Source of the DNA: Desulfobacula toluolica Tol2 | GTDB lineage: Bacteria; Desulfobacterota; Desulfobacteria; Desulfobacterales; Desulfobacteraceae | Reading direction: 5' to 3' | Length of the DNA: 64,000 bases | NCBI RefSeq assembly: GCF_000307105.1 | Contig: NC_018645.1 | Location: forward strand, 3,916,001 to 3,980,000 | Shown: piece by piece, positions 1-64,000 of the stretch | Position numbering within the stretch: the stretch's first letter is position 1 | Layout of the letters: the number at the start of each line of letters is the position of its first letter | Program-made: the position numbers and the translations under genes | Notes under the pieces: model-generated | What the model saw: only the letters and a program-made list of their open reading frames with translations | Told to the model about the DNA's origin: nothing | Database searches by the model: none

Positions 1-76
1 TATCCCCACCATACTTTTTGTATTTCTCACCCGATACAGAGATGGACCCTCTTGAGCCCCAACATTTGATATCCAT
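1..76 (-). CDS. MBL-fold metal-dependent hydrolase, N-terminal fragment (runs off the window)
   Basis: Only the first 25 codons lie in the window; the gene continues beyond base 1. Read on the minus strand from the ATG at 76, the peptide has the pattern KCWGSRGS followed by VSGEKYKKYGGD. This is the usual N-terminus of a PhnP/RNase Z-like branch of metallo-beta-lactamase-fold hydrolases, where WGSRGS forms the first strand and the tyrosine/glycine patch precedes a conserved asparagine or aspartate. An AGGA sequence lies about 8 bases before the ATG. The metal-binding histidines would be outside the window, so the enzymatic class cannot be narrowed. It is transcribed divergently from the acyl-CoA dehydrogenase gene. 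Confidence 0.6.
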   Translation of the reverse strand, partial: MDIKCWGSRGSISVSGEKYKKYGGD

Positions 77-174
77 CCTTATTCCTGTATCACAACATAA
101 ATTCTTCGTCTACTTAATAATTGATTTTTTGAGCTTTAAATATTTTTGTAGCAATTGTCACAGGCAAACCTGAT

Positions 175-252
175 ATTTCATTTAAGATTTGCCTACAACA
201 AAACATGAAAGGCACTGTTTGGATTGTTAAAGACTTTCATATAAAAAAACAT
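175..252 (+). repeat. Diverged leader repeat, copy 1
   Basis: This stretch matches 2433-2508 upstream of the phasin-like gene. The first 36 bases agree at 31 positions, including an identical 15-base core CAACAAAACATGAAA, and both copies end in an A-run followed by CAT. The second copy leads directly into a ribosome binding site; this one does not. The function is unknown. It may be a duplicated promoter or leader segment, or the relic of a duplicated gene start. Confidence 0.5.
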
Positions 253-471
253 ATCAAAGGCCCATTCATCAAAACAGATATTACAAAAAGAATATTGAAT
301 TCAATGGTGGAAAATATCGCTGTCATCCCCCCTTGCCAATGCAAAAAAAAACCTGTAAAATCAAACTACTGTATTGTAAAATTAATTTTTTCGTATAACA
401 ATCGACCCGAAAACGTTGTTAACAATTTTATAAAAAAACGAAAAACTATCAAACTTTTCCACGCTCATAAC

Positions 472-500
472 TTGACAATGCTGTTTATTTTGCCTAAAAA
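472..500 (+). promoter_or_regulatory. Candidate sigma70-type promoter for the acyl-CoA dehydrogenase gene
   Basis: A perfect -35 box TTGACA (472-477) is followed after exactly 17 bases by TAAAAA (495-500). The first ATG with a good ribosome binding site is about 60 bases downstream. The -10 box is a weak match, so the assignment rests mainly on the -35 box and the spacing. Confidence 0.4.
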
Positions 501-557
501 CCGACGGCATTGTTCAAGGTAAAACAAAAACAGTTACATAAAGGGAAGGACGAATAT

Positions 558-2405
558 ATGGCACAACTTATTTGTGACAGAAGAGATGTAGATTTTGTTT
601 TGCATGAGCAGATCAAGATGGTTGAACATAAAGCATTTAAAGAGTTTAATAAAAAAGCCATTGACCTGATTGTCAATGAAGCAAGAAACCTTGCCATAAA
701 AGAAATTCTTCCCACGTTTAAGGATGGGGATGAGACAGGATGCAAACTTGTAAACGACCGGGTAACAGTTCCGGAATCCTTTAAACGGGCTTGGAAACTC
801 TATTGTGAAGGCGAATGGCTGGCCATGTGTGATGATCCTGATGTTGGAGGTCAGGGAATGCCAAAGATTGTCGGATGTGCCGTACTGGAACACATGGTGG
901 GTGCCAACTCAGCATTCATGCTCTATTACGGCATGACCCACGGGGCTGCCAAGCTGGTGGAAGCCTTTGGCACTGAAAAACAAAAAAAACTTTACATGAA
1001 AAAAATGTTTGCCGGTATCTGGGGTGGCACCATGGTTTTAACAGAACCCCATGCAGGATCAGACGTAGGGGCACTGACCACCACGGCAACCCAAAAAGAG
1101 GATGGCACTTATTCCATCCAGGGGTCAAAAATTTTCATCTCGGCCGGAGACCATGACCTGTGCGACAACATCATTCACCCGGTACTGGCCAGAATTGACG
1201 GCGCACCTGCTGGCACCAAGGGAATTTCCTTGTTCCTGGTTCCCAAATATCGTGTCAATGACGACGGCAGTCTGGGTGACTTCAATAATATCGTGTGTAC
1301 GGGACTGGAACATAAAATGGGCATTCACGGCAGTGCCACAGCTTCTCTTTCCCTTGGAGACAAAGGCGAATGCATTGGCACGCTCTTGGGAGAAGAGAAC
1401 AAAGGCATGGTAGCCATGTTCCGAATGATGAATGAAGCGCGTGCCTTTGTAGGTATGCAGGGATTTGCAGTGGCATCTGCATCTTATATGTATGCCCTTG
1501 ATTATGCCAGAAACAGGGTACAGGGAAGACATCTGCTTGCAGGCAAAGATCCGGCAGCCCAAAATGTAACCATCATCCAGCACCCTGATGTGAAACGCCA
1601 GCTGATGAACATGAAAGTCTACACTGAAGGCATGCGCTCCTTGATCTATTATTATTGCAAATGCGTTGATATCATACACACCACAGATGACAAACAACTC
1701 AAATCAGATACAATTGCACTGGTTGAAGTGTTGACCCCCATTCTCAAAGGGCATATCACAGACAAGGCATTCGAGGTCTGCTCCCATGGCGTACAGATTT
1801 ATGGCGGTTATGGCTATATCCGTGAATTCCCGGTTGAACAGCTCATGAGGGATTCAAGAATTTTCATGATTTATGAAGGCACCAATGGCATTCAGGCCAT
1901 GGACCTTATCGGCAGAAAGCTTGGGCTAAATCATGGGAAAAGTTTTAAATACTTCATTAACCAGATGAGAAAGACTGTTGATACAGCAAAACAAATTAAA
2001 GGTGTTGAAAAACTGGCTGAAAAAGTCAACCATGCCGTATCCCGACTTGAAGCCCTTGCCCGGGAGATCGGAGAAAGGGCCAGATCTGAAAAAGTCCTGA
2101 ATGCCTTTGCCTTTGCCCATCCTTTTCTTGAAGTGACAGGGGAAGTCACTTTTGCATGGATGCATTTGTGGCGGGCATCCATTGCCGCACCCATACTTGC
2201 CCAAAAAATCGGCAGTCTTGACAAAAAAACTATTGCTGCAAAAGCTGAAAAAAATAAAGACATCGCATTTTACGCAGGCCAGATTGAATCAGCTAATTTT
2301 TTTATTCATACTCTTTTGCCGTCAGCTTATGGTAAGATGGATGCAATTATAGAAGGCGACTCCAGTGTGGAAGATATTCTGGATGTCTCTTTTGGATCAA
2401 AATAA
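558..2405 (+). CDS. Acyl-CoA dehydrogenase, long (about 600-residue) type
   Basis: This FAD enzyme would introduce the alpha-beta double bond into an acyl-CoA and pass electrons to electron-transfer flavoprotein. The 615-residue length and an N-terminal extension before the core place it in the long acyl-CoA dehydrogenase group common in Deltaproteobacteria. Visible landmarks are LTEPHAGSDVGAL (FAD/substrate loop), the MGIHGSAT segment, and the YIREFPVEQLMRDSRIFMIYEGTNGIQ block near residue 430, whose glutamate (in YEGT) is the expected catalytic base. I place the start at the ATG at 558, 8 bases after AAGGGAAGGA, rather than at an in-frame ATG at 510. Chain-length or aromatic specificity cannot be read. 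It sits alone upstream of the phasin/ABC1 pair. Confidence 0.88.
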   Translation: MAQLICDRRDVDFVLHEQIKMVEHKAFKEFNKKAIDLIVNEARNLAIKEILPTFKDGDETGCKLVNDRVTVPESFKRAWKLYCEGEWLAMCDDPDVGGQGMPKIVGCAVLEHMVGANSAFMLYYGMTHGAAKLVEAFGTEKQKKLYMKKMFAGIWGGTMVLTEPHAGSDVGALTTTATQKEDGTYSIQGSKIFISAGDHDLCDNIIHPVLARIDGAPAGTKGISLFLVPKYRVNDDGSLGDFNNIVCTGLEHKMGIHGSATASLSLGDKGECIGTLLGEENKGMVAMFRMMNEARAFVGMQGFAVASASYMYALDYARNRVQGRHLLAGKDPAAQNVTIIQHPDVKRQLMNMKVYTEGMRSLIYYYCKCVDIIHTTDDKQLKSDTIALVEVLTPILKGHITDKAFEVCSHGVQIYGGYGYIREFPVEQLMRDSRIFMIYEGTNGIQAMDLIGRKLGLNHGKSFKYFINQMRKTVDTAKQIKGVEKLAEKVNHAVSRLEALAREIGERARSEKVLNAFAFAHPFLEVTGEVTFAWMHLWRASIAAPILAQKIGSLDKKTIAAKAEKNKDIAFYAGQIESANFFIHTLLPSAYGKMDAIIEGDSSVEDILDVSFGSK

Positions 2406-2432
2406 TTGTTAAAAACAGATTGGATATTGGGT

Positions 2433-2508
2433 ATTTGATTTAAAATTTACCCGCAACAAAACATGAAATTCACTATTGGAGTTACCAGAATTTATATAAA
2501 AAAAACAT
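2433..2508 (+). repeat. Diverged leader repeat, copy 2
   Basis: This is the partner of the repeat at 175-252. It lies between the acyl-CoA dehydrogenase stop and the phasin-like gene and ends just before the GGAGGG ribosome binding site at 2510-2515. It may carry the promoter or leader of the phasin-like/ABC1 pair. Confidence 0.5.
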
Positions 2509-2518
2509 TGGAGGGAAC

Positions 2519-2821
2519 ATGTTTGAATATCTGAAAAAAAGTCTGTTAACCGGTGTGGGGCTTGCCTTAAGATCTAAAAATGAAATTGAAGATCTGGCAA
2601 AGGAATTTGCTCAAAAATCCAAAATGAGCCAGGACGAAGCAAAAGATTTTTTACAGGAATGTCAGCAAAAATATGAAGAAGCAAGGACAGGATTTGATAA
2701 AAAAGTTGAAAAAACCATAGAAAAGATCCTGTTAAAACTGGATCTGCCATCCAAATCAGACATCAAAACACTCAATGACCGGATTGATGACCTTACAAAA
2801 AAACTGTCTGACCGCCCATGA
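2519..2821 (+). CDS. Phasin-like protein (PHA synthesis regulator phasin family)
   Basis: This is a 100-residue, highly charged, almost entirely helical protein. The pattern is a short hydrophobic N-terminus (MFEYLKKSLLTGVGLAL), then long amphipathic helices with many Lys and Glu, ending in a coiled-coil-like segment (IKTLNDRIDDLTKKL). This is typical of the small COG3937 phasin-like proteins, which associate with polyhydroxyalkanoate granules or membranes. A strong GGAGGG ribosome binding site precedes the ATG. It is followed after 4 bases by the ABC1/UbiB-like gene. This pairing recurs in related bacteria and suggests a shared role in membrane lipid or storage metabolism, which is an inference. 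Confidence 0.65.
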   Translation: MFEYLKKSLLTGVGLALRSKNEIEDLAKEFAQKSKMSQDEAKDFLQECQQKYEEARTGFDKKVEKTIEKILLKLDLPSKSDIKTLNDRIDDLTKKLSDRP

Positions 2822-2825
2822 GTAA

Positions 2826-4538
2826 TTGTCAAATTTTATGCTGAGCATTAAAAAAATCGGCCGGGTAAGCAAGCGATACCGCAACCTTATGCGGTATCAG
2901 CACATCATTGGTATCATTTTAAAGTATGGTTTTGAAAACATTATTGATGCCATGAATATTGAGCGTTACATTGAATCTGGCCTTCAGCTCATTCACGTTG
3001 TCAACAAACATGAAAAAGTAGAAAAACTTTCAAAAAATCAGCGCATCAGAATGGCGCTTGAAGAACTCGGGCCAACCTTTATCAAGATGGGCCAGATTCT
3101 TTCTTCCCGTCCGGATCTCATTCCCGTCGACCTTTTAAATGAACTTGAAAAATTGCAGGATCATGTTAAGCCGTTTGAATTTGAACATGTAAAAACCATT
3201 ATTGCCTCTGAGTTTGGCAAATCCCATGAAAAAATATTTGATTCAATTGAAGAAACTGCTTTTGCCAGTGCTTCTATTGGACAGGTACACCGGGCACAGA
3301 CCCATAATCATGATCAGATTGCAGTAAAAATTCAGAGACCAGGCATCCGGAAAACCATTGAAACAGACCTTGAAATCATGCTTCACCTTGCCTCCATCAT
3401 GGAAAACAATATTGAGGAAGTGGCGCTGTTTAAACCGGTCAAAATTGTGGAAGAATTTGCCAAAACCCTTGAAAAAGAACTGGATTACTCTATTGAAGCA
3501 TCAAATATGCAACGAATGGCACAGCAGTTCAAAGATGACAAAACCATACAGATTCCCAAAGTTTATGGCGCCGAATCCAGCGAACGGGTTCTGGCCATGG
3601 AGTATATCAGAGGAATCAAGGCGGATGATGTTGAGGCAATTGAATCTGCCGGACTTGATAAAAAACTGATCACACGGCGGGGGGCTGATTTCATAATGAA
3701 GCAGGTATTTGAGCATGGATTCTTCCATGCAGATCCCCATCCCGGCAATATCTTTATCATGAAAAAAAACCGTATCTGCCCTGTGGATTTTGGAATGACT
3801 GGGTTTATTGATCAAACCACCCGTGAGGTTTTTGTGGATCTGATTCACAGTATTACCACCAATAATTTCAAACTAACCTCACGGCTGCTTTGCGAACTGG
3901 CTGAATATGAAATCCAGCCGGATTTAACAAGTCTTGAAAAAGATGTGTCTCAATTTGTATCCCTGCACCTGTCAAAATCATTAAAAGATATTAAAACCGC
4001 AAAAATGGTCAACCAATTCCTTGAACTGTGTGCGATACATAAACTTCGAATACCACCGGATTTTTTCCTGATGATAAAAGCATTTATATCCATTGAGGGT
4101 GTCGCTAAAAAACTGGACCCTGATTTTGATATGATTTCCCATGCAGTTCCTTATGTTACGGCTGCAAAATACCGAAAGTTCAAAACTTCAAGAATCACAG
4201 AAGAATTGATAGGCATGGCAAGAGAATCTTATAAACTACTCCGGATCTTTCCAATGGATGCTGTTGAGATCATGCGCCTCATAAAATCGGGAAAACTGTC
4301 TTTTGATATAAAAATTAAAGGCCTGGATAAAATGTTGAATACCCAGGACCAGACCAGCAACAGAATTTCTTTTTCAATCATTATAGCGGCATTGATATTG
4401 GGGTCGGCAATACTTATAAACTCAGAAGTTCCACCTATGCTTTTCGGGGTATCCGTGATAGGGATTGCAGGATTTCTTGCTGCTGCCGTTATGGGAATCT
4501 GGCTGCTGATTGCCATCATTCAAAAAGGACGGCTGTGA
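2826..4538 (+). CDS. ABC1/UbiB-family atypical protein kinase-like protein, membrane anchored
   Basis: This family consists of kinase-like ATPases tied to ubiquinone/isoprenoid lipid biosynthesis or lipid homeostasis. The 570-residue protein has the diagnostic KMGQ motif at residues 87-90, AVKIQRPG as the nucleotide-binding lysine segment, FHADPHPGN as the catalytic loop and VDFG as the metal-binding DFG equivalent. Two hydrophobic segments at the C-terminus (about 515-535 and 540-565) anchor it in the membrane, as in UbiB. The start is a TTG at 2826, 4 bases after the phasin-like stop; an ATG at 2838 is the alternative. A sulfate reducer would use menaquinone, so a role in quinone or isoprenoid handling is plausible but unproven. 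Confidence 0.85.
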   Translation: MSNFMLSIKKIGRVSKRYRNLMRYQHIIGIILKYGFENIIDAMNIERYIESGLQLIHVVNKHEKVEKLSKNQRIRMALEELGPTFIKMGQILSSRPDLIPVDLLNELEKLQDHVKPFEFEHVKTIIASEFGKSHEKIFDSIEETAFASASIGQVHRAQTHNHDQIAVKIQRPGIRKTIETDLEIMLHLASIMENNIEEVALFKPVKIVEEFAKTLEKELDYSIEASNMQRMAQQFKDDKTIQIPKVYGAESSERVLAMEYIRGIKADDVEAIESAGLDKKLITRRGADFIMKQVFEHGFFHADPHPGNIFIMKKNRICPVDFGMTGFIDQTTREVFVDLIHSITTNNFKLTSRLLCELAEYEIQPDLTSLEKDVSQFVSLHLSKSLKDIKTAKMVNQFLELCAIHKLRIPPDFFLMIKAFISIEGVAKKLDPDFDMISHAVPYVTAAKYRKFKTSRITEELIGMARESYKLLRIFPMDAVEIMRLIKSGKLSFDIKIKGLDKMLNTQDQTSNRISFSIIIAALILGSAILINSEVPPMLFGVSVIGIAGFLAAAVMGIWLLIAIIQKGRL

Positions 4539-4544
4539 TTTTGG

Positions 4545-5057
4545 CTATCTGTCTCCTGAATACGGATACCAGTCCGACTCTCTCAACCTGTCCACTTTTA
4601 ATATCGCTATTTCATAGGTTCCTGTATTAAAGACAATTTTCCTGCCCAGTTCACCACCGATATCTTCTGAAACTATTTTAATTTTTTTCCCGGATAAAAT
4701 ATGCCTGGCTGTCTTCAAATTGTCTTTGCCAATATCTTTTTTTGAATATTCCGGGTTAAACGCACCACCAAACAGTTGTGCTTCCAGGTTTGAAATATCA
4801 GACCCATTGGCCGCCATCATTCGAATCAAGGTCAGAACAGCAATATTGCCATACTTGGCTGTTGTTTTTTTCCGGGTTTCAATATATGGAAAAAGAAAAT
4901 GATTCATTCCGCCTGCTTTAAGTGATTTGTCATACAGACTAACAGCCACTGACGATCCCAGCACAGTTGAAATCGTAGTGGGTCTGTCCGGCAGATATAT
5001 ATAGCCGGGTTTCAAAAAATAATCTTTGGTGACCTGTTTTTCAGAATTTTGTGTCAT
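4545..5057 (-). CDS. CheD-like chemoreceptor deamidase homologue lacking the catalytic cysteine
   Basis: CheD deamidates glutamines of chemoreceptors and pairs with the CheY phosphatase CheC. The 170-residue sequence aligns with the family: YLPDRPTTISTVLGSSVAVSL, then GGMNHFLFP with the catalytic histidine (His53), and LEAQLFGGA further on. The catalytic cysteine of the usual LGSC motif is a serine here (Ser36), and there is no cysteine anywhere in the protein. It may therefore be a non-catalytic binding partner or a degenerate enzyme. No cheA, cheC, cheB or receptor gene is nearby. It is convergent with the ABC1 gene (6-base gap) and divergent from the NrtA-like operon, whose fifth gene carries a CheY receiver. 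Confidence 0.82.
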   Translation of the reverse strand: MTQNSEKQVTKDYFLKPGYIYLPDRPTTISTVLGSSVAVSLYDKSLKAGGMNHFLFPYIETRKKTTAKYGNIAVLTLIRMMAANGSDISNLEAQLFGGAFNPEYSKKDIGKDNLKTARHILSGKKIKIVSEDIGGELGRKIVFNTGTYEIAILKVDRLRESDWYPYSGDR

Positions 5058-5511
5058 TTTACTCTTTATTTTTAATCTTTAATCTTAATCTTTATTTTTA
5101 TTTTTATCATCTGGTTTATCTTATTCTATCAGCCATATCAAGATCATCTCAGTTCATTTCTTATATACTATTGATATTTCATTTAGTGAAGCACAAAAAT
5201 CAGAATTTTACCTGCAATACAACCAGGAAATATCTGTCATCATCTGTAAATATAAAGTTTATGATTCAAAATTCAATAAGATCCACCCAAAAAACAATGG
5301 GAGTTTTTCATAAAAAACCCATCCGATTTCAACTCATATGGTGTATTTACTCATACCAGCAAATAAACAATGGGTTAAAACCAACCCAACCTTGTGAGCT
5401 GTATTTCTTTGCCTTGCCAAGCTCAAGAGGCTGTGTTAAGAATAATCATTTTATGAAACAATAAATTTAAAAGCTGTATTAATACTGCCAGATCCACTAA
5501 AAGAGATATTA
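5058..5511. other. Divergent intergenic region between cheD-like gene and the NrtA-like operon
   Basis: This 454-base region is AT-rich. It starts with a low-complexity stretch of TTTAATC/TTTATTTT units (5063-5108). A weak hairpin with ATGGG/CCCAT arms lies at 5297-5322. It also contains the 14-base string TGATATTTCATTTA at 5172-5185, which occurs too at 171-184. It must hold the promoters of both flanking transcription units, but I cannot assign -10/-35 boxes with confidence. An open frame covering 5051-5464 looks non-coding. Confidence 0.4.
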
Positions 5512-6462
5512 ATGAAGGACACTCCCTGTATTCGTATCGGGCATCTGAAAATTGTTGATCACCTTATTCTCGGTATTGCCGCTCTTCAACTGAAAAAAAG
5601 CAAAAGAAACCTTACTCACTCAACCCTTGAAACCATTGCCATGAATTCCTGGAATCAAGTCTGTGACGATTTGACCTGTGGGAATATCGATGGTGCATTT
5701 ATCCCGTCTCCCATGGCAATCCAGCTTTTTGCATCAGGCCTTGCTATCAAAGTTTTAATGTTTACCCACCGATCCGGCAGCATTATTGTGAAAAACCGTG
5801 CCTCCCACATAAAACATCTTTCTGATTTCAAGGGCAAAACAGTGCTTATTCCTTCAAAATTTTCCATTCAACACATGCTTTTTCACCGGCTTTTATCATC
5901 TGTTGGACTTAAGCTTGGTGCCCATGACGACAATGATACAGACGTTGCAAGTGAAGTTGTCAACCCGTTTTTGATGAGCGAAATGTTAAAAAATGATCAG
6001 GATAAGGACATTGCAGGCTTTGCCGTTGCAGAGCCATATGGAAGCAAAGCGGTTTATGAAAAAATTGCCACAAAAATCTGCTTGTCGGAAAAATTGTGGA
6101 AAAACCATCCCTGCTGTGTATTTGCCCTGAAAACCTCTTTTATAGAGAACCATCCCGAAGCGGTTCAAGAAGTCATCTCCTTATTTACCCAAACCGGGCA
6201 ACACATTGCAGACGCAAAAAACGATGACATTCTTTTTATGGCACATAATTTTCTTGGACAAAACAAAGAAATCACCCGGCAGATACTTTTAAAAGCAGAC
6301 ATACACTTTAATCCGTCCTTATTAATTGCTAACATTGATGCACTATATATAATTCAAAACTATATGACAGACGCGATGGGGGTTTTCAAAAACAAAATTG
6401 ATGTAAATACCCTTGTGGACAATTCCTTTATATTAACCGCCCTGTCGGAAAAAAATCATTGA
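5512..6462 (+). CDS. Cytoplasmic NrtA/NasS-like ligand-binding protein
   Basis: This 316-residue periplasmic-binding-protein fold of the NrtA/CmpA/SsuA (nitrate-sulfonate-bicarbonate) class has no signal peptide: the mature-type start IRIGHLKIVDHL begins at residue 7. This is the hallmark of NasS-type cytoplasmic sensors rather than transport proteins. Landmarks shared with the two other binding domains of the operon are GAFIPSPMAIQLF, FTHRSGS, IAGFAVAEP and WKNHPCCV with adjacent cysteines at 201-202. It opens the operon; its stop overlaps the ATPase start by 4 bases. By analogy with NasS it could sense an intracellular oxyanion or organic anion and control expression or signalling. The ligand is unknown. 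A lost secretion signal is a less likely alternative. Confidence 0.75.
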   Translation: MKDTPCIRIGHLKIVDHLILGIAALQLKKSKRNLTHSTLETIAMNSWNQVCDDLTCGNIDGAFIPSPMAIQLFASGLAIKVLMFTHRSGSIIVKNRASHIKHLSDFKGKTVLIPSKFSIQHMLFHRLLSSVGLKLGAHDDNDTDVASEVVNPFLMSEMLKNDQDKDIAGFAVAEPYGSKAVYEKIATKICLSEKLWKNHPCCVFALKTSFIENHPEAVQEVISLFTQTGQHIADAKNDDILFMAHNFLGQNKEITRQILLKADIHFNPSLLIANIDALYIIQNYMTDAMGVFKNKIDVNTLVDNSFILTALSEKNH

Positions 6463-7226
6463 AAATAAAACTCAAAAAAGTAACAAAGCGTTACAATACA
6501 TCCGCAATATCCGATCATATCGTACTAAAAGATATCTCTTTTTCCATTGATGATGGTGATTTTGTCATTATACTGGGTGAATCCGGTTGCGGCAAAACAA
6601 CTCTTTTAAACCTGCTGGCAGGCCTTGAACTGCCGACATCCGGAAAAATCCATGTTGACGGGCACCAAATCAGAGGTATCCACCCGTCCAGGTCAATGCT
6701 TTTTCAGCAGCCCACCCTGATTCCCTGGCTGAATGTGAAAGAAAATGTTGCGTATGGATGCAAATTGCGGGGTGATACAAAAGAACTTGATTACAGGGTC
6801 AATCAATTTCTTGAACTAATGGGAATTGCAGGATTTAGCGATGCCGTTCCCAACCAGCTGTCCCTTGGTATGGCCCAGAGAGCCTGCCTTGCAAGAGCCC
6901 TTGTCGGACATCCGGAGATATTGTTATTAGACGAACCCTTTGCATCACTAGACACCTTTACCCAGGCCCATATCCAGGAAGAGCTTGTAAACTTATGGCT
7001 TTCCGAACAATTCACCGCAGTATTTGTCACCCATGATATTGATGAAGCCATCCGGCTGGGAAACAAAATCATTCTCCTGGCAGGTGAACCTGCTAATATT
7101 ATAGATATTTTTAAAATTAATACTGCATACCCAAGGGATAGAAACACTTCTGAGTTTAAAAGAATACGGACAAAAATCCTTGAACGGTTTAAAACTTCAT
7201 ACATAGCTAAAAGAAGCCTTTTATGA
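6459..7226 (+). CDS. ABC transporter ATPase, NrtD/SsuB/TauB type
   Basis: This 255-residue nucleotide-binding subunit would energise import by the binding protein and permease that follow. It has Walker A GESGCGKTT (about residues 40-48), the Q-loop in LFQQPTLIPWL, a signature segment LSLGMAQRACLARAL (LSLGM instead of the classic LSGGQ), Walker B ILLLDEPFASLD and the switch histidine in VTHDIDEA. The QQPTLIPWLNVKENV pattern is typical of nitrate/sulfonate/taurine importers. The start is a TTG at 6459 inside the stop of the previous gene, indicating translational coupling, and its own TGA overlaps the next ATG. Confidence 0.88.
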   Translation: MKIKLKKVTKRYNTSAISDHIVLKDISFSIDDGDFVIILGESGCGKTTLLNLLAGLELPTSGKIHVDGHQIRGIHPSRSMLFQQPTLIPWLNVKENVAYGCKLRGDTKELDYRVNQFLELMGIAGFSDAVPNQLSLGMAQRACLARALVGHPEILLLDEPFASLDTFTQAHIQEELVNLWLSEQFTAVFVTHDIDEAIRLGNKIILLAGEPANIIDIFKINTAYPRDRNTSEFKRIRTKILERFKTSYIAKRSLL

Positions 7227-8401
7227 TAAACTGTAAAATTCAATCCAATTCAAGACGCCAATTCCTTAAAACCGCTGCCGTGAGCTGCTCAAGCCTGTTT
7301 ATTCCAGGCAGTATCAACGCCTTTGCAAAGAAAGCCCCTCTTCGATTGGGGTATCTTCCCATAACCGATGCCACCCCGCTGCTTGTGGCCCACGTACTTG
7401 GCTATTTTTCAGAAGAAGGAGTTGCCGTTGAAAGACCCGTAATGGTGAGATCATGGAAAATACTGACTGAATCATTCCTGGCAAACAAATTCGATTTAAC
7501 CCATATGCTCTTTCCGATTCCGGTGTGGATGAGGTTTAAACAAAAAATCCCGGTAAAAGTTCTTGCCTGGGCTCACACCAATGGCAGTGCGCTTACAGTA
7601 AGAGGCGACAGCAGCATTTACAATTTCAAAGATCTTGGAGGCAAGCAGGTTGCCGTTCCTTCCTGGTATTCCATGCACAACCTGATTATTCAGATGGGTA
7701 TCCGGTCCCAGGGATTAAAGCCGGTGATAAAACCACCGCCAGCCAGACTGGAAAAGTATGAAGTCAATCTGCTTATTCTCCAGCCCCCGGATATGCCCAC
7801 AGCCCTTTTAGGCAAAAAAATTGACGGGTATATTGTTGCAGACCCTTTTAATGCACTGGCCCAGGTAAAATTTAATGCCAGAATCATGAGATTTACCGGT
7901 GATATCTGGAAAAACCATCCTTGTTGTGTCATTATTGCCAATGAAAATTTCATACATAAAAATACCGTAATAATACAAAAGGCCATGAATGCCATTGTCC
8001 GGGCGCAAGATTGGTGTATCCGCAATCCAGGTGAAACAGCCCGACTGCTAAGCCGTGACGGTGAAGGATACCTTCCTTTTCCTCAAAAAATTTTAACAAA
8101 AGTGTTTGAAAATCCTGAAAAAAATCAGTTGTCAAACCAGGATTGGAATGTTGAAAGAATCGGATTTCAGCCATTTCCTTTTCCCTCAGCCACCCGACTT
8201 ATCATTGACCAGATGAAACACACACTTGTGGAAGGAAATACGCTTTTTCTCAAAGATTTAAACACAATCATAGCGGCAGATGATCTTGTTGAAAATAAAT
8301 TTGTCATAAAAGCTCTGGATAAAACAGGGGGCATAAACCGATTCTGGAATGGTGATCCGTCCACTGCTTATACAAGGGAAGAAATCGTTGAAATCAATTA
8401 A
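7223..8401 (+). CDS. Tat-exported ABC transporter substrate-binding protein, NrtA/SsuA-like
   Basis: This 392-residue periplasmic binding protein begins with a twin-arginine signal: SRRQFLK with arginines at 11-12, then a hydrophobic stretch ending in INAFA near residue 35. After it, LRLGYLPITDATPLLVAHVLG is the standard start of NrtA/SsuA-class binding proteins. It shares WKNHPCCV with the two cytoplasmic paralogues of the operon. Export through Tat suggests the protein folds, possibly with a cofactor or metal, before export, or simply follows the habit of the family. It would capture the substrate for the ATPase upstream and the permease downstream. Substrate unknown. Confidence 0.85.
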   Translation: MINCKIQSNSRRQFLKTAAVSCSSLFIPGSINAFAKKAPLRLGYLPITDATPLLVAHVLGYFSEEGVAVERPVMVRSWKILTESFLANKFDLTHMLFPIPVWMRFKQKIPVKVLAWAHTNGSALTVRGDSSIYNFKDLGGKQVAVPSWYSMHNLIIQMGIRSQGLKPVIKPPPARLEKYEVNLLILQPPDMPTALLGKKIDGYIVADPFNALAQVKFNARIMRFTGDIWKNHPCCVIIANENFIHKNTVIIQKAMNAIVRAQDWCIRNPGETARLLSRDGEGYLPFPQKILTKVFENPEKNQLSNQDWNVERIGFQPFPFPSATRLIIDQMKHTLVEGNTLFLKDLNTIIAADDLVENKFVIKALDKTGGINRFWNGDPSTAYTREEIVEIN

Positions 8402-9218
8402 CCGATTCATATACAAAGACCCCAAACAAGTTGGGCTGAATGCTGTTTTTGGAAATCGCGATTTCGGCTGGAAATTTGAGCTGATCGGCCTTTTGTTGTT
8501 TGCATGTCTGTGGATTGCAGGCGCAAGCCTTATTTTCACACAACCGGAATTTTCACAATTCAAAGGATTTTTGCCGGGCCCGACCTTTAAAGCCCTGTTT
8601 GAGGCAACCCAGGAAAGCAGATTTTGGATCTGTGTATTTGCAAGTTTAAAAAGAATTGTCATCGGAATATTAATTGCCGCTGTCATGGGTATTCCTCTGG
8701 GTATTTTAGTTGGTTTTTACCCAAAATTTCGAAGCCTTTCATACTCCCCTATTCAATTTGTAAGAATGATAAGCCCGCTGTCATGGATGCCCATAGCACT
8801 GCTTTTATTTGCAAGTTTTGAGTCTGCTGTCTATTTTTTGATTGTAATGGCGACAATTTGCCCTATAATACTGAACACAACCATCGGGGTTTTAAATATC
8901 AATCCCCAATGGATTAAAATGGCATTGAATCAAGGAGCAAATAATTTTCAGCTGATAAAAACCATTGTTATCCCGGCATCCCTGCCATACATGCTGACCA
9001 GCCTGAGGCTGGCCCTGGGGGTTGCATGGATTGTACTTGTTCCGGCTGAATTCCTTGGAATTTCCAGCGGCCTTGGGTATTTAATCAATGATGCCAGGGA
9101 TACTATGGAGTATGACAAACTGATGGCAATAATTATTGCAATCGGCATTCTCGGGTTTGCGTTAGACAGGATTATCCAAAAAATCCAGCAGACCTTCAGT
9201 TGGTCATGGAATGAATAA
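8388..9218 (+). CDS. ABC transporter permease, NrtB/SsuC/TauC type
   Basis: This inner-membrane permease of the binding-protein-dependent transport class has about six transmembrane segments, the first at about residues 28-46. The coupling EAA-like loop is MALNQGANNFQLIKTIVIPASLP, close to the usual EAA-x3-G pattern and followed by LPYMLTSLRLALGVAW, which is characteristic of nitrate/sulfonate/taurine permeases. I chose the TTG at 8388 because AAGGGAAG lies about 8 bases upstream; an in-frame ATG at 8349 is possible but would overlap the previous gene by 53 bases. With the ATPase and the Tat-exported binding protein it completes an importer. Confidence 0.85.
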   Translation: MKSINRFIYKDPKQVGLNAVFGNRDFGWKFELIGLLLFACLWIAGASLIFTQPEFSQFKGFLPGPTFKALFEATQESRFWICVFASLKRIVIGILIAAVMGIPLGILVGFYPKFRSLSYSPIQFVRMISPLSWMPIALLLFASFESAVYFLIVMATICPIILNTTIGVLNINPQWIKMALNQGANNFQLIKTIVIPASLPYMLTSLRLALGVAWIVLVPAEFLGISSGLGYLINDARDTMEYDKLMAIIIAIGILGFALDRIIQKIQQTFSWSWNE

Positions 9219-9284
9219 TTTTAAAATAATAATAATACTATTAGTTTACATGTTTTTTATATAAAAATGTTAAGGAGTGTTTCT

Positions 9285-10658
9285 ATGGCTGTAGATCCAA
9301 ACATTAAAATTGTTGTGGCAGATGACTCTGGAACCATGAGAATGATGTTCAAGCAGATTTTGAAAAAAGCCGGGTTTGACAACCTTGTTATGGCAGTGAA
9401 TGGTGCGGACGGGCTTGAAAAAGTAAAAACTGAAAAACCGGACCTTGTCATAAGTGACTGGAATATGCCTCAAGTGGATGGCCTTAAATTTCTACAGACA
9501 CTCAGGAAAATGAATAAATTCAAAACCCTGCCGTTTATCATGGCCACAGCCCAGTCGGATAAAGGCCAGCAGATTGCCATCATGGAAGCAGGCGGCAGCG
9601 GTCATGTCCCCAAGCCTTTTGATGAAGATCAAATCAGCCGTGCCATAGAAAAAGCATTCTCCGACGACAAAAAAGAAGAACAGCCCAAGAAAAAAAAGCG
9701 GCATGTGATTGGCGGAAGAGTCGAGCTGAATGTTGCCCATATCCAGATCACGGATCATCTGGCGCTGGGTGCACTGAAACACAGGATTGAGCAAGGCGAT
9801 GTTGAACCTGAACATTTTGATTTGACCACAAGCCTTAAGGCTGGATGGAACCCCATACAAGAAGGCCTTGAAACAGGCGAATTAGACTGTGCCTTTGTAT
9901 TAGCCCCCATTGCAATGGATCTGTTTGCCTATGATTCTCCCATCAAACTGGTTTTATTTGCCCATAGAAACGGCTCAACCTTTATTCGATCCAGACATTA
10001 TGATAACAGGTTTGATTCTCTTCAAAGCTTTTACAAATACAAGGTCGTAGACATTCCACACAAAATGTCGGTCCACCACATGCTGGCTCACCAGTTTTTA
10101 AAAGAACTTGGGCTTAAACCAGGCGTTCCCGGAAAAAATGCCATCAATGTCCGGTTCGAGGTTGTTCCACCCATTCAAATGCCGGGTATCATGAAAGAAA
10201 ATGAAGATGTTGCAGGATTCATGGTAGCCGAACCAGTTGCGACAAAAGCCATTGCAGGCAGTATAGGCAACCTTGAATTCTACTCTGCCAGCCGATGGGA
10301 TAACCATCCTTGCTGTGTTGTAGCCATGCAGGAAGATTTCATCCAGAAGCACCCGGAAGCTGCACAGGAATTTGTCTCCCTTCTCATAGAAACCGGTGAA
10401 TACATTGAAAATGATAAAATCCGTGCTGCAGGCATTGCCGTTGATTTTCTGGACCCGGAAGGAAAAATAGGACTTAATCCGGAAGTGTTGAAAAACGTAT
10501 TTTCCCAGCCCCAAGCCATTAGATGGGATGGGCTATATCCGGATGCCGAGGGTATTGATAAAATTCAAAAATATATGCATGATGTCATGGAAATTGGCAA
10601 AATCATTGATCTTGATAAATTTATTGAAACCAGGTTTGCAGATAAAGTATATGGATAA
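9285..10658 (+). CDS. CheY receiver domain fused to a cytoplasmic NrtA-like binding domain
   Basis: This 457-residue protein has two parts. Residues 1-125 form a CheY-like receiver with the acidic pair Asp13/Asp14, phosphoacceptor Asp58 in SDWNMP, Thr88 and Lys110 in PKPF. A lysine-rich linker (127-140) leads to an NrtA/NasS-like binding domain (145-457). That domain carries TDHLALGAL, LDCAFVLAPIAMDLF, FAHRNGS, DVAGFMVAEP and WDNHPCCV and most resembles the product of the gene at 5512. There is no signal peptide, so both domains are cytoplasmic, and no DNA- or RNA-binding output domain. The start at 9285 is set by TAAGGAG 5 bases upstream. NasS/NasT use the same two kinds of protein as separate chains; here they are fused, implying ligand-gated control of a receiver. 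Confidence 0.88.
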   Translation: MAVDPNIKIVVADDSGTMRMMFKQILKKAGFDNLVMAVNGADGLEKVKTEKPDLVISDWNMPQVDGLKFLQTLRKMNKFKTLPFIMATAQSDKGQQIAIMEAGGSGHVPKPFDEDQISRAIEKAFSDDKKEEQPKKKKRHVIGGRVELNVAHIQITDHLALGALKHRIEQGDVEPEHFDLTTSLKAGWNPIQEGLETGELDCAFVLAPIAMDLFAYDSPIKLVLFAHRNGSTFIRSRHYDNRFDSLQSFYKYKVVDIPHKMSVHHMLAHQFLKELGLKPGVPGKNAINVRFEVVPPIQMPGIMKENEDVAGFMVAEPVATKAIAGSIGNLEFYSASRWDNHPCCVVAMQEDFIQKHPEAAQEFVSLLIETGEYIENDKIRAAGIAVDFLDPEGKIGLNPEVLKNVFSQPQAIRWDGLYPDAEGIDKIQKYMHDVMEIGKIIDLDKFIETRFADKVYG

Positions 10659-10676
10659 TCTTAAAGGGAGGCTTCC

Positions 10677-11315
10677 ATGAAAATTACTGATCCAGATGTT
10701 ATAAGAAACGGTGAAAATGATCTTATCAAAGCAGTAACAGATGACCTTGACTTAAATGCGGTCAAGGATGTTATAAAACAAAGACTTGCAGCAGCAGACC
10801 TCTCCTCCAGAGGAGGGCAAATCGTTGTTCATAATAATGAAATCGCCTTTAAACTGGATTTTGACCTTCAATTAAGCGGCAGCCTTATGTTTGACCGGCA
10901 AGGAAATTATATACCCGAATCTGACGAAACAGGTGAACATGAAAATCTTATCCCAGGAGATCTTGATACGATCGATATCAGTGACAGCCTGAATGATGAA
11001 TCCGACAAAGAATCAGATGATGAATTGGATGATGAACCGCTTGAAGATTTTAATATTGATATCCCGGATGACGACCTTGAAAAAAATTTTTTTACCAAAG
11101 ATGAGAGGTCTGATACAAGCAAAGATTCAAAAAATATTCAGGAGAATGAAGACAGTACAGTTGCAATCAGCACGCCTGATCAATTCAATAATGATTCTGA
11201 ACCGGAGCCTGGAATGGAAAATGAGGAATTTATCCCGGATGATCTGATTGATGATGACATTAATGATATCCTCAAGGAGAGCCAGGATTTTTGGGAACTG
11301 AAAAAAGAAGAATAG
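10677..11315 (+). CDS. Acidic protein of unknown function, last gene of the NrtA-like operon
   Basis: I do not recognise this 212-residue protein. Residues 1-80 look folded: helix-forming segments (NDLIKAVTDDLDLNAVKDVIKQRLAAAD) followed by a strand-rich part (GGQIVVHNNEIAFKLDFDLQLSGSLMFDRQGNYIP). From about residue 82 the chain is strongly acidic and low in complexity, with runs such as DESDKESDDELDDE, and probably disordered until residue 212. An AAGGGAGG ribosome binding site precedes the ATG, 18 bases after the receiver-binding fusion, so the two are very likely co-transcribed. The structured part could bind the receiver or the importer; this is speculation. It is convergent with nth, with only 12 bases between them and no terminator. 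Confidence 0.7.
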   Translation: MKITDPDVIRNGENDLIKAVTDDLDLNAVKDVIKQRLAAADLSSRGGQIVVHNNEIAFKLDFDLQLSGSLMFDRQGNYIPESDETGEHENLIPGDLDTIDISDSLNDESDKESDDELDDEPLEDFNIDIPDDDLEKNFFTKDERSDTSKDSKNIQENEDSTVAISTPDQFNNDSEPEPGMENEEFIPDDLIDDDINDILKESQDFWELKKEE

Positions 11316-11327
11316 ACAGGGGTGTTA

Positions 11328-11960
11328 TCACTTTGCTTTTGTCAGACAGATCTTAAACAATGGGCAATCCTGACAAAGAGGTTTTTTTGCATCACAGATT
11401 TCCCTGCCAAAGTAGATCAATTGTAATGACAAATCACTCCATGACACCTTGGGAATGATCTGCATTAATTCATGCTCAACTTTAACCGGATCTGTCTTAT
11501 CTGTCAGGCCAAGCCGCTTTGAAATTCTCAGCACATGGGTATCCACAACAATGGCCTGATGACCGAAAGCTGCCGACAAAACCACGTTAGCAGTTTTTCT
11601 GCCCACTCCCGGCAGGTTGACAAGTTTGCTGATATCCTCCGGCACCATGCCCTCATGCCTTTCCAAAATTGCCTTGGCGCAGGCTTTAATATTTTTAGCT
11701 TTATTGTTATAAAAACCTGTGGAATAAATAATTTTTTTAATATTATCCAAAGATGCATGACTCAGAGCTTCAGGATCAGGATATTTCTCAAATAATTTTT
11801 TGGATACTTTATTCACCTGCCTATCAGTACACTGGGCAGACATAATAGTGGCAACAAGCAATTGAAAAGCAGTTTCATGTTCAAGCTGGGTCTTGACAAC
11901 AGGGTATCTGCCTCTTAATATTTCAAGAATTTTTGTTATTTTGAACGCACTTAATGCCAT
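11328..11960 (-). CDS. nth: Endonuclease III (base-excision DNA glycosylase/AP lyase)
   Basis: The enzyme removes oxidised pyrimidines and cleaves at the abasic site. The 210 residues match the family length. The helix-hairpin-helix LPGVGRKTANVV contains the catalytic lysine, VDTHV the catalytic aspartate, and the C-terminus carries the 4Fe-4S ligands in the classic spacing C-x6-C-x2-C-x5-C. AQCTDRQVN is the usual N-terminal substrate motif. I start at the ATG at 11960; a longer open frame to 12041 would run through the start of the divergent PP-loop gene. There is no clear ribosome binding site. Confidence 0.93.
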   Translation of the reverse strand: MALSAFKITKILEILRGRYPVVKTQLEHETAFQLLVATIMSAQCTDRQVNKVSKKLFEKYPDPEALSHASLDNIKKIIYSTGFYNNKAKNIKACAKAILERHEGMVPEDISKLVNLPGVGRKTANVVLSAAFGHQAIVVDTHVLRISKRLGLTDKTDPVKVEHELMQIIPKVSWSDLSLQLIYFGREICDAKKPLCQDCPLFKICLTKAK

Positions 11961-11973
11961 AGGGGAGTTATAT

Positions 11974-12975
11974 ATGAAGTTTAACAAAACCGCAAGACAG
12001 GTTAAGGGGTTGGGCCTTTGTTCCGGGGGGCTGGACAGCATCCTGTCCGCACTGCTGCTTCAACGCCAGGGAATTGACGTAACCTGGATTTGCTTTGAAA
12101 CCCCTTTTTTTTCATCAGAATCAGCACAAAAAGCATCCAGTCACACCGGCATTTCCCTGATAAAAATGGATATCACGGATGAGTATATGGAAATGATGAA
12201 AAACCCCAAAGCCGGATTTGGGAAAAACATGAATCCCTGCATGGACTGTCACGCATTAATGTTTTCCAAGGCAGGTGAGGTTCTCAAAAATCAAGGCTTT
12301 GATTTTCTGTTCAGCGGAGAAGTGTTAGGTCAAAGGCCCAAATCCCAGAATAAAAATTCATTGAGATATGTGGAAAAAAACTCCGGTTTTGACGGGCAGA
12401 TTTTAAGACCTTTATCGGCAAAATTGTTATCAAAAACCCTTGCTGAACAAAAAGGGCTGGTTGACCGGGAACAGCTCATGGATATCTCGGGCAGGTCAAG
12501 AAAAATTCAAATGCAGATGGCCCAGGATTTTGGTGTTAAAGAATACCCGGCTCCTGCTGGCGGGTGTCTTTTAACCGACAAGATCTTTTCAAACCGGCTC
12601 AAAGATCTGATGGATACTCAAAAAATTTTCAATACCCGGGAACTTCATTTCTTAAAATACGGCAGACACTTCAGGCTTGATTCAAAAACCAAAATAATTG
12701 CAGGACGGTCTAAAAATGATAACACACATCTGCTCAATTATTTTGATAAAGACAAAGACATTTTATTAAAACATGTCAAACTGCCCGGACCGGATGTAAT
12801 TTTAACAGGTAATGCCACCCCGGAAAACATTCAAACAGCTGCTGGAATATGTGCAGGCTATACCAAATCAAAACCAGGCGAAACAGCAAAAATAAGGATT
12901 ATAAAAAAAGAAACAGAAGATTTTATCACCGTTATTACGGTTCCGGCATCAAACTTTAAAAACCTGATGATATAA
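11974..12975 (+). CDS. PP-loop ATP pyrophosphatase, tRNA-thiolation-like (TrmU/ThiI-related)
   Basis: This 333-residue protein has an N-terminal PP-loop LCSGGLDSILSALLL (SGGxDS, residues about 15-29), as in enzymes that adenylate tRNA bases or other carbonyls before sulfur transfer. A conserved MNPCMDCHALMF provides a CxxC that could carry sulfur or bind metal, and PAPAGGCLLTD with a further cysteine precedes the C-terminal region. These features are seen in a group annotated as tRNA 2-thiouridylase-like or DUF814-type proteins. The exact substrate is uncertain. The start at 11974 has AGGGGAG 5-8 bases upstream. It is divergent from nth and ends at a strong terminator. Confidence 0.7.
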   Translation: MKFNKTARQVKGLGLCSGGLDSILSALLLQRQGIDVTWICFETPFFSSESAQKASSHTGISLIKMDITDEYMEMMKNPKAGFGKNMNPCMDCHALMFSKAGEVLKNQGFDFLFSGEVLGQRPKSQNKNSLRYVEKNSGFDGQILRPLSAKLLSKTLAEQKGLVDREQLMDISGRSRKIQMQMAQDFGVKEYPAPAGGCLLTDKIFSNRLKDLMDTQKIFNTRELHFLKYGRHFRLDSKTKIIAGRSKNDNTHLLNYFDKDKDILLKHVKLPGPDVILTGNATPENIQTAAGICAGYTKSKPGETAKIRIIKKETEDFITVITVPASNFKNLMI

Positions 12976-13026
12976 AAAAATCCCCTTTAAGGCTTTTCAA
13001 AAACAGACACCTTAAAGGGGATTTTT
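12975..13026. terminator. Bidirectional intrinsic terminator
   Basis: Inverted repeat with arms TCCCCTTTAAGG (12981-12992) and CCTTAAAGGGGA (13010-13021), flanked by A-run on the left and T-run on the right. It can end the PP-loop gene transcript on the plus strand and the receiver gene transcript on the minus strand. Confidence 0.88.
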
Positions 13027-13086
13027 CGTTTTTTGTTGTAGCAGCACAATCTGCCATGGCCTTTATTTAAACCATTGGCAGTTGAT

Positions 13087-13572
13087 TTAATAATAAATCA
13101 TCTTTTCCCAGAATTCTTTTTCATCTTTATTCCAGTCAGGCCCGAATTTTTCTTCACAAAAAGATGCAAGCCTTGTATACCAGCTCGCCCAAGGATTTTT
13201 TCCTTCCTGTTTAGCTTTCAGCACATCAAGAAGAAATGTTTCAATATTGATCATTTCTTCTTTTGGTATATACGAGCAGGCACCACCAAGATAAGATTTT
13301 TTTATATTCTCAGGACTGAGTGCATGAGCTGTAAGCATCACAGTTATAACATTTTTATTGTTTGCGTTTTCCAGCAACTGATATCCATCAACACCCATGA
13401 TATCAAGAACCGCTATATCAAACTCCTGGGTTTCAAGAAAATGATTTGCTTGTTCAAAGCTTTGCGCCCTGACTGTTGTACACATATCGAGCAATTCTTC
13501 CAAAGAATCAAGAATATCCGGTTCATCATCAACAATCAAAACTTTTTTGTTTTCCAGACTGATATTTGACAT
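13087..13572 (-). CDS. Single-domain response regulator (CheY-like) with C-terminal extension
   Basis: The 161-residue protein has a receiver domain with Asp15/Asp16 in VDDEPD, phosphoacceptor Asp57 in LDIMGVDGY, threonine in LTAH and lysine in PKEE. After residue 120 follows an aromatic and charged tail (WASWYTRLASFCEEKFGPDW) found in small receiver proteins of sulfate reducers rather than a DNA-binding domain. No histidine kinase lies next to it, so it is an orphan. Such proteins probably act by protein-protein contact. Transcription ends at the terminator at 12975-13026. Confidence 0.85.
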   Translation of the reverse strand: MSNISLENKKVLIVDDEPDILDSLEELLDMCTTVRAQSFEQANHFLETQEFDIAVLDIMGVDGYQLLENANNKNVITVMLTAHALSPENIKKSYLGGACSYIPKEEMINIETFLLDVLKAKQEGKNPWASWYTRLASFCEEKFGPDWNKDEKEFWEKMIYY

Positions 13573-13721
13573 GTTTTTTTCCGATCAATTAGGGGTTACA
13601 TAAGGGATTACAGACAATTAATGCGGGACAAATGATCCTATACTCGGATTTTTCCAAATGCCAATCCATCCACATCATTACTTATTATAAATCATATCCA
13701 TAAAGATTCAATACTCTATTT

Positions 13722-14762
13722 TCAAGGAATCAACTTTGCTTTCAGCTGCCCGCAAGCCGCCAGGATATCATCGCCTTTACTTTTTCTTGTTATGGCCGTC
13801 AAATTCCGGTCAAGCAAAATCTGCAAAAAATCACTGACCTCTATTTTAGAAGGACGGCTAAAATCACTTTTGTCGTGTTCATTAAATGGAATCAGGTTCA
13901 CCTTTGCCTTTATCGGAGTCAAAAGTTTCACCAGCCTCAAAGCATCATCTTTTGAATCATTCACACCTTTCATTAAAATATATTCAAAGGTGATCTTGTT
14001 TCTGGGTTTCATGGCAAAGGTACGGCAGGCTTCCAGCAACTGGCTTAAGGAATATTTGTTATTTATAGGCATCAAGGAGGATCTCATCTTGTCAGTGGTT
14101 GCATTCAAAGAAACCGCCAGATTCACATCCGTATCAAGACCCAGTTGTGTGATTTTTGGAACCAGGCCACAAGTAGAAACCGTTACCCGCCTGGTTGCAA
14201 ATTTAAGCCCGTAATCACCGTCTGTAATAATTTTTAATGCCTTAAGCAGATTTTTATAGTTGGCAAGAGGCTCTCCCATGCCCATAAATACAATATTTGA
14301 AAGCTTCAAGGGATCAATACCCTTTTGAATCAGGTAATATCTTGCATCCCTCACCTGGGATATAATTTCACAAACACTAAGATTCCTGACTAACCCGCCT
14401 TTGGCAGTCAAACAAAACTGACAATTCTGAGCGCATCCCACCTGTGATGACACGCATAAGGTGAAGTGATCCTTGGCAGGTATCAGTACCGATTCAACAT
14501 GCTGTCCATCGACAAGTTGATGCAAAAACTTTTCAGTGCCGTCAGCAGAAACAAGGTATTTTTCAAGGATCAGACGTTCAATCAAAAAATGATCTGCAAG
14601 TGTCTTGCGCAATGCCTTTGAAAGATCGGTCATCTGCTCGAATTCATCTGCCTGGCGAATGTAGATCCACTTAAATATCTGCCCGGCCCTGAACGGGCGA
14701 ATGCCCTTATTATCAAGCCACACACCAAGATCATCTCTTGTAAAATTCAGTATATTTTCCAT
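13722..14762 (-). CDS. rlmN: Dual-specificity RNA methyltransferase RlmN
   Basis: This radical-SAM enzyme methylates C2 of adenosine 2503 in 23S rRNA and adenosine 37 in some tRNAs. The 346 residues include the cluster-binding CAQNCQFC (C-x3-C-x2-C), MGMGEPLANYKN, VTVSTCGLVPKI and the C-terminal DDILAACGQL, whose cysteine is the second catalytic cysteine. The N-terminal RPFRAGQIFKWIY is the usual RNA-binding accessory part. It is divergent from ffh. Confidence 0.95.
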   Translation of the reverse strand: MENILNFTRDDLGVWLDNKGIRPFRAGQIFKWIYIRQADEFEQMTDLSKALRKTLADHFLIERLILEKYLVSADGTEKFLHQLVDGQHVESVLIPAKDHFTLCVSSQVGCAQNCQFCLTAKGGLVRNLSVCEIISQVRDARYYLIQKGIDPLKLSNIVFMGMGEPLANYKNLLKALKIITDGDYGLKFATRRVTVSTCGLVPKITQLGLDTDVNLAVSLNATTDKMRSSLMPINNKYSLSQLLEACRTFAMKPRNKITFEYILMKGVNDSKDDALRLVKLLTPIKAKVNLIPFNEHDKSDFSRPSKIEVSDFLQILLDRNLTAITRKSKGDDILAACGQLKAKLIP

Positions 14763-14794
14763 ATATTCTTATTCAGTTAAAATTTATTATTTTC

Positions 14795-14823
14795 TTGACA
14801 TACCACGAATTCTATACTAGAAT
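14795..14823 (+). promoter_or_regulatory. Sigma70-type promoter of the ffh operon
   Basis: TTGACA (14795-14800), a 17-base spacer and TAGAAT (14818-14823) form a near-consensus promoter about 38 bases upstream of the ffh start. It is the only convincing promoter ahead of the long translation operon. Confidence 0.75.
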
Positions 14824-14860
14824 CAATGATTTGATTTGAAATCCTAAAAGGTTGTTTTTT

Positions 14861-16186
14861 ATGTTTGAAAATTTGAGTGACAGACTTGATTCGGTCTTTA
14901 AAAAGTTAAAAGGTCACGGCACCCTGAATGAGAAGAATATTGATGACGGTCTCAAACAGGTTCGAATGGCGTTGCTTGAGGCTGACGTAAATTATAAGGT
15001 TGCAAAATCTGTTATTTCAGATATAAAAGAACGGGCTTTGGGTCAAGAAGTGATGCAAAGCCTTACACCTGGTCAGCAGGTCATAAAAATTGTAAATGAT
15101 GAGTTTACCAGAATGATGGGGTCTGAGCATCAGGGGTTGAATTTTGATGGATCATCCCTGGGTTCTATTATGCTCATTGGATTGCAGGGTTCGGGTAAGA
15201 CAACAACAGCAGGAAAATTGGCTCTCTATCTTAGAAAAGAAGGTAGAAAGCCGTTTTTAGTGCCGGTTGATGTTTACAGACCTGCGGCAATTGATCAATT
15301 GAAAAAAATCGGACAGCAACTGGATGTTCCGGTATTTGAATCCACAACTGAGATGAAGCCTTTGAAAATTTGCCAGGATGCACTATTGGCAGCCAGAGAA
15401 CAAGGTTGTGACACGCTGTTGCTGGACACGGCAGGAAGACTGCATCTTGATGAAGAATTGATGGCTGAACTTAAAGGCATCAAACAAGGCATTAACCCGT
15501 CGGAAATTCTTCTGGTGGCTGATGCAATGACCGGTCAGGATGCGGTGAATATTGCCGGATCTTTTGACAAAGCACTGGATCTGGACGGCGTTGTGCTGAC
15601 CAAAATGGATGGTGATGCTCGCGGTGGTGCGGCACTTTCCATAAAAGCAGTTACAGGAAAGCCGTTAAAATTCATTGGTGTGGGTGAAAAATCAACGGCC
15701 CTGGAAGCATTTCACCCTGACAGGATGGCCTCCAGAATTCTGGGCATGGGAGACACGCTTTCATTTATTGAAAAAGCACAGGATGCGGTTGATCAAAAAG
15801 AAGCCAAGGCGCTTGAAAAAAAATTAAGGAAAAATGCCTTTACCCTGGAAGATTTCCGGAACCAGATGAAATCCATTAAAAAAATGGGTTCCATTAAAGA
15901 CCTTATAGGGATGCTGCCGGGTATAAACAAAAAGCAGCTCAAAGGCTTGAATATAGGCGACAAGGAATTTGTCAGAATCGAAGCGATTATCAATTCGATG
16001 ACACCTGAAGAAAGACGTGTACACACTATTATCAAAGGGTCAAGAAAAAAAAGAATTGCCAATGGAAGCGGAACCACGGTTCAGGATGTCAACAAACTTC
16101 TGAAAAGTTATTCCCAATCCATGAAAATGATAAAGAAATTTAATAAAGGCGGCATGCGTTCATTAAAAAACATGCTGCCGTTTTAA
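14861..16186 (+). CDS. ffh: Signal recognition particle protein Ffh (SRP54)
   Basis: This GTPase binds 4.5S RNA and signal sequences of nascent membrane proteins and delivers ribosomes to FtsY. The 441 residues contain the N domain, the G domain with [15 protein letters not shown] (about 107-121), [15 protein letters not shown] and [14 protein letters not shown], and a methionine-bearing M domain ending in [16 protein letters not shown] start at the ATG at 14861, with AAAAGG about 9 bases upstream, rather than the TTG three codons earlier. It heads the operon with rpsP, khpA, rimM, trmD and rplS. Confidence 0.96.
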
Positions 16187-16202
16187 GGAGAAAGAAAAAA
16201 AT

Positions 16203-16457
16203 ATGGCCGTAAGAATCAGATTGACAAGAAAAGGCACAAAGAAAAAACCTTTTTACAGAATCGTAGCTGCTGACATTGAAAGCCCGAGAGACGGCAGATT
16301 TTTGGAACTCTTAGGCACTTATAATCCAATGACCGAACCTGCGGCTGTCACGCTCAAAGAGGACAGAATAAAGTACTGGTTAAATGAAGGCGCCAAAGCT
16401 TCAACCACGGTCCAGAGCATATTAAAGAAACAAGGCGTCAGTCAAGCATCGGCTTAA
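16203..16457 (+). CDS. rpsP: Small ribosomal subunit protein S16
   Basis: The 84-residue protein starts with [22 protein letters not shown], the S16 signature, and continues with [16 protein letters not shown], also invariant in the family. S16 helps assemble the 30S subunit. It follows ffh with 16 bases between, including the ribosome binding site AAGGAGA, in the usual rpsP-khpA-rimM-trmD-rplS order. Confidence 0.97.
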
Positions 16458-16516
16458 ACATCTGTTTAACAGTTTTCCCCTCGGTATTCTCAATAACCTA
16501 CAAAGGAGATATACTT

Positions 16517-16747
16517 ATGAAAGAGCTGGTAGAATATATTGCAAAGGCACTGGTAGATAATCCTGATCAGGTTCATGTATCAGAAGTTGTTGGAGATCAA
16601 ACTTCCGTTCTGGAACTTAAGGTGGCAAAAGAAGACCTGGGAAAAGTTATTGGGAAACAGGGAAGATCGGCAAGAGCCATGAGAACGATTTTAAGTGCGG
16701 CATCCACCAAACTTAAAAAACGGACGGTTCTTGAAATTATTGAGTAA
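16517..16747 (+). CDS. khpA: KH-domain RNA-binding protein KhpA
   Basis: This 76-residue single KH domain has the [18 protein letters not shown] GxxG loop that contacts RNA. Small KhpA proteins are encoded between rpsP and rimM in many bacteria and in some form a dimer with KhpB that binds many transcripts. The start is preceded by AAAGGAGAT. rimM begins 3 bases after the stop. Confidence 0.93.
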
Positions 16748-16750
16748 AAT

Positions 16751-17263
16751 ATGAACACAGCCGATTCATTTACCATAGGTCAGGTAACCGGTGTTCATGG
16801 ACTCGCTGGTAATTTAAAGGTCTGGTCTTTTGCAGAATCAATTGATACCTTTTGCCCCGGCAGAAGTGTTCTTTTAAAATCAGAAGATGAGGAAGACGGC
16901 AGGCAATACAAGATTGTTAAGGCAACTGCGCATAAAAAAGGGATCATACTCTTTCTTGAGGGAGTTGACACCCGTGAACTTGCCGAGGATCTTATAGGGA
17001 AAAAAATCCTGATTGACCGTGATCAGTTGCCGGAACCTGAAGAAGACACATGGTATTGGCAGGATCTTTTGGGGCTGAATGTGTTTGATCATGAAAAAGG
17101 ATTTATCGGAAAAATAACCGATATTTTCCCAACAGGGGCAAATGATGTGCTGGTTGTAACAGACAATAAAAAAGAAACCCTTGTGCCCATGCACAAACAG
17201 TTTATCGAATCCGTCGATATTAAAAATGGAATCGTGAAAACAACATTGCCCGAGGATTATTGA
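16751..17263 (+). CDS. rimM: Ribosome maturation factor RimM
   Basis: RimM binds S19 and is needed for late 16S rRNA/30S maturation. The 170-residue protein has the N-terminal barrel motif IGQVTGVHGLAGNLKVWSF and the C-terminal PRC-barrel with WYWQDLLGLNV, then GKITDIFPTGANDVLVV and LVPMHKQFI. Its TGA stop overlaps the ATG of trmD (TGATG), which implies translational coupling. Confidence 0.94.
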   Translation: MNTADSFTIGQVTGVHGLAGNLKVWSFAESIDTFCPGRSVLLKSEDEEDGRQYKIVKATAHKKGIILFLEGVDTRELAEDLIGKKILIDRDQLPEPEEDTWYWQDLLGLNVFDHEKGFIGKITDIFPTGANDVLVVTDNKKETLVPMHKQFIESVDIKNGIVKTTLPEDY

Positions 17264-18015
17264 TGGACTTTACGGTACTCACCCTGTTCCCTGAACTGAT
17301 CGACGCATTTTTTGAGCATGGCATGATATCACGGGGTATTGAAAAAAAACTGATTACTGGAAGCAGCATCAATATCAGGGATTTTTCAACAGACCGTCAT
17401 AAAACAGTGGATGACAGACCCTATGGTGGTGGCAGTGGTATGGTAATGAAACCCGAACCTTTACAGGCCGCTGTTTTATATGCAAAAAAAAAAATGCCTG
17501 AATCAAAAGTTGTATTAATGACCCCGCAGGGAACCCGGTTCAGCCAGGCAAAAGCCTGGGAACTGTCTTGTGCAAATGAGGGGCTTATTTTTATCTGTGG
17601 CAGGTATGAAGGAATTGATGAAAGAATAACATCCTGCCTGGTTGATGAAGAAATTTCTATCGGAGATTATGTCATGACCGGGGGAGAGTTGGCATCCATG
17701 GTTATCATTGATTCAATTGCAAGACTGATCCCGGGTGTCCTGGGAAGCTGCGAATCCCCCAAATCAGATTCATTTTCCGACGACCGGCTTGAGTATGCAC
17801 AGTACACAAGACCGGAAGAATTTGAAGGATTACCCGTTCCGGAAGTGTTGTTGTCCGGGAACCACGAAAAGATCAGACAATGGAGAAAACGATCTTCACT
17901 TCAGCGGACGTTTCTTAAACGACCGGATCTTTTCAGAAAAAACAAATTGAATTTGGAAGAAAAAAAAATATTAATGCAATGGAGTCAGGAGTTGGAAGTT
18001 TTTGTTAAAGAATAA
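17263..18015 (+). CDS. trmD: tRNA (guanine-37-N1)-methyltransferase TrmD
   Basis: TrmD methylates G37 in tRNAs reading CNN codons and prevents +1 frameshifting. The 250-residue SPOUT enzyme shows MDFTVLTLFPELIDAF at the start, DDRPYGGGSGMVMKPEPL, the knotted SAM-binding segments FICGRYEGIDER and SIGDYVMTGGELA, and PEVLLSGNHEKIRQWR. The ATG at 17263 is used; a TTG one codon earlier is less likely. It overlaps the following SPOUT gene by 14 bases. Confidence 0.96.
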   Translation: MDFTVLTLFPELIDAFFEHGMISRGIEKKLITGSSINIRDFSTDRHKTVDDRPYGGGSGMVMKPEPLQAAVLYAKKKMPESKVVLMTPQGTRFSQAKAWELSCANEGLIFICGRYEGIDERITSCLVDEEISIGDYVMTGGELASMVIIDSIARLIPGVLGSCESPKSDSFSDDRLEYAQYTRPEEFEGLPVPEVLLSGNHEKIRQWRKRSSLQRTFLKRPDLFRKNKLNLEEKKILMQWSQELEVFVKE

Positions 18016-18565
18016 CATTTATGTGGCTTTGATCCATTTTCCTGTGATGAACAAAAAGGATATGCCCATTGGATCAGCCCTGACAACCATTGACCTGCAT
18101 GATATTGCAAGAGCATCCATTACCTTTGGTGTAAAAGGATTTTATGTTGTAACCCCTTATGAAGATCAGGCAACCCTTGCCAAACAGGTGATTGAACACT
18201 GGACAAAAGGGGTTGGCGGCAAGCTCAATCCGTTCAGAAAAAAGGCGCTTGAACTTATCAGGGTATCTGCAACATTTGAGGATGCGGTCAACGCGATAAA
18301 AAAAGAAAGAAATGAACCGGTTGTAACTATTGCTACAAGTGCAAAAAAAACCGTCGGTTCAATAACAACCGAGACGTTACGGCTAAAGCTTGAGAATAAA
18401 GCATCCCATGTTCTGGTTTTTGGAACGGCATGGGGACTGGCAGATGAATTGATTGATACATGTGATTTTATTTTAGACCCGATTTACGGGGATGCTGACT
18501 ACAATCACCTTTCTGTCAGATCTGCCGCATCAATATATTTAGACAGGATCATAAACGGCAGGTAG
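18002..18565 (+). CDS. Predicted SPOUT-superfamily RNA methyltransferase (COG4752/PF09936)
   Basis: The 187-residue protein begins NIYVALIHFPVMNKKDMPIGSALTTIDLHDIARAS and contains VLVFGTAWGLADE and LDPIYGDADYNHLSVRSA. These segments characterise a small family encoded beside trmD in Deltaproteobacteria, Thermotogae and related groups. The LFGTAWGL and PIYG...NHLSVRSA pieces correspond to SPOUT SAM-binding knot motifs. Its RNA target is unknown. The start is a TTG at 18002, inside the trmD end, with AGGAG about 10 bases upstream. Two adjacent SPOUT enzymes in one operon suggest related tRNA or rRNA modifications. Confidence 0.8.
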   Translation: MLKNNIYVALIHFPVMNKKDMPIGSALTTIDLHDIARASITFGVKGFYVVTPYEDQATLAKQVIEHWTKGVGGKLNPFRKKALELIRVSATFEDAVNAIKKERNEPVVTIATSAKKTVGSITTETLRLKLENKASHVLVFGTAWGLADELIDTCDFILDPIYGDADYNHLSVRSAASIYLDRIINGR

Positions 18566-18611
18566 AATCGTATCCATATTTGCCAAAAGGGAAGAATCTT
18601 AGGAGAAACAA

Positions 18612-18962
18612 ATGACTAACATAATCGAAAAATTAGAAAAAGAACAACTACGTCTTGATATCCCTGAATTTGACTCAGGCGATACGGTAAAAGTACATGT
18701 AAAAATCAGTGAAGGCGAAAAAGAACGTATCCAGATATTTCAGGGTGTAGTGATCAAAAAGACAAAAGGATATGCAAGCGCCCGTTTTACCGTAAGAAAA
18801 ATTTCAGGTGGTATTGGTGTTGAGAGAATATTTCCGCTTTATTCACCGGTTCTTGATAAAATTGAAGTGGTAACAAGAGGACGTGTCAGAAGATCAAAAC
18901 TTTATTATCTTAGAAACCTTAGAGGCAAAGCGGCCAGGATCAAAGAAAAACGGTTTGTTTAA
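18612..18962 (+). CDS. rplS: Large ribosomal subunit protein L19
   Basis: L19 sits at the 30S-50S interface. The 116 residues contain the family signature from [20 protein letters not shown] through [40 protein letters not shown], and [17 protein letters not shown] at the end. The ATG follows TAGGAGAAACA. The next gene, rnhB, starts 26 bases after the stop. Confidence 0.97.
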
Positions 18963-18987
18963 TAAACCCCCTTTTAAGGTATCTTGG

Positions 18988-19593
18988 ATGTGGCAATTTG
19001 AACATGAAGCAAAAGCTTACGGCTATAAAATAATAGCAGGTGTTGACGAGGCTGGCAGGGGACCCCTTGCCGGCCCTGTCGTATCTGCAGCCGTGATCTT
19101 ACCCGGGGATTTTTCCTGTGAAGGCATTGATGATTCAAAAAAGCTGTCGGAAAAAAAAAGAGACGCACTCTTTCCCCTGATCAAGGAACAGGCAATTGCC
19201 GTTTCAACGGGTATTGCCTCACACCTTGAGATTGATCAAATCAACATTTTGCAAGCCTCTTTGCTTTCCATGAAGAGAGCTGTTGAAAACCTTTCAATTT
19301 CACCTGATTTTCTGCTGATTGACGGTAAATTTACGCTGGACATGAAAACAGACCAGACAGCCGTGATTAAAGGGGATTCAAAAAGCATTTCCATTGCAGC
19401 GGCCTCCATCATTGCAAAGGTCACAAGGGATGCCATCATGAAAGAGCTTCACAAAACCTATCCTGAATATAATTTTATCCAGCACAAGGGATATCCCACT
19501 AAAGCCCATAAGCAAGCCATTTTAAAAAACGGACCCTGCCCTATTCACCGCCAAACCTTCAGGGGTGTAAAAGGGATCACAAATGCACGATGA
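18988..19593 (+). CDS. rnhB: Ribonuclease HII
   Basis: RNase HII cuts RNA in RNA-DNA hybrids, notably at single misincorporated ribonucleotides. The 201-residue protein carries the active-site motif AGVDEAGRGPLAGPVVSAA, DDSKKLSEKKR, LLIDGKF and the late segment ASIIAKVTRDAIM with the fourth acidic residue. I start at ATG 18988 (MWQFEHEAKAYGYK); the open frame extends upstream into rplS but without a start signal. The yraN-like gene overlaps its last 11 bases. Confidence 0.94.
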   Translation: MWQFEHEAKAYGYKIIAGVDEAGRGPLAGPVVSAAVILPGDFSCEGIDDSKKLSEKKRDALFPLIKEQAIAVSTGIASHLEIDQINILQASLLSMKRAVENLSISPDFLLIDGKFTLDMKTDQTAVIKGDSKSISIAAASIIAKVTRDAIMKELHKTYPEYNFIQHKGYPTKAHKQAILKNGPCPIHRQTFRGVKGITNAR

Positions 19594-19948
19594 CCCCAAA
19601 ATTCTGGGGCATCAAGGAGAAGCAGCTGCCATATCCTTTCTTCAAACACTGAATTTTACAATTCTTGAAACCAATTATCAAACAAAACCAGCTGAAATTG
19701 ATATTATTGCCAAAGACAATGATCATATCTGTTTTATTGAAGTTAAAACCCGGCGCAGTTTGAAAAAAGGACTGCCAAGGGAATCGGTCACCTATTCAAA
19801 GCAGAAAAAGATCATTCTCGGAGCCTGTTTTTATCTTAAAAAAACAAAACAGACAAATTCAAGGATTCGATTTGATGTGGTTGAAGTTTATAAAACAAAA
19901 GCCGGATTTGAAATAAATTTAATTAAAAATGCATTTCAGGCCTGTTAA
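19583..19948 (+). CDS. UPF0102/YraN-family protein, nuclease-like fold
   Basis: The 121-residue protein shows GHQGEAAAISFLQTLNFTILETNYQ, AEIDIIAKD and ICFIEVKTRRS. The E...D...E-x-K arrangement is that of Holliday-junction-resolvase/restriction-like nucleases, although the cellular role of YraN proteins is not settled. It overlaps rnhB by 11 bases and is followed by rsmI, the usual neighbours for this family. Confidence 0.9.
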   Translation: MHDDPKILGHQGEAAAISFLQTLNFTILETNYQTKPAEIDIIAKDNDHICFIEVKTRRSLKKGLPRESVTYSKQKKIILGACFYLKKTKQTNSRIRFDVVEVYKTKAGFEINLIKNAFQAC

Positions 19949-19949
19949 A

Positions 19950-20810
19950 ATGAATGATCCGACTGCATTTGGAACCTTATATGTCGTTGCAACCCCGGTG
20001 GGGAACCTTGAAGATATCACCTTCAGAGCCGTTAAAATCTTAAAGCAGGTCGATCTGATTGCTGCTGAAGACACACGCCATTCAAAAAAACTTCTTTCCC
20101 ACTATGGTATTGGAACAAAACTTGTTTCCTGTCATGAACACAATGAAACAAAAAAAGCCCCCCACCTCATTGCCCATTTAAAAAGCGGCCTTGACATTGC
20201 CCTGATTTCAGATGCCGGAACCCCATCCATTTCAGATCCAGGGTATAAACTTGTCACTGCCGTTGCAAAAGAAGAGATCAAGGTTATTCCTATTCCTGGA
20301 TGCAGTGCTGCAATTGCCGGATTAAGTGTTTCCGGGCTTCCAACCGATTCTTTTTTGTTTCTGGGATTTTTACCCAAAAAACAACAAAAGCAAAAACATG
20401 CAATTGAAGCCATAAAAAATGAACCCCCAACCCTTATCTTTTATGAATCCCCGAAACGCATTCAAAATCTTGTTGCCAACCTTCAAACCATTTTAGGAGA
20501 TCGCAAGGCATGCCTTGCCAGGGAAATCACCAAACTCCATGAAGAATATATCCGAGGAAAATTATCTGAAATTCTTCAAAAATTAAATAATAAAGAAAAT
20601 GTTAAAGGGGAATGTTCTCTTTTTGTTCAAGGGCGATCAGAAGAAAACACCATAACTGAAGAAGAATTAAAAGAGATCATCCTTGCAAAACTTTCAACCA
20701 CAGACCTTGGCACATCAGGTTTAGCCAAATTAATTTCAAGCCAAACCAGTCTTTCTAAAAAACAGGTCTATGAAACAATTCTTAAACTCCAATCCCTGAA
20801 AAAAGTATAA
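19950..20810 (+). CDS. rsmI: 16S rRNA (cytidine-1402-2'-O)-methyltransferase RsmI
   Basis: RsmI methylates the ribose of C1402 in the decoding centre. The 286-residue protein belongs to the tetrapyrrole-methylase fold: LYVVATPVGNLEDITFRAV, AAEDTRHSKKLL, ALISDAGTPSISDPGYKLV and GLPTDSFLFLGFLPKK are all diagnostic. I start at the ATG at 19950; a start at 19929 would add seven residues and overlap yraN by 20 bases. It ends the operon that begins with ffh; no clear terminator follows. Confidence 0.94.
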   Translation: MNDPTAFGTLYVVATPVGNLEDITFRAVKILKQVDLIAAEDTRHSKKLLSHYGIGTKLVSCHEHNETKKAPHLIAHLKSGLDIALISDAGTPSISDPGYKLVTAVAKEEIKVIPIPGCSAAIAGLSVSGLPTDSFLFLGFLPKKQQKQKHAIEAIKNEPPTLIFYESPKRIQNLVANLQTILGDRKACLAREITKLHEEYIRGKLSEILQKLNNKENVKGECSLFVQGRSEENTITEEELKEIILAKLSTTDLGTSGLAKLISSQTSLSKKQVYETILKLQSLKKV

Positions 20811-21043
20811 CCTTAAATTCACGACAAACAATACAGTAAAGATATTAGCACTGAAGCAAACCCAATATTAATAGCTTGGATTCACGTTTAAGTGTTTGAA
20901 TCAGTCAGAAGCTAATGTTATCAACGATTCTTATAATTCATTCGTAATCTCATCTTACAAATTGTTAGAATTATGTTAGAATATCCCCGACTAGTTGAAA
21001 AATCAAAGAATAAAGTCTAAATAATCTCAAAATATTTTGTACT

Positions 21044-21071
21044 TTATTAGGATGTTATTAAAATCTTATTA
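21044..21071 (+). promoter_or_regulatory. Three TTATTA direct repeats at 11-bp spacing (Pho-box-like)
   Basis: TTATTA starts at 21044, 21055 and 21066, exactly one 11-bp step apart; the last two are extended to TTATTAAAA. PhoB-type operators are also tandem 11-bp direct repeats with an AT-rich second half, and the downstream gene is a phosphate transporter. The match to the enterobacterial TGTCA core is poor, so this is an inference from spacing and context. Confidence 0.4.
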
Positions 21072-21078
21072 AAAAATC

Positions 21079-21124
21079 ATGCAGTCGGCCCGTTCGGTTT
21101 CCCCCGGACAATGGCGTGCTGCAT
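21079..21124 (+). promoter_or_regulatory. GC-rich structured leader upstream of the PiT gene
   Basis: In a very AT-rich region, 21079-21124 can fold into an outer stem ATGCAG/CTGCAT (21079-21084 with 21119-21124) enclosing an inner stem GTTCGG/CCGGAC (21092-21097 with 21104-21109, one G-U pair). It ends 26 bases before the ATG, next to the AAAGAGAG ribosome binding site. I do not recognise it as a known riboswitch class. It could also be a factor-dependent attenuator or an operator. Confidence 0.35.
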
Positions 21125-21150
21125 ATTAAACCTTTAAAAGAGAGAACATT

Positions 21151-23403
21151 ATGGGTCTTCAATTGTGCTATGTGATTGTTGGCATGCTGGTCTTATTTGC
21201 CATATTTGATCTGGTTGTCGGCGTGACAAATGACGCTGTTAATTTTTTAAATTCCTCCATCGGGTCAAAGGCTGCCCCTTTTTTTATGATCATGATCATT
21301 GCAAGCCTGGGTATTATTGCCGGTGTAACCTTTTCAGGCGGTATGATGGAAGTGGCAAGAAAAGGCATTTTTCATCCACAATTTTTCACTATGCCTGAAC
21401 TTCTAACCATTTTCCTGGCCGTTATGATAACGGACATCCTGTTGCTTGATCTTTTCAATACCCATGGACTGCCGACCTCTACAACAGTATCAATTGTTTT
21501 TGAACTGCTGGGAGCTGCGGTTGCGCTTTCCGTGATTAAAATCATGGCATCAAACGACAATGCCATGGCGTTATGGGACTATATTAATACAGCCAAGGCC
21601 ATGGCCATTGTGGGTGGAATCCTTTTATCCATTGTAGTGGCATTCTTTTCAGGCGCAGTGATGCAGTTTATCTCCAGGCTGATTTTTACATTTGAGTATC
21701 AAAGCCGTTTAAAAAAATACGGCGCACTCTGGGGAGGTATGGCCATGACCGCCATAACTTTTTTTATCCTGGTTAAAGGCTCTAAAGGGGCTACTTTCAT
21801 GGATGACCAAGCCATCGCCTGGATAAAAGCCCATTCCTATCTTATAATGGCATGTATATTCATGATTTCTGCTTTTACTTTCCAGATCCTGATATCCTTT
21901 TTTAAAGTCAATATTTTAAAACCCATTGTACTTGTCGGAACCTTTGCCCTTGCCATGGCATTTGCAGCCAATGACCTGGTAAATTTTATCGGTGTTCCCC
22001 TTGCAGGTCTCAATGCCTTTCAAAATGCCCTGGCCTCGGGAGATCCTTTAAATATAACCATGACCGCTTTAAGCAAACAGGTGCAATCACAGACCCATAT
22101 CATGTTGGTAGCAGGTTTTATAATGGTGATCACCCTGTGGCTCTCCAAAAAGGCACGAACAGTAACGGAAACGGAAATCGGCCTGGGACAACAGGATGAA
22201 GGAATAGAAAAATTCGAGTCCATCTGGCTGTCCAGAAAAATTGTCAACATGTTTGATTCTTTATTCAGCACCGCAAAAAATATAACTCCACTGCCCGTAA
22301 GAAAAATCATTTCCCGCCGTCTAACCCCGGCTGCACCAATCAAAGGAATCACCCAGGCAGGAAAACCTTCTTTTGATCTGGTTCGTGCTTCTGTTAATCT
22401 GATGGTGGCAAGTGCGGTGGTTTCATTTGCCACATCTTTGAAACTGCCTTTATCAACCACCTACGTCACCTTTATGGTAGCCATGGGAAGCAGTTTTTCA
22501 GATCAGGCATGGGGCAGGGAAAGTGCAGTATACAGGGTAACCGGCGTATTAACCGTAGTTGGCGGATGGTTTATGACGGCTTTTATCGCCTTTGTGGTTG
22601 CCTTTATCTTTGCTAATATTTTATCATATTTTAAAATTCCAGGATTTTTTATCCTGTTCGCATTTGCCGGATTCATGATCTGGAAAAATCACCAGAAGCA
22701 CAAGGTTAAGGTTAAAGATAAGGAAGAGATGAGCATTTATAACCTTCACAAGGTTGAAAACTTCCATGAATCCATGTCCCAGACATTTGATCACCTGGCT
22801 TTTCTTCTCAAAGGCATCCGAGAATCCTTTGATATCGGCTTTGATGCACTTTTTCAAGAAGACCTGTATAAATTACGGCATGAGCGGGAGAGGGTCAAAC
22901 ACTTCCAGAACAGTACAAATATCATTATTGCCAACATCTTCAAGGTATTACGGCTGCTCTCAAAAGAAGACCAGGCTATTTCCTATAATTATTATCAGAT
23001 CATCAGGCGGCTTCAAAAACTTACAGACGGACACAGGGACACCATAATCCGCTCCAGCATGCATGTAAGCAACCGCCACAAGGGACTTTTGGATGCCCAA
23101 ATCGCAGAATTAAAAGAGATCAAAAAAGTTTTCTTAAATATCTTTTTCCTTGTGGAGACCGCATTTCGGAACAAAGAGATCGTTGACTGCCAGGAAGCGG
23201 TAGAACAATTTCATTATTTGCGGGAACTGGTGGATGATTTTAACGAAAACCAGATTGGAAGAATCGTAGATGATTCTTCCAAAACACGGTTGAGCATCCT
23301 TTTTTATGCCATAAGCGGTAATTGCGTTATGATGGCCAAACAGAATGTAAAACTTCTGGATATCTTTAATGAATCGTTTAAACTGAACCAGAAATGTTCA
23401 TAA
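21151..23403 (+). CDS. PiT-family inorganic phosphate transporter with C-terminal cytoplasmic PhoU-like region
   Basis: The 750-residue protein has two PiT repeats. The first carries FDLVVGVTNDAVNFLNSSIG and DLFNTHGLPTSTTVSIVFEL; the second carries MAFAANDLVNFIGVPLAGL and LKLPLSTTYVTFMVAMGSSF. Around a dozen hydrophobic segments are visible up to about residue 515. From about 520 the chain is soluble, charged and helical (HESMSQTFDHLAFLLKGIRESF onward), resembling PhoU-like domains fused to such transporters. It should import phosphate, probably as a metal or proton/sodium symporter. It is a single-gene unit. Confidence 0.9.
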   Translation: MGLQLCYVIVGMLVLFAIFDLVVGVTNDAVNFLNSSIGSKAAPFFMIMIIASLGIIAGVTFSGGMMEVARKGIFHPQFFTMPELLTIFLAVMITDILLLDLFNTHGLPTSTTVSIVFELLGAAVALSVIKIMASNDNAMALWDYINTAKAMAIVGGILLSIVVAFFSGAVMQFISRLIFTFEYQSRLKKYGALWGGMAMTAITFFILVKGSKGATFMDDQAIAWIKAHSYLIMACIFMISAFTFQILISFFKVNILKPIVLVGTFALAMAFAANDLVNFIGVPLAGLNAFQNALASGDPLNITMTALSKQVQSQTHIMLVAGFIMVITLWLSKKARTVTETEIGLGQQDEGIEKFESIWLSRKIVNMFDSLFSTAKNITPLPVRKIISRRLTPAAPIKGITQAGKPSFDLVRASVNLMVASAVVSFATSLKLPLSTTYVTFMVAMGSSFSDQAWGRESAVYRVTGVLTVVGGWFMTAFIAFVVAFIFANILSYFKIPGFFILFAFAGFMIWKNHQKHKVKVKDKEEMSIYNLHKVENFHESMSQTFDHLAFLLKGIRESFDIGFDALFQEDLYKLRHERERVKHFQNSTNIIIANIFKVLRLLSKEDQAISYNYYQIIRRLQKLTDGHRDTIIRSSMHVSNRHKGLLDAQIAELKEIKKVFLNIFFLVETAFRNKEIVDCQEAVEQFHYLRELVDDFNENQIGRIVDDSSKTRLSILFYAISGNCVMMAKQNVKLLDIFNESFKLNQKCS

Positions 23404-23462
23404 GTTTGGGCTGCCGAAAACTGATATAAAGATAACAAAAGGTTTATTCTCTTTTGAAAAAT

Positions 23463-23540
23463 TTATGCAGCAGATCTTTCAGGTTTGCTGCATATTTCCT
23501 TAAGATTTTCTTTTCCAAATCGTTCCAGAAGCCTTTTTAC
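23463..23540 (-). pseudogene. Possible short coding remnant
   Basis: Read on the minus strand from 23540, the sequence gives a protein-like stretch, VKRLLERFGKENLKEICSK, then PERSAA and a stop at 23463-23465. The frame is closed by a TGA seven codons upstream (in the string HLW-stop-KLI), and an adjacent frame is open over the preceding 50 bases. There is no start codon or ribosome binding site. It looks like the tail of a decayed gene, but chance cannot be excluded. Confidence 0.2.
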
Positions 23541-23662
23541 AATAAGCTTTCACCAGAGATGAAAACTCACAGCCAAAATAAAACACCGCAACTATTTGCA
23601 CATATCTGTTAGATATGATCCGGTATACACAAAAATTGTGTTATCAATTTAGGGGTAGTAGA

Positions 23663-23676
23663 GGGGGGGGGGGGGG
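23663..23676 (+). repeat. Homopolymer of 14 guanines
   Basis: An uninterrupted run of 14 G lies in the region downstream of both convergent genes, just outside the sat terminator. It is not inside or immediately upstream of a reading frame. A shorter 9-G run occurs at 38748-38756. Long G runs are prone to slippage and to sequencing error, so the exact length is uncertain. Confidence 0.85.
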
Positions 23677-23680
23677 AACT

Positions 23681-23721
23681 ATTAAAAAGGGGGATTTCCC
23701 TTTCTTAAAAGGAAATCCCCC
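23681..23721 (-). terminator. Intrinsic terminator of sat
   Basis: On the minus strand an 11-bp stem GGGGGATTTCC/GGAAATCCCCC (arms 23711-23721 and 23689-23699) is followed by TTTTTAAT. It sits about 40 bases past the sat stop codon. Confidence 0.88.
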
Positions 23722-23763
23722 TCGTATATAGCTTAAAATGTACTTTCCTTTAGCAGGAATAAA

Positions 23764-25041
23764 TTACATTTTAGATCCTTCTGCATGACTCTGAAGTTTA
23801 ACTTCAACTTTTTCAGTCAAGGATGCATAGTATTTTCTCAGGATAACCAGAACTTCTTCACGGCCAAAGTGGTCAACAACTTCTTCGTTGTTGGACAGAG
23901 CGTGACGCAGTTTGGTTCCGGAAAGGATAACTCTGTCATCTTTGCCATGGGGGCAGGTTCTCATGGAAGCCATGCCGTCACATTTATGGCAGTAGAATGT
24001 CCAGTCAATTTTCAAAGGTTCGCAAAGCAATGCTTTTCCTTCACCTTCCGGTGTAGGAATAGTATCAAAAATTTCCTGTGCTTCAAACAATGTATAGAAA
24101 TCACCAACGCCTGCATGGTCACGACCGATGATCATTCTGTTAACACCGTAGTTCTGACGGAAAGTTGCATGGAGAAGACCTTCTCTAGGTCCTGCATATC
24201 TCATGTCAAGAGGATATCCGCCGTTAACAACATGCTCGGGAACAAAGAAACCCTTGATCAGAGTATCAATACATTCAATACGAACCTCTGCCGGGATATC
24301 GCCTGGTTTTAAGTTACCAATCAGAGAATGAATCAAAACACCATCACATACGTCAAGGGCTATTTTGCAAAGATGCTCATGGGATCTGTGCATTGGGTTT
24401 CTAAGCTGCATGGAAGCAACGTTTGCCCAGCCTCTTTCATCAAAGATCGCACGGGTTTCTTTAGGTGTCAGGTAAACGCCTTTGAATTTTTCAGGGAATT
24501 CGCCTTCGGAAAGAACTTTTACAGGGCCTGCCAGGCAGAATTCTTTTCTGGCCATAACCATCTGAACACCTGGATGATCTTCCATGGCAATTTTCCAGAA
24601 AACAGCGTCTTCAGACTCTTCACCATGGCCTTTATAAACTTTTTCACATTCCCATTTTTTCTCGTCTTCGGTCATTTCAAATTTTTCTTCGATTTTCATG
24701 GTGGCATAAATTTCACCATTTCTTTCAAGAGCAACTTCATCACCGACATTAATATCAGCTGCATCTTCTTTTGATGCATCAAGCATTACCGGTACAGGCC
24801 AGAACGTACCGTCAGCCATAAGGAAATCAGCGCAAACACCTTTCCAGTCAGCTTTGGTCATAAAACCGTTAAGCGGGCTAAAACCACCGATACCCAGCAT
24901 GATCAGGTCACCTTTTACCTGAGAAGATATTTCAATTTTTTTAAGACCGGCTGCTTTTTTAAGTTCCGCTTCAAGTTCTGCACCTTCAAGCTTGCAAATT
25001 ACGAGACCTTTTCCACCATGGGGGGCTACTAATTTAGACAT
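23764..25041 (-). CDS. sat: Sulfate adenylyltransferase (ATP sulfurylase), dissimilatory type
   Basis: Sat activates sulfate to adenosine phosphosulfate, the first step of sulfate respiration; the product is reduced by AprBA. The 425-residue protein has [13 protein letters not shown], the nucleotide-binding [13 protein letters not shown] (QxRNPxHxxHE), [18 protein letters not shown] (the GRDHAG motif) and a zinc-like pattern [29 protein letters not shown] typical of sulfate-reducer enzymes. I use the second ATG (25041, [13 protein letters not shown]) because homologues start there; AAGGAG lies about 10 bases upstream of it and only one base from the first ATG (25050). It is monocistronic, with its own terminator and an upstream inverted repeat. 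Confidence 0.96.
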
Positions 25042-25074
25042 ATACTTCATTCTCCTTATTTATGTTTTACCTAT

Positions 25075-25100
25075 GATAAATGTTTATCCAAACATTTATC
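25075..25100. promoter_or_regulatory. Perfect inverted repeat in the sat upstream region
   Basis: GATAAATGTTT (25075-25085) and AAACATTTATC (25090-25100) are a perfect 11-bp inverted repeat with a 4-base centre, 34 bases before the sat start. It could be a dimeric repressor operator or an RNA hairpin in the leader. Rex, which is known to control sulfate-respiration genes including sat in sulfate reducers, binds an 18-bp palindrome with a 4-base centre, but the half-site here is only a partial match, so the regulator is not assigned. Confidence 0.55.
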
Positions 25101-25128
25101 TTGAATTTTAAACTAAAAAACCTCGTAA

Positions 25129-25157
25129 GGTTTAATGATGATTAACGAATTTGTCAA
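25129..25157 (-). promoter_or_regulatory. Candidate sat promoter
   Basis: On the minus strand TTGACA (25157-25152) is followed after 17 bases by TAAACC (25134-25129). The -35 box is perfect, the -10 box weak. The position, 90-115 bases before the sat start, places the inverted repeat at 25075-25100 in the early transcribed region. Confidence 0.35.
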
Positions 25158-25165
25158 GAATTTTA

Positions 25166-25795
25166 TTAATTTATCTGTAAAATCCCGGCAATTTCATCCA
25201 TTGACTCTACATTAAAATCCGCCTTTAACTCTGAATTTTTGAATGCCACAAACCATACATTTGCATTCAAAGCTGCTTGACGGTCATAATCAGAATCCCC
25301 GATAAAAAGAATCTCATCTGGTTTTAAATTAAACTTTTCCATTATTAACAGCAATTGCTCAGGATCAGGTTTGGGTTTTTTCACCGTTGCTGCCGTCACA
25401 ACCACTTCAAAATAATCTTCCAGACCAAAATCTTCGAGTACCTTTTCCATTGTATTGGTTCTGTTAGTGCCGATTCCCCTTATATAACCGCTGTCGTTCA
25501 AGGTTATAAGAAGTTCTTTAAGACCTTTTTCCATAGTCATATACTTGATAAATTTATGATACCCTATCGTTTTAAGGCAGTCATATACTTTTGAAAGATC
25601 GTCAATTTCCGGAAAAAGATACTCAATTGCTTCGTTTACCGTCATCATATGCACATTGACAAACTGCTCTTCAGTTAAACCCGGCTTATCAAAGCTTGCC
25701 AGCACTTCATCATAATATTTTCTATTGGCTGCGGCCGTATCAAACATAACACCGTCACAGTCAAATACCACTGCTTTAATTTTTGTAATATCCAT
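25166..25795 (-). CDS. HAD-superfamily phosphatase (phosphoglycolate phosphatase-like)
   Basis: The 209-residue protein has HAD motif I DCDGVMFDT (nucleophile Asp and general acid Asp), motif II around GIGTNRTNT, motif III lysine in TVKKPKPDPE, and motif IV FIGDSDYDRQAA. An alpha-helical cap lies between residues 20 and 80, as in the Gph/beta-phosphoglucomutase subfamily. It probably removes phosphate from a small sugar phosphate or phosphoglycolate. The substrate cannot be assigned. It lies downstream of the DUF1573 gene on the same strand. Confidence 0.85.
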   Translation of the reverse strand: MDITKIKAVVFDCDGVMFDTAAANRKYYDEVLASFDKPGLTEEQFVNVHMMTVNEAIEYLFPEIDDLSKVYDCLKTIGYHKFIKYMTMEKGLKELLITLNDSGYIRGIGTNRTNTMEKVLEDFGLEDYFEVVVTAATVKKPKPDPEQLLLIMEKFNLKPDEILFIGDSDYDRQAALNANVWFVAFKNSELKADFNVESMDEIAGILQIN

Positions 25796-25830
25796 ATATA
25801 TTTTTTTTTGGGGGGAGTATGTTCTATAAC

Positions 25831-26634
25831 TTAAGAACTGGGTTTTTGTTTTTCATGAAAAACGGCATTTATCCTGATGGTCAGCATGGGTTTATATTGA
25901 CTGTCCGTTTTAAGGGTCAGAATCTCATACAGGTTGGCTGCCGTATCTGATGTGCTTTTAATTTTAATCTGCCATAATTTCTTATCTTCTTTGGGTTCAA
26001 TAAGCCGGGTTTTAATCAAAAAAGAGTGCCAGATGGAAGATAATATCGAACTGCTCTTAGGTTCAATAAGCCGGGCTTGAATCCCATTACGGATCTTTTG
26101 TTCCATGCCCAGGATTGAAAAATGATATTTTTCCGACGGGGTAATGTTGACAACAGTTTCCAGTGTATCTCCGGAATTTCCATTCATATAAACGGATCTG
26201 GGATTGATATCCACAACTTTTTCAACCGGCCCTGTGACAACCAGGTTGAACTTTTTTTTCTCAGGATCATCAGTCTTGACTATAATATTTTTTTTCATTA
26301 TCTTTCCGCCGTATCCACTGGTCCTGAAACTAACCTTTACTCTGCCTTCCCCGCCCGGGGGAATCTCCCTGTCAAAAGAGTGTTCATCACAGCCTCATGG
26401 CGGCATAACCTTATGGATATGAAGAAGGGTATTCCCTGTATTTTTAATTTTAAACTCATGGGCTATGCGCACCCCTTCCGGTATTGATTTAAATGTGAAA
26501 ACAGGATTATCAATCAAAATTTTTGGCTGTGACTTGGCCTTTCCCGGTTCAGCCAGACAAAACTGAACCCAAAAGAGCTGAGCCATGCAAAAGAATGCAA
26601 ATAGCATGGCGATAATGATAATTTTATTTTTCAT
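25831..26634 (-). CDS. DUF1573-family exported protein with in-frame TGA, probable selenoprotein
   Basis: This 267-codon frame is interrupted once, by TGA at codon 80 (26395-26397); the same frame continues without another stop to 25831. Residues 1-28 form a signal peptide ending in CLAEPG. Residues 37-75 (NPVFTFKSIPEGVRIAHEFKIKN, then GNTLLHIHKV) are a typical DUF1573 (ASH-like) beta-domain start. In relatives, this is followed by a Cys-Gly-Cys type motif; here the order is Pro-Pro-TGA-Gly-Cys-Asp, so the TGA sits where cysteine is expected. The downstream 32 codons (EHSFDREIPPGGEGRVKVSF and so on) continue the domain. A hairpin follows the TGA (listed separately). Sec insertion is therefore favoured over a nonsense mutation. 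The remainder (residues 113-267) is extracytoplasmic and of unknown role. Confidence 0.72.
26339..26381 (-). promoter_or_regulatory. Candidate bacterial SECIS hairpin after the in-frame TGA
   Basis: Reading the minus strand, 14 bases after the TGA begins an outer stem ACTCT/AGAGT (26381-26377 with 26343-26339). Inside it is a 6-bp stem TTCCCC/GGGGAA (26363-26358 with 26352-26347) with the loop CGGGC. Bacterial SECIS elements lie inside the coding region shortly after the UGA and present guanines in the apical loop. The distance and the G-bearing loop agree, although sequence conservation in such elements is low. Confidence 0.5.
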
Positions 26635-26695
26635 GAGTAAGTCACTTTAAGCTAAGCAATTAATATCAAAATATAGCAACTACGATATACCGGTT

Positions 26696-29041
26696 TTAAA
26701 CTAAATTCAAGCTTGATTCTTTTCTGTTTTTTTTGCGTCTATGCGTATTGGATTCCAATTTAAACAGCTGTTCATTGATCATGGAACAAATTCCTGGTTC
26801 CTGTTCTATTTTTTTCCCGTCAATGGTCAACACCTTAACCGCACCCATTAATGCGTTGGTTAAAATAATATTTGAATATGAATCAAAATGCTCTTTTGGT
26901 ATCCTGGTTTTGCAAATATCATATCCTTTACCGGACAATATTCCCAGTACAGACTTCAAGGTCACACCACCCAGAACATGATCTGATTTTGGAATGATCA
27001 CAGTTTTATCTTTTATGGCAAGAATACTTGCCGTATTAGTCTCGGAGATGGTCTGATCAGGGTTCACAACAATGGCTTCATCCGCATGACGGGCTTTGGC
27101 AAACCGGCCTGCCTGATCATAATACAGGTAGTTCAAAGTTTTATAATCTGCCAGAGGCGATTGTCTGGGGAATGGATATGTGACAAGATCCAGTCCTTTT
27201 TTATCCAGCATCTCAAGCCTGTGAACATACTGCCTTGCAAATGCAGCTAAAAACACTTGTTTACCGCACTCACACTCATCTTTTGACACCAACAATTTAA
27301 CGGCAAGAACCTTATCTTGAAACCCATTTGCCAGTATTAAAGAATCAATCACATTTTTCCAGGTAATATCCGGTGGTGTTTCGGAAAAAAGCTTTTCCCA
27401 TGACCTGTTCAATCGATGCACATGATCTGACAGGCGAAAGATGGTTCCTTTTTTAACGCAAATGGTTTCAAAAAGCCCTGCCCCATATTGAAATCCCGGA
27501 CTGACCGCCGATACCCTTGCCTTGTCCTGGTCAATAATTTTTCCATCCACCCAGGCTTTGGCTTTGAATTTAGTATCCTCAACATTTTTTTGAGTTCCCG
27601 ACAACGCTTCAATCAATGTTTTTCCTTTATCAAGGGTTTCCTGGTATTCTTTTTCCGGGTCTGAATCATACACAATCCCGCCGCCCACAGAGAAAAAAAT
27701 CTTATGGTTGAAAATAGTTGCGGTTCTTATTGCAATAGAAAGATCCATGGTATCATGAAAACTGATATATCCTATAGAGCCGGTATAGACATGGCGTTTT
27801 ACAGATTCCAGCTCATCAATGATTTCCATGGAACGAATCTTGGGACAACCGGTGATGGACCCTCCCGGAAACGTGGCTTTTAAAAAATCAACTGATGTCT
27901 TACCCTCTTCAAGCTCCCCTTCCACGACAGAAACCAGATGAAATACATTTTCATAGGGTTCAAGGCGTTTGTGTTCTGTAACAGCAACCGAACCGTGTTT
28001 GGTTACACGAGAAAGATCATTTCTCATCAAGTCCACGATCATGGTCAGCTCTGCATCATCTTTTACGCTCCGGGTGAGCTTGGACCCATTTTCCAGATCC
28101 TGTTTTGTTGTCCTGCCTCGGGCAATGGTTCCTTTGATGGGTCTTGTTTCAACATACCTGCCGTTTTGTTTGATAAACCGTTCAGGCGAGGTGGAGACAA
28201 TCTTATGATCCCCGGCATGAATATAAGAAAAAAAAGATGCTGGATTTCGTTCAAACAAATCCAGGAACAACAGATAACTATCCCCATAAAAACCAGTCTC
28301 AAACCGTTGGGAGAAATTGGCCTGGTAGATATCACCAGCCCTAAGATAGTCGATAATCCTCTTGACCGACCGGATATACTCAGGCTTGGTCAAACTGGAA
28401 CAAAAACCTGCATTGTCTATGGAAAAAGGTTCTCTTTCAACTCTGTGTCTGATTTTTTCAAAGAAAAACCGCCGGGTATCCTGAATAATATCGTCTGTTT
28501 TTTCAACACTCGTCTGATTGACCGGCACAGGAATGCAAAGCCTTGCATGACCTGTTTCTTTATCCTGAACAAAGATGATGGAAGGAGCATACAGACACAG
28601 ATCCGGCAGACCTGTATCTGTGCAGGTTCTGGGAAGCTTTTCAATCCGGTCTTTTAAATCATAGGAAAAATATCCGAACAGACCTGCGTGAATCGGCAGA
28701 TCATGGGAATCATCCTCTAATTTGAAATGGTTCAGCAAGGCCTGAACAACTGAAAACGGGTCCTGATGAACACAAGATTCTTTTCCCCTGCATCTTATGA
28801 AGACCTTTTCCTGTTTGCTGGTCACCTCAAGCCAGGGTTTTGCAGCAAGGATATGATACCGGGAGCAATCAAGGCTCGAACCGGATAACAAAAGAACGGT
28901 TCCTTTATCATCAGCAAAGGATTTGGCTATCTGTTCAAATGGCAGATCAAGCTGAACCGTTTCCTGATGAACATCCTTCAAACAAGGAAGTTGTTTTAGC
29001 AACTCATCAATGTTAAGGCCATTAATCTTACGCCCCGTCAT
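26696..29041 (-). CDS. pabB-pabC fusion: Aminodeoxychorismate synthase component I fused to aminodeoxychorismate lyase
   Basis: The 781-residue protein joins two folate-pathway enzymes that make 4-aminobenzoate from chorismate. Residues about 1-470 are the PabB/TrpE-like synthase with RPIKGTIARG (the lysine-bearing PIKGT of PabB), DLMRNDLSRV, FPGGSITGCPKIRSMEIID and GGIVYDSDPEKEYQETL. From about 485 to 770 it is a class-IV PLP aminotransferase/lyase (GFQYGAGLFETICV, LNYLYYDQ, NTASILAIKD). The glutaminase PabA is not in the window. Its start overlaps the preceding MBL gene by 4 bases. Fusions of this kind are known. Confidence 0.92.
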   Translation of the reverse strand: MTGRKINGLNIDELLKQLPCLKDVHQETVQLDLPFEQIAKSFADDKGTVLLLSGSSLDCSRYHILAAKPWLEVTSKQEKVFIRCRGKESCVHQDPFSVVQALLNHFKLEDDSHDLPIHAGLFGYFSYDLKDRIEKLPRTCTDTGLPDLCLYAPSIIFVQDKETGHARLCIPVPVNQTSVEKTDDIIQDTRRFFFEKIRHRVEREPFSIDNAGFCSSLTKPEYIRSVKRIIDYLRAGDIYQANFSQRFETGFYGDSYLLFLDLFERNPASFFSYIHAGDHKIVSTSPERFIKQNGRYVETRPIKGTIARGRTTKQDLENGSKLTRSVKDDAELTMIVDLMRNDLSRVTKHGSVAVTEHKRLEPYENVFHLVSVVEGELEEGKTSVDFLKATFPGGSITGCPKIRSMEIIDELESVKRHVYTGSIGYISFHDTMDLSIAIRTATIFNHKIFFSVGGGIVYDSDPEKEYQETLDKGKTLIEALSGTQKNVEDTKFKAKAWVDGKIIDQDKARVSAVSPGFQYGAGLFETICVKKGTIFRLSDHVHRLNRSWEKLFSETPPDITWKNVIDSLILANGFQDKVLAVKLLVSKDECECGKQVFLAAFARQYVHRLEMLDKKGLDLVTYPFPRQSPLADYKTLNYLYYDQAGRFAKARHADEAIVVNPDQTISETNTASILAIKDKTVIIPKSDHVLGGVTLKSVLGILSGKGYDICKTRIPKEHFDSYSNIILTNALMGAVKVLTIDGKKIEQEPGICSMINEQLFKLESNTHRRKKNRKESSLNLV

Positions 29042-29658
29042 CTTAAGAAAGGATTCATTCTCTTTTCATTACCTATGGTTGTTTCCGGTCCATGACCGGT
29101 ATACACCCGTGTATCTTCATCAAGGACCAGCAGCTTTTCCTTGATACTTGAAATCAAGGTATCATAATCGCCACCGGCCAGATCCGTCCTGCCGATAGAC
29201 CCTGCAAACAAGGTGTCTCCTGCAAAAAGATGACCTTTGGTATAAAGACTGATACCGCCTTTTGAATGACCCGGGGTGTGGATGACCTTAAGTGTTATAT
29301 CACCGAATGTAATTTCATCCCCGTCTTTTAAAAGAATATCCGCAGGGGGTGAATTCTCTGATGACAACCCGAACATTGATGCTGATCTTGACAATTCATT
29401 GAACATGGGCTCATCATCTGGATGAATGGCAAGTTGTGCGCCTGTCACTTCTTTCATTCTTTTATTGGCCCCCACATGATCGAAATGCCCGTGGGTATTG
29501 ATCAGATATTTCACTTTTAGCTCGGATTTAGACAGCTCCATCAAAATTCTATCCGAATCATCTCCCGGATCAATCACAACGGCTTCTTTTGTAGACTCAC
29601 ATCCTAAAATAAAACAATTGGCCATAATCGGACCAACCTCAAGTTTTTTTATAATCAA
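29038..29658 (-). CDS. MBL-fold hydrolase, glyoxalase II-like
   Basis: The 206-residue protein has the metallo-beta-lactamase metal motif THGHFDH, HTPGHSKGGISLY, LFAGDTLFAGSIGRTDL and YTGHGPETTIGNEK. This set defines small GloB-like hydrolases that split S-acyl-thiols or similar thioesters. I chose the TTG at 29658 because GGAGG lies 5 bases upstream; a TTG at 29670 that opens the frame would leave the ribosome binding site inside the gene. It lies between nusB and the pabB-pabC fusion. Confidence 0.88.
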   Translation of the reverse strand: MIIKKLEVGPIMANCFILGCESTKEAVVIDPGDDSDRILMELSKSELKVKYLINTHGHFDHVGANKRMKEVTGAQLAIHPDDEPMFNELSRSASMFGLSSENSPPADILLKDGDEITFGDITLKVIHTPGHSKGGISLYTKGHLFAGDTLFAGSIGRTDLAGGDYDTLISSIKEKLLVLDEDTRVYTGHGPETTIGNEKRMNPFLR

Positions 29659-29679
29659 AACACCCTCCAAAATTTTTAG

Positions 29680-30096
29680 CTATTCAAACCCTTCAAGGGA
29701 TTTTATACGGTCCAGAACACCATTGATAAAAGACCCGGAATCCCGTGTGCCGTATTTTTTACCGATTTCAACTGCTTCATTTATGGTTACACTGCATGGG
29801 ATATCCGTATGCTTTAAAAATTCAAATATTGCAATACGCATAATGTTCCGGTCTACCACAGGCATCCTGGAAATTTTCCAGTTTTTTGAATATGTGTTTA
29901 ACAGTGCATCAATTTTAGGCTGGTTTTCCCTTACACCCTTTACAAGATCCATAAAAAAAGGCTCAACTCCTTGTGTGAGTTTTTCTTCATTATTGGTACA
30001 AAAGGCCTCCAAACTTTCATCCGGATCAACCTTATCCATATCAAAAGAAAAAAGAATCTGAAGTGCAAGTTCCCTTGCCTGCCTGCGGTCCCCCAT
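29680..30096 (-). CDS. nusB: Transcription antitermination factor NusB
   Basis: NusB binds boxA RNA with S10 and supports antitermination in rRNA operons. The 138 residues begin with RRQARELALQILFSFDM and contain NWKISRMPVVDRNIMRIAIFEF, PCSVTINEAVEIGKKYG and SGSFINGVLDRI, all conserved in NusB. It follows ribH directly (4-base gap), the common ribH-nusB pairing. Confidence 0.96.
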   Translation of the reverse strand: MGDRRQARELALQILFSFDMDKVDPDESLEAFCTNNEEKLTQGVEPFFMDLVKGVRENQPKIDALLNTYSKNWKISRMPVVDRNIMRIAIFEFLKHTDIPCSVTINEAVEIGKKYGTRDSGSFINGVLDRIKSLEGFE

Positions 30097-30100
30097 AATT

Positions 30101-30577
30101 TTATTCAGCCTTTTTCAGACTATCGGAAAGATTTGCCATTTCAACCGCACCAAGGGCAACATCAAACCCTTTGTTGCCGGCCTTTGTACCTGCTCTTTCA
30201 ATGGCCTGCTCAATGGTTTCTGTGGTAAGGATGCCAAACATCACCGGAATATCGGCTTCAAGACTGACAGATGCAATTCCTTTGGAGACTTCGGCGCACA
30301 CATAATCATAATGGGTGGTGGCACCCCGAATAACGGCTCCAATGCAGATGATGGCATCATATGATCCATGGTTCAGCATTTTTTTTGCAGCCAGAGGAAT
30401 TTCAAAGGCACCCGGAACTTTTAAAAGGGTGATATCCTTATCTTCTGCGCCGCTTCTGATGAGTGCATCAAGCGCACCTTCGACAAGCCTTCCGGTAATA
30501 AAATCATTAAAACGGGAAGCAATGATTCCAAATTTTTTACCCTGAGCCTGCAATCCGGCTTCGATAATTTTTGGCAT
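30101..30577 (-). CDS. ribH: 6,7-dimethyl-8-ribityllumazine synthase
   Basis: RibH condenses the RibD/phosphatase product with dihydroxybutanone phosphate from RibBA. The 158-residue protein carries [47 protein letters not shown] with the catalytic histidine, and [19 protein letters not shown]. It lies between ribBA and nusB in a complete riboflavin cluster. Confidence 0.97.
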
Positions 30578-30657
30578 TTATATATCCTTAAATCTTTATA
30601 TTATTTTACAATTTTAGTTCAGTCACTGATCTCATGAAATTGATCACACAAAAACGC

Positions 30658-31860
30658 TTACATATGAAGCAAATGCCCCATTTTAGCCTGCTTGCATTTT
30701 AAATAACCCTTGTTATGGCAATTGGGCGCAACTTCAATTGGAACCTGTTCAACAACACTTAATCCATAACCTTCAAGGCCGATCATTTTTTTGGGGTTGT
30801 TGGTCAGAAGGCGCATTTTTTTAACCCCCAGATCCACCAGCATCTGGGCACCTACACCATAATCTCTCATATCGGCATCAAACCCGAGTTTTTCATTGGC
30901 TTCAACAGTATCCAGGCCCTGACGCTGATATTCATAGGCTTTTAATTTATTCACAAGACCGATGCCTCGGCCTTCCTGGCGAAGGTACAGCAGCACCCCG
31001 CAGCCTTCTTCTTCCATCATGGCCATGGCCTTGTGGAGCTGATCCTGGCAGTCACATCGAAGAGATGAAAAAATATCACCTGTCATACATTCCGAATGAA
31101 CCCTTACAAGGATTTCTTTTTCAGAATCAATATCCCCTTTGACAAGGGCAATGTGGGTCAGGCTATCCATATCGTTTTCATAGGCAATTATTTTAAACTC
31201 ACCGCCAACCTTTGTGGGGATCACGGTCTGGGCAGCTCTTTTAACAAAACTTTCCGTTCTAAGCCGGTATTTAACCAGATCCGCAACCGTGCAGATACCA
31301 ATTCCGTGTTTTTTTGCAAATTTTTCCAGGGAAGGCATTCTTGCCATGGTTCCGTCGTCATCCATAATTTCACAAATCACGCCAGCAGGTTTCAGCCCTG
31401 CCAGACGAGCCAGATCAACAGAACCTTCCGTCTGTCCGATCCTGACCATGACGCCGCCGTCCCTTGCCCTTAAAGGGAAAATATGTCCTGGCCTTGCGAT
31501 ATCATTGGGAGTGGTGTCATCTGCCACGGCTGTAAGAACGGTTGTTGCCCGGTCGGCTGCGGAAATCCCTGTAGTCACACCTTTTTTGGCCTCAATAGAA
31601 ACGGTAAATCCCGTACCGTATTGTGAAGTATTGTTATCCACCATCATGGGCAGATCAAGCCGGTCTGCAATAGTGGAATCAAGGGAAAGACAGATCAATC
31701 CCCGTCCATATGTGGCCATAAAATTGATGGCTTCAGGTGTTACAGCCTGGGCTGCCATGGTCAGATCACCTTCATTTTCCCGGTCTTCATCATCCACGAG
31801 GATGACCATTTTACCGTTTTTAATATCTTCAATGGCCTGTTCAATTGTTAAATGCGGCAT
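30658..31860 (-). CDS. ribBA: Bifunctional DHBP synthase / GTP cyclohydrolase II RibBA
   Basis: The N-terminal half makes dihydroxybutanone phosphate from ribulose 5-phosphate ([38 protein letters not shown]). The C-terminal half opens GTP ([21 protein letters not shown] with zinc cysteines, [37 protein letters not shown]). The start is ATG 31860 with AAGGA 8 bases upstream; a TTG two codons earlier is less likely. 400 residues is the usual length for the fused enzyme. Confidence 0.97.
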
Positions 31861-31866
31861 ATTCAA

Positions 31867-31968
31867 ATCCTTAAGGTTTTATATACAAAGTCCTGGAAGA
31901 CCAGTATTGACTTTCAACCTTTGTTGTGGGGACAAACCCGGATGAAATTCCGGGCCTGCCCGTGGCAG
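31867..31968. other. Short intergenic region with two hairpins between ribE and ribBA
   Basis: Two small perfect inverted repeats lie side by side: CCCGGA/TCCGGG (arms 31937-31942 and 31949-31954) and CTGCC/GGCAG (arms 31957-31961 and 31965-31969). They follow the ribE stop and precede ribBA. They lack a T-run, so they are not classical terminators. They could set relative expression of the two halves of the operon or be processing sites. Confidence 0.4.
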
Positions 31969-32634
31969 TTATAAAAATCCGTTCCTTGCGAGAAGCTCCA
32001 TGCTGATGTCTTTTTCCCCCTTGGGCAACGCATCATTTTTAGAAACACTTCCCCTTAAAATCTTTTTTACATACTTTCCGATCATATCGGTTTCAATATT
32101 GACCTCATCTCCGACCCTTTTTAACCCTATGGTTGTAATATCCGCGGTATGAGGAATGATACTGACCTGAAAGTCTTTATCAGAACACTTGTTGATGGTC
32201 AGGCTTATGCCTTCAATGGCAACAGATCCTTTTTCAATCATGTCTGATCCAAGCGTTGAAGGCACATCAATTTTGATAATCACGGCATTGCTCTTTCGTA
32301 CCATGGAAGAAATGATTCCTGTTCCATCAATATGACCCGATACCAGGTGGCCGTCAATCCGATCCGACAATTTTAGCGCCCGTTCGATATTAACTCTCGA
32401 GCCTGTTGTCAAAGACTTGAAAGTTGTCCGTTCAACCGTCTCAGGTGCCATATCCACTTTAAAAGCATGCTTTTCAAGGCTGACAGCCGTAAGACAGGCA
32501 CCGTTTACAGCAATTGAATCACCTATTTTGCTTTCAGACAGATCCAGATCACAGCCGATATGAAGAACTTTTCCCTCACCGCTGGACTCAATGCGTTTTA
32601 TGGTTCCAAAACTTTCAATGATTCCTGTAAACAC
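31969..32634 (-). CDS. ribE: Riboflavin synthase, alpha subunit
   Basis: This enzyme dismutates two lumazines to riboflavin. The 221-residue protein consists of two lumazine-binding barrels: MFTGIIESFGTIKRIE with DSIAVNGACLTAVS in the first, and HLVSGHIDGTGII with KGSVAIEGISLTI in the second. The MFTGIIE start is invariant in the family. It lies between ribD and ribBA. Confidence 0.96.
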   Translation of the reverse strand: MFTGIIESFGTIKRIESSGEGKVLHIGCDLDLSESKIGDSIAVNGACLTAVSLEKHAFKVDMAPETVERTTFKSLTTGSRVNIERALKLSDRIDGHLVSGHIDGTGIISSMVRKSNAVIIKIDVPSTLGSDMIEKGSVAIEGISLTINKCSDKDFQVSIIPHTADITTIGLKRVGDEVNIETDMIGKYVKKILRGSVSKNDALPKGEKDISMELLARNGFL

Positions 32635-32709
32635 TATCTTTGTTTCCTAAACCTTTTTTTACATTCAGTTAAGCTGCACCTGACCTGTACCATATTAATT
32701 TGTACTATA

Positions 32710-33807
32710 TTAGTTTAAATACCCTTGCACCAGCATATCCGTGTCAAACAGGGTGACCGTCGATTTTTTCAATTCAAAGGCATCCTTTATCAACTTCGGG
32801 CCTTTTCCCTGAAACACCGGGATGCCGTCATCAGAGCCTAAAAATTTGGGTGCCAGAAAAAACAGCACTTTGTTTACAATACCGGCCTTTAGCGCTGACC
32901 CTGCCACCACGCTTCCGCCTTCAATCAGGAGGCTTAAAATCGACATTTTTCCTAACTTAATCATCAGTTCATTTAAATCAAGTTTTTCTTGTTTCAACGA
33001 GACTTCAAGAATCTGGGCCCCTTTGCTTTCAATCAAGGCTCTTTTTTCTTTTGATGCACCAGTACCCGTGACAATTATGGTTTTGGCATTGGACTTCTGG
33101 GTCAAAACGTTTGCATCTTCTTTAATGGTTAAATGTGTATCCAGAATAATTCTGACAGGATCTTTTGTCTGAACACCTTCAATTCTTGATGTAAGCGAAG
33201 GGTTATCGGCATGCAAGGTTCCTGAACCCACCAGGATGGCATCCACCTGATGACGAATCTTATGCACAAACACCCGTGACTTTTCATTGGTAATCCATTT
33301 TGAATCCCCGGTAGCGGTTGCAATTCTTCCATCCAGGGTAGATGCACATTTCAAAATCACAAAAGGGGTCTTGTTATTTTGAACATACCAGATAAACTCT
33401 TCAATCAGGGCTTGGGCTTCTTTCTGTAGAACGCCTGTGACAACTTCAATCCCATTGTCTCGCAGGTAGGCTATTCCACCGCCACACACATTGGGATTGG
33501 GATCTTTACAGCCCACAACAACTTTTTTTATTCCGGCATTGATAATTTTATGGGTGCAGGGAGGAGTTTTGCCAAAATGATTACACGGTTCAAGAGTCAC
33601 ATAAATGGTGGCACCCTTTGCCATGTAACCCGCATCATCAATGGCTTCCACTTCGGCATGGGCAAGCCCTGCCGCCCTGTGAAACCCTTTTCCGACAACC
33701 CTTCCATCCTTAACCACAACAGCACCGACACAAGGATTGGGAGAGGTGAAACCTTTGCCTTTTCCTGCAAGAGATATTGCCAGGCTCATATAGTCATTAT
33801 CTGTCAT
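32710..33807 (-). CDS. ribD: Bifunctional riboflavin biosynthesis deaminase/reductase RibD
   Basis: RibD deaminates and then reduces the pyrimidine made by GTP cyclohydrolase II. The N-terminal zinc deaminase shows GFTSPNPCVGAVVV, GLAHAEVEAIDDAG (zinc histidine and catalytic glutamate) and LEPCNHFGKTPPC (zinc cysteines). The reductase follows with FVILKCASTLDGRIATATGDSKWI and LLIEGGSVVAGSAL. I start at ATG 33807, which overlaps the nrdR end by 11 bases; the open frame extends ten codons further into nrdR. 365 residues is the family length. Confidence 0.95.
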   Translation of the reverse strand: MTDNDYMSLAISLAGKGKGFTSPNPCVGAVVVKDGRVVGKGFHRAAGLAHAEVEAIDDAGYMAKGATIYVTLEPCNHFGKTPPCTHKIINAGIKKVVVGCKDPNPNVCGGGIAYLRDNGIEVVTGVLQKEAQALIEEFIWYVQNNKTPFVILKCASTLDGRIATATGDSKWITNEKSRVFVHKIRHQVDAILVGSGTLHADNPSLTSRIEGVQTKDPVRIILDTHLTIKEDANVLTQKSNAKTIIVTGTGASKEKRALIESKGAQILEVSLKQEKLDLNELMIKLGKMSILSLLIEGGSVVAGSALKAGIVNKVLFFLAPKFLGSDDGIPVFQGKGPKLIKDAFELKKSTVTLFDTDMLVQGYLN

Positions 33808-34300
33808 CAGGCTTATCCGATATCGCATTGAATTCAAGAGGCAGACATTCTTTTGAAATCATACCCTTGAGTTCCTGTATAAAATCAGCCACATCCTTAA
33901 AGTCTCTGTAAACAGAAGCAAACCGGACATAAGCAACATCATCAATTTGCTTTAAGGCCTCAATCACTTTTTCACCCACAAATTTAGATGAAATTTCCCG
34001 GTCATTGATTTCTCTTAAATTCCGTTCAATGTCATCCACGATGTCTTCAATCTGATTGATACTGATGGCTCTTTTTTCACAGGCTTTTTTAATACCCGTA
34101 AGAACCTTTTCCCGGTTGAATTCCTCCCTGCGGTTATCTTTTTTGACAATCATGATGGGAATCTGCTCAACCCGCTCATAGGTGGTAAACCGCTGGCTGC
34201 ATTCCGGGCATTCCCTGCGTCGGCGAACTTCAAGATCGATTTTGCCCGGACGCGAATCAACAACTCTTGTATTCAGGTTTCCGCAAAATGGACACTTCAT
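33797..34300 (-). CDS. nrdR: Transcriptional repressor NrdR
   Basis: NrdR senses ATP/dATP and represses ribonucleotide reductase genes. The 167-residue protein has the zinc ribbon MKCPFCGNLNTRVVDSR and RRRRECPECSQRFTTYE, followed by the ATP-cone (KKDNRREEFNREKVLTGI and DVAYVRFASVYRDF). No nrd gene or clear NrdR box was seen here. It is followed by ribD, the usual neighbour. Confidence 0.97.
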   Translation of the reverse strand: MKCPFCGNLNTRVVDSRPGKIDLEVRRRRECPECSQRFTTYERVEQIPIMIVKKDNRREEFNREKVLTGIKKACEKRAISINQIEDIVDDIERNLREINDREISSKFVGEKVIEALKQIDDVAYVRFASVYRDFKDVADFIQELKGMISKECLPLEFNAISDKPDDR

Positions 34301-34318
34301 GTTGGCCTCTTTTGTTGT

Positions 34319-34780
34319 TTAAGTATCAAGCAGTATCAGTTTCACTTTGGCTTTGTCAAACATATCCAGAGTCAATGGGTCGTCATATCCATCTTTATAA
34401 TACACGGTTTTAATTCCTGCATTGACAATCATTTTTGCACAAATTGAACAGGGTTGATTGGTGCAATAAAGGACAGCCCCCTTCACCTGCACACCATGAT
34501 AGGCTGCCTGGATAATGGCATTCTGTTCGGCATGAACACCACGGCACAACTCATGCTTTTCCCCGGACGGCACTTTTAATTGTTCTCGCAGACATCCGGT
34601 CTCACTGCAATGGGGTACACCAGCTGGCGCGCCATTATAACCTGAGCAAAGAATTCTTTTTTCCTTCACCAGTACCGCGCCCACCTTTCTTCTTATGCAG
34701 GTGGAACGACCGGACACAAGATCACAAATCCCCATAAAGTATTCATGCCATGAGGGTCTGTCAGACAAGGAGTCAGTCAT
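34319..34780 (-). CDS. dCMP deaminase (ComEB-like)
   Basis: The enzyme deaminates dCMP to dUMP for thymidylate synthesis. The 153-residue protein shows [13 protein letters not shown], the zinc-ligand motif GVHAEQNAI and [12 protein letters not shown]. An extra cysteine/histidine set ([10 protein letters not shown]) is typical of the ComEB type, with a second zinc. The start is ambiguous: ATG 34780 gives minimal overlap with glyA, while ATG 34798 and 34813 are in frame. Position between glyA and nrdR suits a nucleotide-precursor role. Confidence 0.92.
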
Positions 34781-36017
34781 GGGTTGATTTGCCGACATAT
34801 AAGGGGTATTCAATGCAAAGCGCCCTTACGTTTCTTGCCACGGCTTCAATATTTTTTTCATCATCCAAGACATCACAGATAAAGGTGGCTATTTTTTTGC
34901 CGGCCGCCTCATCCATACCCCGGGATGTAACAAGGGGAAGCCCGATCCTGATACCACTGGTGACAAAGGGGCCGCGTTTTTCGTTTGGAACCGTATTTTT
35001 ATTCACAGTGATACCAGCCCTACCAAGCCGTTCTTCGGCATCCTTACCGGAAATATCCCGCTGACTGAAGTCAACCAGTACCATATGATTGTCTGTTCCA
35101 CCGGAAACAAGTTTATACCCTCTTTTCAGTATAACACTTGCCAGGGCAGCCGTATTTTTGATTACCTGTTTCTGATAATCCGCAAAAGAGTCTTCCAAAG
35201 CTTCTTTAAAGGCAACTGCTTTGGCTGCAATCACATGCATCAAAGGTCCGCCCTGAATCCCCGGGAATATCTGGCTGCCGATGGCCTTGGCAAATTTTTC
35301 TGAAGACAGAATCAAACCGCCTCGAGGCCCTCTCAGGGTTTTGTGGGTGGTTGAGGTGATCACATCTGCAAATCCCACCGGACTTGGATGAACACCGGCT
35401 GCCACAAGCCCTGCAATGTGAGCCATATCCACCATAAAAAGAGCCCCCACTGACTTGGCAATATCGGAAAACCCTTTAAAGTCTATAATCCTGGGGTACG
35501 CACTGGCACCCGCTACAATCAACTTGGGCTGATGTTTTTTTGCAAGATCTTCAACCTTATTCAGATCAATCATCTGAGTTTTCGGCGACAATCCGTAATG
35601 GGCAAAATCATATAACCTGCCAGAAAAACTGACAGCAGCCCCATGGGTCAGGTGACCACCATGTGAAAGATCCATGGCAAGAATCCGGTCCCCCGGGTTC
35701 AGCAATGCAAAATAAACAGCCATATTGGCCTGGGAGCCTGAATGAGGCTGAACATTTGCATATTCGACATTGAACAGCTTTTTAGCCCGTTCAATGGCCA
35801 GATCCTCTGCCTGATCCACAAACTCACAACCGCCATAATACCGCCTGGAAGGATATCCTTCTGCATACTTATTGGTCAATATAGACCCCTGTGCTTCCAT
35901 TACTGAAGGACTAACCGTATTTTCAGAAGCAATCAGATTTAATTCATATTCCTGGCGGTCTGCTTCCAGTTCAATAATCTTTGCAATTTCAAAATCCGTC
36001 TGCTTGATATATCCCAT
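34773..36017 (-). CDS. glyA: Serine hydroxymethyltransferase
   Basis: This PLP enzyme converts serine to glycine and loads one-carbon units on tetrahydrofolate. The 414 residues include [35 protein letters not shown], the PLP-lysine segment [14 protein letters not shown] and [11 protein letters not shown]. It lies between rpiB and the dCMP deaminase, whose start overlaps its stop. Confidence 0.97.
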
Positions 36018-36040
36018 TTTACCTGCCCCTTCCGGTATTG

Positions 36041-36481
36041 CTAATTGTCAATTGCTTGAATCCGTTCAAGATGGCGTCCGCCTTCAAAGCCGGTATCCAG
36101 CCAGGTTTGAACAAGTTCAAATGCCAGAACATCTCCCACGATACGGCCACCGATAACCAGGATATTGGAATCATTATGAACCCGGCTCATCTTTGCTGAA
36201 AAAATATCAGAACAAAGAGCCGCTCTTACATTTGCAAACCGGTTAGCAACCATGGACATGCCAAGCCCGGTGCCGCAAAGCAAAATCCCTTTTAAATATT
36301 GACCGTTTGAGACCGCTTTGGCAACCTTTTTCCCATAGGTCACATAATTTACAGATGCCTCACTTTGAGTCCCTGCATCTGCAACCAAATAACCTTTATC
36401 AATGAGATACGCCTTGATTTTTTCTTTCAATTCATAGGCTGCATGATCACTTCCAATGATAATGGACTTGTATTTATCCAT
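36041..36481 (-). CDS. rpiB: Ribose-5-phosphate isomerase B
   Basis: RpiB interconverts ribose and ribulose 5-phosphate; ribulose 5-phosphate is also the substrate of RibBA nearby. The 146-residue protein has [47 protein letters not shown] with the catalytic cysteine, and [15 protein letters not shown]. It lies between acpP and glyA. Confidence 0.95.
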
Positions 36482-36496
36482 TTTATTTACCCTTAT

Positions 36497-36730
36497 TTAA
36501 GATTTTGCTTTGATAAAATCAATGGCATCCTGAACCGTGAGCAGTTTTTCAGCGTCATCATCATCAATTTCAATTTCAAAAATTTCTTCCATTGACATGA
36601 CCAATTCAACGATTGTCAGGGAATCAGCGCCTAAATCTTCGATCAAAGAGGCTTCCGGGACAACATCCTCAATATCAATATCAGGTATCTTTTCTGCGAT
36701 CACTTTTTTAACTTTTGTTTCAACGGTCAT
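36497..36730 (-). CDS. acpP: Acyl carrier protein
   Basis: This 77-residue acidic four-helix protein has the phosphopantetheine attachment serine in [17 protein letters not shown]. It carries acyl chains in fatty acid synthesis. It follows rpmF, a common order, but plsX, fabH, fabD and fabF, which usually come between or after, are absent here. Confidence 0.95.
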
Positions 36731-36768
36731 ATTTAGACTGCCTCCTTGATCTATCCTTCGTCCTTGCC

Positions 36769-36957
36769 CTATTCGTTGTCGTCAGCCTGAGCATTTATAT
36801 TTCTGCCTTTATACGCACCACATTCCGGGCAGGCTGCATGGGGAAGCTTGGGTTCCTGGCATTCCGGACATACGCTCACTGTGGGAGCGCTTACCTTGTA
36901 ATGTGTGCGTCTTTTTCTGCCTCTTGCCTTGGAACTCTTTTGTTTTGGAACTGCCAT
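36769..36957 (-). CDS. rpmF: Large ribosomal subunit protein L32, zinc-binding form
   Basis: The 62-residue protein begins [22 protein letters not shown], the L32 signature, and retains four cysteines ([23 protein letters not shown]), so it is the zinc-binding type. The gene starts an extended minus-strand cluster and is preceded by a candidate promoter. Confidence 0.97.
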
Positions 36958-37024
36958 TGATCTCTCCTAACTATATTAATTTATTTGAATTTATTTTACT
37001 ATAAGCCAACATAATAAACACACA

Positions 37025-37053
37025 TTTTTACATCAATTTATGAAAAGTGTCAA
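37025..37053 (-). promoter_or_regulatory. Candidate promoter of the rpmF cluster
   Basis: On the minus strand TTGACA (37053-37048), a 17-base spacer and TAAAAA (37030-37025) lie about 70 bases before the rpmF start. The -35 box and spacing are ideal. Confidence 0.5.
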
Positions 37054-37292
37054 GAATTTAAAAAGAACTTAAAAAACAATCGCTTTTGACAATTTATAAA
37101 CAATTTCACTCAAATATAAATTTAATATTCTTTTCAGAAAAATTCTATTCCACGAAATAATCGTCTGTTAAATTAAACTGAGAAAGCAAAAATTAAGTAA
37201 AAAATAAAAACACAAAGAAGCGAAATGATCTTCCCAAACACCTTCCATCAAAGCCTTAGAGGCAATCATACTAAAAAACGACACTTCTACTA

Positions 37293-37316
37293 TTGACATA
37301 CCATAGTCGAGTATGT
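37293..37316 (+). promoter_or_regulatory. TTGACA box overlapping an inverted repeat, upstream of the FadL-like gene
   Basis: ACATAC (37296-37301) and GTATGT (37311-37316) form an inverted repeat with a 9-base centre. It overlaps TTGACA at 37293-37298. A -10 box is not clear. The layout suits a repressed promoter, but the gene start is 146 bases further, so another promoter is possible. Confidence 0.3.
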
Positions 37317-37461
37317 AAAGGTCTAATAATCTCAATTTCAAAAGACAACTATCGTTATCCAAGTCGCAACATTAATATTATTTTAAATAAATTACTGAGG
37401 CTTATAGGTAATACAATTTTTACTTGAGCATATTAAAACAAATCACATTTAGGAGGAAACA

Positions 37462-38712
37462 ATGAAAAAACCAGGCATGATGATTGTTATTTGGATGGTC
37501 TTTTTAATGGAATCTTCAGTATTGTGGGCAGGAGGTGCGGACAACAAAACCAATTGGAGCGCTGAATATATCGGCATTCTGAACCGGAATGCTGCAACTG
37601 ACAGTGCAGATATTGTCATGTATAATCCTGCCGGAATCATGAAAATGGAAAACGGATTTTATGGAAACGTATCCGCCCATTATGTTGCAAAAAACTACAA
37701 CAATAAAATCAATGGACATGATTTTGATCAGGATAAATCCTCAATTGTCCCCGGCATTTTTACGATATATAAAAAAGATAAATGGGCAGGTTTTTTTGGA
37801 GTCTCCAATGTTGTGGGCGGCGGGAAAGTTAACTTTGAAAACGGAAATGCAACTACCAATTTTGTCAGAATGGTCTTAAGCGGGGGCCTGGCCCCTTACA
37901 TAGATGAGAATCTAAAGGCCGAGGCTATAGGGCTTGGCTATACTATAGGCGGTGCATACTCATTCAATGATATGTGGTCTGTCTCCCTTGGAGTACGATA
38001 TGTAAAAAGCGACCGAAAAATGAAAGGCCTCGTAACCCTTCCCGGACCTTTTCCCATTGATTTATCGTTTGAGGAAGAGGCGGATGGCTTTGGTGGCATC
38101 ATCGGGATCAACTTTTCTCCTTTTGATGCCCTGAATTTGGGCCTTCACTATGACACAAAAGTTGACCTGGATTATGAAGCTGACGTAAAAAGGGATTTCA
38201 TTACCCCGGCAGGACCACTTCTTTCCAGCTTTGGCGTTGTAGATGGCCAGAAAAGAAGCAGGAATCTTCCAGCTGTATTGGCAGCAGGCGTGTCATATAA
38301 GATCAGTCCGAAGATAAGAGCTGAAAGCAACCTGACCTTATATCTAAACAACGACGCTGGCTTCAAAGATATTGCCGGAACCTCAAGAGATGAGAGCGCT
38401 GTGGATAATGGGTATGATATTGGTATCGGTTTTGAATATGCCTGCACAGACACTTTAAAAGTCACCCTTGGATACCTTTACACAAACACGGGTGTGGATG
38501 CCAAAGATATGACCCCGGAATTACCTGAACTTGATGCCCATACCCTTGGCAGCAGCCTGGGATATCAGATGAACGAAAACTTAAACCTGATTTTCAGTTT
38601 AGGTCATGTTTTTTATAAAGACGCATCCTTTATAAATCGTTTTGATCAACCCATAACTTATGAAAAAGAGATTACTTTCCTTGCGTTTGGCATCCAGTAT
38701 AAGTTTTTTTAA
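37462..38712 (+). CDS. FadL/OmpP1/TodX-family outer membrane channel
   Basis: The 416-residue protein has a signal peptide to about residue 23 (VLWAGGA) and then the family hallmark: ILNRNAATDSADIVMYNPAGIMKM, containing the NPAG turn of the N-terminal hatch. The rest is predicted beta-barrel with alternating strands and a terminal FGIQYKFF, ending in aromatic phenylalanine as outer membrane proteins do. Such channels admit long-chain fatty acids or hydrophobic aromatics, which would suit a sulfate reducer that degrades such carbon sources. The substrate is not assignable. AGGAGGAAACA is a strong ribosome binding site. Confidence 0.88.
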   Translation: MKKPGMMIVIWMVFLMESSVLWAGGADNKTNWSAEYIGILNRNAATDSADIVMYNPAGIMKMENGFYGNVSAHYVAKNYNNKINGHDFDQDKSSIVPGIFTIYKKDKWAGFFGVSNVVGGGKVNFENGNATTNFVRMVLSGGLAPYIDENLKAEAIGLGYTIGGAYSFNDMWSVSLGVRYVKSDRKMKGLVTLPGPFPIDLSFEEEADGFGGIIGINFSPFDALNLGLHYDTKVDLDYEADVKRDFITPAGPLLSSFGVVDGQKRSRNLPAVLAAGVSYKISPKIRAESNLTLYLNNDAGFKDIAGTSRDESAVDNGYDIGIGFEYACTDTLKVTLGYLYTNTGVDAKDMTPELPELDAHTLGSSLGYQMNENLNLIFSLGHVFYKDASFINRFDQPITYEKEITFLAFGIQYKFF

Positions 38713-38747
38713 ACCCTGTTTTATGTGATGCCAAAAATATCTGTCAA

Positions 38748-38756
38748 GGGGGGGGG
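38748..38756 (+). repeat. Run of nine guanines upstream of gltX
   Basis: A 9-G run lies 91 bases before the gltX start and 36 bases after the FadL-like stop. Its length may be variable. It is outside any reading frame. Confidence 0.7.
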
Positions 38757-38846
38757 ATGTTTTTTTCTTGCTCACACTTGAATGAAAATACGTCTTATGG
38801 TACTTAAAGTCTCGATTTTACACAATATTTATTTTATGGAGAACCA

Positions 38847-40250
38847 ATGGATACAATCATCACACGATTTCCCCCCTCCCCAACCGGATACCTTCACATT
38901 GGCGGGGCAAGGACAGCTCTGTTTAACTGGCTGTATGCACGAAAAAAAAAGGGAAAATTTGTTTTAAGAATCGAAGATACTGATGCGGCAAGATCCACAG
39001 AAGAGTCAGTGGATGCAATACTCGAATCCCTGGAATGGCTCGGCATTGACTGGGACGAAGGCCCCTATTTTCAAACCCAAAGATATGACATCTATAATGA
39101 ATACATAGAAAAATTGATCAAATCAGGGGCAGCCTACTATTGTTCGTGTACGCCTGAAGAGATTGATGCCATGAGGGAAGAGGCAAAGGCCAACGGACAA
39201 AAACCCATGTACAACGGCAAGTGCAGAAACAGAAATCTCGAAAAAGCGGACAATACCGTTGTTCGACTTAAAACCCCTGATTCCGGCGTAACCATTGTCC
39301 AGGACGTTGTAAAAGGTGCGACATCTTTTCAAAATTCGGAAATAGACGACTTTATTATCAGAAGAAGCGACGGATCTGCCATGTACAACCTGGCCGTGGT
39401 GATTGATGACCTGACAATGGGGATCAACACCATTATCCGGGGGGACGACCATTTAATCAACACCCCGAAACAGATGCTGATATACCAGGCCCTTGGCGCA
39501 GAAATGCCGGTTTTCGGACATGTTCCCATGGTTCTGGGAGCCGACAAATCACGCCTGAGCAAGCGGCATGGTGCCATGTCCGTTGGAGAATACAAAAAAA
39601 TGGGATTTTTGCCTGATGCCATGATCAATTACCTGGTCCGCCTGGGATGGTCTCATGGTGACCAGGAATTTTTCACAAGAGACGACCTCATTGAAAAGTT
39701 TAACCTGGAACACCTGGGCAGATCCGCATCAATGTTTGACACGGACAAACTAACAGCTCTGAACGCCAAGCATATTCAAAGTAAAAGCCCGGCTGAACTG
39801 GCAGACCATCTCTTGTTTCATCTCAAAGAGTTGGGGATTGATGCACAAAACAATGCCTTTACCCAGGGGGTTATTGAAACCCTTCAACCCAGAAGTAAAA
39901 CCCTTGTTGAAATGGCACAGGGCGCTGTTTTTTATTACCTGGATGAGGTTCAGTTTGATGAAAAAGCAGCTAAAAAATTTCTAAAACCTGACGTACTGGA
40001 TATGCTGCAAAAATCAGCCGGTTATATCAAAGGCCTTGAAGCGTATACCCAGGAAGCACTTGAAAACGTGTTCAAACAGATCATGGAAGAAACCGACCTC
40101 AAATTCGGAAAAATTGCCCAGCCGTTAAGGGTTGCCATCACCGGAACAACAGTGAGCCCGGGCATTTTTGAAATGCTTCTGGCCCTTGGCAAAGAAAAAA
40201 CCGTTCAAAGGATTGAAGCAGCTATACGGCTTATTCAGGACAACTCATAA
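38847..40250 (+). CDS. gltX: Glutamyl-tRNA synthetase
   Basis: This class I synthetase has 467 residues with the HIGH equivalent in PSPTGYLHIGGARTALFNWL, zinc-like cysteines in YYCSCTPEEIDAM and NGKCRN, the RGDDHLINTPKQ segment and the KMSKS equivalent DKSRLSKRHGAMSV. Since gatA, gatB and gatC are also present in this window, it is likely a non-discriminating enzyme that also charges tRNA-Gln, which GatCAB then amidates; this is inferred from context. The ribosome binding site is TATGGAGAACC. Confidence 0.96.
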   Translation: MDTIITRFPPSPTGYLHIGGARTALFNWLYARKKKGKFVLRIEDTDAARSTEESVDAILESLEWLGIDWDEGPYFQTQRYDIYNEYIEKLIKSGAAYYCSCTPEEIDAMREEAKANGQKPMYNGKCRNRNLEKADNTVVRLKTPDSGVTIVQDVVKGATSFQNSEIDDFIIRRSDGSAMYNLAVVIDDLTMGINTIIRGDDHLINTPKQMLIYQALGAEMPVFGHVPMVLGADKSRLSKRHGAMSVGEYKKMGFLPDAMINYLVRLGWSHGDQEFFTRDDLIEKFNLEHLGRSASMFDTDKLTALNAKHIQSKSPAELADHLLFHLKELGIDAQNNAFTQGVIETLQPRSKTLVEMAQGAVFYYLDEVQFDEKAAKKFLKPDVLDMLQKSAGYIKGLEAYTQEALENVFKQIMEETDLKFGKIAQPLRVAITGTTVSPGIFEMLLALGKEKTVQRIEAAIRLIQDNS

Positions 40251-41089
40251 AGCATCCCTGCATATCCTACAAAACTTGAGGAAGCAGATTTCTCAAAACT
40301 TGTGGCGTAGTCAAGTTCCACAGCCTTGACTGCGCCAAGTTTTTTGCAGGCTGCAACTGTGGCTGCCGCAGCACCTGCACAGCACATGTTCTTATGGTCC
40401 AGGCCCTGGGCAATAATCTTTGACGTATCCATTTCTTTCATTGCATGGATGGCATTTTGATCATTTTCATTTTTTACCCATTCCACTGCTTTTTCACCGG
40501 TTCCAGCAGGTGTAAATCCAAAATCAGGGCCATAGTGTGTCATATCCGTGGACCCGATTATCCTGATATTTCTTGACAAATTTTGTGCCTCACCCACTGC
40601 CATACTTCCAATCACAGCGGCAAAAAAAGAGGGTGCAACACCGCAGACCACTATTTTTGCATCCGGATAAAAATACTTGATAAACGGATATTGAACCTCA
40701 AGAGTATTGTCATCCGGAAATTTATTGGGCGCTCTGTGACGGACACTGATACCTGCGCAAATTTTATCCACCAATTTTTTGTCCACCTCAATATCTCCGA
40801 AAGGTGTTTCAACTGCACCATGGGTCAGAATAAAGGGTTCGGACTGCTTGTGCATATGAGCGCCAAACAGAATAATGGTATCGATTTTTTCATCAGACTT
40901 AAGAGAAGCAATAACCCTGCAGGCAATTGATCCTGAATAATACCAGCCGGCATGGGGAACAATCCCCCCCATAAAACTGCCGGCACAAGGCCCTTGTTTT
41001 TCTTTTAAAAAGCCTTGTATGGAAGTTTCACACTCCTCAGCCGTTGCAGGATACCAGGAACCGGCAAAGGCCATCTCTTTCTTTTCCAT
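40235..41089 (-). CDS. MEMO1-family protein (AmmeMemoRadiSam system protein B-like)
   Basis: The 284-residue protein has AGSWYPATAEECETSIQGF, GGIVPHAGWYYSGSIA, LFGAHMHKQSEPFIL, GSTDMTHYGPDFGF and CCAGAAAATVAACKKLG, matching the MEMO fold related to extradiol dioxygenases. The conserved histidines are present. The biochemical role in bacteria is not known; it often occurs with an AMMECR1 domain and a radical-SAM protein, neither of which is here. The start at ATG 41089 is set by AGAGGAAAA. It is convergent with gltX (16-base overlap) and downstream of hypB. Confidence 0.88.
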   Translation of the reverse strand: MEKKEMAFAGSWYPATAEECETSIQGFLKEKQGPCAGSFMGGIVPHAGWYYSGSIACRVIASLKSDEKIDTIILFGAHMHKQSEPFILTHGAVETPFGDIEVDKKLVDKICAGISVRHRAPNKFPDDNTLEVQYPFIKYFYPDAKIVVCGVAPSFFAAVIGSMAVGEAQNLSRNIRIIGSTDMTHYGPDFGFTPAGTGEKAVEWVKNENDQNAIHAMKEMDTSKIIAQGLDHKNMCCAGAAAATVAACKKLGAVKAVELDYATSFEKSASSSFVGYAGMLYELS

Positions 41090-41154
41090 AATTTTTCCTC
41101 TCTTTTCTATCTTTCCTCTTATAATTCTTTTACACCGGTCCAAGGCAAGGGGAT

Positions 41155-41829
41155 TCAAAGGCCTTTTCCTGTTTTTTCAAACACCTTTATTCTAAGCCAC
41201 TCAAGCCATGGCCCAAAGCCTTTTTCAGTCTTGGCTGAAATCTCAAATACAGGCAGGCCCGGATGCACCTGTTTCATATTATCTTTTACCAGCCCGGCAT
41301 CAAAATCAAGGTAAGGCAACAAGTCAATTTTATTTAAAATAGCGATGTCCGCCACCCTGAACATCAGGGGATATTTCAATGGTTTGTCTTCTCCTTCAGT
41401 AACACTTAGCACTACAGCCCTTGCATCTTCACCAATATCAAATTCAGCCGGACACACAAGATTCCCGATATTTTCTACGATAAGAAGATCAAGGTCTTCA
41501 CATCCCAACCGCCTTGCCGAAGCAAGAACCAGATGGGCCGCCAGGTGGCAGTCCCCGCCAAACTGATCCGTATTGATCTGGGTGACTTTGGCACCCGTGA
41601 CTTCAAGCCTCTCTGCATCATTGGTAGTGCATATATCGCCCACAATCACCCCTACCCTTATCATAGGCATCAATTTTGCCAGGGTTTTACAAAGGGTCTC
41701 GGTTTTTCCTGAACCAGGAGATGACATCATGTTCAACACAAACACATTCCGATCTTTAAAAAACTTTTTGTTCATATCAGCTTGTGTGTCATTTGCTTCA
41801 AGAACTCTTTTTTGAATATTTATTTCCAT
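41155..41829 (-). CDS. hypB: Hydrogenase nickel-incorporation GTPase HypB
   Basis: HypB is the GTPase that helps insert nickel into NiFe hydrogenases. The 224 residues show the P-loop NMMSSPGSGKTETL, GDICTTNDAERL, GGDCHLAAHLV with conserved cysteine and histidine metal ligands of the G domain, and LNKIDLLPYL. There is no N-terminal histidine-rich or CxxCGC extension, so it lacks the nickel-storage part. hypA lies 126 bases upstream; no other hyp or hydrogenase gene is in the window. Confidence 0.95.
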   Translation of the reverse strand: MEINIQKRVLEANDTQADMNKKFFKDRNVFVLNMMSSPGSGKTETLCKTLAKLMPMIRVGVIVGDICTTNDAERLEVTGAKVTQINTDQFGGDCHLAAHLVLASARRLGCEDLDLLIVENIGNLVCPAEFDIGEDARAVVLSVTEGEDKPLKYPLMFRVADIAILNKIDLLPYLDFDAGLVKDNMKQVHPGLPVFEISAKTEKGFGPWLEWLRIKVFEKTGKGL

Positions 41830-41955
41830 AGATTTATCTGCTTTTTATGATCCATATGGTATCAAACGGGGTCAAGCTTATTTTATTGTGATTTTTATCA
41901 AAATATATCATCAAACCCAAAAAAAAGCACAATAATGCAAGCCTGACTCAATCCA

Positions 41956-42306
41956 TTATTCATCGCTAAGCTCCAGGGACGTGATCTCTATTTCCCTTCC
42001 AGTGAGCATTTGAACATCGCCATCCTCACAAAAAAGGCATTTAAACACAGGCCCCGTAACTTCCCATGTGTTGCCACAGGATTTACACAGAACCTTTACC
42101 GGAATAAAGTCAATGTTAAGCCTGGCAGTTGCCAGGGGCGTATTTTGTGCGATAATTTCAAAACAGAAGCTCAAACTGTGTTCAACCACGGATGCAAGTT
42201 TCCCGATTTTCAGATTCAAAATTTCAACCTTTGGATTTTCAATATCTTCAGGAATAGCGTCTATGGCAATCTTAACCAATTGCTGGGCAATCCCCATCTC
42301 GTGCAT
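41956..42306 (-). CDS. hypA: Hydrogenase nickel-incorporation protein HypA
   Basis: HypA delivers nickel with HypB. The 116-residue protein begins MHEMGIAQQLV with the nickel-binding His2, and has the zinc site CKSCGNTWEVTGPVFKCLFC (two CxxC pairs). AAGGAAGT precedes the start. It lies ahead of hypB on the same strand. Confidence 0.95.
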   Translation of the reverse strand: MHEMGIAQQLVKIAIDAIPEDIENPKVEILNLKIGKLASVVEHSLSFCFEIIAQNTPLATARLNIDFIPVKVLCKSCGNTWEVTGPVFKCLFCEDGDVQMLTGREIEITSLELSDE

Positions 42307-42372
42307 TGGTTTACTTCCTTATTTTTATATTATATCTTGACTCAACTTTTATTGACTTAAGCTTAGCCCAAT

Positions 42373-43542
<1,170 letters not shown>

Positions 43543-43654
43543 TTAATGCTATTTATGATGAGCTTTCATGTTTTGGTTTCTGCCCTTCAGGGTATTAAGA
43601 GCAAATCAGAAAAACCATATTATTGTAAAAAATGGCCCTCTCTGCCCTTGGCAG

Positions 43655-44716
43655 TTATTCGATCAGCATGGCATCACCATAACTGAAAAATCGATAATCC
43701 TTGTTTATGGCTTCCTGGTATGCGTCCAATATATGCTCCCTGCTGTAGAAAGCGGATATCAGCATCAATAAAGTGGATTCAGGAAGGTGAAAATTGGTAA
43801 TCATGGCATCCACGCATTTAAAGGTGTAACCAGGATATATAAAAAGATCGCACTGACCGGTTTGTGCCGTGACAAAGCCGGTTTCATCGGAAAGAAACTC
43901 CAAAGTTCTGACACTTGTGGTCCCTACTGCAACAATGCGGCGATTTTGATGCTTGGCCCTGTTGATCTTATCTGCGCTATCTTTGGACAAGGAAAAATAC
44001 TCTGAATGAATCTGATGCTCCCTGATATCTTGTACTCTTACCGGCACAAATGTACCATACCCGACATGAAGGGTAATGGGGGCAAATTCAATACCTTTTT
44101 TCTTTAAATCCGCCATCAGGGAATTTGTAAAATGAAGTCCTGCAGTGGGAGCGGCAACCGCACCCTCGTTGGATGCATAAATCGTCTGGTAGTCATCAGG
44201 ATCAGTTTGGCCTGAAGAGGGATCTTCCCTTTTTATATAAGGCGGCAGAGGAATTTTACCCGATTTTTTCAGAAAGTCTGAAAATTTATCTCCATTTAAA
44301 AATCTGATTTCAAAAACATTTCCCTTTACCTGTTCAACCCTTGCTTCAACTGTATCTGCCAAATAGAGCCTGGCCCCTTTTTTCGGACTTTTTGACGCCT
44401 TAACCAGGCAATCGCACTGAAAAAAACCGGTTTTTTCAAGATGCTTCATTCCAGCGGCATAATCAATAATCAAAACTTCAATTTTACCACCCGTCTCTTT
44501 CTGGCCAAACAGCCGTGCCGGAACCACCTTTGTATTATTGATCACCAGAAGATCATCATCTTTGAGCAATGTGAGAATATCGTCAAACTGATGATGGGCA
44601 ACAATCCCGGAGTTCCTGTCCAAGTGAAGCAACCGGGAGTTACTTCTGTTTTTACAGGGTGTCTGTGCAATTTTTTGAGGTGGCAGATCATAGGCATAGT
44701 CGGATAATTGAAACAT
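43655..44716 (-). CDS. queA: S-adenosylmethionine:tRNA ribosyltransferase-isomerase QueA
   Basis: QueA turns preQ1 in tRNA into epoxyqueuosine using the ribosyl part of SAM. The 353 residues contain FQLSDYAYDLPPQKIAQTP, NNTKVVPARLFGQK, AAPTAGLHFTNSL, LHVGYGTFVPVR and MITNFHLPESTLLMLISAF, all family signatures. It sits upstream of tgt and its ATG overlaps the stop of the DUF2065 gene by one base. Confidence 0.96.
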   Translation of the reverse strand: MFQLSDYAYDLPPQKIAQTPCKNRSNSRLLHLDRNSGIVAHHQFDDILTLLKDDDLLVINNTKVVPARLFGQKETGGKIEVLIIDYAAGMKHLEKTGFFQCDCLVKASKSPKKGARLYLADTVEARVEQVKGNVFEIRFLNGDKFSDFLKKSGKIPLPPYIKREDPSSGQTDPDDYQTIYASNEGAVAAPTAGLHFTNSLMADLKKKGIEFAPITLHVGYGTFVPVRVQDIREHQIHSEYFSLSKDSADKINRAKHQNRRIVAVGTTSVRTLEFLSDETGFVTAQTGQCDLFIYPGYTFKCVDAMITNFHLPESTLLMLISAFYSREHILDAYQEAINKDYRFFSYGDAMLIE

Positions 44717-44952
44717 CAGAACCCACCCAGTTTAATACCATCTGATTCAAATCCATCTGGTCCAAAACCACCCATGGCAAAATATACAATGCAAAGCCCG
44801 GCCAGCATCAAAACAAAACCGAACTTTCTAAGATTCATCTCATCAAGCCCTATGATAACTTGAACCATTTCTTTCATTTTACCGGGAAATGCAAAGTATG
44901 GCAGCCCCTCAACAATCATTACCATACCGATGACACAAAGAAAAAACTTCAT
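44716..44952 (-). CDS. Small membrane protein, DUF2065 (YjeT-like)
   Basis: The 78-residue protein has two hydrophobic segments (about 1-22 and 42-62) joined by a short polar loop: MKFFLCVIGMVMIVEGLPYFAFP and LRKFGFVLMLAGLCIVYF. This is the DUF2065 pattern, including the EGLPYF turn. The last residues are glycine-rich and unusual. The function is unknown. It overlaps queA by one base and may be co-transcribed with it. Confidence 0.8.
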   Translation of the reverse strand: MKFFLCVIGMVMIVEGLPYFAFPGKMKEMVQVIIGLDEMNLRKFGFVLMLAGLCIVYFAMGGFGPDGFESDGIKLGGF

Positions 44953-45128
44953 TAAACACGGTCCTTTTTAATTTATGATAGCAATAAAAACAATCGGTTA
45001 TACTTTTTTAGCCGTTTTTATGCAATAAAAATTATATTGATTAATGAAAATTTCAAGGTTATAAAAGGAGGTTATTGTTATCTGAAATTATCAAACAAAA
45101 AATAACTCTATAAGGGAAATAATTATCC

Positions 45129-46556
45129 ATGCAGTTTGAACCTGTCATCGGCCTTGAAGTCCACGCACAATTAAAAACCAAAACCAAAATCTTCTGTGGC
45201 TGTTCCACAGAATTCGGAAAGTCCCCCAATGCCAACACCTGCCCTGTTTGTACGGGCATGCCCGGCGTATTGCCTGTTCTGAACAAGCTGGCGGTTTCTT
45301 TTGCCATCAAAGCGGCACTTGCCACAAATTGCAAAATAAACCGGGAAAGCCGGTTTGACAGGAAAAACTATTTTTATCCGGATCTTCCAAAAGGCTACCA
45401 GATATCACAATATGCCTTGCCCATTGCCGAACATGGATACCTTGACATTGAAACCGACGCATCCGGCAACAAAAGAATAGGCATTACCAGGATTCATATG
45501 GAAGAGGATGCGGGAAAACTGATTCATGATCCTTCCAGGGCAAAAAGTATGGTGGATTTGAACAGGACCGGAGTGCCGCTGATTGAGATTGTCAGTGAAC
45601 CTGATATTCGGTCTGCAAAAGAGGCAGGTGCCTATTTAAGAAAGCTGCACGCCATTTTAAAATATATTGATGTGTGCGACGGCAACATGGAAGAAGGCAG
45701 CTTCAGGTGCGATGCCAATATATCCCTAAGACCCAAAGGACAAAAAGAATTCGGCATAAGAGCTGAACTTAAAAATCTCAACTCCTTTAAAAATGTTGAA
45801 AAGGCCATTCTCTATGAAATTCAGCGCCAGACATATGTCTTGGAAGAAGGCAAGCATGTGATCCAGGAAACGCGGCTGTGGGATCCATCCAAGAACAAGA
45901 CCAGCGCCATGCGCGGCAAAGAAGAGGCCCATGACTACAGGTATTTTCCCGATCCGGACCTGGTTCCCCTCATTGTTGACGACCAGTGGATACAAAAAGT
46001 TGCCCAAGACATGCCGGAACTGCCTGATGAAAAGCAATCCCGGTTTATCAAGACCTATAAACTGGCTGACTATGATGCTGCAGTTCTGACCTCATCCATT
46101 GAACTTGCCGATTTTTTTGAAGCAACCGCAGCCCCTTTGAAAGACAAAAAACAGGCTGCCAACTGGATTTTGACAACCTTACTGGGCATGCTCAACACAA
46201 AAGCAATCCCCATCACTGAATCCCCGGTAACGGCTGAAGAATTTTCAAAACTCCTGAGATTGATTGAAGAGGGAAAAATAAATGCAACCGCTGCAAAAAC
46301 AGTGTTCGAGGAAATGATAGAAACATCAAAAGACCCTGAAGCCATTGTAAAAGAGAATGGACTTGAACAATTGTCGGATCAATCAGAACTTGAATCCATG
46401 GTTACGGATATAATAAATGAAAACCCGGATGAAGTAGCTGCCTACCGGGATGGAAAAACCAAGCTTTTCAGTTTTTTTATGGGACAGATCATGAAAAAAA
46501 CCCGTGGCAAGGCAGACCCTAAAATCATCACCCAATTATTAAAAAGCAAACTATAA
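45129..46556 (+). CDS. gatB: Aspartyl/glutamyl-tRNA amidotransferase subunit B
   Basis: GatB is the kinase and tRNA-binding subunit of GatCAB, which converts Glu-tRNA-Gln (and often Asp-tRNA-Asn) to the amide form. The 475 residues carry [36 protein letters not shown] (zinc cysteines), [28 protein letters not shown] and a C-terminal YqeY-like tail. gatC and gatA are about 8.5 kb away on the other strand, so the three subunits are encoded at two loci. Confidence 0.97.
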
Positions 46557-46569
46557 CTTGGAGCGTATT

Positions 46570-47190
46570 GTGAACCCGTCAAATTTTTCAATAAAACAGT
46601 GCCTTTTGTGGTTTATCTTATCCATCCTGATTCCGTTCAATTCCGGCATGGCAAATACACAAAACATCAAAAACATTGTGATTCTCCCGTTTGAAACAAA
46701 TTCACAGTCCGACATATCCTATATCACTTCCGGTGCCTGGAACATGCTGTATTCAAGGATTTCCTGGAGGGATCATGTAAGGGTGATTGACAGGCACAAA
46801 CTTTCCGGCAGCCTTGATAATTTGACGGCTGTCACGGAAAATGAACGGATCTTCAACATTGCGCAAGACACCAGTGCAGAATATGTGATGACAGGCAGCA
46901 TCACAGAATTTGCAAATGCTTTCAGCCTTGATGTAAAGTTATATGATATTGAAAACCGGTCCTATTTGACCTTTTATGATCAAACCGAAAAAATTGATCA
47001 GGTGATTAAAAAAATCAATCTCATTTCAGCAAAAATCAATAAAAAAGTATTTGACAGGACAACAACCACATTTGAACGAATGGAAAAAGAAAAACTGATC
47101 AGCGAAGAAGAGTTAAAAAGAATTCACCCGGAACAAATGATGCCCATACATCAGAGCAAAACAAATGACCCCTGGTGGAAATTCTGGTAA
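46570..47190 (+). CDS. Secreted protein with LpoB/CsgG-like N-terminal domain, function unknown
   Basis: The 206-residue protein has an N-terminal membrane/signal segment (LLWFILSILIPFNSGMA) and then a domain running from IVILPFETNSQSDISYITS through EYVMTGSITEF to VKLYDIENRS. The pattern of a short strand with PF, a long helix, then a GS-x-T-E/F strand resembles the CsgG/LpoB/TolB-N type alpha/beta domains of periplasmic proteins. I start at GTG 46570, 6 bases after GGAG, rather than TTG 46558. It follows gatB by 13 bases. The convergent neighbour has a related domain. Confidence 0.6.
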   Translation: MNPSNFSIKQCLLWFILSILIPFNSGMANTQNIKNIVILPFETNSQSDISYITSGAWNMLYSRISWRDHVRVIDRHKLSGSLDNLTAVTENERIFNIAQDTSAEYVMTGSITEFANAFSLDVKLYDIENRSYLTFYDQTEKIDQVIKKINLISAKINKKVFDRTTTTFERMEKEKLISEEELKRIHPEQMMPIHQSKTNDPWWKFW

Positions 47191-47224
47191 TTTTTTTGCA
47201 ACCATAAAACAGCGCTTTACAATA

Positions 47225-47268
47225 AAAAAAACCCCGTGTTCCCAAAAGAGGCAACACGGGGTTTTTCA
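47225..47268. terminator. Bidirectional intrinsic terminator
   Basis: A perfect stem AACCCCGTGTT/AACACGGGGTT (arms about 47230-47240 and 47253-47263) is bordered by an A-run on the left and a T-run on the right. It lies between the two convergent genes for related secreted proteins and can serve both. Confidence 0.88.
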
Positions 47269-47301
47269 ACTGTCTTTAAAGTTTTTCCATATCTTTATCA
47301 A

Positions 47302-48852
47302 TTAAAAAGGCTGCATCATCCCTTTAACAATAAAACTCTGGCTCACAATTCGGCTTATCTTTTTTTGAAGAACTCCCTTTGAACTGACAATTGCAAATAT
47401 AACCTCTTTTTTACCATTATTATCCATGTCGGCAATTGTATAATCACATATATATCCTGAAACCGTCTGCGTTCTTCCCTTTGGTGCCATTCCCATCTCA
47501 TTCCACAAAAGAGATTCAATATTGCCTTTGTTGTATACGCGAAGCCTTGAAAGCAAACCTTTTGCAGCATCCTGATTTTTAACTGTAACCAGACTGGTTT
47601 TGCCGTCCTGGTCGAGATCTGATGCAAACAGCCTTTGCTGCAGATATATCCTGCTCATCTGATATCCGCTATCCCGGTTATATCTCATACCTTTATACTC
47701 AACATATGAACCGCTTCCGCCATATGTGTCGGCACTTGTAAAAAGTTCCCGTCCGTCAAAAGAATAAAGAGAAAGAGTTCCTTTAAGATTCAGAACAGCA
47801 ATGGTTTCCTTGCCATTATTCATAAAGTCACCAAATGCAAGCCCAAAAATATTATCCGCAAAAGGAAGGGACAATTCTGCAGGTGACAGCTGGCCTGATT
47901 CATCCATTTTCAACCGGGTTATTCCGGTTTTAAGCCGCCTTTCACCCTCCCCTCTTGTTTTTTGCCCAAGAAGTATCCTTCCGTAACTTTTTGTATCAAC
48001 AGCCCTGAACAGCCATTTGATATGATCGGCAACTTTTATCAAACCGGATGTATTCCAGTGGTATAAAATGGAGTCCGGCTCCAGAGTATCATCATTAATG
48101 CCTGTAACAAATATTTCCTGTGTCCCATCGGCATCAAGGTCAACGACGTCCACAAACAAATGGCGTTTATTACCGGATGCAAGACGAAGCTCCGACATTT
48201 TTTTAAAACTGTTGCCTGTCCGTTGAAAAACACTGAGCATATTGCTTGAAAGCACAATGGTTTCATTTTTTGAATCATTATCAATGTCAGCAACTGCAAT
48301 GCTTTTCATTTCCGTATCAAAGGAAGGGCTTCGCCAGATGACCGGTTTTTGAGGCTCTGCATAGGGCACATATCGTGCTGTTTTTTCCGATACGCCAGTA
48401 TTCCCTTGCCTTGGTGCAAGATTGAGAACATCTGTTCTGATCTGTTCCGCAAACAGGTCAATGTGTTTTAACACGTCCCCTTTTTTATTTCCAAATTGAC
48501 TGAACACAAGCTCAATCTCTCCTGAACTGGCATTGATAAGTTTTGCATCTGTACTGACACTGTCTCCAAAAACAAGTATGGTTCCTTCAAGGAGATAGTC
48601 TGCTTTTACAGATTCAATTTCCAGGTTATCAGACGAGAACACAACCGATGAATGCCCCGGGACTTTAAGCCGTGTTTCAAGCATGTGAACTACGCCTTTT
48701 TCAAGAAATTCAAGATTTTCCTGGGATTCAATTTTAAACGGAGACACCACTATTTTTTTTTCGCTTAAAGAAGCACAAACAAAATCAGGGAATATCAGAA
48801 AAAAAAATATAATAAAAAGTTTAAATTTCAAATAGTTATTGTTCAATTTCAC
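47302..48852 (-). CDS. Secreted FG-GAP/VCBS-repeat protein with LpoB/CsgG-like N-terminal domain
   Basis: The 516-residue protein has a signal peptide (hydrophobic FKLFIIFFFLIFPDFVCAS), then a domain similar to that of the convergent neighbour: IVVSPFKIESQENLEFLEKG, ADYLLEGTILVFGDSV, AKLINASSGEIEL. From about residue 185 follow repeated Asp-rich motifs: VADIDNDSKNETIVL, VDLDADGTQEIFV, ASDLDQDGKTSLVTV and IADMDNNGKKEVIFA. These are calcium-binding FG-GAP (integrin-like) blade loops of a beta-propeller. A surface or periplasmic binding role is likely; the ligand is unknown. Confidence 0.75.
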   Translation of the reverse strand: MKLNNNYLKFKLFIIFFFLIFPDFVCASLSEKKIVVSPFKIESQENLEFLEKGVVHMLETRLKVPGHSSVVFSSDNLEIESVKADYLLEGTILVFGDSVSTDAKLINASSGEIELVFSQFGNKKGDVLKHIDLFAEQIRTDVLNLAPRQGNTGVSEKTARYVPYAEPQKPVIWRSPSFDTEMKSIAVADIDNDSKNETIVLSSNMLSVFQRTGNSFKKMSELRLASGNKRHLFVDVVDLDADGTQEIFVTGINDDTLEPDSILYHWNTSGLIKVADHIKWLFRAVDTKSYGRILLGQKTRGEGERRLKTGITRLKMDESGQLSPAELSLPFADNIFGLAFGDFMNNGKETIAVLNLKGTLSLYSFDGRELFTSADTYGGSGSYVEYKGMRYNRDSGYQMSRIYLQQRLFASDLDQDGKTSLVTVKNQDAAKGLLSRLRVYNKGNIESLLWNEMGMAPKGRTQTVSGYICDYTIADMDNNGKKEVIFAIVSSKGVLQKKISRIVSQSFIVKGMMQPF

Positions 48853-49149
48853 ACCCTTTATTTTTTTAAAATATTTAATTATACAGGCGCACTCACCCTA
48901 CATTTTAAAATGTTAATTATACCATAATATATATAATGTAAAGCCAAAAGGCCTGCCCCTGTTCTCTTATGCCGGAAACCGTAAAAAAAGACATTCCAAA
49001 CAATCAAATCCGAAAGCATGGCATAAAATTCAAAAAAAAACCAGCCATAACCACTTGACCCTAATATTAAATTTTACTATAAATAGAAAAATTTATCTCA
49101 ATAATGAGGTAATAAATCTATTTTGTTTTTTTTAAAAAAGGGAGTAAGG
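48853..49149. other. Divergent intergenic region with porin promoter
   Basis: About 300 bases between the FG-GAP gene and the first porin-like gene. It contains the promoter at 49055-49083; nothing else was recognised. Confidence 0.5.
49055..49083 (+). promoter_or_regulatory. Promoter of porin-like gene 1
   Basis: TTGACC (49055-49060), a 17-base spacer and TATAAA (49078-49083) form a strong sigma70-type promoter about 67 bases before the gene. The spacer and flanks closely match the promoter of the second copy at 50570. Confidence 0.75.
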
Positions 49150-50319
49150 ATGAAAAAAATATTTATTGCTATGATTGTCACCTTTATCGGACTTGCATTT
49201 ACAGCCCCGTCATTTGCTGTTGAACACGAGTTCGGGGGTTATTGGCGTGTGAGAATGTTCTCCATGAAAGATTTTTCAGGAGATGACTCCGGCAGTATGG
49301 ACAGCTCCATGGCAGACACCAGAACACACCTTTACTACACAGCGGTTATTAACGACAACCTCAAACTTGTCAACAAGTTTGAAATGGATGCCGACTGGGG
49401 AAGTTCCTCATCATATGGTGATATCGGTGCGGATGCTGTTGCTATAGAAGTAAAAAACACTTATGCGGATTTTAATCTTGGTGCTTTAAATGCAAAAGTT
49501 GGCACCCAGGGGACAGTCATTCAGCGTGGTTTTATTTTTGATGAAGATTTTTCAGGTGTTGTTCTGACAAGTAACGGTGTAATTGCTAAATATCTTAAAA
49601 TAGAAGAGAACGGCGATAATGCCGGCGACGATATCACTGCTTACAGTTTATCCTATACTGCAGATCTTGACGCCGTAAAGTTAACCCCGGTGTTTACATA
49701 TGTAGATGATGACGATGATGATTCCGCATGGTTTATTGGCCTGGATGTAGACGCTGATCTTGGAGGAACTGCTCTTTGGGGAACCTTTATTTATAATGGA
49801 GGAGAAGACGGATCAAACGATATAAAAGCATGGCTTGCAGCAGCAGGTGCCGATGTTACTCTGAGTGACATGATCAGTTTTCACGGACAGGCATTTTATG
49901 CTACAGGCGATGATAACGCTGCGGACGATGATATTGAAAACTTCACAACTATCGACGGGCAGTCTTATGCATGGGCCGAGATCATGGGTGAAGGCATATT
50001 TGATGATTATGTATCCAACAACTCACCCGGAGTTGAAATCTCAAACATTACTGCAGCCAATATAGGCGTAACCTTTGTTCCCATGGAAAAACTGAGTATT
50101 TCAGCCGACCTGTGGTATGCCAGACTAAATGAAGTCGCTGCAGGGGCAGATGAAGATCTTGGATTTGAGATTGATCTTAGTGCCACATATGAACTTGTTG
50201 ATGGGCTGAGTCTTGATGTTATCGGTGCATATCTTTTTGCCGATGACGGAACAACAGGCAATGCTGCAAATGATGAGAATCCCTGGGAAGTTGGAACACA
50301 GTTGAGTTTAAGCTTCTAA
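49150..50319 (+). CDS. Outer membrane porin-like protein 1 (tandem pair)
   Basis: The 389-residue protein has a signal peptide cut after PSFA (residue about 22) and a mature start VEHEFGGYWRVRMF. The body alternates hydrophobic and polar residues like a beta-barrel and ends in LSLSF, with the terminal phenylalanine used for outer membrane insertion. Acidic turns such as DDDDDDSAWF could bind divalent cations. It is strongly similar to the next gene, with long identical blocks (for example DIGADAVAIEVKNTYADFNL). The start at 49150 follows GGGAGTAAGG. It is probably an abundant general diffusion channel; specificity is unknown. Confidence 0.75.
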   Translation: MKKIFIAMIVTFIGLAFTAPSFAVEHEFGGYWRVRMFSMKDFSGDDSGSMDSSMADTRTHLYYTAVINDNLKLVNKFEMDADWGSSSSYGDIGADAVAIEVKNTYADFNLGALNAKVGTQGTVIQRGFIFDEDFSGVVLTSNGVIAKYLKIEENGDNAGDDITAYSLSYTADLDAVKLTPVFTYVDDDDDDSAWFIGLDVDADLGGTALWGTFIYNGGEDGSNDIKAWLAAAGADVTLSDMISFHGQAFYATGDDNAADDDIENFTTIDGQSYAWAEIMGEGIFDDYVSNNSPGVEISNITAANIGVTFVPMEKLSISADLWYARLNEVAAGADEDLGFEIDLSATYELVDGLSLDVIGAYLFADDGTTGNAANDENPWEVGTQLSLSF

Positions 50320-50351
50320 GCATTTAAGCATCACTTGGATGCTACTATATC

Positions 50352-50404
50352 AAAGCCGGACATTGCATCTGATTTCTTTCAGTGCATATCCGGCTTTTTT
50401 TTTG
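50352..50404 (+). terminator. Terminator of porin-like gene 1
   Basis: AAAGCCGGA...TGCA on the left pairs with TGCATATCCGGCTTT on the right, followed by nine or more T. It is nearly identical to the terminator after the second copy. Confidence 0.88.
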
Positions 50405-50569
50405 TTTTTTAGTTTTAAAATTATGATCACACACCCCGTTATCAAAAAGTACTGATATTTTAAAATAAACTGTCATATTTCCCTAAACTCTGTACAATAC
50501 CCTTGAAATTTAATCCGGCATGACTTGATAGCAAGTTGAGCATTAAAAAAAATTATTTTTTTTTGAAAC

Positions 50570-50598
50570 TTGACCTTGATATTAAATTCTACTATAGA
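50570..50598 (+). promoter_or_regulatory. Promoter of porin-like gene 2
   Basis: TTGACC (50570-50575), 17 bases, TATAGA (50593-50598). It is the duplicate of the promoter at 49055. The leader to the ATG is about 72 bases. Confidence 0.75.
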
Positions 50599-50670
50599 TA
50601 CTAAAACCTGTCTTAATTGGTTAAGGCAGATCAAATCTATTTTTAATTTTCTTTTTAAAAGGGAGAAAAG

Positions 50671-51876
50671 ATGAAAAAATTATTTATTGCAGTTCTTGTT
50701 ACCTTGATCGGGCTTGCATTTACAGCCCCATCATTTGCAGTTGAACATGATTTTGGCGGGTATTGGCGTGTAAGAATGTATACCCAGAAAAATTTTGACG
50801 GAACTTCTGATGAGTCTGGTGGTGTACAAGATGATGTAGCCAAGGCAGACACCAGAACCCGTCTTTTTTACACCGCTACCATTAATGACAACCTTAAGTT
50901 TGTCAACGCATTTGAAATGGATGCAGACTGGGGAAGTTCCACATCATATGGCGACATCGGTGCTGATGCTGTTGCAATAGAAGTAAAAAACACTTACGCA
51001 GACTTTAATCTTGGTGCTTTGAATGCAAAGGTTGGTACCCAGCAGACCGTTATTCATCGCGGATTTGTGTTTGATGATGCTGCTTCAGGTGTTATTTTGG
51101 CAAGCAATGGCGTAACAGCTAAATATCTTAAATTTGAAGAGAACGGCGACAATGCTGGCGACGATATCACTGCTTACAGTTTATCCTATACTGCTGATCT
51201 TGATACTGTAAAATTAACCCCGGTTTTTACTTATATAGATGCTGACAACGACGATTCAATATGGTTTGCAGGTCTGGATGTGGATGCTAATTTAGCTGGA
51301 ACTTCTCTTTGGGGTACATTCGTTTATAATGGCGGAGATAATGGAGATAACGATATTAAAGCATGGCTTGCAGCAGCAGGTGCTAAAATTAACATAACTG
51401 ATATGTTGAATATTCACGGCCAGGCATTTTACCTCACCGGTGATGATAATACAGCAGATGATGATGACGAAGCATTTACAGTAATTGGTATTCCCAGCAA
51501 AACAGGAGCAACTTATTACTGGTCGGAAATTATGGGTAAAGGTCTATTTGATATGGGCGCTTGTGCATCAAATAACTCACCCGGAACCTCACCTACAAAT
51601 ATCACCGCTGCAAACATAGGTGTCACTGTTGTTCCCATGGAGAAACTGAGCCTTTCAGCAGATCTATGGTATGCCATGGTAAATGAAGAACTGGCTCCAG
51701 GACTTGATGAAGATCTTGGATTTGAAATTGATCTTAAAGCTACATATGAGCTTGTTGACGGCCTGAACCTTGATGTTGTCGGTGCATATCTTTTTGCTGG
51801 TGACAGCACAACAGAAAATGACGTACATGATGAAGATCCATGGGAAGTTGGAACACGGTTGAGCTTAAAATTCTAA
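50671..51876 (+). CDS. Outer membrane porin-like protein 2 (tandem pair)
   Basis: The 401-residue paralogue of the preceding gene has the same signal peptide (MKKLFIAVLVTLIGLAFTAP) and mature start VEHDFGGYWRVRMY, and a terminal LSLKF. Differences cluster in short segments that are probably surface loops: residues about 38-50, the DADNDDS turn and the segment around GIPSKTGATYYW, which carries an insertion. Between these, blocks are nearly identical at DNA level. The pair probably arose by duplication of a whole transcription unit and may have diverged in selectivity. Confidence 0.75.
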   Translation: MKKLFIAVLVTLIGLAFTAPSFAVEHDFGGYWRVRMYTQKNFDGTSDESGGVQDDVAKADTRTRLFYTATINDNLKFVNAFEMDADWGSSTSYGDIGADAVAIEVKNTYADFNLGALNAKVGTQQTVIHRGFVFDDAASGVILASNGVTAKYLKFEENGDNAGDDITAYSLSYTADLDTVKLTPVFTYIDADNDDSIWFAGLDVDANLAGTSLWGTFVYNGGDNGDNDIKAWLAAAGAKINITDMLNIHGQAFYLTGDDNTADDDDEAFTVIGIPSKTGATYYWSEIMGKGLFDMGACASNNSPGTSPTNITAANIGVTVVPMEKLSLSADLWYAMVNEELAPGLDEDLGFEIDLKATYELVDGLNLDVVGAYLFAGDSTTENDVHDEDPWEVGTRLSLKF

Positions 51877-51907
51877 AAAATTAAGAACCTGTTAGATCTT
51901 GTTATAT

Positions 51908-51958
51908 CAAAGCCGGGCATTGCATCTGATTTTTTTCAGTGCATGTCCGGCTTTTTTT
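51908..51958 (+). terminator. Terminator of porin-like gene 2
   Basis: An AAAGCCGGGCATTGCA/TGCATGTCCGGCTTT stem followed by a T-run, the duplicate of the terminator at 50352. It lies just before the convergent mutL end. Confidence 0.88.
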
Positions 51959-51982
51959 ATGTTAAAACTTAAAAAATGATCG

Positions 51983-53851
51983 TCAAACAAGACGTTTAAA
52001 CAGTTTTTCGATCTGCTGTTTGGTCCAGGCGATCATAATCGGTCGGCCATGAGGACAATAACAAGGATTTTCACACGCTTCAAGATCTGCCAGCAAGGTT
52101 TCCATCTCAGTCTGGTTAAGCTTTAAATTGGCACGAATAGCGCTGTGGCATGCCATTAAAATCAAACACTGCTCAAGCCACTCATCTTTTGAAAACCGAT
52201 CTTTTTTAACCAGAGCTGTTTCAATAATATCAACAATCATGGGCTTGATCTCTTTTTCATCAATGATGACCGGCACGGCTTTTATGATAAAGGTTGTTCC
52301 GCCAAAGGGCTCGATGATCACCCCCAGTCCCTTCAACTCATCCAAAATACCGGACAAAAAATCCGCCTCCTTGAAATTCAAGTCAAGAGTTTCAGGCACC
52401 ACAAGGTTCTGGCTTTGAATATTCAGCGACTGATACCTGCGTTTGAGCTTTTCATATACAATCCGTTCATGGGCTGCATGCTGATCCATGAGCATGATCC
52501 CTTCTTGGGTCTCCACAAGGATATAGGTTCCCATGACCTGGCCAATAATTTTTGTTGTCCCGGAAACCAAGACTGATTTTTCTTTAAGTGCAGGGGAAAC
52601 TAAAATTACAGGGTTTACAAAAGTTCCGGGATGTCCGGGAGCCTGAGGCAATGCCTGTTGACAAACCGGATCTTTCTGTTTTTGAACCGGATCTGATTTG
52701 TTTGCAACCTGGGTCTGCCAATCTATTATGGATTGCTCAATCTTGCCGGAGCTTTCCGGATAAACGGCTGCATCAAAAAAATCAAAGGTTTCAACAGCTT
52801 TTTTTTCTCCAGTATCAGGAGAAACCAAAATATGTGAATGTGAATACACGGTCATATTTTCCTGGGCACAAGACAATGCCCTGTCGATTGTCTCTGACAT
52901 GGCCTGATACACGGGTTTGCTGTTAAAAAATCGAATCTCTTTTTTGGACGGATGAACATTGACATCCACCTGGTCAAAGGCAATCTCAACAAAAAAAACC
53001 CCCAAAGGAAAGTTTCCTTTCATGATCCTGCCTTTGTAGCCTTTAAAAATGGCTGCGATAAGCCCCCGGTCATACACCAGCCTATTGTTCACAAACAAAA
53101 AAATCTTGGACGAAGAGCGCCGGGTAACAGACGGGTTGGAACAATATCCTTGGATGCGAATAAATTCGTCGGCGAATTCAAGCGGATAGAGTTTGCCTGC
53201 AACATCCCGCCCAAGAATGCGAACAGATCTCTGGAACAGGTCATCAGATAATGAAAAACTTTTCTGCAGTTTATGGTTTAAAAACAACCTGAACTGAACG
53301 TGAGGATTTCCAAGGGCCATACCGGATACGGCGTCGGCAATATGACTTGTTTCAGTGGTATTGGATTTTAAAAATTTTTTCCGGGCCGGGGTGTTAAAAA
53401 ATAGCTGTTTCACTTCCACCATGGTTCCCACCGGAGCCCCGGCATCTGAAACATTGTGTATTTTACCACCGGCTATATCAATTTTTGTCCCGATATCACT
53501 GTCTTTTGTCCGGGTTACAAGAATGAACTTTGAAACCGATGCAATGGACGGCAATGCCTCGCCCCGAAATCCCATTGTGGAGATGGATAACAGATCCTCT
53601 TTTTTGAAAATTTTGCTTGTTGCATAACGTTCAATGGACAGCAGTGCATCATCCCGCAAAAGCCCGATCCCGTTATCAGACACCCGTATTAATGATTTGC
53701 CGCCGTTTACAATTTCAATGGTAATCTGTGTGGCGTTTGCGTCAATACTGTTTTCAACAAGCTCTTTGACCACGGAGGCAGGCCTTTCAACCACCTCACC
53801 TGCCGCAATCTGGTTGGAAAGAATTTCAGGCAGAATTCTGACTGTCGTCAT
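51983..53851 (-). CDS. mutL: DNA mismatch repair protein MutL
   Basis: The 622-residue protein has the GHKL ATPase motifs ELVENSIDANATQI, DNGIGL and MGFRGEALPSI in the N-terminal half. The C-terminal half contains the endonuclease motif DQHAAHERIVYE (DQHAx2Ex4E), ACHSAIRA and CPHGRP, so it should be a nicking MutL as in bacteria without MutH. mutS is not in the window. Its first 26 bases overlap the end of a small upstream gene. Confidence 0.96.
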   Translation of the reverse strand: MTTVRILPEILSNQIAAGEVVERPASVVKELVENSIDANATQITIEIVNGGKSLIRVSDNGIGLLRDDALLSIERYATSKIFKKEDLLSISTMGFRGEALPSIASVSKFILVTRTKDSDIGTKIDIAGGKIHNVSDAGAPVGTMVEVKQLFFNTPARKKFLKSNTTETSHIADAVSGMALGNPHVQFRLFLNHKLQKSFSLSDDLFQRSVRILGRDVAGKLYPLEFADEFIRIQGYCSNPSVTRRSSSKIFLFVNNRLVYDRGLIAAIFKGYKGRIMKGNFPLGVFFVEIAFDQVDVNVHPSKKEIRFFNSKPVYQAMSETIDRALSCAQENMTVYSHSHILVSPDTGEKKAVETFDFFDAAVYPESSGKIEQSIIDWQTQVANKSDPVQKQKDPVCQQALPQAPGHPGTFVNPVILVSPALKEKSVLVSGTTKIIGQVMGTYILVETQEGIMLMDQHAAHERIVYEKLKRRYQSLNIQSQNLVVPETLDLNFKEADFLSGILDELKGLGVIIEPFGGTTFIIKAVPVIIDEKEIKPMIVDIIETALVKKDRFSKDEWLEQCLILMACHSAIRANLKLNQTEMETLLADLEACENPCYCPHGRPIMIAWTKQQIEKLFKRLV

Positions 53852-54020
53852 CTCTTACCAGCCTTAACAGAAATTGAGAATCTTTGGGACTTAAATCAAA
53901 CTGGAAACCGGCTTGATCAACCAATTTGGTCAAATTGATATCTGGATTTTCTTTTCTCTTTTCCGATATCCATTTGATCGCCTTTTTTAATTGCTCACTC
54001 TTGGGTTGCACTGTTGACAT
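53826..54020 (-). CDS. Small conserved protein of unknown function upstream of mutL
   Basis: The 64-residue charged protein (KAIKWISEKRKENPDINLTKLVDQAGFQFDLSPKDSQFLLRL) looks helical, with a segment resembling a small helix-turn-helix or adaptor. Its ATG follows GGAGGTGACAC, a very strong ribosome binding site, which supports translation. It overlaps mutL by 26 bases, so the two are probably coupled. I do not know a function. Confidence 0.65.
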   Translation of the reverse strand: MSTVQPKSEQLKKAIKWISEKRKENPDINLTKLVDQAGFQFDLSPKDSQFLLRLVRDDDSQNSA

Positions 54021-54038
54021 GTGTCACCTCCTTTATGA

Positions 54039-55511
54039 TTAAAGATTGGGAAACGTTTTATCCAGCGAAATTGTTCGTTCAAACCCATACCCTGCCCGTA
54101 ATAATGACATTTCATCAAATCTTTTGGCCATCATCTGGATACCAATGGGCAAACCCTTTGAAGAATACCCTGCCGGAACCGATATCCCGGGAATACCGGC
54201 CATGTTTGCAGAAAGGGTAAAAATATCTGTCAGATACATGGTCAAAGGATCATCAATCTTCTCTCCTATTTTAAATGCAGGGGCAGGTGCCACAGGGGAC
54301 AAGATAAAGTCACAGGTTTCAAAAGCCTTTGAAAAATCCTCCATGATCAGGGTTCGAACCTTTGACGCCCTTCCATAATAGGCATCATAGTAACCGGCTG
54401 AAAGCGCATAGGTTCCAATAATAATCCGTCTTTGAACTTCCGGGCCAAACCCTTTTGACTTGGTCTTTTTATACATATCAATCAGATCATCACAGGATTT
54501 ATCCCTGAAACCGTATTTTACCCCATCAAATCTGGCAAGATTGGAGCTGGCCTCGCAAGGGGCAATAATATAATAGGCTGCCACCACATAATCCGTGTGG
54601 GGCAAAGAGATCTCTTTGATCTCAACCCCCAGATCCTGCAAGCTCTTTTTTGCATCATTAAAAACCTTTTCAACATCAGGGTCAATGCCTTCCACAGACA
54701 AGTACTCTTTTGGAATTCCAGCAGTCATCCCTTTTAAAGCACCTTTTTCAAACTGATCCAGGGCGGTTGTAAAATCCGGCACATCCACCTTGGCACTGGT
54801 TGAATCCATTGTATCATTGCCGGATATAACATTGAGCAGGATAGCTGCATCCCTTACATCTTTGGTGATGGGGCCTATCTGGTCAAGTGACGAGGCATAA
54901 GAAACCAGCCCGAACCGGGAGACCCGGCCATAGGTCGGTTTTAATCCTACAACACCGCAATGGGATGCGGGCTGACGAATGGAACCACCGGTATCGGTTC
55001 CCAGCGCGGCACAACAGAACCGGGCAGCCACTGCTGCAGCTGACCCCCCGCTGGAACCGCCGGGTACGCAGGAGGTATTCCAGGGATTTCTGGTGATTTT
55101 GCAAGCCGAATTTTCAGTTGAAGAGCCCATTGCAAACTCATCCAAATTGGTTTTACCGATGATGACAGCACCGTTTTCCTTTAATTTTGAAACAACAGTT
55201 CCGTCATATTGAGGTACAAAATTATCAAGGATTTTTGATGCGCAAGTGGTTTTCATTCCCCTGGTACACAAAAGGTCTTTCAAGGCGATTGGTACACCTG
55301 TCAATGGGGCTGTTTTATTATCGGCTATATCTTGATCCGCTTTTTTTGCCTGATCCAGGGCCAGGTCTTTATCGACAGTTATAAAAGCACCAATTTCACC
55401 ATCATATTGTTCAATCCTTTCAATTAAAGCAGTGGTCAATTCAACAGAAGAAATTTTATGATCCAGAAGGTGTTTTCGGGCGCTGCCAATGGTAAGTTCA
55501 TGGTATTGCAT
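54039..55511 (-). CDS. gatA: Aspartyl/glutamyl-tRNA amidotransferase subunit A
   Basis: GatA is the glutaminase of GatCAB. The 490-residue amidase shows the catalytic lysine in GVPIALKDLLCTRG, the cis-serine in GGSSGGSAAAVAA, and the nucleophile serine in GTDTGGSIRQPASHCG; SRFGLVSYASSLDQIGP follows. It lies after gatC (32-base gap) on the same strand. gatB is elsewhere in the window. Confidence 0.97.
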   Translation of the reverse strand: MQYHELTIGSARKHLLDHKISSVELTTALIERIEQYDGEIGAFITVDKDLALDQAKKADQDIADNKTAPLTGVPIALKDLLCTRGMKTTCASKILDNFVPQYDGTVVSKLKENGAVIIGKTNLDEFAMGSSTENSACKITRNPWNTSCVPGGSSGGSAAAVAARFCCAALGTDTGGSIRQPASHCGVVGLKPTYGRVSRFGLVSYASSLDQIGPITKDVRDAAILLNVISGNDTMDSTSAKVDVPDFTTALDQFEKGALKGMTAGIPKEYLSVEGIDPDVEKVFNDAKKSLQDLGVEIKEISLPHTDYVVAAYYIIAPCEASSNLARFDGVKYGFRDKSCDDLIDMYKKTKSKGFGPEVQRRIIIGTYALSAGYYDAYYGRASKVRTLIMEDFSKAFETCDFILSPVAPAPAFKIGEKIDDPLTMYLTDIFTLSANMAGIPGISVPAGYSSKGLPIGIQMMAKRFDEMSLLRAGYGFERTISLDKTFPNL

Positions 55512-55543
55512 TTTATATTATCCTTATTCTTTCACACTAAAAT

Positions 55544-55831
55544 TTACTTAACGACTCTTGGCACCGTATAAAAATCTTCATCTCTTTGCGGTGCATTGGC
55601 AAGTGTCACATCAGGTCCCGGTGATACTTTCAACTCATCTTCCCTTAAAACATTCTGCATGAACGAAGCCCCGGAAGATTGCCTGACTCCCTCCACATCA
55701 ACATCTTTTAATTTATCAATATATTGAAGGATATGGCTCAGCTGTTCAGCCATTTTTTCTTTTTGCGGCTCGTCAATCTCCAATCGAGCAAGGTGGGCCA
55801 TTTTTTCGACTTCATCTGTTGATATTTTCAT
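55544..55831 (-). CDS. gatC: Aspartyl/glutamyl-tRNA amidotransferase subunit C
   Basis: GatC is the small belt-like subunit that holds GatA and GatB together. The 95 residues start KISTDEVEKMAHLARLEI and contain LSHILQYIDKLKDVDVEGV and, near the end, APQRDEDFYTVPRVVK, as usual for the family. It precedes gatA. Confidence 0.95.
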   Translation of the reverse strand: MKISTDEVEKMAHLARLEIDEPQKEKMAEQLSHILQYIDKLKDVDVEGVRQSSGASFMQNVLREDELKVSPGPDVTLANAPQRDEDFYTVPRVVK

Positions 55832-55861
55832 TACTATCCCTCTTTACCATCCATCTTATAA

Positions 55862-56635
55862 TCATTGCGTTTTTATAATAATTGAATTTATTCCGGCTTT
55901 GTTTAATTTTTCGTTATTTTTTTTTGCCTCATCATAGGTTGTAAAAGACCCGGTTCTGATCCTGTACCAGGTAACCCCGTTCTTTTCTCCGGTTACCCTG
56001 TATGAATCAAATCCTTTTTTTCTGTAAACAGCCATCTGTGCAACCGCGTCCTTAACATTTTTAAAGGCTGCAATCTGGATTGTATATTCCCCTTTTAGGT
56101 TATTGTTATCTGGATGCTTGTTATATAGAGGCTTGTTGTCTGGGGTCATGTTATCTGTTGATCGCACGGATTTACCTGTTTCTTTCAAACGGATCGGATT
56201 CGCCTTTTTTTCAACAGACTTTGTGTTTGTTGGTTTTAAATGTTCAGCTGTTTTTTGGTCTGTCTTTGCCTTGTTTCCCTGAGGTTTAAACGTCTGTTTT
56301 TTTCTGCTTGTTTTTACGGGAATATTGTCTGTGGCTGTTGTTTCTTTTTTGGGAACGATTTCCAATGTTTTTTTTGGGGAAGGCATATTTTCTTCTGCTA
56401 CGGGACGATCAAGCACATCATAAAATTTTAGATTGATTTTTTCCCGGACACCTTCTTTTTCACCAAATTCTTTGGCAATAATTTCAAGCCTTTTTTGAAA
56501 TTTTTGGGTATCAAATTTTACAGGAGATGAACCACGACCAACCATGATACCCAAAAAAAACATCCAACCGGCAATACCGATGTAAAGCAAATATCTTAAA
56601 ATCCCTTTAAAGGGTTTTGTTTTAAAGGGTGTCAT
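55862..56635 (-). CDS. SPOR-domain membrane protein
   Basis: The 257-residue protein has one transmembrane helix (about residues 10-30, ILRYLLYIGIAGWMFFLGIM), a long Lys/Thr/Pro-rich periplasmic linker, and a C-terminal SPOR domain (about 180-257: YTIQIAAFKNVKDAVAQM, VTWYRIRTGSFTTYDEAK). SPOR domains bind denuded glycan strands of septal peptidoglycan, so it may act in cell division or envelope remodelling. It lies directly downstream of argS (5-base gap), a common arrangement. Confidence 0.9.
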   Translation of the reverse strand: MTPFKTKPFKGILRYLLYIGIAGWMFFLGIMVGRGSSPVKFDTQKFQKRLEIIAKEFGEKEGVREKINLKFYDVLDRPVAEENMPSPKKTLEIVPKKETTATDNIPVKTSRKKQTFKPQGNKAKTDQKTAEHLKPTNTKSVEKKANPIRLKETGKSVRSTDNMTPDNKPLYNKHPDNNNLKGEYTIQIAAFKNVKDAVAQMAVYRKKGFDSYRVTGEKNGVTWYRIRTGSFTTYDEAKKNNEKLNKAGINSIIIKTQ

Positions 56636-56640
56636 TGTGT

Positions 56641-58311
56641 TTACATTCTTTCCGGTGCAGAAACCCCAAGAAGTGCCAACCCGTTTCGAATGACCTTTTT
56701 TACCCCCAGAACAAGGCTCAACCTGGCCAGGGTGAGTTCTTTTTTATCCGTAATGACCTTGTGTTTGTTATAATAGCTGTGGAAAGCCGATGCAAGACTC
56801 ATCAGATAGGTAAACATAACATGGGGATGCAGTGTTTCAGCACTTTTTTCCACATTTTCCTTGAATGTATCCAAAATTTTCAAAAGATTAATTTCTTCTT
56901 CTGCGGTCAGCAGATCAAGATTTTCTCCTTTCTTAAAATCAATATCCTGAAGAATTGTCTCTTGTTTTGCCTTTAACAGAATACCGGTGATTCTCGCATG
57001 AACATATTGAACATAATAGACCGGATTATTGGCATTTTTCTGTTTGGCCACTTCAAGATCAAAATCAAGACCTGAATCATAACTGCGGCTTAAAAACATA
57101 AATCTTGCCGCATCTTTCCCCACTTCATCCACAATATTCTTTAAGGTAACAAACTCCCCGGAGCGTGTGGACATCTGAAAAGGCTTGCCGCCTCTTAAAA
57201 GGCTTACAAGCTGAACCAAAATAACATTAAACTGCTCGCTTTTTCTGCCCGAAGCAACAATGGAGGCATCAATTCTTTTGATATATCCATGGTGATCTGC
57301 GCCCCAGACATCAATGACCCTGTCAAACCCGCGCTCATATTTTTCCATATGATAGGCAATATCCGAGGCAAAATAGGTGGTCAAACCGTTATTTCTGACC
57401 ACCACTCTGTTTTTCTCATCACCAAAATCCTGAGTTCTGAACCAGAGCGCCCCATCTTGTTCATATATCAGATTTCTTGACTTAAACTCATCAATGGCTT
57501 TTTGAACTTGTCCTGAATCATACAGGCTCTGCTCACTGAACCATTGATCAAAGGTGACACCAAAACTTGACAGATCCTCTTTAATGCCGTCAAGAATTTT
57601 ATTTGCAGCATACCTTGCACAGATTTCAACAGCCTCTTGTTCATCTTTTTTTACAAAACCATCTCCATATTTTTCAAGAACCTCACCGGCCAGATCCTGG
57701 ATATAATCCCCTTTATAACAATCATCGGGAAATTCAATTTTTTGGCCCGCTTTTTCCAACAGCCTCAACCAGACAGATGTGCCAAGGGTTCTGATCTGGC
57801 GGCCTGAATCATTAATATAGTATTCTTTTTGGACATCAAACCCGGCAAACGAAAGAATTTTAGCCACGGAATCGCCCACAGCCGCCCCTCTTCCATGCCC
57901 AACATGCAAGGGACCTGTGGGGTTTGCACTGACAAATTCTACCTGAACCTTTTCATTCTTACCAATATCAGAGGCCCCATAATTTTTATCCTGTTCAAGA
58001 ATCCGGTTAACAACCGGATGCCATGCTTGCTTGGACAGAAAAAAATTAATAAATCCAGGGCCTGCGATCTCAACCTTTTCAATTAAACTTCCGGTTTCAA
58101 TCAAGGCGACCAGGCCTTCGGCAATTTTTCTTGGCGGCATTTTCTGAATACCGGCTGAAACCATGGCAAAATTTGTAGAAAAATCACCATGGGATTGATG
58201 CCGGGGTTCTTCTATCTCCATTTCAGGCATCTCATCCGAGGAGAACACACCTTTTTCAAAGGCTTGTTGAGCGGCTTTAAAAATAATTCTTTTAAGTGTA
58301 TGTTTCATCAT
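56641..58311 (-). CDS. argS: Arginyl-tRNA synthetase
   Basis: This class I enzyme has 556 residues with [20 protein letters not shown] (HIGH equivalent HVGH), [29 protein letters not shown] in place of KMSKS, as usual in ArgRS, and the anticodon domain ending in [10 protein letters not shown]. The first ATG (58311) and the next codon are both ATG; AGAGAG lies directly upstream, so the second is also possible. It is followed by the SPOR gene and preceded by an acidic protein gene. Confidence 0.96.
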
Positions 58312-58316
58312 TCTCT

Positions 58317-58769
58317 CTAATTTTCGTGTTCAGAAGTATCTTCAGGAGTAAATATAGGGGTATCGTCGCCGTCATCTATTTCTTTCATCTCATCTTCTTT
58401 GGTGTCCCCGTCTTCTTCAAGCAGCTTATCAAGTTCAACATCATCGTCGTCAAGCTGGAATTTTTCTTCCTTTGGAAAGGCTTCAACATCATTATATTCT
58501 ATAACTATTTTTTCTTCAGCTTCATTTTTAAAAAACTCTTTTGTATTTTCAAAAAGTTTAATACAAAGATCTGTTGTAGGAAAAAAACCCCTCCTTCTTA
58601 TGGATTTCGAGAAAGCTCTAAGACCTTCATCAGAAGCCTTTATCACGTCTTGCAAATCATAATCTTCTTCCAGAAGCGGCATGACAACCCCCGGATCAAC
58701 CTCACTTGATTCTAAAATCGTCAACACGCCGGTTTTGATATTTTTCTCGAATCTTATTTTCTGTCTCAT
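58317..58769 (-). CDS. Acidic protein of unknown function upstream of argS
   Basis: The 150-residue protein has a basic start ([21 protein letters not shown]), a helical middle ([34 protein letters not shown]) and a very acidic C-terminal half (for example [17 protein letters not shown]). The middle could be a small folded domain; the tail is probably disordered. I do not recognise a family. The 5-base gap to argS indicates co-transcription. Confidence 0.6.
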
Positions 58770-58858
58770 CTGTTCTCTCCCATAAAGTCTCTCCCGTAAA
58801 AAAAATCAATCTAAAACCCTTTAATATAGCGCAACTATTGCTTCTGTCAACAAGTATG

Positions 58859-58883
58859 AGGGGACAGATTTGAAATCCGTTCC
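58859..58883. repeat. REP-like imperfect palindrome
   Basis: The string GGGGACAGATTTGAAATC followed by CGTTCC reads as an imperfect inverted repeat centred on ATTTGAAAT. The GGGGACAGATTTGAAATCTGTCCCC type of palindrome is a dispersed repeat in several Deltaproteobacteria, often near REP-associated transposase genes. Only one copy is visible in this window and no transposase is present. Confidence 0.35.
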
Positions 58884-59175
58884 ATCCATTTACACCATAT
58901 TATAATCCAATGTTATATTAAATTCTTATAGGTCACCAAGCTTACCAGTTGATAACCGGCAAGGCATTCAAGCAGATACTCAAGAAAAAAAAACAAAAAA
59001 AATGGCAGGGACAATATCACTATTCCAACATATTTTAAAAAAGCTTTAATTCAAATAGCGGTCCGCCGGACAATACAACATATTCCATATTTTTATAATC
59101 CAGATAAAGCAACTGAAATAAGAGTTTATACCCGAATTAAAACAATTGCAATCCATGTCGTCTCTAAAATACATA

Positions 59176-59205
59176 TTGACGTGAATAACATGAATAGGAT
59201 AGTAC
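59176..59205 (+). promoter_or_regulatory. Candidate promoter of the TonB receptor operon
   Basis: TTGACG (59176-59181) is followed after 17-18 bases by ATAGTA/TAGTAC (59199-59205). The leader to the ATG at 59312 would be about 100 bases. The -10 box is weak. Confidence 0.3.
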
Positions 59206-59311
59206 TTTTAACGGCAGGCTCTTTTAAATGACGTGTCTTTTAAAAAGAAACAAAAAAACTTGTTTCATGAGACAAACAACAAAGGCAACAAAAAAAAGGA
59301 GGAATTTCAAG

Positions 59312-61333
59312 ATGATATACAGAGGCTCATATACTGCTGTTTTGCTGCTCACAGCTGCTGTTTTATGGAGTGCATCAGAGGTTGCTAATGCAAGTTATAT
59401 GGATAAAACAAATGGCAAAGCTATTTTCACTCTGGGTCAAATCGTGGTAACAGACAAGGCCGCACCCGTCAATGAAATAACGGTAGAAACGGTTTCAAGT
59501 CGACAAATGCAGGAATTTAACCGTGAAAATGTGGCAGATGCTTTGAATCTTGTCCCGGGCATTACCCTTTCCCGGTCAGGTGCCAGAAACGAACAGATGA
59601 TTTTTGTCAGGGGATTTGACATCAAGCACGCGCCTTTGTTTCTGGACGGCATTCCCATCTATGTACTGTATGACGGATATCCCGACCTGGGCCGTTTCAC
59701 CACATTTGACCTTTCACAAATTGTCGTTTCCAAAGGATTTGCATCTGTTCTCTACGGCCCCAACACCATGGGCGGAGCGATCAATATGGTGTCCCGGAGG
59801 CCTGATAAATTTTTTGAAGGGAACGCGGGCGTTGGTGTAGCTTCCGGCAATACCATCACAACCCATGGCAACTTTGGAACCAATCAGGGCAAATGGTATC
59901 TTCAGGGCGGTTTCAGTTATGCGGATCAAGACTATTTTTCAGTTTCAGATAATTTTAAACCCACGGCAAATGAAGATGGTGGAGATCGGGAAAATTCATA
60001 TCGGACAGACAAAAAAATCAATTTAAAAATAGGTTACACACCATCAGAACTGGATGAATACGCCTTCAGCTATATCCGCCAGGATGGGGAAAAAGGAACC
60101 CCTCTCTATGCCGGAAATGACCCTTCTGCAAGAATCAGATACTGGCAATGGCCTTACTGGGACAAAGAAAGCTTTTATTTTAATTCCAGGACCTCCATTA
60201 ATCAAAAGGGCTATGTAAAAACCCGGCTTTATTACGACACCTATAAAAATTCACTTTTCAGTTATGATGATGCCACCTATACTACCATGACAAAAGGCTA
60301 TTCATTTAAAAGCGCCTATGACGATTATACGATTGGCGGATCTTTGGAAGCTGGAAGCAAATATTTGTCCGGGCATTTTATCAAGGCAGCATTTCATTAC
60401 AAAAAAGATGTTCACGAAGAAAAGGACGAGGGCAAGCCAAAACTGAATTTTCAAGACGAAATTTTTTCCTTTGGCCTTGAGGATACCATCACCCTTTCAG
60501 AAAATATTTCCATTATCATCGGGGCAAGCTATGATTATCTTTCTCCGGGAAATGCTGATAATTTTGATTCTGATACCGGCATTATCAGTGACTTTTCCAG
60601 TCGGGAGGTTGATGCCTTCAATCCCCAGATCAGTCTGTTTTATGATATTTCCGACACAGGAACCGTTCACGTTGCAGTGGCGGAAAAAAGCAGACTGCCC
60701 ACCCTGAAAGACCGGTATTCCTATCGCATGGGCTATGGGTTGCCCAACCCTGATCTGGATGAGGAAACATCCGTCAATTATGAAATCGGATACCAGGATA
60801 ACTTTGCGGACCGGGTTTATTTTAAATCCGCTGTATTTTACAGTGATGTCAGCAACTATATCATGGCCGTCAGCGTGCCGGACCCGGATGACGCCACCGA
60901 CACAGTGGATCAGAATCAAAATATTGGGGCAGTAAATATTTACGGCGCAGAGGCCCAAGTATCTGCCTACCTTCTGAACAACCTTGAATACGGCCTTGGC
61001 TACACCTATATGGACTGGGACAACCAGAGCAGCGATGAAAAACTGACTGATATTCCCCGGCACAAAATTTTCACCCACATCAAATACAGTCCGGTAAAAC
61101 GCCTCTCCCTCCTGACCAGTCTGGAATATAATGCCAAACGATTCAGTAATTCAGACGGTGCCACCCAAGCCGGGTCTTATGCCCTGATCAACTGCAAGGC
61201 AGATTGTACCCTTTATAAAAACATAAAGCTTGAAGCAGGGGTTAACAACCTGTTTGACCGTAATTATGAAATAGACGAAGGCTATCTTGAACCGGGACGA
61301 AACTATTTTATCAACCTCACCTGTCAGTTCTAA
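59312..61333 (+). CDS. TonB-dependent outer membrane receptor
   Basis: The 673-residue protein has a signal peptide (AVLLLTAAVLWSASEVANA), a plug domain starting at LGQIVVTDKAAPVNEITVETV with VADALNLVPGITLSRSG, NEQMIFVRGFD and VLYGPNTMGGAINMVSR, and a beta-barrel with ETSVNYEIGYQ and a final LEPGRNYFINLTCQF ending in phenylalanine. There is no extra N-terminal signalling domain. The start at 59312 is fixed by AGGAGG 9 bases upstream. The three following genes encode a periplasmic protein, permease and ATPase, so it imports the same ligand, probably a metal chelate. Confidence 0.92.
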   Translation: MIYRGSYTAVLLLTAAVLWSASEVANASYMDKTNGKAIFTLGQIVVTDKAAPVNEITVETVSSRQMQEFNRENVADALNLVPGITLSRSGARNEQMIFVRGFDIKHAPLFLDGIPIYVLYDGYPDLGRFTTFDLSQIVVSKGFASVLYGPNTMGGAINMVSRRPDKFFEGNAGVGVASGNTITTHGNFGTNQGKWYLQGGFSYADQDYFSVSDNFKPTANEDGGDRENSYRTDKKINLKIGYTPSELDEYAFSYIRQDGEKGTPLYAGNDPSARIRYWQWPYWDKESFYFNSRTSINQKGYVKTRLYYDTYKNSLFSYDDATYTTMTKGYSFKSAYDDYTIGGSLEAGSKYLSGHFIKAAFHYKKDVHEEKDEGKPKLNFQDEIFSFGLEDTITLSENISIIIGASYDYLSPGNADNFDSDTGIISDFSSREVDAFNPQISLFYDISDTGTVHVAVAEKSRLPTLKDRYSYRMGYGLPNPDLDEETSVNYEIGYQDNFADRVYFKSAVFYSDVSNYIMAVSVPDPDDATDTVDQNQNIGAVNIYGAEAQVSAYLLNNLEYGLGYTYMDWDNQSSDEKLTDIPRHKIFTHIKYSPVKRLSLLTSLEYNAKRFSNSDGATQAGSYALINCKADCTLYKNIKLEAGVNNLFDRNYEIDEGYLEPGRNYFINLTCQF

Positions 61334-61351
61334 CAACATAAGAGGATTCAG

Positions 61352-62416
61352 ATGAAAATCAGCACACATAAATTTTACAAAATCATCCCGTATTATTTGA
61401 TTTTGATTTTAATTCAAACAATTCCTGCCGGAGTATACGGCATTATCCACGCAGAAGAAATTATTGACATGAAGGGCCGCAAAGTCATGGTTCCTGATGT
61501 GATCCGCAGCGTATACAGTGTATCCCCCCCAGCCACCTGCATGGTCTATGCCCTTGCACCGGATCTGATAGCAGCTCTCAACTATCCCCCCCGAACCGAA
61601 GAAAAAAAATATATGTCCGCCCGCATACAGAACCTGCCTGTAATCGGCGGATGGTTTGGTCAGGGCCGCACTCCCAATCTGGAAACCTTGTTACAGGTTC
61701 ACCCGGACATCGTTCTTGTGTGGCAATGGAAGCGCTCGGCAACAACTCAAAAGATTGAACAAACGCTTACACCGCTGGGTTTTCCCATCGTTTATATACA
61801 GATAGACACATTAAGGGATTACTCAAACGCTTTTGAATTCCTGGGAAAACTGTTGAACCGGGAACAACGAAGTGCCAGCCTGGTTCAATATGCAAAACAA
61901 ACCATGGGTGCATTGGACAGTCTGCAGGCCAAAATCCCTGACGCAAAAAGAATTTCTGTCTATTATGCCGAAGGAGCAGGCGGTCTGTGTACGGATTGCA
62001 GCGCATCCATTCACGCAGAACTGATCCCCCTGTGCTGCGGAAAAAATGTCCATGTCTGCGAGGCAAAAGATGTTTTCGGCATGGAAAAGATATCTGCCGA
62101 ACAGATTATCCAGTATAATCCCCAAGTGATTATAACCCGGGAATCCTCTTTTTATAACAGGATTTATACAAACCCTTGCTGGAAAAATATCCGGGCGGTT
62201 CAAGAACACCGGGTTTTCCAAATTCCACGATCCCCGTTTGACTGGTTTGACCGTCCACCTTCATTCATGCGCCTTCTGGGAGCCAGATGGCTTATGAATA
62301 AACTTTATCCAGACAAATACCCAGTAGACATGATTGAAGAAACCCGAACATTCTACCGGCTTTTTTTAAATAAAGCCCTTGACCCAAAGGCGGCTGCGGA
62401 GATTTTGTATTTATGA
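61352..62416 (+). CDS. Periplasmic binding protein, BtuF/FecB class (class III), unusually cysteine-rich
   Basis: The 354-residue protein has a signal peptide (residues 1 to about 34) and the helical-backbone fold of siderophore/B12/molybdate binding proteins: VPDVIRSVYSVSPPATCMVYAL, NLPVIGGWFGQGRTPNLETLL, HPDIVLVW, and the late block SPFDWFDRPPSFMRLLGARWL. That last block recurs in binding proteins of metal or oxyanion importers in anaerobes, so iron chelate or molybdate/tungstate are candidates. Residues 213-236 contain five cysteines (213, 216, 228, 229, 236) where relatives usually have few. It starts 18 bases after the receptor gene. Confidence 0.82.
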   Translation: MKISTHKFYKIIPYYLILILIQTIPAGVYGIIHAEEIIDMKGRKVMVPDVIRSVYSVSPPATCMVYALAPDLIAALNYPPRTEEKKYMSARIQNLPVIGGWFGQGRTPNLETLLQVHPDIVLVWQWKRSATTQKIEQTLTPLGFPIVYIQIDTLRDYSNAFEFLGKLLNREQRSASLVQYAKQTMGALDSLQAKIPDAKRISVYYAEGAGGLCTDCSASIHAELIPLCCGKNVHVCEAKDVFGMEKISAEQIIQYNPQVIITRESSFYNRIYTNPCWKNIRAVQEHRVFQIPRSPFDWFDRPPSFMRLLGARWLMNKLYPDKYPVDMIEETRTFYRLFLNKALDPKAAAEILYL

Positions 62417-63426
62417 AATCCACATTTTTAATTCCCGCACTTCTTGTGCTTCTCTGCCTGACAGCCGTTGTTTCCCTTTGCCTGGGGCGGTATCCAGTGG
62501 CTCCAGGCCAGATGATTTCATTTTTGAGCAATGGCATTTTCGGCAGCTTATTACCTGAGGAACGCGGGTTTGCCGTGATCCAAAACATTGTAGTGGATAT
62601 TCGTCTGCCACGCATCATGGCCGCCATACTCATAGGTTCAGCGCTTTCGGTTTCCGGTGTCGCATTCCAGTCCATGTTTATTAATCCCCTGGTTTCCCCA
62701 GGACTCCTGGGCGTGCTGGCCGGGGCATCTTTCGGGGCCGCCCTGGGCATGATCCTCTCTGTGAGCTGGATTGCAGTGCAGGCAGGAGCATTCATCTTTG
62801 GATTTGTGGCGGTGCTGACAGCAATCTGCATTGCAGGTTTTTACAAGGGCGACCGGCTTTTGATGCTCATCCTCGGCGGAATCATCAGCGGTGCAATGTT
62901 CACGGCACTGCTGTCCGTGATCAAATATCTGGCTGATCCCTACGACATGCTTCCAGCCATTGTTTACTGGCTCATGGGCGGTCTCTCCATGGCTGATGCA
63001 AAAACAGTCTGGACACTCAGCTTTCCGATTGCAGGAGGCATTGTCATGCTGATTTTTCTTTCCGGTCAAATGAACGTGTTGAGCATGGGCGATGAAGAAG
63101 CCCGATCCATGGGTGTAAACGTTGGACGAATCCGGTTTCTGCTCATATTTTTTGCCACACTGATCAGCGCACTTACAGTTGCCATAGGGGGAATCATCGG
63201 ATGGGTGGGTCTGGTCATCCCCCATATTGCCCGGATGATCGTGGGGTCGGACAACCGTATACTCCTTCCTGCGGCAGCAATTATCGGAGCCACCTATCTG
63301 CTGGTGGTGGACAACATTTCAAGATTGGCTTTCAGTGTGGAAATCCCCCTGGGCATTCTGACCGCTTTGGCTGGAATTCCTTTTTTTACAATAGTTCTTC
63401 GAAAATCAGGCAAAGGATGGAACTGA
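62413..63426 (+). CDS. FecCD/BtuC-family ABC transporter permease
   Basis: The 337-residue membrane protein has about nine or ten transmembrane helices and family motifs IRLPRIMAAILIGSALSVSGVAFQSMFINPLVSPGLLGV, FVYWLMGGLSMA-like VYWLMGGLSM, VGRIRFLLIF, GGIIGWVGLVIPHIARMIVGSD (coupling region) and LAFSVEIPLGILTALAGIPFF. Its ATG overlaps the stop of the binding protein gene by 4 bases and its TGA overlaps the next ATG by one base, so the importer genes are translationally coupled. Confidence 0.93.
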   Translation: MKSTFLIPALLVLLCLTAVVSLCLGRYPVAPGQMISFLSNGIFGSLLPEERGFAVIQNIVVDIRLPRIMAAILIGSALSVSGVAFQSMFINPLVSPGLLGVLAGASFGAALGMILSVSWIAVQAGAFIFGFVAVLTAICIAGFYKGDRLLMLILGGIISGAMFTALLSVIKYLADPYDMLPAIVYWLMGGLSMADAKTVWTLSFPIAGGIVMLIFLSGQMNVLSMGDEEARSMGVNVGRIRFLLIFFATLISALTVAIGGIIGWVGLVIPHIARMIVGSDNRILLPAAAIIGATYLLVVDNISRLAFSVEIPLGILTALAGIPFFTIVLRKSGKGWN

Positions 63427-64000
63427 TGAAATTTATTCATGTAAACAATATAAGCTATAACTATTCCCAAAAACAGGTACTCAAAAAAGTAACTCTTACC
63501 ATAGATCAGGGAAAAGTACTCTCCCTTTTAGGACCCAACGGCAGCGGCAAAACAACGCTGCTCAAGATGATAATGGGATTCTACCGGCCTTCAACCGGAC
63601 AGGTTATCCTGGAAGGCCGATCAATAAGTGACATGACTCCCAGGGAGCTGGCCCGGCGTATCGCCTATGTTCCCCAGGTTCATCGACTTGCCTTTTCATA
63701 TCGGGTCATGGATGTTATTTTGATGGGCCGAGTTTCCCGCAAACCTTTTTTTTTCCGATATTCGTCAAAAGACCGGGCTATTGCTGCCCGCGCTCTGGAA
63801 CAGCTTTCCATTGTCCACCTGAAAGACCGCCCCTATACCGAAATCAGTGGAGGCGAACGTCAGCTTACACTCATTGCAAGAGCCATGGCCCAGGGGGCAG
63901 ATACCTTTGTATTGGATGAACCGGTCAACGGTCTTGATTACGGCAACCAGATCCGTCTGCTAAAACAGATCGCAGACCTTGCTGAACAAGGATATACCTT
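63426..64000 (+). CDS. FecE/BtuD-family ABC transporter ATPase (cut by window end)
   Basis: 191 codons are present before the window ends. Walker A LGPNGSGKTTLL (about residues 36-47), Q-loop VPQVHRLAFSYRVMDVILMGR, signature SGGERQL, Walker B TFVLDEPVNGLDYG are visible; the switch histidine and C-terminus lie beyond base 64000. It powers the importer formed with the two previous genes. Confidence 0.93.
   Translation, partial: MKFIHVNNISYNYSQKQVLKKVTLTIDQGKVLSLLGPNGSGKTTLLKMIMGFYRPSTGQVILEGRSISDMTPRELARRIAYVPQVHRLAFSYRVMDVILMGRVSRKPFFFRYSSKDRAIAARALEQLSIVHLKDRPYTEISGGERQLTLIARAMAQGADTFVLDEPVNGLDYGNQIRLLKQIADLAEQGYT

Follow-up and report, generated by a model that had tools for sequence, protein, structure and literature searches.

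A probable cytosolic chemosensory module in Desulfobacteraceae, centred on a receiver fused to an NrtA-like domain

In a 64,000-nucleotide stretch of Desulfobacula toluolica Tol2 (contig NC_018645.1, positions 3,916,001 to 3,980,000, hereafter the window) a divergent cheD gene and five operon genes form a unit, which combines an ABC importer, a stand-alone cytosolic NrtA-like protein and a CheY-type receiver fused to a further cytosolic NrtA-like domain. Our analysis makes it probable that this unit is a cytosolic chemosensory module that reports an imported ligand to the CheA/CheW array.

A conserved operon with a divergent cheD

The region 5512–11315 holds six open-reading frames in the ORF list, all on one strand, and genes 1–5 (5512–10658) are real genes. 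The features are as follows (E-values from Pfam):

cheD, 4545..5057, minus strand: CheD family, divergent from the operon, GSS replaces GSC (CheD, 1.4e-20)
Gene 1, 5512..6462, plus strand: stand-alone cytosolic NMT1_2 (NrtA-like) protein (NMT1_2, 9.7e-30)
Gene 2, 6459..7226, plus strand: ABC importer ATPase, TTG start (ABC_tran, 1.6e-34)
Gene 3, 7223..8401, plus strand: NMT1_2 binding protein, presumably periplasmic, with a Tat-like signal (NMT1_2, 3e-41)
Gene 4, 8349..9218, plus strand: ABC importer permease (BPD_transp_1, 4.1e-20)
Gene 5, 9267..10658, plus strand: CheY-type receiver and cytosolic NMT1_2/NrtA-like domain (Response_reg, 5e-26; NMT1_2, 7e-28)
Gene 5 receiver domain, 9309..9647, plus strand: residues 15–127
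Gene 5 NMT1/NrtA-like domain, 9714..10655, plus strand: residues 150–463
Gene 6, 10677..11315, plus strand: acidic protein, judged a neighbour outside the module

Genes 1–6 recur in the same order and on the same strand in 33 of 43 Desulfobacteraceae family loci (L031–L069, L077, L082, L087 and L088), so the arrangement is neither chance nor an oddity of one strain; L067, with gene 1 truncated by the contig start, is counted among the 33. Of the other ten, eight are cut by contig ends, and two (L061 and L066) have the fusion at a place apart from the operon. The surroundings of the family operon are likewise stable (ACAD, ABC1 kinase, the acidic gene and Nth). The sequence-only reading of the window had described six genes in tight order, of which the frames and the order are confirmed, whilst gene 6 falls outside the unit and the divergent cheD had been overlooked.

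We assign cheD to the unit because, among the 27 operon loci that have at least 1.4 kb of sequence ahead of gene 1, 20 carry it there. The cysteine of the GSC motif is the catalytic residue of CheD, and it is gone from all 18 aligned CheD copies found beside the operon or the fusion (GSS in 17, GSG in one); these are the window copy, the L061 copy and one from each of 16 of the 20 operon loci in which CheD is present. The three other CheD proteins in the same alignment all carry GSC, as do 9 of 15 additional stretches that carry CheD of this group; the loss is not general. The operon CheD thus appears to have lost its putative catalytic cysteine, and the operon-linked copies provide a natural set of CheD proteins without it.

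Gene 6 we judge to be a resident neighbour, because it persists at sites without CheD and genes 1–5, and its earlier inclusion in the operon is withdrawn: in 12 fusion-less stretches at gene 6 (L121–L130, L132 and L133) CheD and genes 1–5 occurred in none, the ABC1-kinase gene directly adjoined gene 6 in eight, and the C-terminal motif of gene 6 was retained in 11. This tail, DDINDILKESRxFWE, was considered as a FliM/CheZ-like CheY-binding peptide and rejected on account of those 11 fusion-less genomes, which include five without CheW (L121, L124, L125, L128 and L130). Gene 6 matched no Pfam family, and its poor model (pTM 0.26) gave no PDB match at E 0.001.

As to genes 1–4, gene 1 is fast-evolving, its proteins forming one clade in the NMT1 tree (100/98 support), and gene 2 shares 64–89% identity across the family operon loci. 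The Tat signal of gene 3 is weak (TAT_signal 0.0057, 17 bits against a Pfam cut-off of 22.7). Gene 4 may start about seven codons further downstream, many homologue alignments starting at residue 7–10. The importer had been likened to the nitrate transporter NrtABC; a nitrate importer is not shown. The NCBIfam nitrate models listed stay below their cut-offs (ntrCD 194.8 against 291.8 bits, ntrB 134.1 against 209.05; for gene 2, among the best 25 of 198 matches), and a lysine of the CmpC/NrtC domains is a cysteine in the fusion, whose HPCC aligns with HPGK in the CmpC domain and QPKK in the NrtC domain.

The receiver–NMT1 fusion and its relatives

That receiver and NrtA-like domain lie in one chain, as first proposed, is borne out by both Pfam matches and by the AlphaFold model of gene 5 (pLDDT 88.4, pTM 0.86). 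In structure comparison of the model the receiver superposes on Vibrio cholerae CheY3 with an rmsd of 0.9 over 124 residues; it shares ~39% identity with Escherichia coli CheY. As regards binding to the flagellar motor (FliM), by eye the position that we take to correspond to CheY Tyr106 is a His. The binding part matches 3un6, CmpA and NrtA, and its best structural matches include the cytosolic NrtA-like domains of CmpC/NrtC, which makes the parallel drawn earlier with NasS apt in fold and location. No signal peptide was seen by eye in genes 1 and 5. The start of gene 5 is probably the internal ATG at 9285, since many orthologues start with MAV and residues 1–6 have pLDDT <50.

All 36 aligned fusions share receiver residues D20, D64, T94 and K116 without exception, and likewise the candidate pocket residues of the NMT1 domain, so neither the receiver nor the pocket has decayed amongst the relatives, a loss that the sequence-only reading had named as fatal to its proposal. 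Invariant motifs in the NMT1 domain are HIQITDH, GWN, HxxGS, PHxxSxHHML and WxxHPCC, and invariant columns are about as dense there as in the receiver (counted by eye in the alignment of 36). Pfam detected no CheW domain in the gene 5 product of the window, which sets it apart from CheV-type and CheWS-type proteins, and no ANTAR match, so that it differs from the separate, ANTAR-bearing chains of NasS–NasT. The statement that the fusion has no output domain holds for gene 5 itself; relatives carry CheW or CheA.

Outside the family, the order receiver–NMT1–CheW was found by Pfam in all 20 full-length fusions of our phylum survey, which come from 19 of the 20 matching survey genomes, and these CheW forms keep D14, D59, T89 and K111 in 20 of 20 aligned sequences (the partial L118 excluded). 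In another set of relatives, seven of ten distant members have a CheW domain and one (L085) is a receiver–NMT1–CheA protein. L150 carries receiver and NMT1 as a split gene pair, and in L137, from another family, the CheW-form fusion is the first gene of an ABC operon. Some copies lie within che clusters: L061 reads CheW, CheA, CheD, CheX, CheB, CheD, fusion, CheR, receiver, CheA; L066 reads CheA, kinase-receiver, fusion, receiver, CheA-like, CheX; and L152 reads CheB, CheR, CheD, fusion (tblastn only). MCP genes adjoin the fusion in L074, L080 and L083 (Pfam) and in L106 and L119 (tblastn). Speaking against a chemosensor, a separate che or MCP gene stood near the fusion in just 4 of 15 non-family loci (L070–L086 less L077 and L082) within the available flanks, an MCP gene in just 2 of 20 phylum-survey loci with flanks of up to 1.5 kb, and the fusion of the window is in no che cluster, cheD being the only che neighbour found. 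At the level of sequence, then, the comparisons establish the fused architecture, the intact receiver residues, the conserved binding domain and the tie to chemotaxis genes.

Loss of CheW is a plausible origin of the short form, and we grade it no higher because the NMT1 tree has only a midpoint root, contains several long gene 1 branches and places the CheW-less frames of L073 and L083 among the CheW forms.

Distribution across genomes

The fusion was present in 73 of 145 genomes, the window's own included, all 73 of which have CheW genes, and in none of the 25 genomes without CheW, an association for which Fisher values ignore shared ancestry; one genome was scored positive from a full-length 42% match and two fragments of 69–70% (G045). 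Within the Desulfobacteraceae family CheW occurs in 60 of 60 fusion genomes, and the fusion in 0 of 13 CheW-less genomes. The architectures with CheW or CheA, the 0 of 25 and the copies in che clusters uphold the early suggestion of a sensory module acting through its receiver on motility or a kinase. Weighing against a chemosensor, 47 of 120 CheW-bearing genomes are without the fusion, and a scan of 20 upstream regions found no convincing FliA or sigma-54 promoter (FliA-like matches with two mismatches in three regions, that of the window not among them). Genomes without CheW may also be reduced overall: the acidic gene, used as a partial control, has a strong orthologue (E <1e-25) in only 5 of the 13 such genomes of the family and none in the other 8. 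Five CheW-less genomes were identified by subtraction. A control search with an unrelated NMT1_2 binding protein matched only 7 of the 145 genomes; every one has CheW, but the number is too small to test the CheW association.

Gene 3 has an orthologue (E ≤1e-60) in 69 of the 145 genomes, every one of which also has CheW; it is accompanied by the fusion in 67 of them and stands without it in two, and six further genomes have the fusion only. These six are CheW-bearing and lie outside the family, so the fusion does not always require the importer. An unlinked cytosolic NMT1 protein (orphan; E ≤1e-80) accompanies the fusion in 61 of 65 short-fusion genomes, in none of eight with a long frame only, and in 2 of the 72 others; the form was judged by open-frame length in the eight long-frame genomes (Pfam for G107 only) and in the non-family short-fusion genomes (Pfam for G098 and G102 only). 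One of the 63 orphan matches (G029), at just 51% identity, is possibly a paralogue. G007 and G048, with gene 3 and orphan and no full fusion, are assemblies broken into 750 and 1270 contigs. The sequences thus also show that the unit is present or absent as a block, as at the empty sites, and that it is co-inherited with the unlinked NMT1 protein.

Proposed mechanism, alternatives and known systems

We propose that genes 2–4 would import a small ligand, which, or whose product, would be bound in the cytosol by the NMT1 domain of gene 5; binding would alter the way in which the receiver is phosphorylated by the CheA/CheW array or its partners, or docks on them. Elsewhere, in the majority of lineages seen, this chain has a CheW domain of its own that would place it in the array, like CheV, whilst in Desulfobacteraceae the CheW-less fusion would act as a diffusible CheY-like adaptor, with which a second cytosolic NMT1 protein probably cooperates. 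CheD may serve as a binding partner of receptors or of CheY-like proteins, with no catalytic role. The imported ligand is presumably also the ligand sensed; import feeding the sensor, CheA phosphotransfer, array docking and the sign of the response are what we infer. More tentatively, this would be a chemoreceptor of a ‘swallow and steer’ kind that needs no transmembrane sensor, in which a dedicated ABC importer takes up the ligand, the receiver-fused cytosolic domain and a partner NMT1 protein read it, and the ligand-bound receiver and a catalytically dead CheD set CheA output; receiver–NMT1, receiver–NMT1–CheW and receiver–NMT1–CheA proteins could then be an unrecognised class of array component in Desulfobacterota and some Spirochaetota.

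An accessory receiver in the manner of CheV, serving as a phosphate sink or competitor for CheA with an NMT1 domain that tunes stability or location only and an importer that is an independent passenger, is unlikely in our estimation: CheV has been proposed as such a sink (PMC4742279), every one of the 36 aligned fusions has an intact receiver and six non-family fusion genomes are without gene 3, yet the NMT1 part is, by eye, conserved about as densely as the receiver, 67 genomes have both gene 3 and the fusion against two with gene 3 alone and six with the fusion alone, and L137 places the CheW form in one operon with the importer. We attach a similarly low probability to control of something other than motility, whether through a chemosensory-type pathway that ends in something else, such as gene expression, c-di-GMP or cell development, or through control of the importer, in the way that NasS–NasT controls nitrate genes. 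NasS is itself a cytosolic NrtA-like regulator (PMC3795266), CmpC/NrtC have cytosolic NrtA-like regulatory domains, and in L061 a 437-residue gene (11725–13038) between fusion and orphan looks DNA-binding by eye (no Pfam match at 1e-5); however, the fusions examined with Pfam have no ANTAR or DNA-binding domain, and the outputs found are CheW or CheA. A third reading, in which domain shuffling put a receiver into an otherwise ordinary uptake operon and position alone conserved it, would fit the stable neighbourhood of the family operon. The fusion is, however, the best-conserved operon gene in most loci, occurs without the importer inside che clusters (L061 and L066) and recurs in 20 further phylum-survey genomes; its recurrence outside the operon disfavours this reading, which is very improbable.

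Chemotaxis is usually taught through MCPs that sense outside the membrane. CheV places its CheW domain first and its receiver last, and NasT binds RNA via ANTAR. The CheW-bearing relatives resemble CheV in joining receiver and CheW in one chain and in possibly acting as a phosphate sink (PMC4742279), but have the receiver first, CheW last and a binding domain of ~310 residues between, and the window form has no CheW. NasS–NasT likewise pairs a cytosolic NrtA-like sensor with a response regulator (PMC3795266), there as separate chains with an RNA-binding NasT, here fused and linked to chemotaxis proteins. The C-terminal regulatory domains of NrtC/CmpC (PDB 8wm7, 9uai and 9u9z, by title) have a closely similar cytosolic NrtA-like fold, fused to the transporter ATPase rather than to a receiver. 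Sensing of sugar influx through the PTS also sends an uptake-coupled cytosolic signal to the chemotaxis pathway, by a phosphotransfer network for which the excerpted source names no binding-protein domain (PMC4996493). CheWS of Treponema denticola, which its authors in 2023 called the first chemotaxis sensor with a CheW fusion to be reported and characterised, is a cytosolic small-molecule sensor fused to CheW and anchored in the array (PMC10653840), a feature shared by the CheW-bearing relatives and not by the window protein; its sensor is a CheR-like SAM-binding domain, and the excerpt of that paper mentions neither receiver nor importer. CheD of Bacillus subtilis is an active deamidase, but it works chiefly through binding and deamidation has a minor part (PMC3513319), whereas the operon CheD is without the GSC cysteine.

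Among the literature matches listed, none described the receiver–NMT1 fusion; receiver–NMT1–CheW may be one of the 30 CheW architectures that a supplementary figure of PMC10653840 presents as undescribed. None of five binding-domain terms occurs in PMC10782961, and a Desulfobacteraceae proteome study (PMC11887813) does not mention chemotaxis, motility or NMT1.

If the proposed chemosensory module is real, an ABC-transporter-type binding domain would join the array toolkit and, throughout a sulfate-reducing family, be tied to the importer that belongs with it. The split, fused, CheW-bearing and CheA-bearing forms make up a natural series for the wiring of an input domain to CheA, and the relatives suggest a little-known route by which cells may steer by nutrients that they have already imported.

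The operon and its limits

The six open reading frames described by the sequence-only reading were all found as it gave them, with the following Pfam matches (positions of the window unless a genome coordinate is given). In genome coordinates the window is G000:C1:3916001-3980000, on a single contig of 5,197,905 bases.

4545-5057, minus strand: CheD gene, upstream of the operon
Gene 1: NMT1_2; stand-alone cytosolic protein
Gene 2: ABC_tran; ATPase
Gene 3: NMT1_2; presumed periplasmic binding protein
Gene 4: BPD_transp_1; permease
Gene 5: Response_reg, then NMT1_2; the receiver-NMT1 fusion
Gene 6, 10677-11315: acidic protein; no Pfam family match
G000:C1:2748305-2749240 (L091:9303-10241): cytosolic NMT1 protein of the same genome, stand-alone and unlinked ("orphan")

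The closest named relatives of the locus belong to Desulfobacula and other Desulfobacteraceae. Genes 1-6 lie in order in 33 of 43 loci of this family, eight are cut by contig ends and in two the fusion stands elsewhere. Gene 5 is the best-conserved gene in most operon loci (72-88% identity); among the five module genes, gene 1 is conserved least (33-64%). One Desulfobacter locus has an in-frame stop within its match to gene 1 (L049:6141-7082).

The acidic gene had been drawn as a member of the module, which was not borne out. In all twelve stretches fetched around it from genomes in which no full fusion had been detected (L121-L130, L132, L133), CheD and genes 1-5 were absent from the site, and the C-terminal motif of the acidic protein was kept in 11; an ABC1-kinase gene directly adjoins the acidic gene in eight (L122-L129; the open reading frames of five were inspected). 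Because it stays at such sites with its motif kept, the acidic gene is a resident, whilst CheD, found upstream of gene 1 in 20 of the 27 operon loci where 1.4 kb or more of preceding sequence was available, belongs to the unit, which differs from the one first drawn. A CheD of the operon group sits elsewhere in two genomes with the direct adjacency (G010, G044) and in two more of the twelve (G001, G075). The G001 copy, a truncated GSS-type CheD in a genome without CheW genes (L153:1629-2012), is likely a relic, favouring loss over gain.

The acidic protein has a conserved 80-residue N-terminal domain, present in 104 of 145 genomes, and by eye a paralogue at G000:C1:4044584-4044829 directly follows a ParA-like ATPase gene (L131). 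A small receiver protein is encoded at 13087-13572 (minus strand), and a near-identical gene was seen by eye in the same neighbourhood in two fusion-less genomes (L122, L124).

CheD alignment covered the window copy, 16 of the 20 operon loci with CheD and the copy adjoining the fusion in L061; all 18 have lost the motif cysteine (17 GSS, one GSG), and three other CheD in the alignment read GSC. In 15 further stretches, picked from 61 genomes with this CheD group, the motif was GSC in nine, GSS in two, GSG in three and GTG in one, and the CheD adjoining a fusion with a CheW domain (L151) keeps GSC, with GGINQF where others have GGMNHF. Cysteine loss is therefore a mark of CheD copies near the short fusion, which lacks CheW, and not of the whole group. 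For B. subtilis CheD, PMC3513319 describes binding as the major role and deamidase activity as a minor one.

Association with chemotaxis genes and the importer

Outside the family the fusion commonly carries CheW. A phylum survey of 395 genomes (E ≤1e-60) matched 20 besides the window's own, and all 20 full-length proteins, from 19 of these, had receiver, NMT1_2 and CheW domains; ten distant relatives scanned singly had CheW in seven, neither CheW nor a CheA-type region in two, and in one (L085) a CheA-type dimerisation, ATPase and CheW region. This chain, joining receiver and NMT1 domains to a CheA-type kinase (L085:8001-11213), is possibly a ligand-gated CheA. Two tandem receiver-NMT1 matches share a 1212-aa open frame at G109:C435:19539-22337. 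The fusion lies inside che clusters in L061 and L066, follows CheB, CheR and CheD in L152, and is adjoined by MCP genes in L074, L080, L083, L106 and L119; no separate che gene was found in the flank examined in 11 of 15 non-family and 18 of 20 phylum-survey loci.

Across 145 genomes, the window's own included, a full-length fusion occurred in 73, all with CheW-domain genes, and in none of the 25 without CheW; within the family, CheW was present in 60/60 fusion genomes and the fusion in 0/13 CheW-less ones, and among the 54 family genomes with a completeness of 90% or more CheW was present in all 39 with the fusion, the 15 without it including all six CheW-less ones, counts which ignore shared ancestry and a possible general reduction of CheW-less genomes. 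CheW-domain matches number nine in the window genome, and three of these fall in open frames as long as a CheA (695-887 aa).

A gene 3 orthologue was found in 69 of the 145 genomes, all with CheW; 67 had the fusion, the other two being fragmented assemblies. In L137, outside the family, a CheW-form fusion is followed after 12 bases by genes for ATPase, binding protein and permease, whereas six other fusion genomes outside the family lack gene 3, and importer and sensor are therefore associated but separable.

The binding domain and its putative partners

The AlphaFold model of gene 5 (36-sequence alignment; pLDDT 88.4, pTM 0.86) has a CheY-like receiver (V. cholerae CheY3, rmsd 0.9; E. coli CheY, about 39% identity). 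Its second part matches 3un6 (titled as zinc bound), CmpA, NrtA and the cytosolic regulatory domains of CmpC and NrtC. Receiver residues D20, D64, T94 and K116 and the binding-part columns HIQITDH, GWN, HxxGS, PHxxSxHHML and WxxHPCC are invariant in 36/36 aligned fusions. As the HPCC site reads HPGK in the CmpC and QPKK in the NrtC domain, nitrate does not suggest itself as the ligand.

The NMT1 tree has three separate groups: periplasmic gene 3, gene 1 with the orphans, and the fusions. Short fusions of Desulfobacteraceae group with a Spirochaetales sequence (L070; 100/97) beside the CheW forms; since the root is uncertain, CheW may have been either gained or lost. Of 344 genomes searched in the L070 phylum, 4 match, that of L070 included, and one match is a split pair (L150), in which genes for a receiver and for an NMT1 protein of the fusion type are adjacent but unfused.

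Orphan matches (E 1e-80 or better) occur in 63 of 145 genomes: 61/65 with short fusions, 0/8 with only fusions in long open frames and 2/72 others, both fragmented assemblies. The orphan adjoins the fusion in G098 and G131, is separated from it by a 437-aa gene in L061, and a 59% relative stands directly upstream of the fusion in G102 (L146). Such co-occurrence and adjacency, with the split pair, suggest that receiver and NMT1 domains work together and that the short form has an NMT1 protein as its partner. A 431-aa gene neighbours the window-genome orphan, and by eye its homologue is the gene between fusion and orphan in L061. The same genome encodes a third stand-alone cytosolic NMT1-type protein (G000:C1:3721709-3722626; L093:9704-10630), with about 50% identity to the first orphan, and an NMT1_2 match at G000:C1:4632677-4633363 in a frame of 331 aa containing a single in-frame TGA, either a selenoprotein or a broken gene.

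A proposed sensor for the chemotaxis array

Alongside the observed anatomy, conservation and associations, we infer a path of ligand flow, phosphotransfer and output in which the importer would supply a ligand, the cytosolic NMT1 domain would bind it, and binding would alter how the receiver is phosphorylated or docks. The partner would be the CheA/CheW array, contacted directly where the fusion has a CheW domain and reached by the short form via diffusion, the partner NMT1 protein and CheD. The nearest known system is CheWS in working principle, CheV in its parts, and NasS-NasT and the NrtC/CmpC domains for the sensor. No description of a receiver-NMT1 fusion was found in the literature listings searched, and a supplementary figure of PMC10653840 might hold one. 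We class the fusion with cytosolic sensors that connect to the chemotaxis machinery, a kind of system already known.
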